Source: Halichondria panicea (lineage: Eukaryota; Porifera; Demospongiae; Suberitida; Halichondriidae). Taken from it: a stretch of 64,000 nt of DNA. Below are positions 1-64,000 of the stretch, piece after piece. How positions within the stretch are numbered: position 1 is the stretch's first letter; each line of letters begins with the position of its first letter. The notes below the pieces were generated by a model, which saw nothing but the letters and a program-made list of their open reading frames with translations, did no database searches and was not told where the DNA came from. The DNA lies in NCBI RefSeq assembly GCF_963675165.1, contig NC_087382.1:1860001-1924000 (forward strand). Direction: 5' to 3'. The position numbers were made by a program, and so were the translations under genes.

Positions 1-1261
1 TTACTGACTACTATACACATGCACAGGAGTATAATTCTTAAATTAGGAGCTTCTTAGACGGTGCACAGCTACAAGCATGCAAATCGTGCACCTCTACAAG
101 CCACAACATTGAATGGTGAATTATAGTTAACTGTGAACTAGTGACAAGTTAAAGTTGCTTATAAGGACTGCTATAGTAACCTTCACCATGGATGATAAAA
201 TTAAGGTGATGATCACCATTGCAGTTACAAATCAACAATAGTACATAGTCAGTATACTTATTACACTGCATGGACGTGGTGAAGTGGAAAATAGGTGACA
301 GAAGATGGACTGTTTTTACGATGTGCAGACTGGTGGGAAGCTAAAGTGTTTGAGGGAGAAGCACCCTCTAACCCCCCCCTATCCCCCACACTGGATAGAA
401 TCCTAGCTGTTAAGATACTGTAGAATTAAAGTAACACCACTGGATCACTCATGTATAGTGATTCCTCCACTTTGTAGCTCTATTAACAACATTGCATGCC
501 ATCTCATCCATGCACAGGCCTTAATTGGATCATATTTCATGTGTAGTAAAAGCACAGACGGATTCACACTCCCCAGAAGGAATTACAGCATTTTTAACAC
601 CTTTGCAACACACACACACAAATGGGTAAACCACAATGAAACCCACAATGTAAACATGGACTACATGCAGGCTATCCTTGAGTGGTTTCTTTACTAATTT
701 GCAGCATCAAATCAAAATTGGCCAGTGTACTAATACAACAACTATAGGTATACATGGTTGCAGTAATAAGACCTACTCCACAGATGTGAGATGGAGAATG
801 GTGTACCAGAGCTGAGGTGTGTACTTGGTCTATCTCATATCACACAGAAAAAAATAACTAGCAATTTGAGAAATGTGAACATGATTATTGACAGTAGTGA
901 CAGCAGTTGCGTAAGGAAGAGAGTTATCACTTAGAGAGCATGGAAAAAGTTTAGAAGGGGAGCTGATACGCATGTGCACACATAATAAAGTGCACCTGCA
1001 AGGGGGTCTTAGGGTAGTCCCCTAAAAAATATATTAATTTTACATGCTCTAGGATTGATTGGTGTATTTGTGTACAATAAAAAGCTTGATTCTTTGATTC
1101 AATTGAGCTTGTGTAAAAAGCAAGCATGCAGTGTTAGGGGCCTGGTTCCTACTTTTAGCACACCACAGTCACTGCAGATGGTCTCCCATTTGAGTAACCA
1201 CATGCAATTTACTACAATAGTACATTGTGGTTTTATGCTAGGTTTTACACTACCACTTTAG

Positions 1262-1690
1262 AGTGCATGGCTGAGAACATATTCACCTCATCCTTGGATC
1301 ATATTTCATGGATTCACACTCCCATATACATTCCCAGAAGGAATCAATATACTTCCATCCACTTTTAATTTAGAGGTGCATGGTTGAGAAAACAATTCAT
1401 GCATGGATTCACCCCATTTACAGGCCTTTGATCATATTTCATGGGTAATAAAACTACAGAATTTATGGATTCACCACACATTCTCAGATTTATTGGACAC
1501 TTCCACTTTAGAGTGCATGGCTGAGAACAAAAATTCATACATGGGTATTCATCTCCTCCACAGGCCTTGGGATCATATTTCATGGGTAGTAAAAACACAG
1601 ACTTTATGGATTCCCAGATTTATTGGACACTTCTACTTTAGAGTGTATGGCTGAGAACGAATTCCCTCCATTCGCAGGCCTTGTGGATGT
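1262..1690. repeat. VNTR of about 110-150 bp units
   Basis: About three to four imperfect tandem units, each containing gatcatatttcatgg, a variant of 'tttagagtgcatggctgag' and an aggcctt motif. The equivalent place in the second segmental copy (about 8640-8890) holds fewer units, so the array has changed length since the duplication. No coding potential is seen. Confidence 0.6.
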
Positions 1691-1930
1691 ATGATTGCAT
1701 TGTATATGTACATGAACTGAATTAACGCCTGGATCTGCCACTACATACAGTGTCCATTAAAACAGTCTGTGAGGTTATTCCTATCTCATTATTATAAGGA
1801 CATGGTTAGCTTCACTAAAATAGAGCCCTGGTGAATTAGATCACAGCTTGTGTATAAATGTGCATTGTGAATCCTGTTGTAAACTAGTTTCTCAGTCCAC
1901 AGCTTCCTTCAGTTTGTCTTTTAGAGTACA

Positions 1931-2718
1931 GTAAACACACGTAGCCTCGAGACCAGGGCGTTCGTTGTCTGAAAGAACGCCTCAAGTTCCAATGTACAAC
2001 TCATCTAGCTGAGTCAGCAAGTGGTTATGCTCTAGTAGTTGTGAACATGATTGCGGTAACCCCAAACACAACAATACTACAGGGGTGTGCATGCGTTTAC
2101 AGCATCATAATTATTGATACATGTACAGTGGATTGCACCAGAAACAGCAAAACCACAATTATTATGAATACAGACTGTATCATTATTAAATTTTTCCAAG
2201 AGTTCTTTATTACAGGTAGAAAGCATAAAGCCAACTGAAATAACAACCAATTTTTCTCTAGGAGGCATGCTCCCTCCCCCCCCCCCCCAAAGAATGTAAT
2301 TTACATGCATGACATTTGTACACTGTATATACAGTCAGTCAAGCATTATCTTAAATGCATTTCATGCATTTCTCTATGTTCATAGACTACTATAAAATTT
2401 TCAAGAAATGCTATCTATACTCTGTATGAGTGAGACTAATAGGAGTGCCCTGAGAATATCTATATAATCGCAGAGAGATGTGTGACTGAGCACCTTTTTG
2501 GGCTTTAATTCCCCTCAGCTTGTAGATCCAATTTGCTCATACCTATATATTATATACGTTTAGGAATAAGTATAGATGTTCAATGAGATTCTGCTAAAAA
2601 AATCGTAGTAATAAAAGTGCAAGCTGAGCTTAGAATTATTATTGGTAATGAAATTCATATCTGGTGGTTTTGCTGTTTGGCAATTTCCTGTTGCAAGTGC
2701 ACTGCAATCCACCTTTGC

Positions 2719-2782
<64 letters not shown>

Positions 2783-3476
2783 GCCCACACAAATGGTAAA
2801 AACCACAATTAATAATTATGTTAACCCACAATGTAAACATGGACTACTTGAGGTTTCTTTAAGTTTTGCAGTATCAAATCAAAAATTGGCCTATAGTGTT
2901 GACTGTGTACTATAAATCTAGCAGCTATATAGCTGCAGTAAATCCTACTCCTAGCACTTTGAAATGTGAACATGTTGACAGCAGTGGTGTAGGAAGAGGG
3001 CTATAATCACTTACAGCATGGATATAGTAGAAAAGCTTAGAGGAGAAGTTGATATGCGTGTGCGCACATATTAAGTGCGCCCCCAAAAAGTGCTCTGGGA
3101 TTGGTTCTAGGCATGTGTATTTGCGTACAATTGAAAGCTTGATTCTTTGGCTTGGGCAGAAATAGACTAAAAAAACAGCAAGCATGCATGCAGTGTTATA
3201 TATAAAGGGGAGCCCTGCAGCCCCTGCATTGTTCCTACACTACTGGATCGATAGGCCGGACAGTTAGAAAGATACTGACTGGTACTGTAATTTACTACAA
3301 TAGTACATTGCAGTGGTTTCATTTTTGTGTTCATGTGTTGCAAATTAAGGTGCTTAAAACTGCTGTATTCACGGGTATAAGTACATGGACCAATTAGACG
3401 AGCTGTACATTGGAACTTCAGGCGTTTGTTCAAACAGCGAACGGCCTGGTCTCGAGGCTAAGACACACGTGTTTAC
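1931..3476. mobile_element. 1.5-kb element with ~80-bp imperfect terminal inverted repeats
   Basis: The sequence at about 1931-2015 (gtaaacacacgtagcctcg, then gaccagggcgttcgtt) reappears as an imperfect reverse complement at about 3385-3476, ending in acacacgtgtttac. The ends behave as terminal inverted repeats of a roughly 1.5-kb non-autonomous element. The interior has a CA microsatellite and no credible ORF. No clear target-site duplication was found. It lies just upstream of QGYY gene A; a shorter copy precedes gene B. Confidence 0.55.
2718..2779. repeat. (CA)n microsatellite
   Basis: About 30 uninterrupted CA dinucleotides. The corresponding tract in the second segmental copy (9402-9419) has only about nine units, so the locus is length-variable. 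ORFs reading HTHTHT or VCVCVC through it are artefacts. Confidence 0.95.
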
Positions 3477-3725
3477 AAAAATTACAGACTAAAAATACAT
3501 GCATGGAAAGTTCTAGAACAATTAATCTAAGTAATTACGGTAACTTAATCAGTTAGTCTCGCAATCTATCACAGTCTGTGTGGTTATCGTATAGAATTTG
3601 ATTAAGTGGCAACAAATTACTGTGTAGGAGTTAAATTACATCTGTGGTGGTTCCATGAATCCATGCAGTTCATTCCTGGTAAGAATGCATAATTGCTTAC
3701 AGGCACATGCATGCATGATTATGAG

Positions 3726-3733
3726 TATATAAG
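3726..3733 (+). promoter_or_regulatory. TATA box of QGYY gene A
   Basis: The sequence gagtatataag lies about 80 bp before the ATG of gene A. The same motif in the same context and at a similar distance precedes genes B (10401) and C (16902), supporting a shared core promoter. Confidence 0.6.
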
Positions 3734-3808
3734 TGGGTCACATTTTCTCATTGACATCGACTGCAATTGTTCATCATTTCAAGTTGTTTTCTGGATATAA
3801 TTATCATC

Positions 3809-6710
3809 ATGAAGGTTTCAGTGATTGCCACTGTGGCTCTGCTATCTCTCCTGGCTCTGGCCTCTTCTGCTCCTCATCGTCTGCAAAAAGATAACAACAT
3901 AGGCAAGTATAATCATATACCCTAGGCACTAATTACACCGCTGAATTCATAAGGAACTATAGTAACATTGTTAATTTTCGTTGGTTCACATGTTCTGGCC
4001 TCATGTGAGAATAAATTGACTATAGTTGGCAACCGAAAGGTCGAGAAACAGGGATACTACAAGAATGCTGAACAGGCCGATGAACAGGGATACTACCAGA
4101 ATGTTGAACAGGCCGATGAGCAGGGATACTACCAGAATGTTGAACAGGCCGATGAGCAGGGATACTACCAGAATGCCGACAAGCAGGGATACTACCAGAA
4201 TGCCGATGAGCAGGGATACTACAAGAATGCTATGACTGAACAAAAAGATGGCCCCGGTAAGTACCTCTCCTCTACCAACATGCACCACTAGAATTCGTGA
4301 GAAAGTGACACCATTAATTTATACACTCGATAGTTGTCATAATTATGAAAACAAATTTACTATACAGCCGTTCGTGAGCAAGGCTATTATAAGCAGTTGA
4401 TGGATGCCCTCAAGCAACAAGATGGCGGCCCAGGTAAGTCATTCCACTAACATCACGACTATAATGCATGAGAATGTGACACCATTGATGTCATGTCACA
4501 TGAGAATATATTTAATACAGTTCGTGAGCAAGGCTATTATAAGAAGCTGATGGATGCCCTGCTGCAAGGATACTATCAAGCTGATGAACAGGGATACTAC
4601 AAGAATGCTATGACCGAACAAAGAGATGGCCCCTGTAAGTACCTCCCCTCTACCAATACCACCACTAGAATTCGTGAGAAAGTGACACCATTAATTTATA
4701 CACTCGATAGTTGTCATAATTATGAAAACAAATTTACTATACAGCCGTTCGTGAGCAAGGCTATTATAAGCAGTTGATGGATGCCCTCAAGCAACAAGAT
4801 GGCGGCCCAGGTAAGTCATTCCACTAACAACACGACTATAATGCACGAGAATGTGACACCATTGATGTCATGTCACATGAGAATATATTTAATACAGTTC
4901 GTGAGCAAGGCTATTATAAGAAGCTGATGGATGCCCTGCTGCAAGGATACTATCAAGCTGATGAACAGGGATACTACAAGAATGCTATGACTGAACAAAG
5001 AGATGGCCCCTGTAAGTACCTCCCCTCTACCAATACCACCACTAGAATTCGTGAGAAAGTAACACCATTAATTTATAGTTTGTTTACATACTCGATAGTT
5101 GTCATAATTATGAAAACAAATTTACTATACAGCCGTTCGTGAGCAAGGCTATTATAAGCAGCTGATGGATGCCCTCAAGCAACAAGATGGTGGCCCAGGT
5201 AAGTCCTTCCACTAACAACACGACTATAATGCACAAGAAAGTGACACCATTCATTTTATAGTTTGCTTACATACTCGATAGTTGTCATAATTATGAAAAC
5301 AAATTTACTATACAGCCGTTCGTGAGCAAGGCTATTATAAGCAGCTGATGGATGCCCTCCAGCAACAAGATGGCGGTCCAGGTAAGTCAGGCCACCAACA
5401 TCACGACTATAATGCACGAGAATGTGACACCATTGATGTCATGTCACGTCACATGAGAATATATTTAATACAGTTCGTGAGCAAGGCTATTATAAGAAGC
5501 TGATAGATGCCCTGCTGCAAGGATACTATCAAGCTGATGAACAGGGATACTACAAGAATGCTATGACTGAACAAAGAGATGGCCCCTGTAAGTACCTCCC
5601 CTCTACCAATATACCACCACTAGAATTTGTGAGAAAGTGACACCATTAATTTATAGTTTGTTTACATACTCGATAGTTGTCATAATTATGAAAACAAATT
5701 TACTATACAGCCGTTCGTGAGCAAGGCTATTATAAGCAGCTGATGGATGCCCTCAAGCAACAAGATGGCGGCCCAGGTAAGTCATTCCACTAACAACACG
5801 ACTATAATGCACAAGAAAGTGACACCATTCATTTTATAGTTTGCTTACATACTCGATAGTTGTCATAATTATGAAAACAAATTTACTATACAGCTGTTCG
5901 TGAGCAAGGCTATTATAAGCAGCTGATGGATGCCCTCCAGCAACAAGATGGCGGTCCAGGTAAGTCAGGCCACCAACATCACGACTATAATGCACGAGAA
6001 TGTGACACCATTGATGTCATGTCACGTCACATGAGAATATATTTAATACAGTTCGTGAGCAAGGCTATTATAAGAAGCTGATAGATGCCCTGCTGCAAGG
6101 ATACTATCAAGCTGATGAACAGGGATACTACAAGAATGCTATGACTGAACAAAGAGATGGCCCCTGTAAGTACCTCCCCTCTACCAATATACCACCACTA
6201 GAATTTGTGAGAAAGTGACACCATTAATTTATAGTTTGTTTACATACTCGATAGTTGTCATAATTATGAAAACAAATTTACTATACAGCCGTTCGTGAGC
6301 AAGGCTATCTGCAGCAGGGATACTATCAAGCTGATGAACAGGGATACTACAAGAATGCTATGACTGAACAAAAAGATGGCCCTAGTAAGTACCTCCCCTC
6401 TACCAATACCACCACTAGAATTCGTGAGAAAGTGACACCATTAATTTTAGTTAGTTCATATGTTTCGTATAGCCATCACATGAGAATAATTTATTACAGC
6501 TGAGAAGACACCAGGAACAGATGCTCCGATGCAAAAAGATGGCTCAGGTAAGTACCTTCCATCAACACCACGCACTATATAGAATGATACAGTTAGTTAG
6601 ATATATTAGAGAATCAATTTTTGCTGTCACGTATGAATAATCACTTTCTATATATACTTGCAGTTGATGAGCTACTGCTAGCAGTGCTGCAGTCCATGCT
6701 GGATGAGTGA
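3809..6710 (+). CDS. QGYY-repeat secreted protein A (15 exons)
   Basis: Predicted secreted Gln/Tyr-rich repetitive protein of about 455 aa; no known family recognised. Exons: 3809-3902, 4026-4256, 4368-4433, 4521-4634, 4745-4810, 4898-5011, 5133-5198, 5316-5381, 5474-5587, 5711-5776, 5894-5959, 6052-6165, 6289-6384, 6500-6547, 6664-6710. All introns are phase 1, so any exon can be added without breaking the frame. Exon 1 encodes a signal peptide (MKVSVIATVALLSLLALASS, then APH). The rest holds 26 QGYY motifs: 66-bp exons encode VREQGYYKQLMDALKQQ plus DGGP, and 114-bp exons add two further QGYY units ending in MTEQRDGP. The last exons encode an acidic segment and VDELLLAVLQSMLDE. There are no cysteines and almost no dibasic sites. 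The first intron has a GC donor. The stop at 6708-6710 is the simple choice; a donor at 6707 joining 6823 would add only two residues. A structural or adhesive role is conjecture. Confidence 0.85.
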
Positions 6711-7198
6711 GTGAGATTTCTCTTTGCTGCATGATAATTATACTGGTTACAATTATTGTTACATGCATGCATGATTAAATCCACTATAACTATTAATTCA
6801 ATAACACTTTTATTTATGCAGGCAAGAATAAACCAGCCGAATACGATAAATCAACAAGAACACAAATAGTAGAACACCTTGAGTTAGAGTAATGCATTAT
6901 ATCACATTATTATTGTTTGAACTTGGTAGAAACAATTGTTGAAGAACACTGTAGAAAGAAATGTTCTATTATTATAGCAAGAGACATGAACTAATTATAG
7001 CTTATGCATGAGTTACGAATCTTCAATCGAGACAGCTGGCTGCATATATTAATGTAGTGTGAATGCGCGTGCATGCATGAAGATAGCAGATGATCATGTA
7101 AATCATTTTCTCATGAGACTATGTTTCATAATAATTATACTCCGACTGTGTTTATTGTAGACTCAGAGACTTAGTTAAGCATGTATGCATGCATGGGT

Positions 7199-7880
7199 TT
7201 TTTTTTTTTTTATAATAATTCTGCAAAAAGCATGGATACACTAGTAGCATATTACGCTAACCTAATGTGTGCCCTGTATATATTACTTACAATAGCGAGT
7301 ACAAATTAAAAATAAAGACTAATATTATACTAATGCAAGTGACAGAGTACATTTCTCTTAAATGACAAAATCGATGTACTTTCCTGCAGCTCCAGTGGTA
7401 ATTCATTCCACACAGATATTGCTTTTGGGAAAAAAGAGTTCGCATATGCATTTGTTCTGCAAATTGGTCTTTCAAACTGTATATTTTTGTGCTTCTTAGA
7501 TTGAGAGGGCATATTCTTCTTTCCAGTGGTGGATCAGGGAATTTAAAGTTACCATTTATTACCTGGTAAAGGTATGATAGCTTCAGGTACAATCTTCTTG
7601 TAGAAAGGGACGGTAGGTCCACAGTATCTAATAGGGAGTCGTAGTCCATATTCCAAAGTTTTGTGCAGATTTTAAGGGCAAACTTTTGTACTTTTTCTAT
7701 TTTGTGAGAATTTGTTTTTTGGTGTGGATCCCAAACAGGGGCAGCATATTCCAGTTTTGATCTCACAAGGGAGATGTAGAGTTGTCTTAAACATTCTAGT
7801 GACGAGTGGCCATAGAACTGTCGGTAAATTATACCAACCTGCTTGCAGGCATTTCTGCACATTTCTTCTATGTGTTTTGA
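7199..7880 (-). pseudogene. 5'-truncated LINE (non-LTR retrotransposon) reverse transcriptase C-terminus
   Basis: The minus strand encodes the C-terminal end of a LINE ORF2: RQLYISLVRSKLEYAAPVWD followed by IEKVQKFALKI, a very typical post-polymerase segment. Near 7510 the frame shifts: the next family motif, SFFPKAISVWNELP, lies in another frame (7330-7512). A run of T at 7198-7212 is the poly(A) tail on the minus strand. The element is severely 5'-truncated and dead. It sits exactly at the junction between the two segmental copies. Confidence 0.85.
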
Positions 7881-7885
7881 CCAGT

Positions 7886-8329
7886 TGTGGGATTCTCCTA
7901 ATACTTATTAAAGGCGGACGTACGTATTTATAGTGATCTAATTATCAATTGTTTCTGCCAGCATAATTTATGCACAGTAAAACGAGTAAATGACGAAGCA
8001 TGAAATTTATAATACATGTTTCTTCCTATACTGTCTAGTCAGTTTCTTGATGTGACCTTTCCTTGCAGAAATACGAGTGAAAATGTGTGCAATAATTGAA
8101 AACACATGCACACAATAGCACTGTCACAATCCTATGTACAACCTAGGTTGTACTAGTAGTACAGTGTAAGTAGCTAGTATATTGGACAGTCACATGTGAT
8201 TATAAATTTCAGGCTTCATTCATTTACTCATTTTACTGTGCATAAATTATGCTGGCAGAAACAATTGATAATTAGATCACTATAAATACGTACGTCCGCC
8301 TTTAATGAGTATTAGGAGAATCCCACAAC
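7886..8329. mobile_element. Foldback element with ~115-bp arms
   Basis: The arm at 7886-8010 (ttgtgggattctcctaatac, then aaaggcggacgtacgtattt) is the reverse complement of 8200-8329. The loop of about 190 bp includes a segment similar to 39,650-39,710 (caataattgaaaacacac, then tatgtacaacct), so the element or part of it is dispersed. It directly abuts the LINE fragment. No ORF inside. Confidence 0.75.
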
Positions 8330-9132
8330 AAACCTATTCAAATTCAGCTTATACCCATGGAATGTAATAGGATTTACTCATGCATGCAGTGATTCACAGA
8401 AGGATGAGATCCAATTTTATTGTCAATTAGCCAAGCCTCCACTTTGCAGCTGTATGATAACAACATTGAATTTCACTCCACAGGCCTTAAAGATGAAATC
8501 CAAGACATTTCTAGAGTGCGTATAGCATTAAAGTAACAACACTGGATTCACGTGATTTACAAAAGCACATGCATGACAATTAAGCCTCCACTTTGTAGCT
8601 ATTAACAACATTGCATGCCATCTCATCCATGCACAGGCCTCAATTGGATCATATTTCATGCATAGTAAAAGCACAGACGGATTCACACTCCCCCATATAC
8701 ATTCCCAGAAGGAATTAACACTTCCACTTTAGAGTGCATGGCTAAGAAAACAATTCATGTGCATGGAGGATTCACCCCATTCACAGGCCTTGGATACAAT
8801 TTTTTATATTAGTTGAAGCTTCGTAACTGCTCAGTATAATTATTATTATAGCAACATTGCATGGACTCCCTCCATTCGCAGGCCTTGTGGATGTATGAGT
8901 ATATGTACATGAACTGAATTAACACCTGGATCTGCCACTACATACAGTGTCCATTAAAACAGTCTGTGAGGTAGTATTCCTATCTCATTATTATAAGGAC
9001 ATGGTTATAGCTTCACTAAATAGAGCCCTGGTGAAATTAGATGACAGCTTGTGTATATAAATGTGCCGGTGAATTCTGTTGTAAACTAGTTTCTCAGTCC
9101 ACAGCTTCCTTCAGTTTGTCTTTTAGAGAACA

Positions 9133-10124
9133 GTAAACACACGTAGCCTCGAGACCAGGGCGTTCGTTGTCTGAAAGAACGCCTCAAGTTCCAATGTACA
9201 ACTCATCTAGCTGAGTCATACCATTGTAGATTCATACCTATATATATACATTTAGGAATAAGTAGATGTTATTCTGCTTGCTAAAAAAAAAAAATTTTGT
9301 AATAAAAATACAAGAAAACCAAGCTTAGAATTATGATTGGTAATGAAATTCATAGGCTTTGCTGTTTGGCAATTTCCTGTTGCACTGCAATCCACCTTTG
9401 CAACACACACACACACACAAATGGTAAACCACAATGTAAACATAGTCTAGATCTACTTGAGTGGTTTCTTTACTGTAGTTTGCAGTAAATCAAAAATTGG
9501 CCTAGTGTTGACTGTGTACTAAAAATCTAGCAGCTATATAGGGCTGCAGTAAATCCTACTCCTATAGCACTTTGAAATGTGAACACATGTTGACAGCAGT
9601 GGTGTAGGAAGAGGGCTAATCACTTACAGCATGGATATAGTAGAAAAAGCTTAGAGGAGAAGTTGATACGCGTGTGCACACATATTAAGTGCGCCCCCAA
9701 AAAGAATGCTCTGGGATTGGTTCTAGGCATGTGTATTTGCATACAATTGAAAGCTTGATTCTTTGATTCCATTGAGTTTGGGCAGAAATAGACTAAAAAA
9801 ACAGCAAGCATGCATGCAGTGTTATATAAAGGAGGGCCCTGTAGCCCCTGCATGCATTGTTCCTACACCACGGCCGGACAGTTAGAAAGATACTGACTGG
9901 TACTGTAATTTACTACAATAGTACATTGTGGTTTCATTTTTGTGTTCATGTGTTGCAAATGTGCTTAAAACTGCTGTATTCGCGGGTATATATAAGTACA
10001 TGTTGCGGGCAATTATTGCTCTAAGAAATTCCTGGACCAATTAGACAAGCTGTACATTGGAACTTGACCAGGAGTTTTTTCAAACAGCGAACGGCCTGGA
10101 CTTGAGGCTAAGACACACGTGTAC
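9133..10124. mobile_element. Shorter copy of the terminal-inverted-repeat element
   Basis: This matches the 1931-3476 element with the same inverted ends (about 9133-9217 and 10035-10124) but an interior about 550 bp shorter, mostly through loss of the CA tract and other spacer DNA. It precedes QGYY gene B as its partner precedes gene A, so it was present before the segment duplicated. Confidence 0.55.
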
Positions 10125-10400
10125 AAAAATTACAGACTAAGATTACTATAGAATACATGCATGGAAATTTCTAGTCAGAACAATTAATTAGGTAATTACT
10201 CATCAGTTTTAGTCTCGCAATCTACTATTAAGTTTCACAGTCTGTGTGGTCATTTGTATAGAATTTTGATTAAGTGGCGACAAATTACTGTGTAGAGAGT
10301 TAAATTACATCTGTGCATGGGTGGATGAATCATGCACATGAATTTCATTCCTGGTAAGAATGCATAATTGCTTACAGGCACATGCATGCATGATCATGAG

Positions 10401-10408
10401 TATATAAA
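10401..10408 (+). promoter_or_regulatory. TATA box of QGYY gene B
   Basis: The sequence gagtatataaatggg lies about 80 bp before the ATG of gene B, equivalent to the element upstream of gene A. Confidence 0.6.
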
Positions 10409-10488
10409 TGGGTCACATTTTCTCATTGACATTGACTGCAATTGTTCATCATTTCAAGTTAAATTGTTCTCTGGATATCATTATCATC

Positions 10489-13223
10489 ATGAAGGTTTCA
10501 GTGATTGCCACTGTGGCTCTGCTATCTCTCCTGGCTCTGGCCTCTTCTGCTCCTCATCGTCTGCAAAAAGATAACAACATAGGCAAGTATAATTATATAC
10601 CCTAGGCACTAATTACACCGCAGAATTCATAAGGAACTATAGTAACATTGTTAATTTTAGTTGGTTCACATGTTCTGGCCTCATGTGAGAATAAATTGAC
10701 TATAGTTGGCAACCGAAAGGTCGAGAAACAGGGATACTACAAGAATGCTGAACAGGCCGACGAGCAGGGATACTACCAGAATGTTGAACAGGCCGATGAA
10801 CAGGGATACTACCAGAATGCCGACGAGCAGGGATACTACCAGAATGCCGATGAGCAGGGATACTACAAGAATGCTATGACTGAACAAAAAGGTCGCCCCG
10901 GTAAGTACCTCCCCTCTACCAATATGCACCACCACTAGAATTCGTGAGAAAGTGACACCATTCATTTTATAATACTTGATAGTTGTCATAATTATGAGAA
11001 CAAATTTACTATACAGATGTTCGTGAGCAAGGCTATTATAAGCAGCTGATGGATGCCCTCAAGCAACAAGATGGCGGCCCATGTAAGTCCTTCCACCAAC
11101 AACACAACTATAATGCACAAGAAAGTGACACCATTCATTTTATAGTTTGTTTACATACTCGATAGTTGTCATATAATTATGAGAACAAATTTACTATACA
11201 GCCGTTCGTGAGCAAGGCTATTATAAGCAGCTGATGGATGCCCTCAAGCAACAAGATGGCGGCCCATGTAAGTCCTTCCACCAACAACACAACTATAATG
11301 CACAAGAAAGTGACACCATTCATTTTATAGTTTGTTTACATGCTCGATAGTTGTCATATAATTATGAGAAGAAATTTACTATACAGCTGTTCGTGAGCAA
11401 GGCTATTATAAGCAGCTGATGGATGCCCTCCAGCAACAAGATGGCGGCCCATGTAAGTCATTCCTCCACCAACAACACGACTATAATGCACAAGAAAGTG
11501 ACACCATTCATTTTATAGTTTGTTTACATGCTCGATAGTTGTCATATAATTATGAGAACAAATTTACTATACAGCTGTTCGTGAGCAAGGCTATTATAAG
11601 CAGCTGATGGATGCCCTCAAGCAACAAGATGGCGGCCCATGTAAGTCCTTCCACCAACAACACGACTATAATGCACAAGAAAGTGACATCATTTATTTTA
11701 TAGTTTGTTTACATACTCGATAGTTGTCATAATTATGAAAGCAAATTTACTATACAGCCGTTCGTGAGCAAGGCTATTATAAGCAGCTGATGGATGCCTT
11801 GCAGCAGGGATACTATCAAGCTGATGAACAGGGATACTACAAGAATGCTATGACTGAACAAAGAGGTAGCCCCTGTAAGTACCTCTCCTCTACCAATACC
11901 ACCACTAGAATTCGTGAGAAAGTGACACCATTAATTTTATAGTTTGTTTGCATACTCGATAATTATGAAAACAAATTTACTATACAGCTGTTCGTGAGCA
12001 AGGCTATTATAAGCAGCTGATGGATGCCCTGCAGCAGGGATACTATCAAGCTGATGAACAGGGATACTACAAGAATGCTATGACTGAACAAAGAGGTGGC
12101 CCCTGTAAGTACCTCCCCTCTACCAATACCACCACTAGAATTCGTGAGAAAGTGACACCATTAATTTTATAGTTTGTTTACATACTCGATAGTTGTCATA
12201 ATTATGAAAACAAATTTACTATACAGCCGTTCGTGAGCAAGGCTATTATAAGCAGCTGATGGATGCCCTGCAGCAGGGATACTATCAAGCTGATGAACAG
12301 GGATACTATAAGAATGCTATGACTGAACAAAGAGATAGCCCCTGTAAGTACCTCCCCTCTACCAATACCACCACTAGAATTCGTGAGAAAGTGACACCAT
12401 TAATTTTATAGTTTGTTTGCATACTCGATAATTATGAAAACAAATTTACTATACAGCTGTTCGTGAGCAAGGCTATTATAAGCAGCTAATGGATGCCCTG
12501 CAGCAGGGATACTATCAAGCTGATGAACAGGGATACTACAAGAATGCTATGACTGAACAAAGAGGTGGCCCCTGTAAGTACCTCCCCTCTACCAATACCA
12601 CCACTAGAATTCGTGAGAAAGTGACACCATTAATTTTAGAGTTTGTTTACATACTCGATAGTTGTCATAATTATGAGAACAAATTTACTATACAGCTGTT
12701 CATGAGCAAGGCTATTATAAGCAGCTGATGGATGCCCTGCAGCAGGGATACTATCAAGCTGATGAACAGGGATACTACCAGAATGCTGAACAGGCCGACG
12801 AGCAGGGATACTACCAGAATGCCGACGAGCAGGGATACTACCAGAATGCTGATGAACAGGGATACTACAAGAATGCTATGACTGAACAAAAAGATGGCCC
12901 CTGTAAGTACCTCCCCTCTACCAATATACCACCACTAGAATTTATGAGAAAGTGACACCATTAAGTTCATATGTTTCGTATAGCCATCACATGAGAATAA
13001 TTTACTACAGCTGAGAAGACACTAGTGACAGATGCTCCAATGCAAAAAGATGGCTCAGGTAAGTACCTTCCATCAACACCACGCACTATATAGAATGATA
13101 CAGTTAGTTAGATATATTAGAGAATCAATTTTTGCTGTCACGTGTGAATAATCACTTTTTATATATATACTTGCAGTTGATGAGCTACTGCTAGCAGTGC
13201 TGCAGTCCATGCTGGATGAGTGA
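10489..13223 (+). CDS. QGYY-repeat secreted protein B (13 exons)
   Basis: Paralogue of gene A, about 440 aa with 27 QGYY motifs and the same signal peptide. Exons: 10489-10582, 10706-10900, 11017-11082, 11202-11267, 11387-11452, 11575-11640, 11758-11874, 11988-12104, 12227-12343, 12457-12573, 12696-12902, 13011-13058, 13177-13223. All junctions are phase 1. Arrangement differs from A: four consecutive 66-bp exons are followed by four 117-bp exons (VREQGYYKQLMDALQQGYYQ, then ADEQGYYKN and a MTEQ tail) and a 207-bp exon that fuses the 117-bp type to the repeat block of exon 2. In A the 66- and 114-bp types alternate. The two genes therefore amplified or rearranged exons independently after duplication, or were reshaped by unequal exchange. 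Intron 1 again has a GC donor. Function unknown. Confidence 0.85.
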
Positions 13224-13769
13224 GTGAGATTTCTCTTTGCTGCATGATATACTGGTTACAAGTATTGTTAACATGCATGCATGATTGAATCCACTATAAC
13301 TATTTCATCAAAACTTTTATTTGTGCAGGCAAGAGTAAACCAGCCGAATACGATAAACCAACAAGAACACAAATAGTAGAACACGTTAGAAATTGTAGAA
13401 CACCTTAGAGCAATGCATTATATCACCTAATTATTGTTTGAACTTGGTAGAAACAATTGTGAAGAACACAATAGAAAGAAATGTTCTATAGCAAGAGACA
13501 TGAACTAATTATAGCTTATATGAGTTACGAAACTTCAATCGAGACCAGGCTGCATATATTAATGTAGTGTGAATGCGCGTGCATGCATGAAGATAGCATG
13601 ATCATGTTAAAGCATTTTCTCATAAGACTGTGTTTCATAATATACTCCGACTGCATGTGTTTACTGCAGACTCAGAGACTTAGTTAAGCATGTATGCATG
13701 CATGGGATTCTGTTTATATTGCATGTGTGTTTTGGATCTACACACAATGCAAAATAGAATCTTTACATG

Positions 13770-13945
13770 CGCTTCTTTTATGCTTCGGTGGCATCGGTGC
13801 GCATGCGCAAGCATAGACTGTTACAGTTGCTTAAAGATCAATGAAGTGCAAGTATGAATAAGCTTCTAGTCATGTTTTCTTGGATTTTAATTCGTTGATT
13901 TGCAAAATAATGCTTCGTTCTCGACCAGCTTCTTTTTTCGGGAAA
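13770..13945 (-). repeat. Dispersed repeat family R, fragment
   Basis: Shares cttctagtcatgttttcttg, ggattttaattcgt and aataatgcttcgttctcga with copies at 56193-56728 and 58650-59398 and with the reverse complement at 63443-64000. Only one end of the family is represented. Confidence 0.65.
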
Positions 13946-14140
13946 GAGTGTACGTGGAGAACTTCACTATTGTAACACGGTTCTCAATAATAATTGTACA
14001 AGTGCAAAAAATATTTTGTGAAAAAATGGGGAAGAGTAGGGTTGGAAGAGCATGTGCACTGAAGTAACAAAAAATTTGAAAACAAGATTGTGGGTTGGTA
14101 TAGTCTTGCATGCTCCAACTAGTTGAGGGTGGGGCACGAT

Positions 14141-14389
14141 CTTTAACAGTTGGGTCCAGCACTACTTCTCGTTACACCTCTTTCTTTATTTGAGACGCTC
14201 AATCACCTATTTGATCATCAATTTGCATGTGTTTCTACATAAGAATGACGCATTTGAATGAGGCTTTTTCAAATTAACTGTTACAGCACCGAAACACATG
14301 GTGTAAAATTAATATTAAATTTGAGACTCTACAGATGAGCCCTGCCCACCCAAAACTCGAAGTAGTGCTGGACCCAACTGTTAAAGACT
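14141..14389. repeat. Inverted repeat (28-bp arms)
   Basis: The sequence ctttaacagttgggtccagc plus actacttc at about 14141-14168 is the reverse complement of 14362-14389, with about 190 bp between the arms. It is probably the remains of a small inverted-repeat transposon. No coding content. Confidence 0.6.
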
Positions 14390-15022
14390 TAAAAAATAAA
14401 TCTACTAATTAATTATCCAATCAATTTTGCCTATTACTAATTTTCCTTCTCTATTATTCAAGAAACTCTGCACCTATTATTCAAGTTTTTTTCTGTCTGT
14501 TTTTGACAATACTGATTTCTAACAATTGGAAAATAAACAATGTCATGAACAGTATAAATTTGTCCTCTATATAGATCTTTTTCTTCCTATACAGGTGGTC
14601 CTACATAATTGGGAAAAGCCTATATAGTATAGTAGTCTATAAAAGGCGGGACAAGTAGATTTCTTTCTCAAAATCTATATACTGCATTTACACACATGCA
14701 ATTGTAAGTGCATTATAATCCCAGTGCATTATGCCATTATATAATGCAGTGCAATCTATATGGTAGTGATGCAACATGCCATATACAGCTAGAGCACTGG
14801 ATGGCTTTGATCTGCCCACTCACTGGGCAACAACCATAGTTAGACACTAGTTGATAAGATCTACATGGGAAGTACATGGGAAGTACATGGGAAAAGTGCC
14901 TCAGAGCAGGTATACTATGGGACTTAGTATACCTGCAAATTTACTTAGTATACCTAGTAGTCCGTTGTCAAGTAATTGTATTGTAGTCAAGCAGTTTGCG
15001 CATGCGCACTAGTATCTAAATG

Positions 15023-15158
15023 AGTTAGACACTGTTTTGTCGGTGTCCATGTGATTTAGAAGCCCTCAGCCACTTTAGTACCCTTGCTACGCTCGGGATA
15101 CTAAATCAGTGCCTTTGGGCTTCTAAATCCCATAGACACCTCCAAAACAGTGTCTAAC
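15023..15158. mobile_element. MITE-like palindrome
   Basis: The arms gttagacactgttttg (15023) and caaaacagtgtctaac (ending 15158) are inverted repeats, continuing imperfectly inward through gatttagaagccc and gggcttctaaatc to a short loop. This makes a hairpin element of about 136 bp. No clear target-site duplication was identified. Confidence 0.75.
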
Positions 15159-16277
15159 TATTATATAGAGGAGGGAGACTTTACACATGCATGCATATAC
15201 GGTATATATATATATGTTGCCATGGTTGCATTGGTCATGGGTACACCCCTGATTAATCATGCTCGGAATAATTTTAACGTTATATAGGTGTAAAAATAAA
15301 TTGGCATCATTTATTTATCATTTATCATTGGTAAAGATCATTACATTAAGTTTTGCATAACGACGTTTTCATGGCAAAAAATCAGCAAGATAACACTGAG
15401 TTAGGTCTGTTGTTTGCTGTGTTTTATGTCTACGTCTTAATTTCACATTTTTGGTGAATAATCAATTTTTTATAAGAATAGTAATCGGATTTTTTATAAG
15501 AATAGAATAATACGTGAAAAAGGGCATAATTGATCAGGGCCTATCAGGGCCTATAATTTTTATGCACCGGTCAATTTTCTTCCAATTTTTACAGCCATGC
15601 TGCTTGCACGCCCCATGCATGAGTATGCTTATAACTATACACACACATGCCATGTCTGCTATATAGGATCTGACACATGTGTAACAGTGGTTGGAACTTA
15701 ACACTATTCGTTGGTGGTTTGCTGTTTCGAACTTAACACTTAATATTCTGGAACTATTTTTTATTCTACTTTTGCTGACTGTATACCTATTCTAGATGGT
15801 TCTTTTACTGACAGTATTACCTATAATTCTTTTGCTGAGCATACATGATTGTATAAGTGGTTTGCTGTTTTGTTTGTAATGATCATGATTCGATTACCTC
15901 TTCACTGACCTCTGAAACTATCAAAGTTTAGTTTTCCACACATGCATGCATGCCTGCATGCAATAGTCATGCATGAGATCCAATTTCCTTGTCCAATAGA
16001 CAAATTAGCTTCCAAAATGTCATCGATCTTAATAGTCATGATCTCTTTGTCAATTAGCCAAGCTTCCAATATACCATTAGTACCTGAACCTATGCCAGAC
16101 TGCTATAAGTGAGAATCTGCTGAGCACCTTGCCCAGATTTTGAGACAAATATTCATCAGAATTGACTAAATTTTAAGGGGACCAAAAATCCTCTTATCAA
16201 GTGGCTGCGACAGGTGTGTAGTATTAGGGGGAAGAATAAAGAGAATAAATGTTTGCCTTGCTGCAAGATGGATGGTT

Positions 16278-16400
16278 TCAGGTCAATAGTGTGTGCGGTG
16301 TCCATCCATCAATAGCAGCAATGCATGGGCGAACAGCAGGGGCATAACTTAGAAATAAGTTATTAAACCAGACGTTGAAAAGCTCGGTGTCAATCCACCC
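16278..16400 (-). pseudogene. DDE transposase relic (pogo/Tigger-like)
   Basis: The minus strand reads GWIDTELFNVWFNNLFLSYA followed by PAVRPCIAAIDGWTPH, matching the stretch of DDE-superfamily transposases in which a buried Asp precedes a GHSSH-type motif. Here the Gly-His is altered (DGW), the flanks are not recognisable and the open frame is only about 100 aa, so the copy is inactive. Confidence 0.55.
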
Positions 16401-16901
16401 ATTATCAGAGAAAGCATGCAACGTCCCATGAACTTCCTCATGCAGCTGCCATGTGCATGGACTTCCCATTTCAACCATCACAACCATGTCATGAGTAGTA
16501 ACAACAGTCATGCATTGATGGGCTTGCCTATACTGATGCATGCAACAATCAATATCAGTTATCTGTGATGCTATACCGTTAGCCAAGATCTATAGACATT
16601 GAAGTTCAACCACACGCCTGCTGCCGATCAAATAATGTGCGCCATCTCACTGTTGCATAAACAAAATTTAAATTATTACTGGTAATCACACATGCATAAT
16701 GTAGTGCATGTGACTGGTTAATGGCCCTATAGGCCTTTTTACTAGCTGCATGTGACTGGTTAATGACCCTAAGGCCTTTACTAGTGCATGTGTATTGACC
16801 CAACCCTACCTCACCTCTGCACTCAGTAAAGAGGGCGTATAGCTTCCACCGCACTGAAAGAACATGACTTGTAATTAACTGTTGGCTGGCATGCATGAGT
16901 A

Positions 16902-16909
16902 TATATAAG
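16902..16909 (+). promoter_or_regulatory. TATA box of QGYY gene C
   Basis: The sequence gagtatatataagtg lies about 65 bp before the ATG of gene C, in a context resembling the promoters of genes A and B. Confidence 0.55.
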
Positions 16910-16968
16910 TGCCTGTGGGTCGCATTATGACCATGCATTCACTGCAAAATTGTTCTCTGGATATCATC

Positions 16969-17731
16969 ATGAAGATTTCAGTGATTGCCACTGTGACTCT
17001 GCTATCTCTCTTGGCCCTAGCCTCTTCTGCTCCTGGCCATCATTATCAGCTGGATCAGCTGAAGAATGCTCTGCAGCAACAATATCATTCAGGTAAGTAT
17101 TATATATACGCACTGACAAGCATCACTAAAGAATTTAATTAAGAGAAAGTGACACTATTTTAGTTTTAGTGGTTTTTTTTTTTATGTTTGTATACATGTA
17201 GACTTACAAGCAGATGCCGAGGAGGCTCAGATGCAACAACGTAGGGTACTTAGACCACTTCCGCCTTGGAAAAAAGTTGCCCAGCTGCAAGAATTAGATG
17301 GTCTAGGTAAGTAGCTGTGCCTTCCACCAACCAGGGAGAAAGTGACACAACTATATTTTAGTTGGTTAACCGCATGTTTTGTATTTCCATGCACATGCCC
17401 ACATGGAATAATGTACGTATTTTAGTATAAATGCATGCATGCAGCTAAGGAAGCTCGGCAGCAATTGAATGGCATTCGTAACCATGGCTATCAGCAGCTG
17501 ATTGATGCCCTTCAGCTGCAACAAGATGAATCAAGTAAGTTATTAAGTACCTTCCACCAACACCCCACTATAAAATTCATGACTGCATGTGACATTATTA
17601 TAATTTTAGTCGGTTAAAATTAATGCATTTTAAGCTCCTGTATTGATTTAATTTGCTGTCACATGTGAATAATTATACTGACAGTTGATGAGCTACTGCT
17701 AGCAGTGCTGCAGTCCTTGCTGGAAAAATGA
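16969..17731 (+). CDS. QGYY-family secreted protein C (4 exons, short)
   Basis: Paralogue of A and B without repeat expansion, about 121 aa. Exons: 16969-17092, 17202-17306, 17445-17534, 17685-17731, all phase 1. The signal peptide (MKISVIATVTLLSLLALASS) and last exon (IDELLLAVLQSLLEK) are nearly the same as in A and B. The third exon encodes HGYQQLIDALQLQQDES, clearly the single-copy counterpart of the amplified GYYKQLMDALKQQDGG exon. The first intron has a normal GT donor, unlike A and B. A MITE lies just after the stop codon in the 3' region. C may represent the pre-expansion gene form; the direction of change is inference. Confidence 0.8.
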
Positions 17732-17745
17732 GTGAGATTATAATA

Positions 17746-17955
17746 CCGTATTACTAGAATATTTTGCGGGTGAAAAACCTTTGCGAATGAGCCAAATCAG
17801 CAGAAAATTAACCGCTTGCGATCTAACTATTGCGTTCTGGCAAGGATCGTGTGTATTACTAGTGTATAGATTTTGCGGATTTTATTGTTGCGAATTGATA
17901 AACCATCGCAAAGTTCGCAAATGTTTGATGCTCGCAAAACATTCTAGTATTACGG
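17746..17955. mobile_element. MITE with CCGTATTACTAG ends
   Basis: The ends ccgtattactagaatatttt (17746) and aaaacattctagtattacgg (ending 17955) are near-perfect inverted repeats, giving a 210-bp hairpin-type element. It inserted 15 bp after the stop codon of gene C, where genes A and B have an intron or 3' untranslated sequence. Its terminus resembles those of the elements at 55859, 57389 and 45382. Confidence 0.85.
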
Positions 17956-18632
17956 CATCTCTTTATTTCGTGATACTCTTGGTTACAATTATCGTTTGTA
18001 TGATCATTGTTCATCCAAAATTTTATTGTGCAGATTGGGCAAGAGTAAACGAGAAGTGGGAGTAACCCAACAAGAACACATTATAGCTATAATTATTATA
18101 GGTATATACGTAGAACTTGAATTATAATTATAGCTAAACATGTTAGAAATCGTAGAAGAATACTTGTTAATTAGTGATATGAAACACGACAAGTTTAATT
18201 TATATACATATATAAGGCCGCCATGCATATATAATTATGTAAAGATTAACAGTTAGCTACTGTGAATTGAATTAATTAATACGGGTACATGATCCCGAAT
18301 AATCACCATAATTATGCATGCCTTCTATATACAATGTTTACCAGGAAACCATCATAGCAATTTTCAATAATGAAGACCATTACCTACCTAGCTAGCTACA
18401 AAACGTGGTCAGGCCAAAATGTGACCAGGCCAGCGGCGGCCTAGCTGGCCGCTTGCTACGGCCTTGGTCCTGCCGCCATGTAATACACCACCTTATTCAA
18501 ATCTGAATTGAAATTTTATTTTGATGATACCAACAACATATACACTGTATCATAAAAACCGAAAACTGATGATGAGCTAAAATTGATCTAACAAATCAGC
18601 GAAAGTCACCCTCGCCTGAGGCTATACAAATG

Positions 18633-34869
<16,237 letters not shown>

Positions 34870-37131
34870 TTCTTCTCTTACAATAGTTTGATTAATACTG
34901 CAATTAAAAGGAAATTGAAGAGATCAATAATATTATTGTATTTGTTATGATGTGCATGTACGTGCCTATTATAGCATAAATGGTAGAGATATGCAAACCA
35001 TGTGACTTTACACACACAACGCTATACACTATAATATTATAGCAATAATTATGAGACAGCAAATTAGGTTGTATTTACAAACTTCAGAAAACCTACTATA
35101 TAAGCAAAGCAACCTTACCAACCTAGACACCAACTAGACACCAACTATAAGCAACCATGCAGACACACTTAATGTAGCAATCCAAAAATAGTGTCATAAA
35201 CTAATTTAATGATAGCACACGTAATACAGGATACAGTAATTAGTCACGACTTAGTCATAAACCACTGGACATTGTTACATACATTCCTTAATTGCCAACA
35301 GCTGTGCAATCAACAGCTCCAAGGCGATGGAAACATCATCTCCATGCAACCCAACTAAATGCTTTTAATCAACTAACTAACATGTACTTGGCAAGCTTAG
35401 ATATTCCTTTTGTATTTCCTTTTTGTATTTGACACCTCTAGACTATTTGCAGACTGTAGCCAGAACTGGTAAGGATTCAAAGCCTTTGTCGGGCAAACCC
35501 AAACCACTGCCAATTTTGGGCAAGCAATGAACTTAGCTTAATTAAAGCGTGTCTAACACGTATCTAACATAAAGCCAGTATTTTAGTTGTTATAATTATA
35601 GTGGCTTTATACTCATGCAGGCAGTGTTCAGATATAACCGCATGCCCATGTCGCTCGCATGAGCGCTGAGGTGTGTAAGTAGCTTACGTAATAAATGCAA
35701 TGCAATGCAATGATGCTCTAACTGCATTTTATATGGCCACAGGCAGTGGTGAGTGTGAGTGTAATTCTCCTAAAATATCTCCATGACAATAGAAATAGAT
35801 TGGCTGGGGAGTACAGAGCTATAATGCATTATAGCTGGCTTTGCTCTTGGCACGTAGTGGCTGGACACACTCCAAACACACACACACACACACAGACAAC
35901 AATAGGACTACATTCGTACCTACATTGATAGCTTTATATACAACACTATGCATACGTTCCACACTGCACTGTACTAACGAGTACGAGTACGCTAACGGAC
36001 AGAAATACGATATTCTGTGTAAACCTAACACCATTATAGCAATCTAACCACTATAACAATCCAACTAACCAAACTAACCAATGCTATATGCTAAGTAAAC
36101 TTTACAGACAAACTATTATTAAAGTATACATGATTTTTACAAGCACCTCAGCTAGCTAGCCTACGATATTCGACTAGGAGTAATTCGAGGCCTCTAGCGA
36201 CCTCTTATCACTCTAACACAGCCTCAGCGCTTTGTCTAACATACCTTAAACATCGCCACTACATTGACTCCTGATCTTTGTGTATGAGGCCACTCGAACA
36301 GGCTCGTACTCAGCTCATTGTAGTAGGAGAGCCACTCCCCCATTTTGGTTTCATTAGTGGAGCCACTCCCTTTTTTTTTTACTGAGGGTTAAAGAGGGTG
36401 TGGTCTTGGTCGAATGACCACTAGATTACGGAGATGTTTTACAGAGAGGTGTCCAACAATAGATTACTGGCATAAGTAGTTTTACGACATTGAAGTGATT
36501 TCATAGACGGAAATCCGTAATCTTCTCCGTAATAATTAGCATAAAAAACCACAACAAGACACGCCCCACAAAATTCCATTTTAGCTGAGAAGCCCTGTAG
36601 TGCTAGCGCTAATATAATGGTGTTGTTTTTGTAGATACCTACACAATTGACTACGCTTGGCTTTGACTGTGCATATGTCTGCGCCATTATTAAGGCCTCT
36701 GATTGCAGCATCAAAGAGATACTCTGCAGTCCGAGTCATCATTGACACATCAGGTGGGCCAGCAATCAACAACAATGCTGTCATTAGTGGTATTATGGTT
36801 TGGCTCAGTTTCAATGTACTTTAATAGACCCAGTAGCTATATCTATCAGACATAATAACTAGTAGTGTGCAGCAGCTATAGATATAATTACAGTGAAATA
36901 TAAATTAATTGCAGTGAGCTGGAGAGAAGTGAAAGTTGCCCTGCAAAGAAAACTGAGTAAGATCAATTGCTCCTACAATTTATCTTTAGGTGAGTTGTAG
37001 AGCTGACATGCATACTTATTAGTAACTAAACTAACAGTGTACACTGTATTGTGCAGCATTGTGTCTCTACTATAATAGCTGGCTCTCATGTGACATTGTC
37101 ATTTCCTACCTAGCAGTGCTACAGCTACAAG
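34870..37131. other. Intergenic stretch between scaffold gene and Frizzled
   Basis: The two genes are divergently oriented with 2.26 kb between their start codons. The region contains a short CA run (35875-35893) and AT-rich sequence. An open frame on the minus strand (36581-36814) begins like a signal peptide but has no supporting homology. Promoters of both genes are presumably here; no specific site is recognisable. Confidence 0.5.
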
Positions 37132-38799
37132 ATGAGGCAGCTCAAGTTACAAGTGCTGCTCTCCACGTTATTATCGTATCTTTCGGTGGTTATTGGGCAA
37201 TCGTGCAATTTCAGCCCCAACCCAAACGCTCAGTGCCTCCCTGTACTAAACAACGTCTGCAAGACTGTCGGCTACAACATGACATCACTACCAAACTTAT
37301 TCAATCACTCGACACAGCAAGAAGCCGAAGCATTTTTTAACAAAATAGCACCCATATTTCATACGAGCTGCTCCGTATATTTAGCTCACTTTCTCTGCTC
37401 TGCAACACACCCTATCTGTTTTCCGAATCAGTTTCAACAAATTCATCCGTGCCGAGAGTTGTGCACGGCTGTGAGAGAAACCTGTATACCCACCCTTCGT
37501 CAGATCGGCCTAGAATGGCCGGATGAACTCGACTGTACTCTTTACAGCTCCTACCAGGACTCCCTGTGTGTGTGGACTCAGGCCAACCCGTGCAGCACGA
37601 TGGGAAGATCGATGAACGAAGATAATCGAGTTATTGTCAATAGAGTGAACGTGAATTGCTCCGGACGCCTTGTCAAACTTCAGAATTCAAGTAATTATGA
37701 TTTCGGAAGTGTGAAGCATTGTACCGAGCCTTGCAGTGGTGTGTATTTTGACCAGGAGAAGCAAGAGATTCTGTTGATTTGGATCACTATCATCAGTTTG
37801 ATCACTCTCCTCGTGTGCGTGATTATTTTTCTCACTTTCATATTCAACTATAGAAAAATCCCAAACCTCGAGACTCCTATCTACTATATTGCAGTTTGCT
37901 ATGGCATCTCTTCGTTAACCTATGTCATTTCGATAACTATTGGCAAAGAATCTATCATCTGCAATACGGAATTTAAAAATCAGCATAACGAGAGTGCCCT
38001 ACTCACGAATGCGCAAGACCACCCCCTGTGTTTGATTCTATTCTGTGTTCTCTATTATTCGATTCTTTGCACCTGGTCTTGGTGGGTGATTTGTAGCCTT
38101 CAATGGCTTATAACATCTCTCAAGTCCACGAACATGTCAACCAAATGGAAGATATGTTTTCACATAATTGCATGGTGCATTCCGCTTGTATTCACTCTGA
38201 CAGCACTCTCACTGGGTCATGTTGCCGGAGATGCCACTGTTAAAACCTGCTGGATTGAAAAGCACTATGAATTACCATTTCTTGTTGCTCCATTGTCGAC
38301 TGCTGTGGTTATATGTTCCGTCGTTCTTGTTGTGTGTTTTGCACGAGTCGTTAAACTTCAGAAATCCAAGAAACCTGAATCAGATATCGCAAAAATAAGT
38401 GCTTTAACTTTGGTCCGTGTTGGGCTCTACTGTACAGTCTATTTGATTCCTATGGGACTCTTGTTATGTGCCTATTTCTACGAGTTTTGGTACAGAGAAG
38501 AATGGGAGATACAGTATTTGAAGTGTGTGAATTCAGCAGCTAGTAACTGTGAAAATAGCGGCTCTCCCGTTTATGCAATCTTCATGATAAAAATAGCGTC
38601 TATGTTGAGTATGGGAACTGTGTCTTTGTTGTGGATACTCAGATCTGATTTGATAACAATCTGGAGGAAATTTTGTTGCTTTTGCACTACAAATGTGCCC
38701 GAACATAACATTGTTTATACACCAAATGGAAGGTATACACCAACCTTTCAGCTTCATCATGCCATGGATTACCCCACTTCTAGTGATTCGTCTGTTTGA
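37132..38799 (+). CDS. Frizzled receptor (single exon, no KTxxxW)
   Basis: Wnt-type receptor of 555 aa in one exon. Signal peptide at residues 1-22 (ending VVIGQ). Frizzled cysteine-rich domain at about 24-150 with the expected spacing (CNF, QCLPVLNNVC, FLCSATHPIC, HPCRELC, LDC). Seven membrane segments follow from about residue 212 (ILLIWITIISLITLLVCVII), with family features YYIAVCYGISSLTYV, the TWSWWVICSLQW segment of TM3 and SLGHVAGD in extracellular loop 2. The juxtamembrane motif KTxxxW, which binds Dishevelled in canonical Frizzleds, is replaced by DLITIW (Trp-511 kept, Lys and Thr lost). Several N-glycosylation sequons occur in the ectodomain. The C-terminal tail is short (44 aa after Trp-511). 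Whether it signals through Dishevelled is open. Confidence 0.93.
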   Translation: MRQLKLQVLLSTLLSYLSVVIGQSCNFSPNPNAQCLPVLNNVCKTVGYNMTSLPNLFNHSTQQEAEAFFNKIAPIFHTSCSVYLAHFLCSATHPICFPNQFQQIHPCRELCTAVRETCIPTLRQIGLEWPDELDCTLYSSYQDSLCVWTQANPCSTMGRSMNEDNRVIVNRVNVNCSGRLVKLQNSSNYDFGSVKHCTEPCSGVYFDQEKQEILLIWITIISLITLLVCVIIFLTFIFNYRKIPNLETPIYYIAVCYGISSLTYVISITIGKESIICNTEFKNQHNESALLTNAQDHPLCLILFCVLYYSILCTWSWWVICSLQWLITSLKSTNMSTKWKICFHIIAWCIPLVFTLTALSLGHVAGDATVKTCWIEKHYELPFLVAPLSTAVVICSVVLVVCFARVVKLQKSKKPESDIAKISALTLVRVGLYCTVYLIPMGLLLCAYFYEFWYREEWEIQYLKCVNSAASNCENSGSPVYAIFMIKIASMLSMGTVSLLWILRSDLITIWRKFCCFCTTNVPEHNIVYTPNGRYTPTFQLHHAMDYPTSSDSSV

Positions 38800-40105
38800 T
38801 ACCACCTGTTTAAAGAATCTCCCTATCTGAGGGGAGGACTGTGAATTGTGATGCTATCATGTCATCAACCAAACTCTTTGAAACTCACTCCCTCAGAATT
38901 CAGGCTCTTTATCGTGGGGCAAATATGAATATGCTTTATGGTCATGTTGTTTTATTGTTCACTACCACTTGAGGGTTACCGCAAGTGTGTACTCAAAGTC
39001 AATCAACTGTTAATGTGAATGTGCCAGATAAGAGATGTGTATGCATGGCCAGGGCTAAACTGCATGTGTAATGTGTTCACTGCTAGTGGACCAACAAATG
39101 CAATGATTATATTATTATTAGCCGGCCTGCATGATTAGTCTGTATTTTGTTTTATGAATGATTTTGTGAAAGTGTTTTGGTTACAAGAGCCAATTGTATA
39201 AGGGTGGGTATACCCTGAGGGGAAACACTTAGCTAATAGTATTCCGTATAAATATGTACATGCATCATAATTATAGCAATTGTTTGTTTGTTCAAAGAGA
39301 TCGAGCTTATAATGTATATATTCACATGTGATAGCTAAGCCTCATTAATCTGAGTTTGACAATAAGGGCATGACACAACGGGTACTAAGGCTGTCTCTTG
39401 ATTATAGCAAGCAATTTTAACATGTACTACCATGTGCTACTGGTACTGGTACTATATGCCTATAATTATAATAGGCATGTAGATGCATGTAGTTACTGTA
39501 GGTACATTACTGGAAAAGTGGTAAAAATTTAATTAGGTATACTAAGGCTGTCTTTGATTATAGCAATTTCAACATGTACTAACTATGTGCTGCTGGTACT
39601 ACCTATATGTAGAAATAGAGCAGTCTAAACACGAGTCAACATTAATTTTATGCAATAATTGAAAACACACACTATACTGCACTGTCAATCCTATATGTAC
39701 AACCTACTGATAGGTACGATAACCTTACGGGAAAAGGAGTAAAAATTTAATTACCAAAAATCCAGCATACAACGATTATAACGTGTTTTGTGTCACACTA
39801 GCTTACAGCTTGCAATTAAGGGTTTAGCAGAAAATTGTCTATCCAGTTAGCCCTGGGGCAAGCTGTGAGGTGCAGCTAAAGGGTGATTGGCTTTGACTAT
39901 GAAAGGGCGTGCGACAGTAGTGCCACAGAGAAGGGTGAGAAAAGTCACAGGAAGAATGGAATGCAGAGGTTAATAGTTTCTTTCACACTTTTGACAGCAC
40001 TTGAATAAGGATAAACTACACCAATCTTCACTCCTTCTCACAGTGAGGGTCAGATTTTCAAGTATCTTCTCTCTGGGCTCTCTCTCCATCTCTCAGAGCT
40101 GAAGA
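38800..40105. other. Intergenic stretch with a local duplication
   Basis: No coding sequence seen. Two related units at about 39380-39450 and 39538-39605 share actaaggctgtct, ttgattatagcaa and aacatgtacta. The stretch 39650-39710 resembles the loop of the foldback element at 7886-8329. The Frizzled 3' end and the T-box promoter must lie here. Confidence 0.5.
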
Positions 40106-42006
40106 ATGGATTCTCCCTCCGACCCTCACCAGCTCCCTCCATACTTAAGGCCCTACAGCTATCCTGCTGGTGGGCACAGCTATGGCTACTACTACCCTCC
40201 TTCCTCCTCTCAAGCTTCAGCAATGAGAACCCGCGGTGAAGATGGCAGCGAGCCACCAAGAAAGCGCATGGCAACGGGAGCTGGCTACTGTCCTCCCCCG
40301 CAGCACGCAAATCTCTTCAGACCAGTCGACTTCGATGCTCCAGCGGTGAGCGCAAGGTTGGTTGGCCACAGAGCTAGGAGAATGCCTGTAACACCAACAG
40401 GTTCAAACTGCTCTGAGGAAGACAGCTGGTCGCAGGAGGCCAGTGGTACCCAGGCGGTGATGGGGAAGGACTCTACGTACAACAAGGAGGGCATCACCAT
40501 CGGTCTCCAGGAAGCAGATTTGTGGCATTCCTTCGCCAGTGTCGGTAACGAGATGATCGTTACTAAGCCTGGAAGGTACGTCGCCTATTCGTATAAAGAT
40601 TTGCATTTACGGCCTTACTTTATAATAATAATTGTAGTAGAACCGTAATTCATTCTGATCGTATAATATACAGTCATACGTAGTATAAAATAGCGATCTA
40701 TAGTTGAACAGTATTGGCGGTCTTTTGGGTGATAATTGTGAGGATGCATTTCTCCTCATTTACATATTAAAAGTGTCGATAGATTGAATTCCACTTACAT
40801 GTGATCACGATTATCACCTCTTCTCTCTCTTTCTCTCCTCGATCTGCAGACGCATGTTCCCATCTCTTCTCGTCAGTATAAGAGGCTTGGAACTGAATGC
40901 CAACTACTCCATCTCCCTAGGAATTAAAGCAGCCGATAAGTACCGCTACAAATTCCTCGGCATGCGTTGGGTGCCGATGGGGGAGTCGGAGATCGTGCAA
41001 GACGAGTCTCGCCAAGTGTATCACCATCCCAACAGCCCTAAGAGTGGTGCCTTCTGGATGAAGAAACCTATCAGCTTCAAACCTTGCAAGATCACCCACA
41101 ACACTCACTCAAAGCATGGAAATGTAACTTATTACTGCCTCCCCCCCCCCTCCCCCCCCTCCGTCCCCACTATCTCCATTCTCACCAACAAGCAGTTAAT
41201 TAAGATGAAAATTGCAGCCTTAAATCTTGAGTAGAATTGTATGCATCACCAAACCTTGTGAAGACCTGAACTGCACTCAATCTTTTCCCTATACTTTTAG
41301 AAGCTTTTCCTATTTAGTATAAATTAGCTCTACACTAATTATGAGAGAAGGCATTTGTATAATAACTACAAGTTGTTTCATTAACATGTTATTTCCCTGT
41401 TCAGATTCTCCTCCATACAATGCATAAATATGTGCTGAGTGTTATAGTCAAGAAGATCGGAGTTGTTGAGTCAGAGACGATCATCGTGCTCACTGCCACA
41501 GAGTTTATCACCGTGACAGCCTACCAGAATTCTAAGCTCACTCTGCTCAAAATCAACAACAATCCGTTTGCTAAAGGATTTCGTGAGAGAGAGTTGCTCC
41601 CAGGCTGGGACGGAGGCAGTGTTGCCATGCCATCCATCCACCCCAGCATGCCGTGGTTCAACCCGTCCATGCTCGGCTATCAACAAGAGTTGCCTAGTAA
41701 GTTTGTTGCCTGGTAAGTTACAGTTATGAGTTAAAAGCATATTGTATAATTATGTGTATAATTAAAGCTATCAACAAGTACAGCTAGTAAATTAAAATGA
41801 TATCTATCTTTGCAGGTGTTGCCTCCTTCACACCGAGTGATTCCTCGGCCAGCTCTCCCAGTCCCGCCCACTCGATTGCCCCCTCCCCGGCTCACGCCCA
41901 CGACTTCATGCCGCTCACCTATCCCTATGTCCTCTCCAGAGACCAGAACATCACCACGCCAACGATGATGTCAGAGCTGACGGAAGAGATAGCAGAATCC
42001 CCTTGA
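40106..42006 (+). CDS. T-box transcription factor, divergent
   Basis: DNA-binding developmental regulator, about 408 aa. Exons: 40106-40575, 40850-41123, 41405-41696, 41816-42006; phases agree. The N-terminus is Pro/Ser/Tyr-rich with a basic stretch (PPRKRM). The T-domain starts near residue 129: [58 protein letters not shown], and [20 protein letters not shown] followed by NPFAKGFRE. Core contact motifs of the family are intact. The HxFPET block before TEF is replaced by [11 protein letters not shown], and the MD(F/I)V segment by LGIKAAD, so I cannot assign it to Brachyury, Tbx2/3 or Tbx4/5; a sponge-specific class is possible. The C-terminus is Ser/Pro-rich. Confidence 0.92.
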
Positions 42007-42339
42007 AAACAGATGACGACGCTTTCTAAACATTTTTCTTTTATAAGCATCGTATTGCCTTGTACTATAATTTGTAGAATATAACGCTGCTCTCTAACGA
42101 ACTGGACTTGCCAAATTTACTACTCTATCGAACTCTAAAGACTTACTATTGAAATCGAACACCTCTAGACACATTTACTACTGAAATTGAACAAACCGTT
42201 AGACATTACTACTGAAATTGAACATCTCTAGACTTACTTGAAATTGAACTATAAAGACATTTTTGCTTCGTATCACTTTATACTGTTATTGTGCGTCTAC
42301 AATCTTTTTTTTCTCACAATAATTGTATGAACGAACAAC

Positions 42340-42345
42340 AATAAA
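42340..42345 (+). terminator. Polyadenylation signal of the T-box gene
   Basis: AATAAA lies 334 bp after the T-box stop codon and only 30 bp before the stop codon of the convergent ankyrin gene (42376), so the two transcripts probably end very close together or overlap at their 3' ends. Confidence 0.55.
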
Positions 42346-42375
42346 ATTTTTGCATAATTATAGTCTCTATCTAAT

Positions 42376-44614
42376 TTAAATAGCAGAGTCTTTCAGCGAA
42401 GGCATCGGATTGGTCCATCGAGGCCTTGTAGTGGTAGGACTCCCCTTAGGGGAAACACTGCTCTCAGGTACATTGTCAGTGTGGTGAGTTGGACTGGAGC
42501 CGTTGCTTAGCGATGGAAGTGTGGTAGTCTGGTTAGTTTGGTTCTTTAGTTTACGCTGGATTTTCGGTGTGAGATTATCAGCTTTTAGTTCTTGTCGTAT
42601 TGCCGCCATTGAGCCGGGGTTTAGAAGACTCTCAGTTACAAGTTCCGTGATGGAGCGTCTCTCAACGCTAATTCTTCTTTCAGCACTAGAGTCGATGCTG
42701 CATTTTTTCTGTGCTGGCTTATGGTTCTTTTTCGATGTTTTGGGACTTGTGTTGTCTTGTATAGACACTAAGTCTGAATACGATGCACTTCTTTTTGCTT
42801 CACTCTTCACCACGGCAAATATGTCTTTGTTCTTTACTCTCTTTTCTTTTGTTGGAGGAGGGGTCGCCAATGTTTCCATTATCAATGGTGGTGAATTAAT
42901 TGATCGCTTTAGAAGAGCTTGCAATTCATTAACTTTTTCATCGAGAGTTTTCAACTTTTGTCTAGATTTGTCTAATTCTTGATCTTTTGACTTCTCCAAC
43001 TTGACAAGAGCTTCTTTGTTCATTTCTCGCTCCTTCTCAAGCGTTTGCTCGTGCTGGGTAGCTGCTATCGACAGTTGTTCTTGAGAGTTCCTCAATTGAC
43101 CTTCCAGTGCGGATATTCTGAGTCCCAGATTCTCTGATTCCTATGTATCAGTTAAAAAAGAATTCAGACATGTAATGACTACATGCTAAAACACTACTAT
43201 ATACTACAACATTTTAATTATGGGACGTCATGCACTTTCCGCTTGATTTACTTCTCTTCAAATATATACATGCAGCCTCACAAGAAACAAACCTTTGAGA
43301 CGGCTGCTTGCAGGACATCGATACACTCGCTTTGTCTCTCCTCTCGGGCCAAGTCAAGTGCCGTCTTTCCATTTTTACTTTCTGCCAAAACGTTGGTGCC
43401 ACTACGAATCAACATGGTCACCACTGCCGACTGGCCCTTCCACGCAGCTATGTGCAGAGCTGACAATCCAATCTGAGGTATAATAATAATTATTAATAGC
43501 AGATCAGCAGTGTAATTTCATAGCAGAAGATCCATAATAAACAATAGTGAGGCTTATAGCTGCTACTGCATGGTGTGTACTATACAGCGAATGGTTGGAT
43601 ACTATTATTGTACGCAGCATTGAGCCTGCAAAATGATCAGAATTCTAGACTTACAGAAGTAGTGGCATTCATTTCACATCCGATAGCAATAAGAATGCTA
43701 GCCAACTGGAAGTGGCCATTGGAGCAAGCACACATGAGACAAGACCATCCATCCTTCGTGATTGCCTTTACTGAAGCACCCATTGATAGCAGTAGCAGAG
43801 CCAGGCTAGTGTGACCCTCCGTGCAGGCATCATGAAGAGCTGTCAGTCCTCTCTGGAGAATAATGGGAAGAGAGTGGTGGATATAGGTGGGAAGAGTGGA
43901 CAGAGAGTGGTGGGTAGTGGGGGAGAAAGGGGGAGACTAAGAGTGAGGAAAGTGGGTGATACAGAGTAGCCTGGATAGAATGTGGGAGAATTGGAGGATA
44001 TATAGCTAGTGGGAAAGGAAAGGATTGTTTGTGTTAATTAGAGAGCTGACAAACAACATCATTTGCACCACTTAAGGCAACAAACAATTGGCACAACATA
44101 TTGACATCACCCATTAGATAGCTGTACACATCTCAGCCTGTGAATATCCTTACCTTGTTGGTGGCGTTTATGTTGACTTTGTTGCTTTGCAGGATCACCA
44201 GAGCAGTCTCATAATGGCCGTACAAGCAAGCCAGTTGAAGGCAGTTCCTACCATGCTGCATAGAAAGGAAACAGTATAGCTTAAGTAGTGAGCTATAAGC
44301 TAAAAAGGTGTAGTCAATCATAGCTATAGAAATTTAGGATTATACATGTAATATATACCTAGCTACTAGCCACCTAGCAGAGAACATAGAGTCATCTCTT
44401 GATGCATGAGTATACACTGTAAGCTTACCCTGTCCACTGTGTCCTGAGGGGGGTGAGCCCCGCCCCTCTTTGCTATTGCCTCCAGCACTACTGATGTCTG
44501 TCCCTTCCTAGCTGCCACTAGCAGTCCACTCACGATTGGAGACTCTATCTTATTGGCATGAGCGTGGATCTCCTCCGAGATATAGCCCTTGCCACTGGCT
44601 TTCTTTGCTTCCAT
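42376..44614 (-). CDS. Ankyrin-repeat / coiled-coil protein
   Basis: Intracellular protein of about 476 aa; five exons: 44614-44429, 44255-44154, 43852-43655, 43472-43293, 43140-42376, all joined in phase 0. Roughly four to five ankyrin repeats occupy residues 30-220 (LLVAARKGQTSVV, NCLQLACLYGHYETAL, GLTALHDACTEGHTSLA, SCLMCACSNGHFQLA, GLSALHIAAWKGQSAV, TALDLAREERQSE). Exon borders fall at repeat borders. Then comes a coiled coil of about 90 residues (TLEKEREMNKEALVKLEKSK) and a basic, Ser/Thr/Pro-rich tail without recognised domain, ending SLKDSAI. Ankyrin repeats indicate protein binding; the partner is unknown. It is convergent with the T-box gene and head-to-head with the ankyrin/ZU5 gene. 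Confidence 0.88.
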
Positions 44615-45381
44615 TTCTCTACAAAATATAATATGAAGCTTCGTGCTTGTTTAGTAGTTGTGGTTAAGTTTGAACACCCACTTGTAATTAATCATTTGTG
44701 ACGTGGTGGTCTAGACCAGAAACAAAACAACAGCTTTATATCTATGGACGTCATTATTATTTCGTAGTGCTGACTCTGCTAAGCTGAACAAACTGACCAT
44801 CTGGCGACAAGCCCTGAAAGCTGTTAGGACAGAGAAGCAAAGAATGAGATCCAAGTAACCAGGAGTGAGTTTTAAACAGTGTTTGTGTGTGTGTGTGTTT
44901 GTTTGACTACAATTTAATATATTATTGCTACTGCCACTATTTTTATATATTGGTAGCTAGTTTGTATTGAAGTGTGTAGGTAGATTTAGTAGTTGTGTCT
45001 ATGGTCTGTGCTGGGCCTAATGGTGCACTATGTTTTATTATAATCATGAGCTTTTGTTATCCTGAGCATCTTTTGTTAACGGTCTGTAATAGTAACACTA
45101 ATGGAGTTAGGTCAGGGTCTCATACAGGTATTAGAGGGGGGTCGTGCTTTTGAAAAGTAACCAGAACATTTTACTAGTTAACACCTAACCCTAAAAAAAG
45201 TTTAATATTTCAATACCTGTTTAATAGTATGTAACATTTAATTTATCGGCTATGGACACTCAGTCATACAACTAGTAACCTGAATGCAAATTTTAGGGGG
45301 GGGGGATTGGAGCCAGATTCTCCCCCCCTGTATGACATCCTGTAGGTGACGCTGTAATAAATGAGTAGTGCGTTGGCTGTG

Positions 45382-45545
45382 TACTGTAAGCAGGTATATT
45401 TCGAGGGTATAAACTTTTGCGGAATAGCGGCCTTTTTGCAGCATGCATGCATGTGATATTCATTCGTGGGTATAAATGTTTGCGAGCTTAATCAGAGAAA
45501 ACCGCGAACATTTATACCCTCGAAATATACCCGCTATATACGGTG
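45382..45545. mobile_element. MITE with gtatatttcgagggtata arms
   Basis: The left arm at 45382 (gtactgtaagcaggtatatt, then tcgagggtataaac) and the right arm ending near 45545 (gtttataccctcgaaatata-like, then cccgctatatacggt) are imperfect inverted repeats over about 40 bp. The outer right end read outward is accgtatatagcgggta, resembling the CCGTAT termini of the other hairpin elements here. Confidence 0.8.
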
Positions 45546-45629
45546 GTATCAAGAGTGTCCTGACGGTATGTCAGTAGTTGGTTGTGACTCTGTTTCCTGT
45601 ATAAGTGCTAATACTAACAAGATCTACAT

Positions 45630-45631
<2 letters not shown>

Positions 45632-45670
<39 letters not shown>

Positions 45671-45704
45671 ACACACACACACACCACACACACACACACA
45701 CACA

Positions 45705-45741
<37 letters not shown>

Positions 45742-45752
45742 CACACACACCC

Positions 45753-45835
<83 letters not shown>

Positions 45836-45866
45836 CACACACACCCCACACACACCCCACACACAC
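45632..45866. repeat. Compound (CA)n / CACACCC microsatellite
   Basis: About 235 bp made almost entirely of CA with regular CC and CT interruptions and a terminal run of cacaccc units. Long HTHT and VCVC frames here are artefacts. Confidence 0.95.
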
Positions 45867-46742
45867 TAGAAATTTCCCTGTAACTAATAGTTATGGACCT
45901 TCCAAAAAATACTGTAGTTATTAGGCCATTCCTCCCATGCATGCACACCCTAGCTGCACAGTCACTCCTAGAGCTTGTGTTGATATGTATACTGGGTGCA
46001 GTATTAGTGGCTATTGGAATCTATTGATATCTGCAAACAATTCTACCTTTTGATCTGTCTATTGCAACACTAATTGAATACATGCAAGTCAGTTCAGCAA
46101 GTTATTTAATAGGTGGTCTTGTAATTGTACTGAGTATCTGGTTTCAGTATTAATGATGATCTTTGTACAAGCCTCATCATGTTTATTGCAAGTTGTTAAG
46201 TATTAAAGTTAGTTAGGTCACTGTGGGGTTTAGTGGTTAATAGTATAAGTCTTCTCTAACCTCCATGGGGATTGTGTTGCCAGTGGAAACATAGAACACC
46301 TTACTATACCTTTATAACTTTATGTATGTACTATATAATGTGCTTATAATTATAGCAAGTGCAGTATAAACAGTATTTGATACTGCATTTGGAATTTGTA
46401 AAATGCAACTACACTGTAGTGACTGGAGTGACTGTACTTGAGATAAGAGTAACTAGTGTTAGTTGTACAAACCACTTCACTACTCTGTTACACTTGTCTC
46501 AAGTAGATGCTACAATTTCCTATATTGCCCATTGCCCCAGTGGAGCTGCAAAGCACATGAAGTAATCATTTGCTTAACCTCTGAACATGTTCCTACTTTA
46601 ACACTGTTGTGTTGTTGGGAATACAATAATAGTTTTAATTATGATTTGCTGTAATGTGACATGTACTGTTCTCATTCACAGATTAGTACAACCATATCTT
46701 CATTTCTTTCTCTACCAATCACCACTTATCTTACCAGTCAGA

Positions 46743-47756
46743 ATGGCTAGTAACGTAATTGAAATGAAGAATCTCTCATCTAAAGAACGGATTAAAGCCA
46801 GTCACGGTCGGGGGCAGCAAAAAACAACAGGTCGATCAGACAAGGAGAGAACTGAAGTAGACGCTAAATTGTAAGTTGAAAAACGAGTGTGTGTATTTGT
46901 AGCTAGAGCACTCCCTCCCCACACACACACACACACACACACACACATCACGCCCACTCACACACACACCGCCCACACCACACAGGGCACGGCTACTCAC
47001 TGTGTGTGGCTCGGGTACTAAACAACAGCTACTGGAGCTACTCAAGGACACAGACATCATCAACAAAAAAATCAAGGTCAGAAAAAATTCCATCTCAAGA
47101 CATGCAATTTTTAAGTTGCTATGTTTTTTCTTCTTAGGGTACCACACTGCTACATGAAGCGTGTTACCATGGTAACCTGGAGTGTGTCAAGGCGCTCATG
47201 AAAACCGGGGCCTGCCCCACCATCTGGGACGTGGTGCGTTGCCATAGCAATATAATTAGATTGTGGGGATTCCCACTCTCAATGTTTAACATAATGAAGG
47301 TTCTGTTTTCTCACTTTCTGAACCTACACCTACTAGTATTGCAGTGTTATGTTGTCCAATCCACCCACACTCACACACTCTCACACCACACACACCCACA
47401 CAGAGGGGCTACACACCCGCACACTCTGCTGCCTACAACAACCACCTCTCTTCACTACAAGTGGTCCTGGACTTCAACCCACCCTCCACCACGAACTCTG
47501 CTAAAGCCACTCCCAACACTCTCTCTAAAGACAAGGAATCTCTTCTACATATCACGTGTTTTCGAGGCCACCTCAAGTTAGCGCAGTTTCTTGTGTTTAG
47601 GGAAGCCAATTTAGGAGTAACGGATTGCCATGGTAACTCAGTATTGCACTACGCGGCTGGTTCGGACAGTGGAGTCCTCGTGAAGTGGCTGATTGATCAG
47701 TTGTCGGAGGAAGTGGAGAATGCCGTCAACGCTAGGAACAAGGTGTGTGTGTGTGT

Positions 47757-47806
<50 letters not shown>

Positions 47807-50800
47807 TTTTGAGAGCCCATATGACTTGAGTGTCCAATTTCAAAACTAAAATATATATTCAATAGCTCTTAGGGAGCTCAGCTATCACACAATAGTAGAC
47901 TTTAACAGGACCAAGTGATAAAGGTTCCTAAGAGCTACAGAATGCATCGTTTTATGAAAGCAATGTATCTGTATACTCTAGAACCAACCGTCTCCCCCCT
48001 CCTACAGTTTGGCCAGACCCCGGCCCACAGAGCTCGAGCCTCACTATTATTGTATCTGTATACTCTAGAACCAACCGTCTCCCCCCTCCTACAGTTTGGC
48101 CAGACCCCGGCCCACAGAGCCTCAGTACTGGGCTGTCCCTCCTCCCTCAGTGTTCTGATCCACTATGCTGCTAACCTCTCTATAGAAGACAATGATGGGT
48201 ACACTCCAGTGGACCTGGCACGGCTGATGTGCAAAACACCATGCTATGATATCGGTTGTGATGTGAAGAAGGCATACAGTCTTCCACCCACTCCACCACC
48301 GTACAGTGGTGCGTAAGATATATACGAAGAGTTTGTGTGTGTGCATGGGTGTGTGCAGTGTGCAGTGTGCAGTGTGCAGTGTGCAGTGTGGGGGGTAGAT
48401 AAGATTGTACATAAGTCAATAATCCCCACCTTCCCTCCCAGGTTCCATCTCCAAGAGTATGGATAATCTCTCCTCCAGTCAGTCACTGTCTGTCAGTGGA
48501 GGGAGGCAGAGAAGCCTCAGCAACGCCTCCTCCTCCACACATCCACTGCCAGTGAGTGGGCGCACACACACACACACACACACCTCCACTGCTAGTTAGT
48601 GGGCGCGCACACACACACACACACACACACCTCCACTGCTAGTGAGTGGGCGCACACACACACACACACACCTCCACTGCTAGTGAGTGGGCGCGCACAC
48701 ACACACACACACCTCCACTGCTAGTGAGTGGGCGCACACACACACACACACCTCCACTGCTAGTGAGTGGGCGCACACACACACACACCTCCACTGCTAG
48801 TGAGTGGGCGCACACACACACACCTCCACTGCTAGTGAGTGGGCATACTTGTTTAATCAACCAAGCGTCTCATTAGTCTATTTTTTATGAAGTTGTGGCT
48901 GTTTTCAATCCTAAATCAACACACAAAGTTGTCTATAATTAATTTATAGCCATGGTAAACTAGGCCTCCTATAGGGCATATCCCTTATGTAAGAGAAATA
49001 ATTATAACTATGCTTATGATGTTTCCTCCCCCCCCTTACAGCAGAGGCAACCCTCCATCACTGGTGCACAAAGACCACGGAATCTCTCCATTATCAGAAG
49101 AGCTTCTCTGATGAGCAAGGGATCGTCCCTCACATCTGTTGATGATGCAAGCATGTACGTAACCAAGACAACCGCTCTACAGGTAAGTCGTCTGGCTGGA
49201 GTAGAACTGTATAATCAATTTGGATATCAGGTTTTGAATGCGACGTTACTTTGATTGAATTTTTGCATACTTTACGATCGACTGAAATGCAAATAGGGAG
49301 CATATTCTATATTCCCATGTGCAGTATAGTTAGAAACGCAATCATATCATTATTCTAAACCTGATATATGGAAAGAAATTCCCAATTTCTAGTAATTTTT
49401 AGATCGAGTGCAGTGATGTTTGTGCCCAGCATTTTCAAAGTGGTGGCTGTTTTCAGTCCTCAATGTAACAAATAGTTATTTACGTAGTAAACTGGCTAGC
49501 CCAAGAGGTGGTTAGTACCAACCACCACCACCGACCAGTCAGTGTGTGTATATCGCTGGAAGTATAACTGTAATACTTGATCATAATCTTTCAGGTTTCG
49601 AGCTCCTTCAAGCATAAGAAGAGCAAAAGCTGGGACATCACTCAACAACTCCTCTATAACAGCAGTAAGTTACTATAGTGCTCAGTGCACTCATCATCAT
49701 CAAGTATTATGAAAGCCTAAAGCTATAATAATAATGGTGTGCTTGCTCATAATATCATTGTCTGTCTATATGTTGTAAGTAATGGCCTTGTATATACATG
49801 CAGTGATGTTGTTGCAGCTCTTACTAGTGACGCAGGTCATGCATATACTCTAGCTAGTTTTGGAATTTAAAGAATTTGCTGTACATGCATGCACAGTGTA
49901 AGTGGCCTGGCCCCTTAGTTTGAACTCATTAATACGTGAAGTTAGTCATGCCTTAAAGAACACAATAATTCGTAATGTACGTATTTAATTTTATTATCTT
50001 CCCGCCCACACCCGCCCACACGCACACACATATAGCTGCCTACGAACCACCTCCTGATATTCTATTCGTTCCTCCGGTCCACAAGACAACCATCTCTCAG
50101 GAGAACCCACGATTCTTCAGTGGAGCCCATGACATCAAAATCAGAATATCTCCGGAACACTGGCCCCCTCAAACCCTACCCCCTGACCCGTCCAAACTTG
50201 ATCCGACCCCTCCAGCCCAACCCCCCTCAATCGACCTGTGCGTGTGTGCGGCCATGCACTTGAACCAGCCCTTCCCCCCCGGCTACACAATTGTCAGTCC
50301 AGTCTACTTCATAAGCTGCAAAACACCGCGACCTTGTCAAGTTGAACTGACCCTACCACATGTCGTAGCTTACACCAAAGACGAGGACAAGAAACGATTG
50401 CGTATATTATCAACAACCACAGTTAATCCGAATTTACGTGACGCCTGGTCGCCTAGCGATAGAATGCTTACGGAGCTACAAACAGATTCTTTCGAAGTTG
50501 ATACGTATCGTGTTAAATTCAGAACCAGTCTGGTCCACCCATCTCTGTATGCAGTGGCCGTTAACGAAAGGGACTTTAGTTTAGAGCCACATTTGCCGCT
50601 ACGATGCTCTCTGTATATCAGCTATCCCGTGTTGGAACCGACGGCTAGTGTCTCCGGACTCTACGTGACCTCGTATGTTGGCATGAAGTTGAAGACCGTG
50701 TACACAGTGAGTTTAATAGTAAACAGTTCAGTTAAGTGAACCCTGTACGTACTTGTCTATAAACTGTCTGTTAAATTACTTTATCTTTCAGGCTGTGACT

Positions 50801-51822
50801 AACCAAACGACTGAAAACAAGAGCAAGTTTGAGGAGAAACACTTCACACTATCAGGGGACAGTGTTCGTGTGGATGCTGGCCTAACCAACCAATCAGATG
50901 AGTGGGTGATGACATCACGTGACAGTGGAGAGGTAAGTGTGTGCTGTGGATGGTTGTAGAACTTTAACTGCAGATAACTTTAGTCTAGAAGGACCGATTT
51001 CCAAACTAAAAAATGCATTTTGTAGCTCATAAGGAGCTATACATTTAGGTCATCAGTTGGTGTGGTTAAATCAAAGACCATGCAGCTAAAATCCATTGAT
51101 ATAAGTCTTTGTGTGTTTCGGCAACATCTTTGGCTGTATAAACCAGTTTCCAAATTAACTAAAATATGCATTTTGTAGCTCTAAGGGAGGTCTATCATCG
51201 GATATATTTAGATCTGAGCTAGTGACTTGTTGACTATTTCCCTCTATCTTCCCTCCATGCATAGTTCACGTACAACCAGCTGGCTCTAACTCAAGAGACT
51301 GACAAAGACTCCTACAGCCACACACCCGCCTACCCTCCACACACAACGTTCTTTGTGGAGCCTCGCGGAGTGGCGGCAGCCGTCAGGTGCAGAGTGAAGT
51401 TGTTATCAGGAGATGGGACAGAGATCAGTTACATCCAAGTGATCCCCTTCTCTCCATGCAGAGGTACGTGTATATTAGTATAACTATTATCGTTGATGTT
51501 GCTGTGTACAAGTTATATATTAAAGCATTAAATTTTGTTTGCTGTTTATTCTGACAACTAGGCTAGTGTCATGTCAGAACAACTTTTATATTTCTCTTCC
51601 GGCCTGTAATGACTTATGTACATGAAAGAATTTTCTAGACATCATAACCATCATTAGTTGTTATGCATCTTAATAATGACTTTCTAGTTGTATGCTGATT
51701 ACCCACCCACCCACGCAGAATTGACCCCGCCCCCAAGTCACCTGTCAAAAAGCTCTGTACCGCCCCCTCATTTCACACTGGCCCAACCTGACGACCCGGA
51801 CACTCTAGTAACCAACGTGTAA
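46743..51822 (+). CDS. Ankyrin-repeat protein with ZU5-like region
   Basis: Intracellular protein of about 767 aa. Exons: 46743-46870, 46986-47076, 47138-47233, 47404-47742, 48095-48308, 48442-48551, 49042-49182, 49595-49664, 50036-50706, 50792-50932, 51265-51463, 51719-51822; every junction keeps frame. Residues about 40-260 are ankyrin repeats (TTLLHEACYHGNLECVKAL, GYTPAHSAAYNN, SLLHITCFRGHLKLAQF, SVLHYAAGS, QTPAHRASVLG, GYTPVDLARL). A Ser-rich linker follows. The 223-codon exon contains LNQPFPPGYTIVSPVYFISC and VELTLPHVVAYTKDEDKK, resembling the beta-rich ZU5 fold of UNC5, ankyrin and ZO-1; this match is by eye and moderate. The C-terminus is Pro-rich and ends DTLVTNV, which could bind a PDZ domain. 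No death domain was found after the ZU5-like part. Fifth-exon acceptor is duplicated (see findings). Confidence 0.85.
48552..48845 (+). repeat. Minisatellite of splice-donor-like units
   Basis: Seven to eight units of about 36-48 bp, each reading cctccactgctagtgagtgg, then gcgcacacacac. Each unit repeats the end of the preceding exon (ccactgcca) and its donor (gtgagtggg). The tract starts exactly at the donor of the exon 48442-48551 and lies wholly in the following intron; units shorten towards the 3' end through loss of CA. Confidence 0.9.
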
Positions 51823-52087
51823 AACTCTTTCTCTTTTTTTTTACCCTCCCTCAATTTTGCAATTTTAATTCGCTATTGTACAATATAAATTGATTTTTCG
51901 CTCTAACAACTTTTTTTGCTCAATTAAAACAGTCAAGTACAAAGTGCAAAATACAAAGGTTATAGTTACAATAAGACGACGTGAATGTTAATAATATAGA
52001 ATTCAATTGGAAAATAATTAAAACAGAATAATTGTAACAGACAGTGGAATGATTAATTAATTATAATTATGGTGACGTGATTAGTTT

Positions 52088-52264
52088 CTATAGTGAGATT
52101 AGAAGATCCTCTGCCTGATCGAATGCAGCCTCGCTCTGCTGGGGGTCAAGGGTGAACCACAGCACACTTCCTCCCACCTGTCACAGGTAGTACACTGTGC
52201 ATATTCTCCTTACCCGCAGAGAAGCCCACCAAGCGACCACACTCTGGCTTCAGTAACAGGCACC
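52088..52264 (-). pseudogene. Prolyl 3-hydroxylase last-exon pseudogene fragment
   Basis: On the minus strand this matches the terminal exon of the gene at 61291-63405 almost base for base (KPECGRLVGFSAGKENMH, then the QAEDLLISL end). It carries a short insertion near its start and an 8-base deletion at the AVALWF position, which shifts the frame and destroys the C-terminal strand with the 2-oxoglutarate-binding Arg region. The His after NM is retained but the following Gly is Ser. Confidence 0.85.
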
Positions 52265-54390
52265 TGGAGTTTCAGACATTCGATCAACGATACAATGTTA
52301 TGGCTATTCACCACCCTCCTCTGTTTAATCAATGGTTCGGGGACTCTTTCAGTCGCCATGCTTGAGTTCTATGGGCAACAATTTTGTGATTTCAAAAATA
52401 TAGCTACTTTTAAATGGCCATGGTACATGGTGTCATGCAATGAACCCCCAAAACAGACCAGGGTGGCTGGCAAAAAATTGGAGTTATGCACTTGCCAAAT
52501 TTCCAAAAAATTGCAGCAAAATTCGATGAATACACAATGTATCCATAGATAGTAAAGGAAAGGGATTGGAAACGCATCACGTGCACCAATGTTTTCAACA
52601 GAGCTTGCGTGTCACCATCCTACTTACGATTTTTAATGTTATTCATTGTTAGTCAAAAGGTCATTTTGTTGTTTTTTGAGCTATATTTTTGGACTTCAAG
52701 ATCATTCTTTCAGCGTTCAAGCCAATCAAGTAAGCTGTTTGGGTACATAAAACATAAGCTTTCCAATGGTAGTGGTCCCATAAAGTTTGGATGGTGTATT
52801 GCACCCCAAAAAGTGTTTTTAAACCTTGAAAGTTAGGGTGAGTTTACAGAAGCTCTATTGCTCAATGTAAGGTATTATGGATTGGTTACATGAGAGAATC
52901 TTGTTCTTACATAATAGAGCTATAGTATGATAATTATGTAGCATAAGCCTCATATTGCATGGATTAGTGAGTTACAATCTGCTTTAAGTAAAAAATGTTG
53001 TACTATAGTGACAATTTTGTGGAAGCTATTTCTCAAATAGACTTTTGCAGATTAGCTGTATTGTTTTATATTATTGTAGTACTCATGCTAGAATGTAGTA
53101 TGCAACTGATTTTGGAGTGATCAGGGCATCTATTCGTGATTTACAGCAACTTTTATATCATGTTTTTTAAAGTGATTAATTAATTGTCTTTTTTTAGGAT
53201 GTGAAGCAAAAAGCTTGTAAGAAAAGGTGCAAGTCCTCCTCAACCGTTAACCAGATCCCACTCTCTCTCAACAAAACAAAAGCATCTAGGAAGACATGAA
53301 TTCAACAATGTCATCCATAAGACATTTAGTAACCTCACCTGTCACCTCATCATTAAGTATACATAATTATATACATGTTTATTTTTGCTTGTGTGTATAC
53401 ACTGTAGTTTTGCAACCACTTACTTTAAACATTATATAATATAATTTATTGACATCCCTTAGAGTACAGTATTACACTTATGATTAGTGTCAAGACTCAC
53501 AAAGGGAGTTTAGTAAGATAATAAATACATTGCTGTCGTGTTTATAATTATGTAACTAAAATAGATCTAGCTTTTTTTACTGATATGGATGCCATCATGA
53601 AGCCCTTATCCCTTAACTACACTGTCCACAGTATGAGCTTAGACATGCTTAGGGCTCCAGTTTGAGATACTTCTCATAATTATACCATGTGGCTTCGATT
53701 TACGCCGCAATGGAGGGCCTGTAATCGAGGCTACAATCTGTAAGTAGGATGGTGACATATTACGTAATGCGTTTCCAATCCCTTTCCTTTACTATCTATG
53801 ATGTATCATTATAAAACCATAAACAGAGTCACAACAAACCACAAAAAGTCACTTTAACAAAACATTACTACGTTTTGATAGATCATGTGGCCATTCTGAC
53901 CTCTGACCTGGACCACTAATCGGTGTTTTTTTTAAAAATCAGTATGACCCGGAAAATCCGTGAAACATAAGATTAATTTAGTGTGGCCATACTATCTATG
54001 CTTGGACTTTTGGCATTCTAACAATCATGGTCGATCATTACCCACTCTTTGAGTTTCCCTGAGATCCTGGATTCTGCTTGCATGCAGCAAAATTAATATG
54101 TTCATCATGATATAATAAATTATAATGTGTATATAAGCTATTGCTCTAATAGCATTAGCTAGACTATAGTAGCTTTATGTTATGTAGCTTTAACACCTCC
54201 ACCGAGGCATCAGCACCCGTGGTGCTTTCATTATAATAATAATTATGATCTATATAATTATAGTAAATGTACATGTATATTGTATGCAACGAGAATGATG
54301 CGTAAGCACGTACAGTGCATGTAATAGTTTGGCCAACAAAGTGATGTAATGTACAAAGTGGGTAACCACAAAGTGGCATTGATATCTGAC
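52265..54390. other. Intergenic stretch between pseudogene fragments
   Basis: No gene is supported. The middle exons expected for a prolyl hydroxylase are not visible. Fragments of low-copy repeats occur: caatggttcggggactcttt at about 52330 recurs at 62951 near the intact gene. The stretch 53985-54236 belongs to dispersed repeat family R. Confidence 0.5.
53985..54236 (-). repeat. Dispersed repeat family R, partial copy
   Basis: Contains acaatcatggtcgatcatta, cccactctttgagttt, agctttatgttatgtagctt and the terminal block ccgaggcatcagcacccgtg plus gtgctttcatt, all shared with the copies at 56193, 58650, 60760 and 63443. Confidence 0.8.
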
Positions 54391-54490
54391 CTTGGCCGCC
54401 TCCAGAAGGTGAATTAAGGGTATACCAAATTAAGGCCTTTAAATTTCTACAGAAGATTTTCTTTCGTATCCATCGCCCTGTCCTATTTAC
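54391..54490 (-). pseudogene. Prolyl 3-hydroxylase upstream-exon pseudogene fragment
   Basis: The minus strand aligns with the exon 63405-63316 of the intact gene (GATGGATACGAAAGAAAATC, then the AAATTTGAAGGCCTT-like and CACCTTCTGGAGGC blocks) but contains insertions and substitutions that break the frame. With 52088-52264 it represents the two ends of a decayed tandem duplicate of the hydroxylase gene. Confidence 0.75.
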
Positions 54491-54576
54491 CTGTGTGGGT
54501 GTGTAACTGTTGGCAACCGTCATAACTATCCTGTAACCAAGCATGAATATTAAATGTAATAATTTCCGTATAATTA

Positions 54577-54780
54577 TAGCGGTGTAAAAAATTCGTTATT
54601 TTCGTGAGCAAACTGCATGGCCTTGACGAAAATTCAACCCACGAAAACCTAGGCGTGGTTTACCGGAATGTATGATACGTTCCGGTAAACCATACCTAGG
54701 TTTTTGTTGTAAAAATTTCCCACGAAAATGACCGCTGTTAAATTTTTTACCTCGCGAAAAAATTACCAGCGGCATGTACA
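54577..54780. mobile_element. Foldback element with strong central hairpin
   Basis: The core reads cctaggcgtggtttaccgga, an 11-13-bp loop, then tccggtaaaccatacctagg (54648-54700), a nearly perfect stem. Flanking cgaaaat and acgaaaa motifs also pair at longer range (54590s with 54760s). It belongs to the hairpin-element class with ttcgtgg/ccacgaa motifs seen at 55859 and 57389. Confidence 0.7.
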
Positions 54781-55372
54781 GTAAAGCTAGGGACGGTCAC
54801 ACCATAACACATAGATACATAATGCACATGATCATCGCTTGTTTTTATGTTTCAACTTCCTCTGTACTGCTTGATAAAACAGTGGTTGAAAAATTATACG
54901 CTATACCTATACAAGTGCTAGTGTATTTGGCCTGAACGTTATGTGACCGCAATAACATCAATGCACTGAATTTGTAGTGATTCAATCGTGCACACATGTC
55001 GGACCACCTCCTCTGGATGTAGACCAACACCCACAAACATTACATATGCACCCACATAAATTAGTTTAAGATAATAATAGGAACATGCAGTTCCTATAAG
55101 CATTAATTAAGTGAGTGTGATGATAACATAGTATTTCTGTGGACATTAGCCTCGAATCCAGGCGGATTAAAATATGTATTTTATTCGGCCTGGATTTGAG
55201 GCTATAGTGCACTATTATTATAAAGCGACTCACTTCACTCCGTAAGTTATCAAACTATATAGATGATTATAGTCTCTACTATAATTATCAAGGTAAGTAA
55301 TAATCTACTGTTATTATTCTACTATGCTATATATAGCAACAAGTATCAGTTCTGCTCAGGGGGGGTATGACA

Positions 55373-58300
55373 TCACCTTCGTGCTCTCTTGGCAACTGCA
55401 ATTAGGATATAATTATACCATGCACACATGCCTCTACTCTATATACATTTGCATACCTTGTGGTCCATTGGCAATTTTTAAGATGGCGCCCTCAACGTCT
55501 GAGCACAGGTTGTCTAGACCCACAGCCTTTGATTCGAGAGCACTCAGGAAAGTTTCAAGGTAGCAGTTAGAACCGCTTTGAAACCACTTCAGCAGCATTG
55601 CACGGAAACACTCTCCAACATCCAAAGGATTGTTTGTCCTAATGGCACTCAAATCGTCCCCAGACAAACCCAGATTATTACCAATGTTTGACCACTTTCC
55701 CCTTCCCCTGTACGCAGCGTCATACAGAGCGTTGAGGTACGGCTTTTCAGAGGGGGAGAGTTGGACTGTAAAAATGAATACAGGCTTGTATATAATTATA
55801 TGTACATGTACTTTATTAAGTGTAAGTTTGATGTCATTGTTGCAAGCTTCCTATACTACCGTATAGCAGGTAATTTTCGGGGGACAAAATATTCGTGGTT
55901 CAGCAATATTGAGACATTTCGTGGATAATATTTTCGTGGTTGCCGTGCTTGGATTGTAGGTAAAGGTAGGCAAGGCCGCTTCATTCGTGGGTAAAATATT
56001 CGTGATCAGACCTCCAACCACGAAAACCACGAATATTTTGCCCCACGAAAATTACCAGCTATACGATATTAGATCTATACCCATGTAAGTGAGGATAGAT
56101 GATAAACTTAAATAGCTGTATACATGCAGACTCAGGGTGCAATGTCTTTTTATGAAAGAAGTCAGCCTCCAATGCAGGAACAGTAGCATAATTATGCCTC
56201 GGTGCGCACGGCGCAAGCGAGGTATACGGTAGTGTGTTTGTGTGTGTGTGTGTGTGTCTGTGTAGACTGCTACAGCTGCTCAAGGATGAGTTTCTATAGG
56301 CTTCTAGTCATGTTTACTTGGATTTTAATTCGTGAATAATGCTTCATTCTCGAGTTATGCCTAGTTTTGCTTACTTGGAATGCCATTGCAGCCTTTTTAG
56401 AAGAGCATGTAGCCAAACTTGTTTACCGAGTGTTGCTAATCTACTTAGTAGTTAGCTCTGCACTAGAACGCTAGCTATTGGTAGCTGCAAGAGTGAGAAG
56501 AGAGCTGCAAGGCTCTGCTGATGGCAGCCATTAATTTTAGACTTGAACTTTTGGCATCGATCGTTTTAACAACAATCATGGTCGATCATTACCCACTCTC
56601 TGAGTTTTTGCCAGCAGCAAAATTAAATTGTTTTTATCATGTGCATAAAAGCTATTAGTAGCAGCTTTATGTTATGTAGCTTTGGCATCTCCACCGAGGC
56701 ATCAGCACCTGCGGTGCTTTCATTATCATAGCTATAACTATACCTAAAAAGGGTATTTGTGGTTTTACTATGATGCCCTTGCTCTGGACGAATGTATAAG
56801 TACATGTTGTGCAAACCATAAATTAGTTGTATAGGCTCATGCATGCAGTTCCCAAGAATTAGGGACTAGAACAATCTTTACCAAGACTGAATATGTTTTG
56901 ATGGTAAACATAACGTTATTCCTGTGCACTATAATTAATTGAATCCACTCACTTTGCCCGTAGGAAGGTACAGCTCGCTGTGGGACTGAGCCTGATCCAA
57001 GTGAGAGTGTAAAAGATATATAGACAGATATAAATTATATATATAGCCTTTAGGTAAAGCTTTTACTACTGTATATATATAGTACTTACTGTTGTTTGGG
57101 GTCGGAGAGGCTGGTGACTCTCCTCCTAAAATCACAAAATGTAATGCATGAATATATATAAGTGAATGGACACACCGTAAATCTTTTGTAGAAAATCAAG
57201 ATCTTTCTCTGAAGGCCCATCAGCACAACTCCGATGTCTCTTGTGAATCCCTCTCAAAACTGTCTTTGCTTCTTCACTGAGACATCTATCAGCCTCAAAT
57301 TTTAATAGAGTCTTGTGGTCCTTCTTTTTAAGCCAGTTCACATCAAACCTATAGACATAGCACACAACAGTAATAATTATATATATAGCCGTATATAGTG
57401 CGAAATTTTTGAGGCACTGAAATTTCGTGGAATAGCCTCTAACAGCATTTTGGTGAATAAATTTTGTGAGTTTAACTGCTTATATTGAAAGCCACGCCAT
57501 TAATCTTTGCACGTTATTAGCAGATTTCGTGCATATTCGTGTAGGTGCTAACCCACGAAACGAAAAGAGCGGAAATTAAACCTCTCAAAGATTTCGCTAT
57601 CACTCTGGAATTGTTACAATTTACCAGTAGTGCATGATGCTGTCTGGATCGTATGGCGATATTGTTGTGGGACCTTCTGACTCCATTTGCAAAATATCTA
57701 TGCCAAAATTCACGTTCTTCATTCGAGAATCCTTTTTCATTTTTTCCACATCCAACAAGCTGTTCGCTACCTTCCAGAAGTCAGAACGCTGGTGCTCGTG
57801 GAACAGACCAAGAGCATGGCCAAACTCATGCATGACAAGAAATTTCTGCTCGTTGGGTACTTTACCATTTAGTGAAAGGACCATTGTGGGCTTAGACTTA
57901 TCTACAACTTTCGTCGCTTGGCTACCAACCTCGGAATGAGATCTATCACCTGTGCGGCCAAACACTGCTTGGATTCAGAATCTTAAAATAGTTAGTACCT
58001 TCTTCAAACTTGACTCTGATGTCAGCTGATTCTGGCCTACCCGTCTTCTTAAAGATTGGAATATTGGGACACTTCTTGGTATTCCAAGCGGCAGCCCAAC
58101 TAAGGATATTAGTGGTGTTGAGTACACCATACTCACACTTCCAGTTTTCCTGATCAAGAATTTCGGGATTGAGAAAGTGGACATTCAGGACGTCCTTCTC
58201 AGTCCAGATGTTGGAATTTTGAGCGTAGGCACCAGCTCCTGCCTGGTTAGCATCACTCGAGGCTGCAGCTTCGTCTGCAATCAACGATTCCGTGCAGTAT

Positions 58301-59848
58301 GTCTGTAAATACGTATCAAGTAAAGTATATGCATGGGCATTTCCTATCAAATATACTTGCTAACCAAAGTTGGTGAAACCAGGGGCTCTTCAGTCATACC
58401 AGGGGAAACTGGAGTTGGCTGGTCTTGTGTCCTCTGCAATTAAATACATGCAGTATACATGCAGTAACTACATAAATTATGGTGGTTTGGAGGTAAGGAT
58501 ATAAGGGAGCTGCATGGGTATGCTTCTTTTAGCCTCTCAGAGATCGATGCATTGGCACAGCCGGGAGTGCACATACCCATCATAATCACTGACGTGACCA
58601 ATCTTAAACTATTTATAGAGCATAAAACAAATTAGAATGCCATTAATATACCTCGGTGTACGCATGCATGCGCGCGAGGTGTACGGTAGTGTGTTTGTAT
58701 GTCTGTGTGTGTATCAATGAAGTGCAAGTAAGAGCTTTTATAGTCATGTTTTTTTGGATTGCAATTAGCCAAAATATTCGAGTTATAGCTATAGGTTTGC
58801 TCATGGGAAGGCCATTGCAACCTTTTCAGAAGAGTGCGTAGCAAAACTTGTCCATGGAGTGTTTTAGTAGTTAGCTCTGCACTAGAACGCTATAGCTATT
58901 GGTAGCTAAAAGAGTGAGAAGAGAGCTGCAAGACTAAATTGATGCATGCAACCATTAAATAATATTTCAGACTTCGGACTTTTGGCATCCTTTTAGAACA
59001 TATACAATCATGCATGGCTAGTCGATCATTTCCCTTTGTCATGATAATTATGTCATTGTGTGTATTATAGCAGGAGCTCATAAACAAGAGCAGCTGACTT
59101 CAACGTGTACTCGGGGATCACGTTTCGTAATTGCCAGTGAAATTGCACTTCCTTGTATGGAAGTAACTATAAGTGCTTGCAAACCGCAGCCCTGTATTGC
59201 ATATAACACGTATATAGGGATTCGTGGCTCTGCATATATTGAAATGCGGTCATAACCACTTATGAAACGTGATCCACGTAGTCAGCCGCTCCTTCTCTTA
59301 TTTATGTATTAGCAATAGCTACATAGTATATATATAGCTTTATGTTAGGTAGCTTTAACACATCCACTGAGGCATCAGCACCCACGGTGCTTTAGATGCA
59401 GAGTAAATACAGTCGGACATGCATACACGGTATTTATACAATCTGGCTGGGACTTTCAAAATTAAGGGGATGTATAATTATCTTGCTACAATATATATAC
59501 TACTCTTGCAAAGCAGTTTATATCAAAGTCTATAGTATCTATACATGTACGATAACTAAGCATCTGCATGTAGTTTTACAAAACCCTGGTAGATCTATTA
59601 CTATATATAGTATAATTCACACTCACCGTTGGCACTGCATTTATCTGGCATCCATCTTGTACCTCCTCGAATCTTGTCAGCTTTTTGTATTTATTAAACC
59701 TTTCACTCCATATCTGCAGATGAGAGATGCTGCCTTTGTTGAGTGTTTCTTCAACAAGAACTTTAAGAGTATCAATGCTATTAGATTTAGTAATATCAAT
59801 CTCTTCATTGCTATCTTCATCCCGGTTAAAAACCACTAGAGCAGCCAT
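55373..59848 (-). CDS. Beta-grasp / astacin-like protease / death-domain protein
   Basis: Predicted intracellular zinc protease of about 504 aa. Exons: 59848-59627, 58433-58365, 58302-57999, 57964-57625, 57348-57176, 57125-57090, 56991-56953, 55765-55457, 55395-55373; phases agree throughout. No signal peptide (MAALVVFNRDEDSNEE). Residues 1-74 look like a small beta-grasp fold of ubiquitin-like or doublecortin-like type (weak, by eye). A Pro-rich linker leads to the protease: VMHEFGHALGLFHEHQRSD (zinc ligands His-244, His-248, His-254; catalytic Glu-245) and Met-turn DSIMHYW (Met-309), both diagnostic of the astacin/metzincin clan. A Ser/Pro linker precedes a six-helix death domain at about 398-485 (KWSNIGNNLGLSGDDLSAIR, FRAMLLKWF). 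It ends VAKRARR. All catalytic residues are present. Astacins are normally secreted with an N-terminal propeptide, so this layout is unusual. Confidence 0.85.
55859..56066. mobile_element. MITE with CCGTATAGC ends
   Basis: The left end ccgtatagcaggtaattttc and the right end, read in reverse, atcgtatagctggtaatttt are inverted repeats; the similarity continues through acaaaatattcgtggtt and aaccacgaatattttg for about 45 bp. Length about 208 bp. It lies in the intron after exon 56991-56953 of the protease gene. Confidence 0.85.
56193..56728 (-). repeat. Dispersed repeat family R, near full-length copy
   Basis: Runs from tgcctcggtgcgcacggcgc, then a TG microsatellite (56232-56258), through cttctagtcatgtttacttg and agtagttagctctgcactag to aggcatcagcacctgcggtg plus ctttcatt. 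It matches 63443-64000 in reverse complement over its whole length. No ORF. It lies in an intron of the protease gene. Confidence 0.85.
57389..57604. mobile_element. MITE with CCGTATATAGTGCG ends
   Basis: The left end ccgtatatagtgcgaaattt and the right end, reversed, gtgatagcgaaatctttgag are imperfect inverted repeats, with more pairing inside (ctgaaatttcgtgg and ccacgaaacg). Length about 216 bp. It sits in the intron just after the exon encoding the zinc-binding motif. Confidence 0.7.
58650..59398 (-). repeat. Dispersed repeat family R, copy interrupted by a MITE
   Basis: Matches 56193-56728 from cctcggtgtacgcatgcatg to aggcatcagcacccacggtg, but is split at 59070 by the 236-bp element at 59071-59306. 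The insertion shows that the MITE moved after this copy. It lies within the first intron of the protease gene. Confidence 0.85.
59071..59306. mobile_element. Second copy of the CAGGAGC MITE, one end truncated
   Basis: Starts caggagctcataaacaagag and ends gccgctccttctcttattta plus tg, matching 26429-26686 in reverse orientation inside (gtactcggggatcacgtttc, tgcaaaccgcagccctgtat). The last eight bases of the right terminus are missing. It is inserted in dispersed repeat R. Confidence 0.85.
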
Positions 59849-60132
59849 AACTTAAATTCGCCCTGCTTTTGCTAAGCGATTAGCTAAGATCATAGATCAG
59901 CAAAGCTGTTTATAGGGCAAAGGATTTTTCTGGGACTTTCCTTTGTGCAAAGATCTTTACCTAATCGTGGCTACTAATAGACCAATCAGATTGCAGGATT
60001 CTATTGGACTGCATTCACGCGCCATACTGAAGGGAGGAGGTACAGTACTGGTGGTTTCCTAGGGGCGTAGAAAAAGTTGTTTAATGATATTCATTGAGCG
60101 GCATACTGGGGGAGGTACAGTATGCGGTGGTA

Positions 60133-60704
60133 CAGGGATTTGAGGAATTCTTGCAACTGTGATGTCGAGAGCGGAAGTACCTGTCACGTGAACCGTTACG
60201 TAACAAGATTAAATTTTGGCTTATTCCAATCCAATTTTTCTCCAATTGAGCTTATTTATTTTGTTAAACTGGGAAAACATCGACTTACATAAGCTTTGGC
60301 AAAGGCTTTGCCATGCTGAAGCTATCCTTGAGATTCTAATCCTTTTGTGAGCTACTACTTGCCCCAGCCTGCCCCCGTAAGCTGTTGAAAAGTGTATCAC
60401 TACTAGTGACTTTACTAAGACTAGTGACACTAAGTCTCATAAAATCTCTCTTACTGTCTTAGGCTTGCTCCAGCTGGATACACAGTTCTGTGACACAGGC
60501 TGTGTGACAGACTAATACTACTAATAGTAGTAGCTCACAAAAAGATTGGAAATGCTCAAGGATAGCTTTAGCTAGCTAGCTAGGTCGATAAGGCCTAAAT
60601 GCTTTATTAGAGAAAAATTGGTTTGGAATGAGCCAGAATTACGTAACTGTCACGTGACTGGTACTTCTGCTGACATTACAGTTGCAGAACTCCTCAAATC
60701 CCTG
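60133..60704. mobile_element. Inverted-repeat element flanked by TA (Tc1/mariner-like MITE)
   Basis: The ends cagggatttgaggaattctt (60133) and gcagaactcctcaaatccct plus g (to 60704) are inverted repeats; imperfect pairing continues for about 110 bp (tgtcacgtgaaccgttacgt against acgtaactgtcacgtgactg). TA dinucleotides flank both ends, as for Tc1/mariner insertions. Interior of about 350 bp has no recognisable transposase. Confidence 0.8.
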
Positions 60705-60759
60705 TAGAAAAAGTTGTTTATTGAGTTGCACATGCGCAGTAGCTCAGAACATGCCCACA

Positions 60760-60943
60760 CTCACGCACACGGCAGTAATCATTGTGGATCATTACCTACT
60801 CTTTGTGATTTTGGATTCTGCCTGTATGCTAAATAATGCAAAAATGTTCATCATGATAAAGCTATTGCTAATAGCTAGTAGCTTTATGTTATGTAGCTTT
60901 GAATCCACTGAGGCATCAGCACCTGCGGTGCTTTCAAGCGTTT
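60760..60943 (-). repeat. Dispersed repeat family R, fragment
   Basis: Contains ggatcattacctactctttg, agctttatgttatgtagctt and aggcatcagcacctgcggtg plus ctttc, the terminal part of family R. Confidence 0.75.
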
Positions 60944-61272
60944 GTTTGCTGCTTCGTGTAAACCAAAACCTAATTATTACTGTATATGCATGCCTAATAT
61001 TCTTAGTACTGATTACAACATGTACACCCACCCACCCCATACACTGGCCAGCCCCAGCCCATGCAATATTTATCTCACCACCCAGGTTGCGCTTGCAGTC
61101 TAACAAAACTACCATGTATCTCTTTTTTTTACCTTCCTCAATTTAGCTAATTTTCTTTTCGCCTTAACATTTTTTAAATGTAGACAACGTGCATGTAATA
61201 TAATTATTGAAATTATAACAGTTTGATTGATTGCATAAGCCACACCGCACACACACATTCATTATTTTTACT

Positions 61273-61278
61273 TTTATT
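61273..61278 (-). terminator. Polyadenylation signal of the prolyl hydroxylase gene
   Basis: On the minus strand AATAAA lies about 13 bp after the stop codon at 61291-61293. A very short 3' untranslated region is implied. Confidence 0.45.
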
Positions 61279-61290
61279 AGGGTGATAAGT

Positions 61291-63405
61291 TTATAGTGAG
61301 ATGAGTAGATCCTCTGCCTGATCGAAGGCTACCTCGCTGTGCTGGGGGTCAAGGGTGAACCACAGCGCCACAGCACACCTCCTCCCACCCGTCACTGGTA
61401 GCACACCGTGCATGTTCTCCTTACCAGCAGAGAAGCCCACCAAACGACCACACTCGGGCTTAACGAGTACCTAGAGTGTGTGTGTGGGGAGAGGGGGGGG
61501 GGGCGTTGATTTAGGTATACATGTAGAGTACAAATAATTATGTGCATGTGTTTATTGTATGAAGTAGAAGCAGCTGTTGTTATGTATTATACGTAATAGT
61601 TGCACAGGACGTAGTAGAAGCTAAGCACACATTGCACATGTACTATACGTGCTTATATTAGAATGTACTCTGATAATCATGACACACTCGCACACACACA
61701 CACACTCATACCCACACGCACCCACCCACCCACACACACCCACACACACACACACCCAAGCACACACACACACACTCATACCCACACGCACCCACCCACA
61801 CACACATGCTATATAGTTCTAGTAACTCACATCTGGGCTGAGGTCTTTGGTAGAGTGAGCGTAAAAGAATTCTCCTCCTTCAAAATCTTCCACTCCATTC
61901 AAATACAACAAGGCACTACACAAAGGGACACAGAGGGACTGGTCAAATAACACCATATGCTTTCTTCAAAATGGAAGATTTGGGCACAAATGCAAACACA
62001 ATAGCTCTATCAAAGAGCTAATAAATGCACATTTTAGCAGCAAAGTTATAGATAGCTATCAGAACAGGTTAGTGTTAGCAGTTACCGTAGTGCTAAAAAT
62101 GTATTCGTGATACAACTAATACGAGTGTCGCATCTGTATTGCATATAGCCATTATTCTCGGCCTGTACAAATCTGCATTACCATCGCGGTGTTGTTTAAT
62201 AGAGGAAATAAATTAATAAATTGCACAACATTTTCGTAGCCTTTATAATTGGCCAAAACGCAATAATTATTTTATGCTCGCATAATTATAAGTATAATTA
62301 TACCTGTAATCCCTCCAAGTGTAGGCAGGGGCCACTTTGTTACATTCTCCCGTTAGGTCGTCAAGGATACAGTTGTCAGAGTGGACGGGGTGACTTAGAT
62401 CACGATGACTTTCCTGCTTACCTAGCGGGTCGCCATGGAAACAGGTGATTAACAACACAACAGAGGCGATCAATAAATTCATCACGTATCATAACCTCAT
62501 AATAATTATAAACATAGAAACAAACAAAAATTTCTTTTGGCACGCATTTAATCCAAAGTTCAAAGGACACTCCAAGGTTCAAAGTATAGCCCACCCCCAC
62601 ACACACCTTCCTTTGATGTACGACACACGAGATATGTATAAGAGAAGTAGAGAGGTGACTCCAACTTAAACACTTTGGCAACCATGTCTTTGCTCCACCT
62701 ACTAGCATTGACATACAGCCAGGAGAGGGACGGCTCTATCTCACCGTACGATGATCTCTGTAAGTGGGTGGGGCTTATATAAGGGGGTGTGGCTTGCATA
62801 TATACAACTATATATACACCCACATGGGAACAAGGGAAGGGTAGCCGAAATTATGGCCCAGCCAAATTAAAACACATCACTTCTCTCTGAGCTTATAATT
62901 ATTGTTGAATTGCATGGGACAAAGTTATGGCTGTTGAAAAATGTTTCAATGGTTTGGGGACTCTTTCAGCTGTCATAAATTGAATCCATGATTTTCCAAA
63001 AGCTTAGAAAGAAACCTTTCAAATGGTGTCATCAAAGTTTATATTTGAGAGATAAAATTATTTGATAATAATTTGGCCGTACCATGGTCCAAGGCCGAAA
63101 AATGACAAATTATGGTCCCAACAAAATGTTGGATTTAAACACACCATTTAAAAGGTCTCTTTCTAAGCTTTCAGAAAATTTTGACATTGGATCAACGATA
63201 CTAAAGTTATGGCTGTTGAAAGATGTTCAACTACAACCCCCCCCGGCCCCGCTTAATAATGAGTAAGCACAGCACAGTACATGATGTAATGTACAAAATG
63301 GTAGTGACCTCTGACCTTTGCTGCCTCCAGAAGGTGAAGGCCTTCAAATTTCTCGTTCTCTGTATGCGGAGATTTTCTTTCGTATCCATCACCCTCCTTG
63401 CCGTA
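61291..63405 (-). CDS. Prolyl 3-hydroxylase (leprecan family), catalytic C-terminus, 5' part outside window
   Basis: Hydroxylates proline in collagen-type chains using Fe(II) and 2-oxoglutarate, normally in the ER. Five exons seen: 63405-63316, 62757-62607, 62421-62304, 61915-61831, 61470-61291 (about 207 aa). They read SPHTENEKFEGLHLLEA, SPLYFSYTYLVCRTSKEG, HRDLSHPVHSDNCILDD, AYTWRDYSALLYLNGV, EFFYAHSTKDLSPD and KPECGRLVGFSAGKENMHGV. Iron ligands are the His and Asp of PVHSD and the His of ENMHG; the 2-oxoglutarate-binding Arg is in GRRCAVALWFTLDP. The protein ends QAEDLLISL with no KDEL-type retention signal. The N-terminal TPR-like region and signal peptide are not in the window; the DNA beyond 63443 is a repeat. 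A decayed duplicate lies at 52088-54490. Confidence 0.92.
61690..61805. repeat. CA-rich compound microsatellite with an internal duplication
   Basis: Consists of cacacacactcatacccaca plus cgcacccaccc, repeated twice with a pure CA spacer. It lies in the intron before the last hydroxylase exon. Confidence 0.9.
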
Positions 63406-63442
63406 CTGTGTGTGTATGTGTGTGTGTGTGTGGTGTAACTGA

Positions 63443-64000
63443 AAGCACCGTGGGTGCTGATGCCTCGGTGGAGATGCCAAAGCTACATAACATAAAGCTA
63501 CTAATAGCTTTATACAAAATATTAATGATGAACATTTTTGCATTAATTAATTTTGCTGCATGCAAACTCAACGAGTGGGTAATGATCGACCATGATTGTT
63601 GTTAAAAACGATCGATGCCAAAAGTTCAAGTCTAAATTAATGGCTGCCATCAGCAGAGCCTTGCAGCTCTTTTCTCACTCTTGCAGCTACCAATAGCTAG
63701 CGTTCTAGTGCAGAGCTAACTACTAAGTAGAGTAGCCAACACTCGGTGAACAATTTAATTTGGCTACGTGCTCTTCTGAAAAGGCTGCAATGGCATTCGA
63801 AGTAAGTAAAACTAGGCATAACTCGAGAACGAAGCATTATTTTGCAAATTGACGAATTAAAATCCAAGAAAACATGACTAGAAGCCTATAGAAACTCTTA
63901 CTTGCACTTCCTTCAGCAGCTGTAGTAGTCTACACACAGACACACACAAGTAGTCCACAGACACACACAGACACAGACACACACACAACCGTATACCTCG
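63443..64000 (+). repeat. Dispersed repeat family R, near full-length copy reaching the window end
   Basis: Starts tgaaagcaccgtgggtgctg plus atgcctcgg and runs to a CA-rich tail and ccgtatacctcg at the window edge. It matches the copies at 56193-56728 and 58650-59398 in reverse complement. It lies immediately upstream of the first visible hydroxylase exon, inside that gene's intron. Confidence 0.85.

Follow-up and report, generated by a model that had tools for sequence, protein, structure and literature searches.

By definition astacins work outside the cell, and the known outputs of death-fold complexes run via caspases, kinases and adaptors. The question raised by this locus is whether one gene of the sponge Halichondria panicea really joins an astacin-like protease to a death domain, as a sequence-only reading of the window (the whole stretch of 64,000 nucleotides analysed) had proposed. 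The combined gene is real: it lies on the minus strand at 55434-59848, has seven exons plus one optional exon of 39 nt, encodes 486 amino acids, and is confirmed by the continuous frame across exons with GT-AG at every intron (minus strand), by RefSeq relatives and by a tandem copy. From N- to C-terminus it carries a beta-grasp domain, a prosegment with a conserved Cys, an M12A (astacin-type) core and a death domain, and this architecture is well supported. The exons, all on the minus strand, are the following.

59627..59848, minus strand: exon 1, start codon and beta-grasp (residues 1-74), ending in phase 0
58365..58433, minus strand: exon 2, proline-rich linker (residues 75-97), a symmetric 0-0 exon
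57999..58302, minus strand: exon 3, prosegment with Cys100 (codon 58296-58294) and N-terminal catalytic part, the catalytic domain running from Trp130
57625..57949, minus strand: exon 4, zinc site HEFGHALGLFHE from 57830 (H239, E240, H243, H249, E250) and Met-turn SIMHY at 57641-57627 (M304, Y306)
57176..57348, minus strand: exon 5, residues 307-364, C-terminal portion of the protease
57090..57125, minus strand: exon 6, linker, a symmetric 1-1 exon
56953..56991, minus strand: exon 7, optional, 39 nt, open and in phase, which would add 13 linker residues and whose splice sites the tandem copy retains
55434..55765, minus strand: exon 8, residues 377-486 with the C-terminal death domain, then the stop codon

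The extent first given for the gene, 55373..59848, stands at its start (the ATG at 59848), and its coding end is corrected to 55434. The exon set first given is qualified in that the in-phase exon 56991-56953 is optional, and the prosegment cysteine had been overlooked. Exon 4 has two alternative acceptors, 57949 and 57964, of which the latter adds five residues; because these five residues are absent from the relatives, we set 57964 aside and prefer 57949, which replaces the acceptor chosen originally by one 15 nt further on. It is very unlikely that chance splicing produced this exon join.

The gene carries both elements of the active site read from the DNA, the zinc site HEFGHALGLFHEH (from 57830) and, from 57641, SIMHYW, and in its first 491-residue model two of the profiles proposed for the check lie above their cut-offs, Pfam Astacin (PF01400) clearly at 6.5e-9 and 36.2 bits against 22.5, and Pfam Death (PF00531) only just, at 7e-5 and 23.3 bits against 22.6. 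The zinc motif of M12A, HExxHxxGxxHE including the family glutamate, occurs in the gene and is kept in 9 of the 10 rows of alignment A1, the one deviating row, Geodia P0014, having D for G in HExxHxxG and differing in nothing else. Ser, Met, His and Tyr of the Met-turn SxMHY (SIMHY in the window gene) are invariant in 10/10 rows, and the catalytic residues are conserved across the aligned H. panicea relatives. An inactive protease is unsupported for the window gene and the A1 rows; zinc-site residues are altered in three relatives outside A1, namely P0020 (HQ), P0023 (RY) and P0025 (NQ). The full EXXRXDRD is missing after the third histidine, where the gene reads EHQRSDFW, with R and the first D kept and the last RD lost. 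No caspase family appears in its Pfam results up to E 5, the core being that of a metzincin and not the caspase Cys-His fold.

Cys100 sits 30 residues before Trp130, upstream of the catalytic domain, and the prosegment cysteine is the only invariant cysteine in A1. It falls inside the interval tested in 16 of the 17 sponge-type rows judged, the 17th being just outside at -12; this count took 126 rows, among which 15 had no located Trp (including P0011 and P0028) and 4 had too little upstream sequence; P0008 was omitted, and P0021, a fragment from a close relative, was tallied with the others. By eye, P0028 has a Cys located 11 residues ahead of the Trp and P0004 an Arg at the cysteine position, and the residue varies in A2 and A3, the wider alignments. 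The prosegment has pLDDT below 50 in the structure model, from which a Cys-zinc contact is thus absent. By analogy with the cysteine switch of myroilysin, as given in the part of review PMC9848320 available, Cys100 may cap the catalytic zinc and confer latency.

The N-terminal beta-grasp proposed earlier reappears in the structure model of exon 1, predicted to adopt a beta-beta-alpha-beta-beta-alpha-beta (ubiquitin-like beta-grasp) fold with a pLDDT of 83.8 in the best of five models and of 47-52 in the other four. Its fold matches are tied among PB1, DCX and CIDE-N. In the Pfam search exon 1 of the window gene had no match above cut-off; a PB1 match (0.0038, below cut-off) was obtained in the C8 relative only. 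Homologues of exon 1 occupy six places in the H. panicea genome, window copy included, and the N-terminal modules apparently vary among relatives between beta-grasp, SAM-like and death-like. At the other end, the C-terminal sequence that passes the Death cut-off is also predicted to form a six-helix fold, as modelled in a paralogue. Pfam Death has no match in P0001 and P0007 nor in P0014, P0019, P0022 and P0028, and matches P0002, P0005 and P0011 below cut-off. Profile comparison of the death-like C-termini of P0014, P0019, P0022 and P0028 yielded weak probabilities (43, 24, 4 and 28, against 2.2 or less in 20 shuffles per sequence), P0022 being only marginally above its shuffles (4.2 versus 0.96); the sensitivity of this comparison is low, because two N-terminal death-like domains scored just 1.5 and 9.7. 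A ZU5-death protein of H. panicea and paralogue P0001 share 73% identity between their death domains.

Taking these results together, we propose, with a probability of about 0.6, that the product of the gene is a zymogenic M12A zinc protease of the cytosol, acting as an effector of death-fold signalling complexes. The original idea of a protease recruited to death-domain complexes, following the logic of caspases with zinc chemistry, gains support. The protease activity, localisation and activation that we infer would be as follows. Cys100 would cap the catalytic zinc and hold the enzyme in a latent state, in the manner of myroilysin and matrix metalloproteases. The death domain would dock on homotypic partners, such as the ZU5-death protein of the same genome, a possible partner that resembles PIDD, and the N-terminal module (beta-grasp, or SAM-like or death-like in relatives) could provide a second contact for sensing or cross-linking. 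Crowding, or oxidation of the cysteine, would release the switch, and neighbouring molecules would cut each other between Cys100 and Trp130, giving a new N-terminus able to pair with the family glutamate E250 in a protease still tethered via its death domain. Once active, the protease might cleave targets inside the cell, in the course of cell death, self/non-self or antimicrobial defence, an immune or death function being suggested through guilt by association.

A real intracellular protease need not signal, and in principle this one could serve processing or quality control, with beta-grasp and death domain only localising it to a constitutive scaffold such as an ankyrin/ZU5-type membrane skeleton. 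We regard this as unlikely, although it is the alternative that survives best, because tandem expansion, varied N-terminal modules and fast evolution (dN/dS of about 0.5-1.1 between paralogues) fit conflict or immune genes better, and the death-like or SAM-like N-termini of other relatives also argue against it. The protease occurs in nine further H. panicea RefSeq genes, all annotated 'uncharacterized', and the domain order recurs in RefSeq relatives. A downstream qualifying death exon was found at 12 of the 45 protease places and none at 33, and at 9/45 the same strand carries a death exon upstream, a pattern that tandem clusters produce; all 227 rows entered this comparison, and an earlier pass with 77 of 227 also gave 12/45.

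Less probable again is a reading in which the window copy is decaying or arose by very recent duplication and has no function of its own, only some paralogues being functional. The tandem copy, about 12 kb away and of the same domain order, has a 3' half nearly identical to that of the window gene; the dN/dS between the two over exons 1-5 is 1.7, which is not significant (Fisher p 0.19); and among the matches listed (120 of 258 in the profile search for relatives) there is no RefSeq protein at least 90% identical to the window gene. Against decay, both frames are intact, the three coding indels between the copies are all multiples of three, and splice sites and catalytic motifs are kept. For exon 4, dN/dS of the window gene versus paralogues is about 1, and the values for this gene are compatible with relaxed constraint. 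Diversifying selection was considered and set aside, since comparison with the tandem copy gives no significant excess over 1.

It is very improbable that the protein is a secreted or unconventionally exported defence protease with a death domain used only for oligomerisation. Characterised astacins are extracellular in the available part of review PMC9848320, but a hydrophobic N-terminus is found in 0/14 sponge-type proteins by a simple hydropathy measure, and A1 has no invariant cysteines other than the prosegment one. The ATG at 59848 is preceded by an in-frame TAA-GTT, therefore no signal-peptide exon lies upstream in this frame, barring splicing between TAA and ATG. This stop and the non-hydrophobic N-terminus bear out the reported absence of a signal peptide, a trait of animal astacins that the window gene lacks, and for the same reasons a secreted astacin with a missed signal exon was set aside. 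From its sequence we infer that the protein is probably cytosolic. The weakest alternative, two adjacent genes for a protease and a death-domain protein mistakenly joined across the intron of 1.2-1.3 kb between the post-protease linker exons and the death exon, is hardly credible and is rejected by the RefSeq relatives, the in-phase tandem copy and further proteins in which the protease is joined to a death-like C-terminus, one in Geodia barretti and three predicted from short contigs of other sources (P0028, a 508-residue predicted protein from a 2.7-kb contig, has the order of the window gene by eye).

The origin of the protease may have been either a bacterial transfer or an ancient paralogue. 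The protease tree, which contains long branches, took 74 of 129 rows, omitting named fragments, OTH rows below 190 residues, every second remaining OTH row and L001 (one stop). It unites the 18 sponge-type rows with P0015 and P0008 (an isoform of P0006) on a single branch (99/87), whose neighbours, where named, come from bacteria or fungi; away from these, the seven astacins of secreted type in H. panicea form a separate branch (100/100). Neither a union of the sponge-type rows and the secreted astacins (p 0.19) nor a single clade of sponge-type rows (p 0.31) is rejected by AU tests. Astacin transfer in the direction opposite to bacteria-to-sponge is proposed in the part of review PMC9848320 available. 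Extending the reading of an effector protease beyond this gene, we suggest tentatively, with a confidence short of even, that demosponges possess a caspase-independent death-fold arm, in which expanded modular intracellular cysteine-switch metzincins would be recruited by C-terminal death domains and interchangeable N-terminal modules and activated by induced proximity; the protease may be a bacterial capture, and this would be the first time that animals put a zinc protease to such use.

The domain order had been held to match no described family, and in the open-licence literature searched (titles and abstract starts) we found none, nor any description of an astacin-type protease fused to a death domain. 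Among the closest known systems are myroilysin and the bacterial M12A astacins (PDB 5zjk, 5gwd, 5czw), which have a hydrophobic N-terminal segment in 3/3 named relatives checked, against none in the sponge-type proteins, and no PF00531 death domain among the named bacterial matches listed. Metazoan astacins (astacin, BMP1/tolloid, meprin, hatching enzymes) differ from the window gene by the signal peptide, Asp-switch prodomain and extracellular partner domains ascribed to them in the available part of PMC9848320. In Amphimedon, a sponge-specific death-fold/TRADD-N expansion has its modules joined to variable effectors including caspase (Kaur et al. 2021, PMC8195603, section 10, in the part available). 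The likeness lies in sponge-expanded death-fold modules on effector domains, whereas the potential effectors named in that part are caspase, PNPase and HD, with no metalloprotease among them; the Pfam matches of the window gene and relatives do not include TRADD-N. Bacterial conflict systems couple death-like or other adaptors to effectors, some with inactive zincin-like metalloprotease domains and elsewhere with rare metallopeptidase effectors, but they are prokaryotic and multi-protein, and the available parts of PMC8195603 and PMC7159879 describe no astacin-death fusion there and contain astacins once, in a reference title.

If the proposal of a death-fold effector is true, the family would bring an additional class of protease into cell-death and innate immune signalling at the base of the animal tree, and would allow a natural test of the activation of a metzincin by induced proximity, with a cysteine switch as the means. 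Caspases with CARD, DED or death-fold partners, and the PIDDosome, resemble it in combining a protease with a death-fold recruitment module, in having several paralogues and in the presumed zymogen; they differ in being Cys proteases unrelated in sequence to this zinc metzincin, for which induced-proximity activation is a proposal. The union, in one sponge gene, of an enzyme of a type known from outside cells with two intracellular assembly modules suggests that a second kind of protease, besides caspases, may have been wired into animal death-fold complexes.

The gene on the minus strand of the window that joins an astacin-type (M12A) protease to a death domain is a real finding. The sequence-only reading had claimed a single in-phase gene model, and the exons between 59848 and 55434 do share one frame, with all introns being GT-AG and a product of 486 amino acids when the optional 39-nt exon is left out. 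An in-frame TAA-GTT lies directly 5' of the start codon. The Halichondria panicea assembly holding the window comprises 131 Mb in 39 contigs, the window being positions 1860001-1924000 of contig C6.

Exons of the window gene
59848-59627, minus strand: exon 1, GT-AG, frame-joined
58433-58365, minus strand: exon 2, GT-AG, frame-joined
58302-57999, minus strand: exon 3, GT-AG, frame-joined
57949-57625, minus strand: exon 4, GT-AG, frame-joined
57348-57176, minus strand: exon 5, GT-AG, frame-joined
57125-57090, minus strand: exon 6, GT-AG, frame-joined
56991-56953, minus strand: optional exon 7, 39 nt, includable in phase
55765-55434, minus strand: exon 8 (death exon), GT-AG, frame-joined

The introns and surroundings of the gene carry a recurring palindromic element, GAGGCATCAGCACC..GGTGCTTTC, which looks like a small transposable element.

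Copies of the palindromic element
54204-54229, plus strand: window gene introns/flanks
56696-56721, plus strand: window gene introns/flanks
59369-59394, plus strand: window gene introns/flanks
60910-60935, plus strand: window gene introns/flanks
63441-63466, minus strand: further copy, window gene surroundings

Judged by eye, the window also holds two inverted, very similar ORFs of secreted fibrinogen-like appearance (25172-26281, plus; 27161-28297, minus), an ORF with a Frizzled-like cysteine-rich domain and a seven-transmembrane region (37114-38799, plus) and ORFs resembling T-box transcription factor exons (40103-41234, plus).

The window gene is a member of a sponge family, as a variant of astacin and death-domain kinds, and may belong to a new signalling arm. 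A survey for the same architecture recovered relatives in H. panicea RefSeq, where protein search gave nine protease-bearing clusters (P0001-P0003, P0005-P0009 and P0011), all annotated 'uncharacterized protein'; one gene accounts for both P0006 and P0008, its isoforms, and with P0017, added by profile search, nine H. panicea genes carry the protease. Pfam cut-offs for both protease and Death were passed by P0003, P0006, P0009 and P0017, matches to Death were sub-threshold in P0002, P0005 and P0011, and Pfam Death had no match in P0001, P0007 and P0008. A further H. panicea protein, P0004 (LOC135332887), has death domains and then just the opening portion of the protease, lacking the zinc site, and by eye an Arg at the switch-cysteine position; as a gene model it is a rearranged or truncated family member. 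The N-terminal modules vary among the relatives, being beta-grasp in P0001-P0003 by alignment with window exon 1 (least clear in P0003), SAM-like in P0005 (by eye) and P0022 (sub-threshold match), and death-like in P0017 (Pfam), P0006 and P0009 (both by eye); P0007 matches CARD below threshold. Beyond H. panicea, the protease with a death-like C-terminus was found in P0014 of Geodia barretti, a sponge of another order, and in the predicted proteins P0019, P0022 and P0028, the last also beginning with a beta-grasp-like module by eye. The source contigs of these three are short (2061, 1868 and 2731 bases) and therefore, judged from length, look like unspliced or cDNA sequence. Pfam was negative for all four C-termini; death-domain profile comparison gave probabilities of 43 (P0014), 24 (P0019), 4 (P0022) and 28 (P0028), with shuffled controls at or below 2.2.

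Counting the window gene, relatives of exon 1 occur in six places in the H. panicea genome, and in each case protease exons follow downstream on the strand that carries the relative. With the full set of 227 death rows, 12 of the 45 zinc-site exon places have a death exon within 8 kb downstream on the same strand and no other protease in the gap. They fall into five neighbourhoods (one each on C1, C2 and C6, two on C3), versus a count of 1 in the strand-flipped control; the exon-by-exon method, which scored best candidates only, gave no qualifying downstream death exon in 33 of the 45. Death exons lie upstream on the same strand in 9/45, as expected in tandem clusters. The window-type death domain has two further matches on C5 at 58-60%. 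P0102, a ZU5-death protein whose contig equals C5 in length, contains several death-like domains, one of which shares 73% identity with the death domain of P0001; C5:6103050 and C5:6062103 are places listed with P0102. These likenesses suggest domain shuffling, in either direction, and P0102 is a possible candidate for a homotypic, PIDD-like partner.

The complete zinc site and Met-turn claimed for the window gene were confirmed, and both are kept across a ten-row alignment that includes it, save in P0014, which has Asp for the conserved Gly of HExxHxxG; its near-twin P0019 retains the Gly. Zinc-site residues are changed in three of eleven relatives inspected, P0020, P0023 and P0025, which may be pseudoenzymes or pseudogenes. 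The sole invariant cysteine of the ten rows, Cys100 of the window protein, stands just ahead of the catalytic domain. A cysteine 45 to 15 residues ahead of the first catalytic Trp is present in 16 of the 17 sponge-type rows that were judged (proteins like that of the window gene; the 17th has it at -12), in 71/89 other M12A rows, a count inflated by lipoprotein-like cysteines in the tested stretch of some rows, and in 98/530 control windows, the rows not being independent; in wider alignments the prosegment cysteine is not invariant. From this we infer that the sponge enzymes are putative cysteine-switch zymogens. The word 'death' is absent from the main text of the paper cited on latency.

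A tandem copy with an intact frame (497 amino acids under the first exon-4 acceptor) lies about 12 kb away at C6:1931788-1935775, in the region C6:1930001-1938000. All three coding indels between the copies are multiples of three, and identity is 97-99.7% from intron 5 onward versus about 66% in intron 1, which suggests that gene conversion has recently acted on them or that the duplication was composite. Prolyl hydroxylase-type oxygenase-like pieces, recognized by eye, flank the window gene (61291-61470, minus; 52103-52552, plus, antisense) and are perhaps part of the duplicated unit. Between the copies dN/dS in exons 1-5 is 1.72, not significantly above 1 (p 0.19), the near-identical death exon yielding no value; against three C3 paralogues it ranges between 0.5 and 1.1 by exon and is about 1 in exon 4. 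Single stops occur in two of the exon-4 stretches, just past the Met-turn at the exon end. The dN/dS values and the kept catalytic residues therefore indicate rapid protein change with fixed catalytic residues in these copies, a pattern that would be compatible with conflict genes and also with relaxed constraint.

In a tree of 74 protease domains, 18 sponge-type rows and two others form one branch (99/87), sitting among rows that are bacterial or fungal where named; seven secreted-type H. panicea astacins group elsewhere (100/100). Grouping the sponge-type rows with the secreted astacins was not rejected by the AU test (p 0.19); bacterial capture of the sponge protease is therefore possible but unproven.

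The claimed absence of a signal peptide is borne out by a simple hydropathy measure, which involves no trained predictor: the N-termini of 14 sponge-type proteins are not signal-peptide-like, since within their first 40 residues no 10-residue stretch has a hydropathy above 1.5. The corresponding best values are 2.6-3.4 in four M12A relatives of other types, of which three are named bacterial, and these do have signal-peptide-like N-termini. A single hydrophobic stretch lies inside P0011. Mechanistically, the likeliest reading is that of a latent metzincin that would reside in the cytosol and be concentrated by its death domain and N-terminal module, whereupon proximity or oxidation may free the protease from its cysteine and trimming ahead of Trp130, where the catalytic domain starts, would let the new N-terminus meet the conserved E250; the steps past architecture and residue conservation are inferred.

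The sequence-only reading knew of no described family with this order, and we likewise found no description of a death-domain astacin in the open-licence literature searched; the rows shown in PMC11788884 contain no such fusion. Metallopeptidase effectors are described as rare in bacterial systems (PMC7159879), and bacterial effectors with inactive zincin-like domains are mentioned in PMC8195603 (Kaur et al. 2021), whose section 10, on Amphimedon expansions, has no metalloprotease effector. The expanded death-fold/TRADD-N proteins of Amphimedon reported there carry effectors that include caspase, PNPase and HD.
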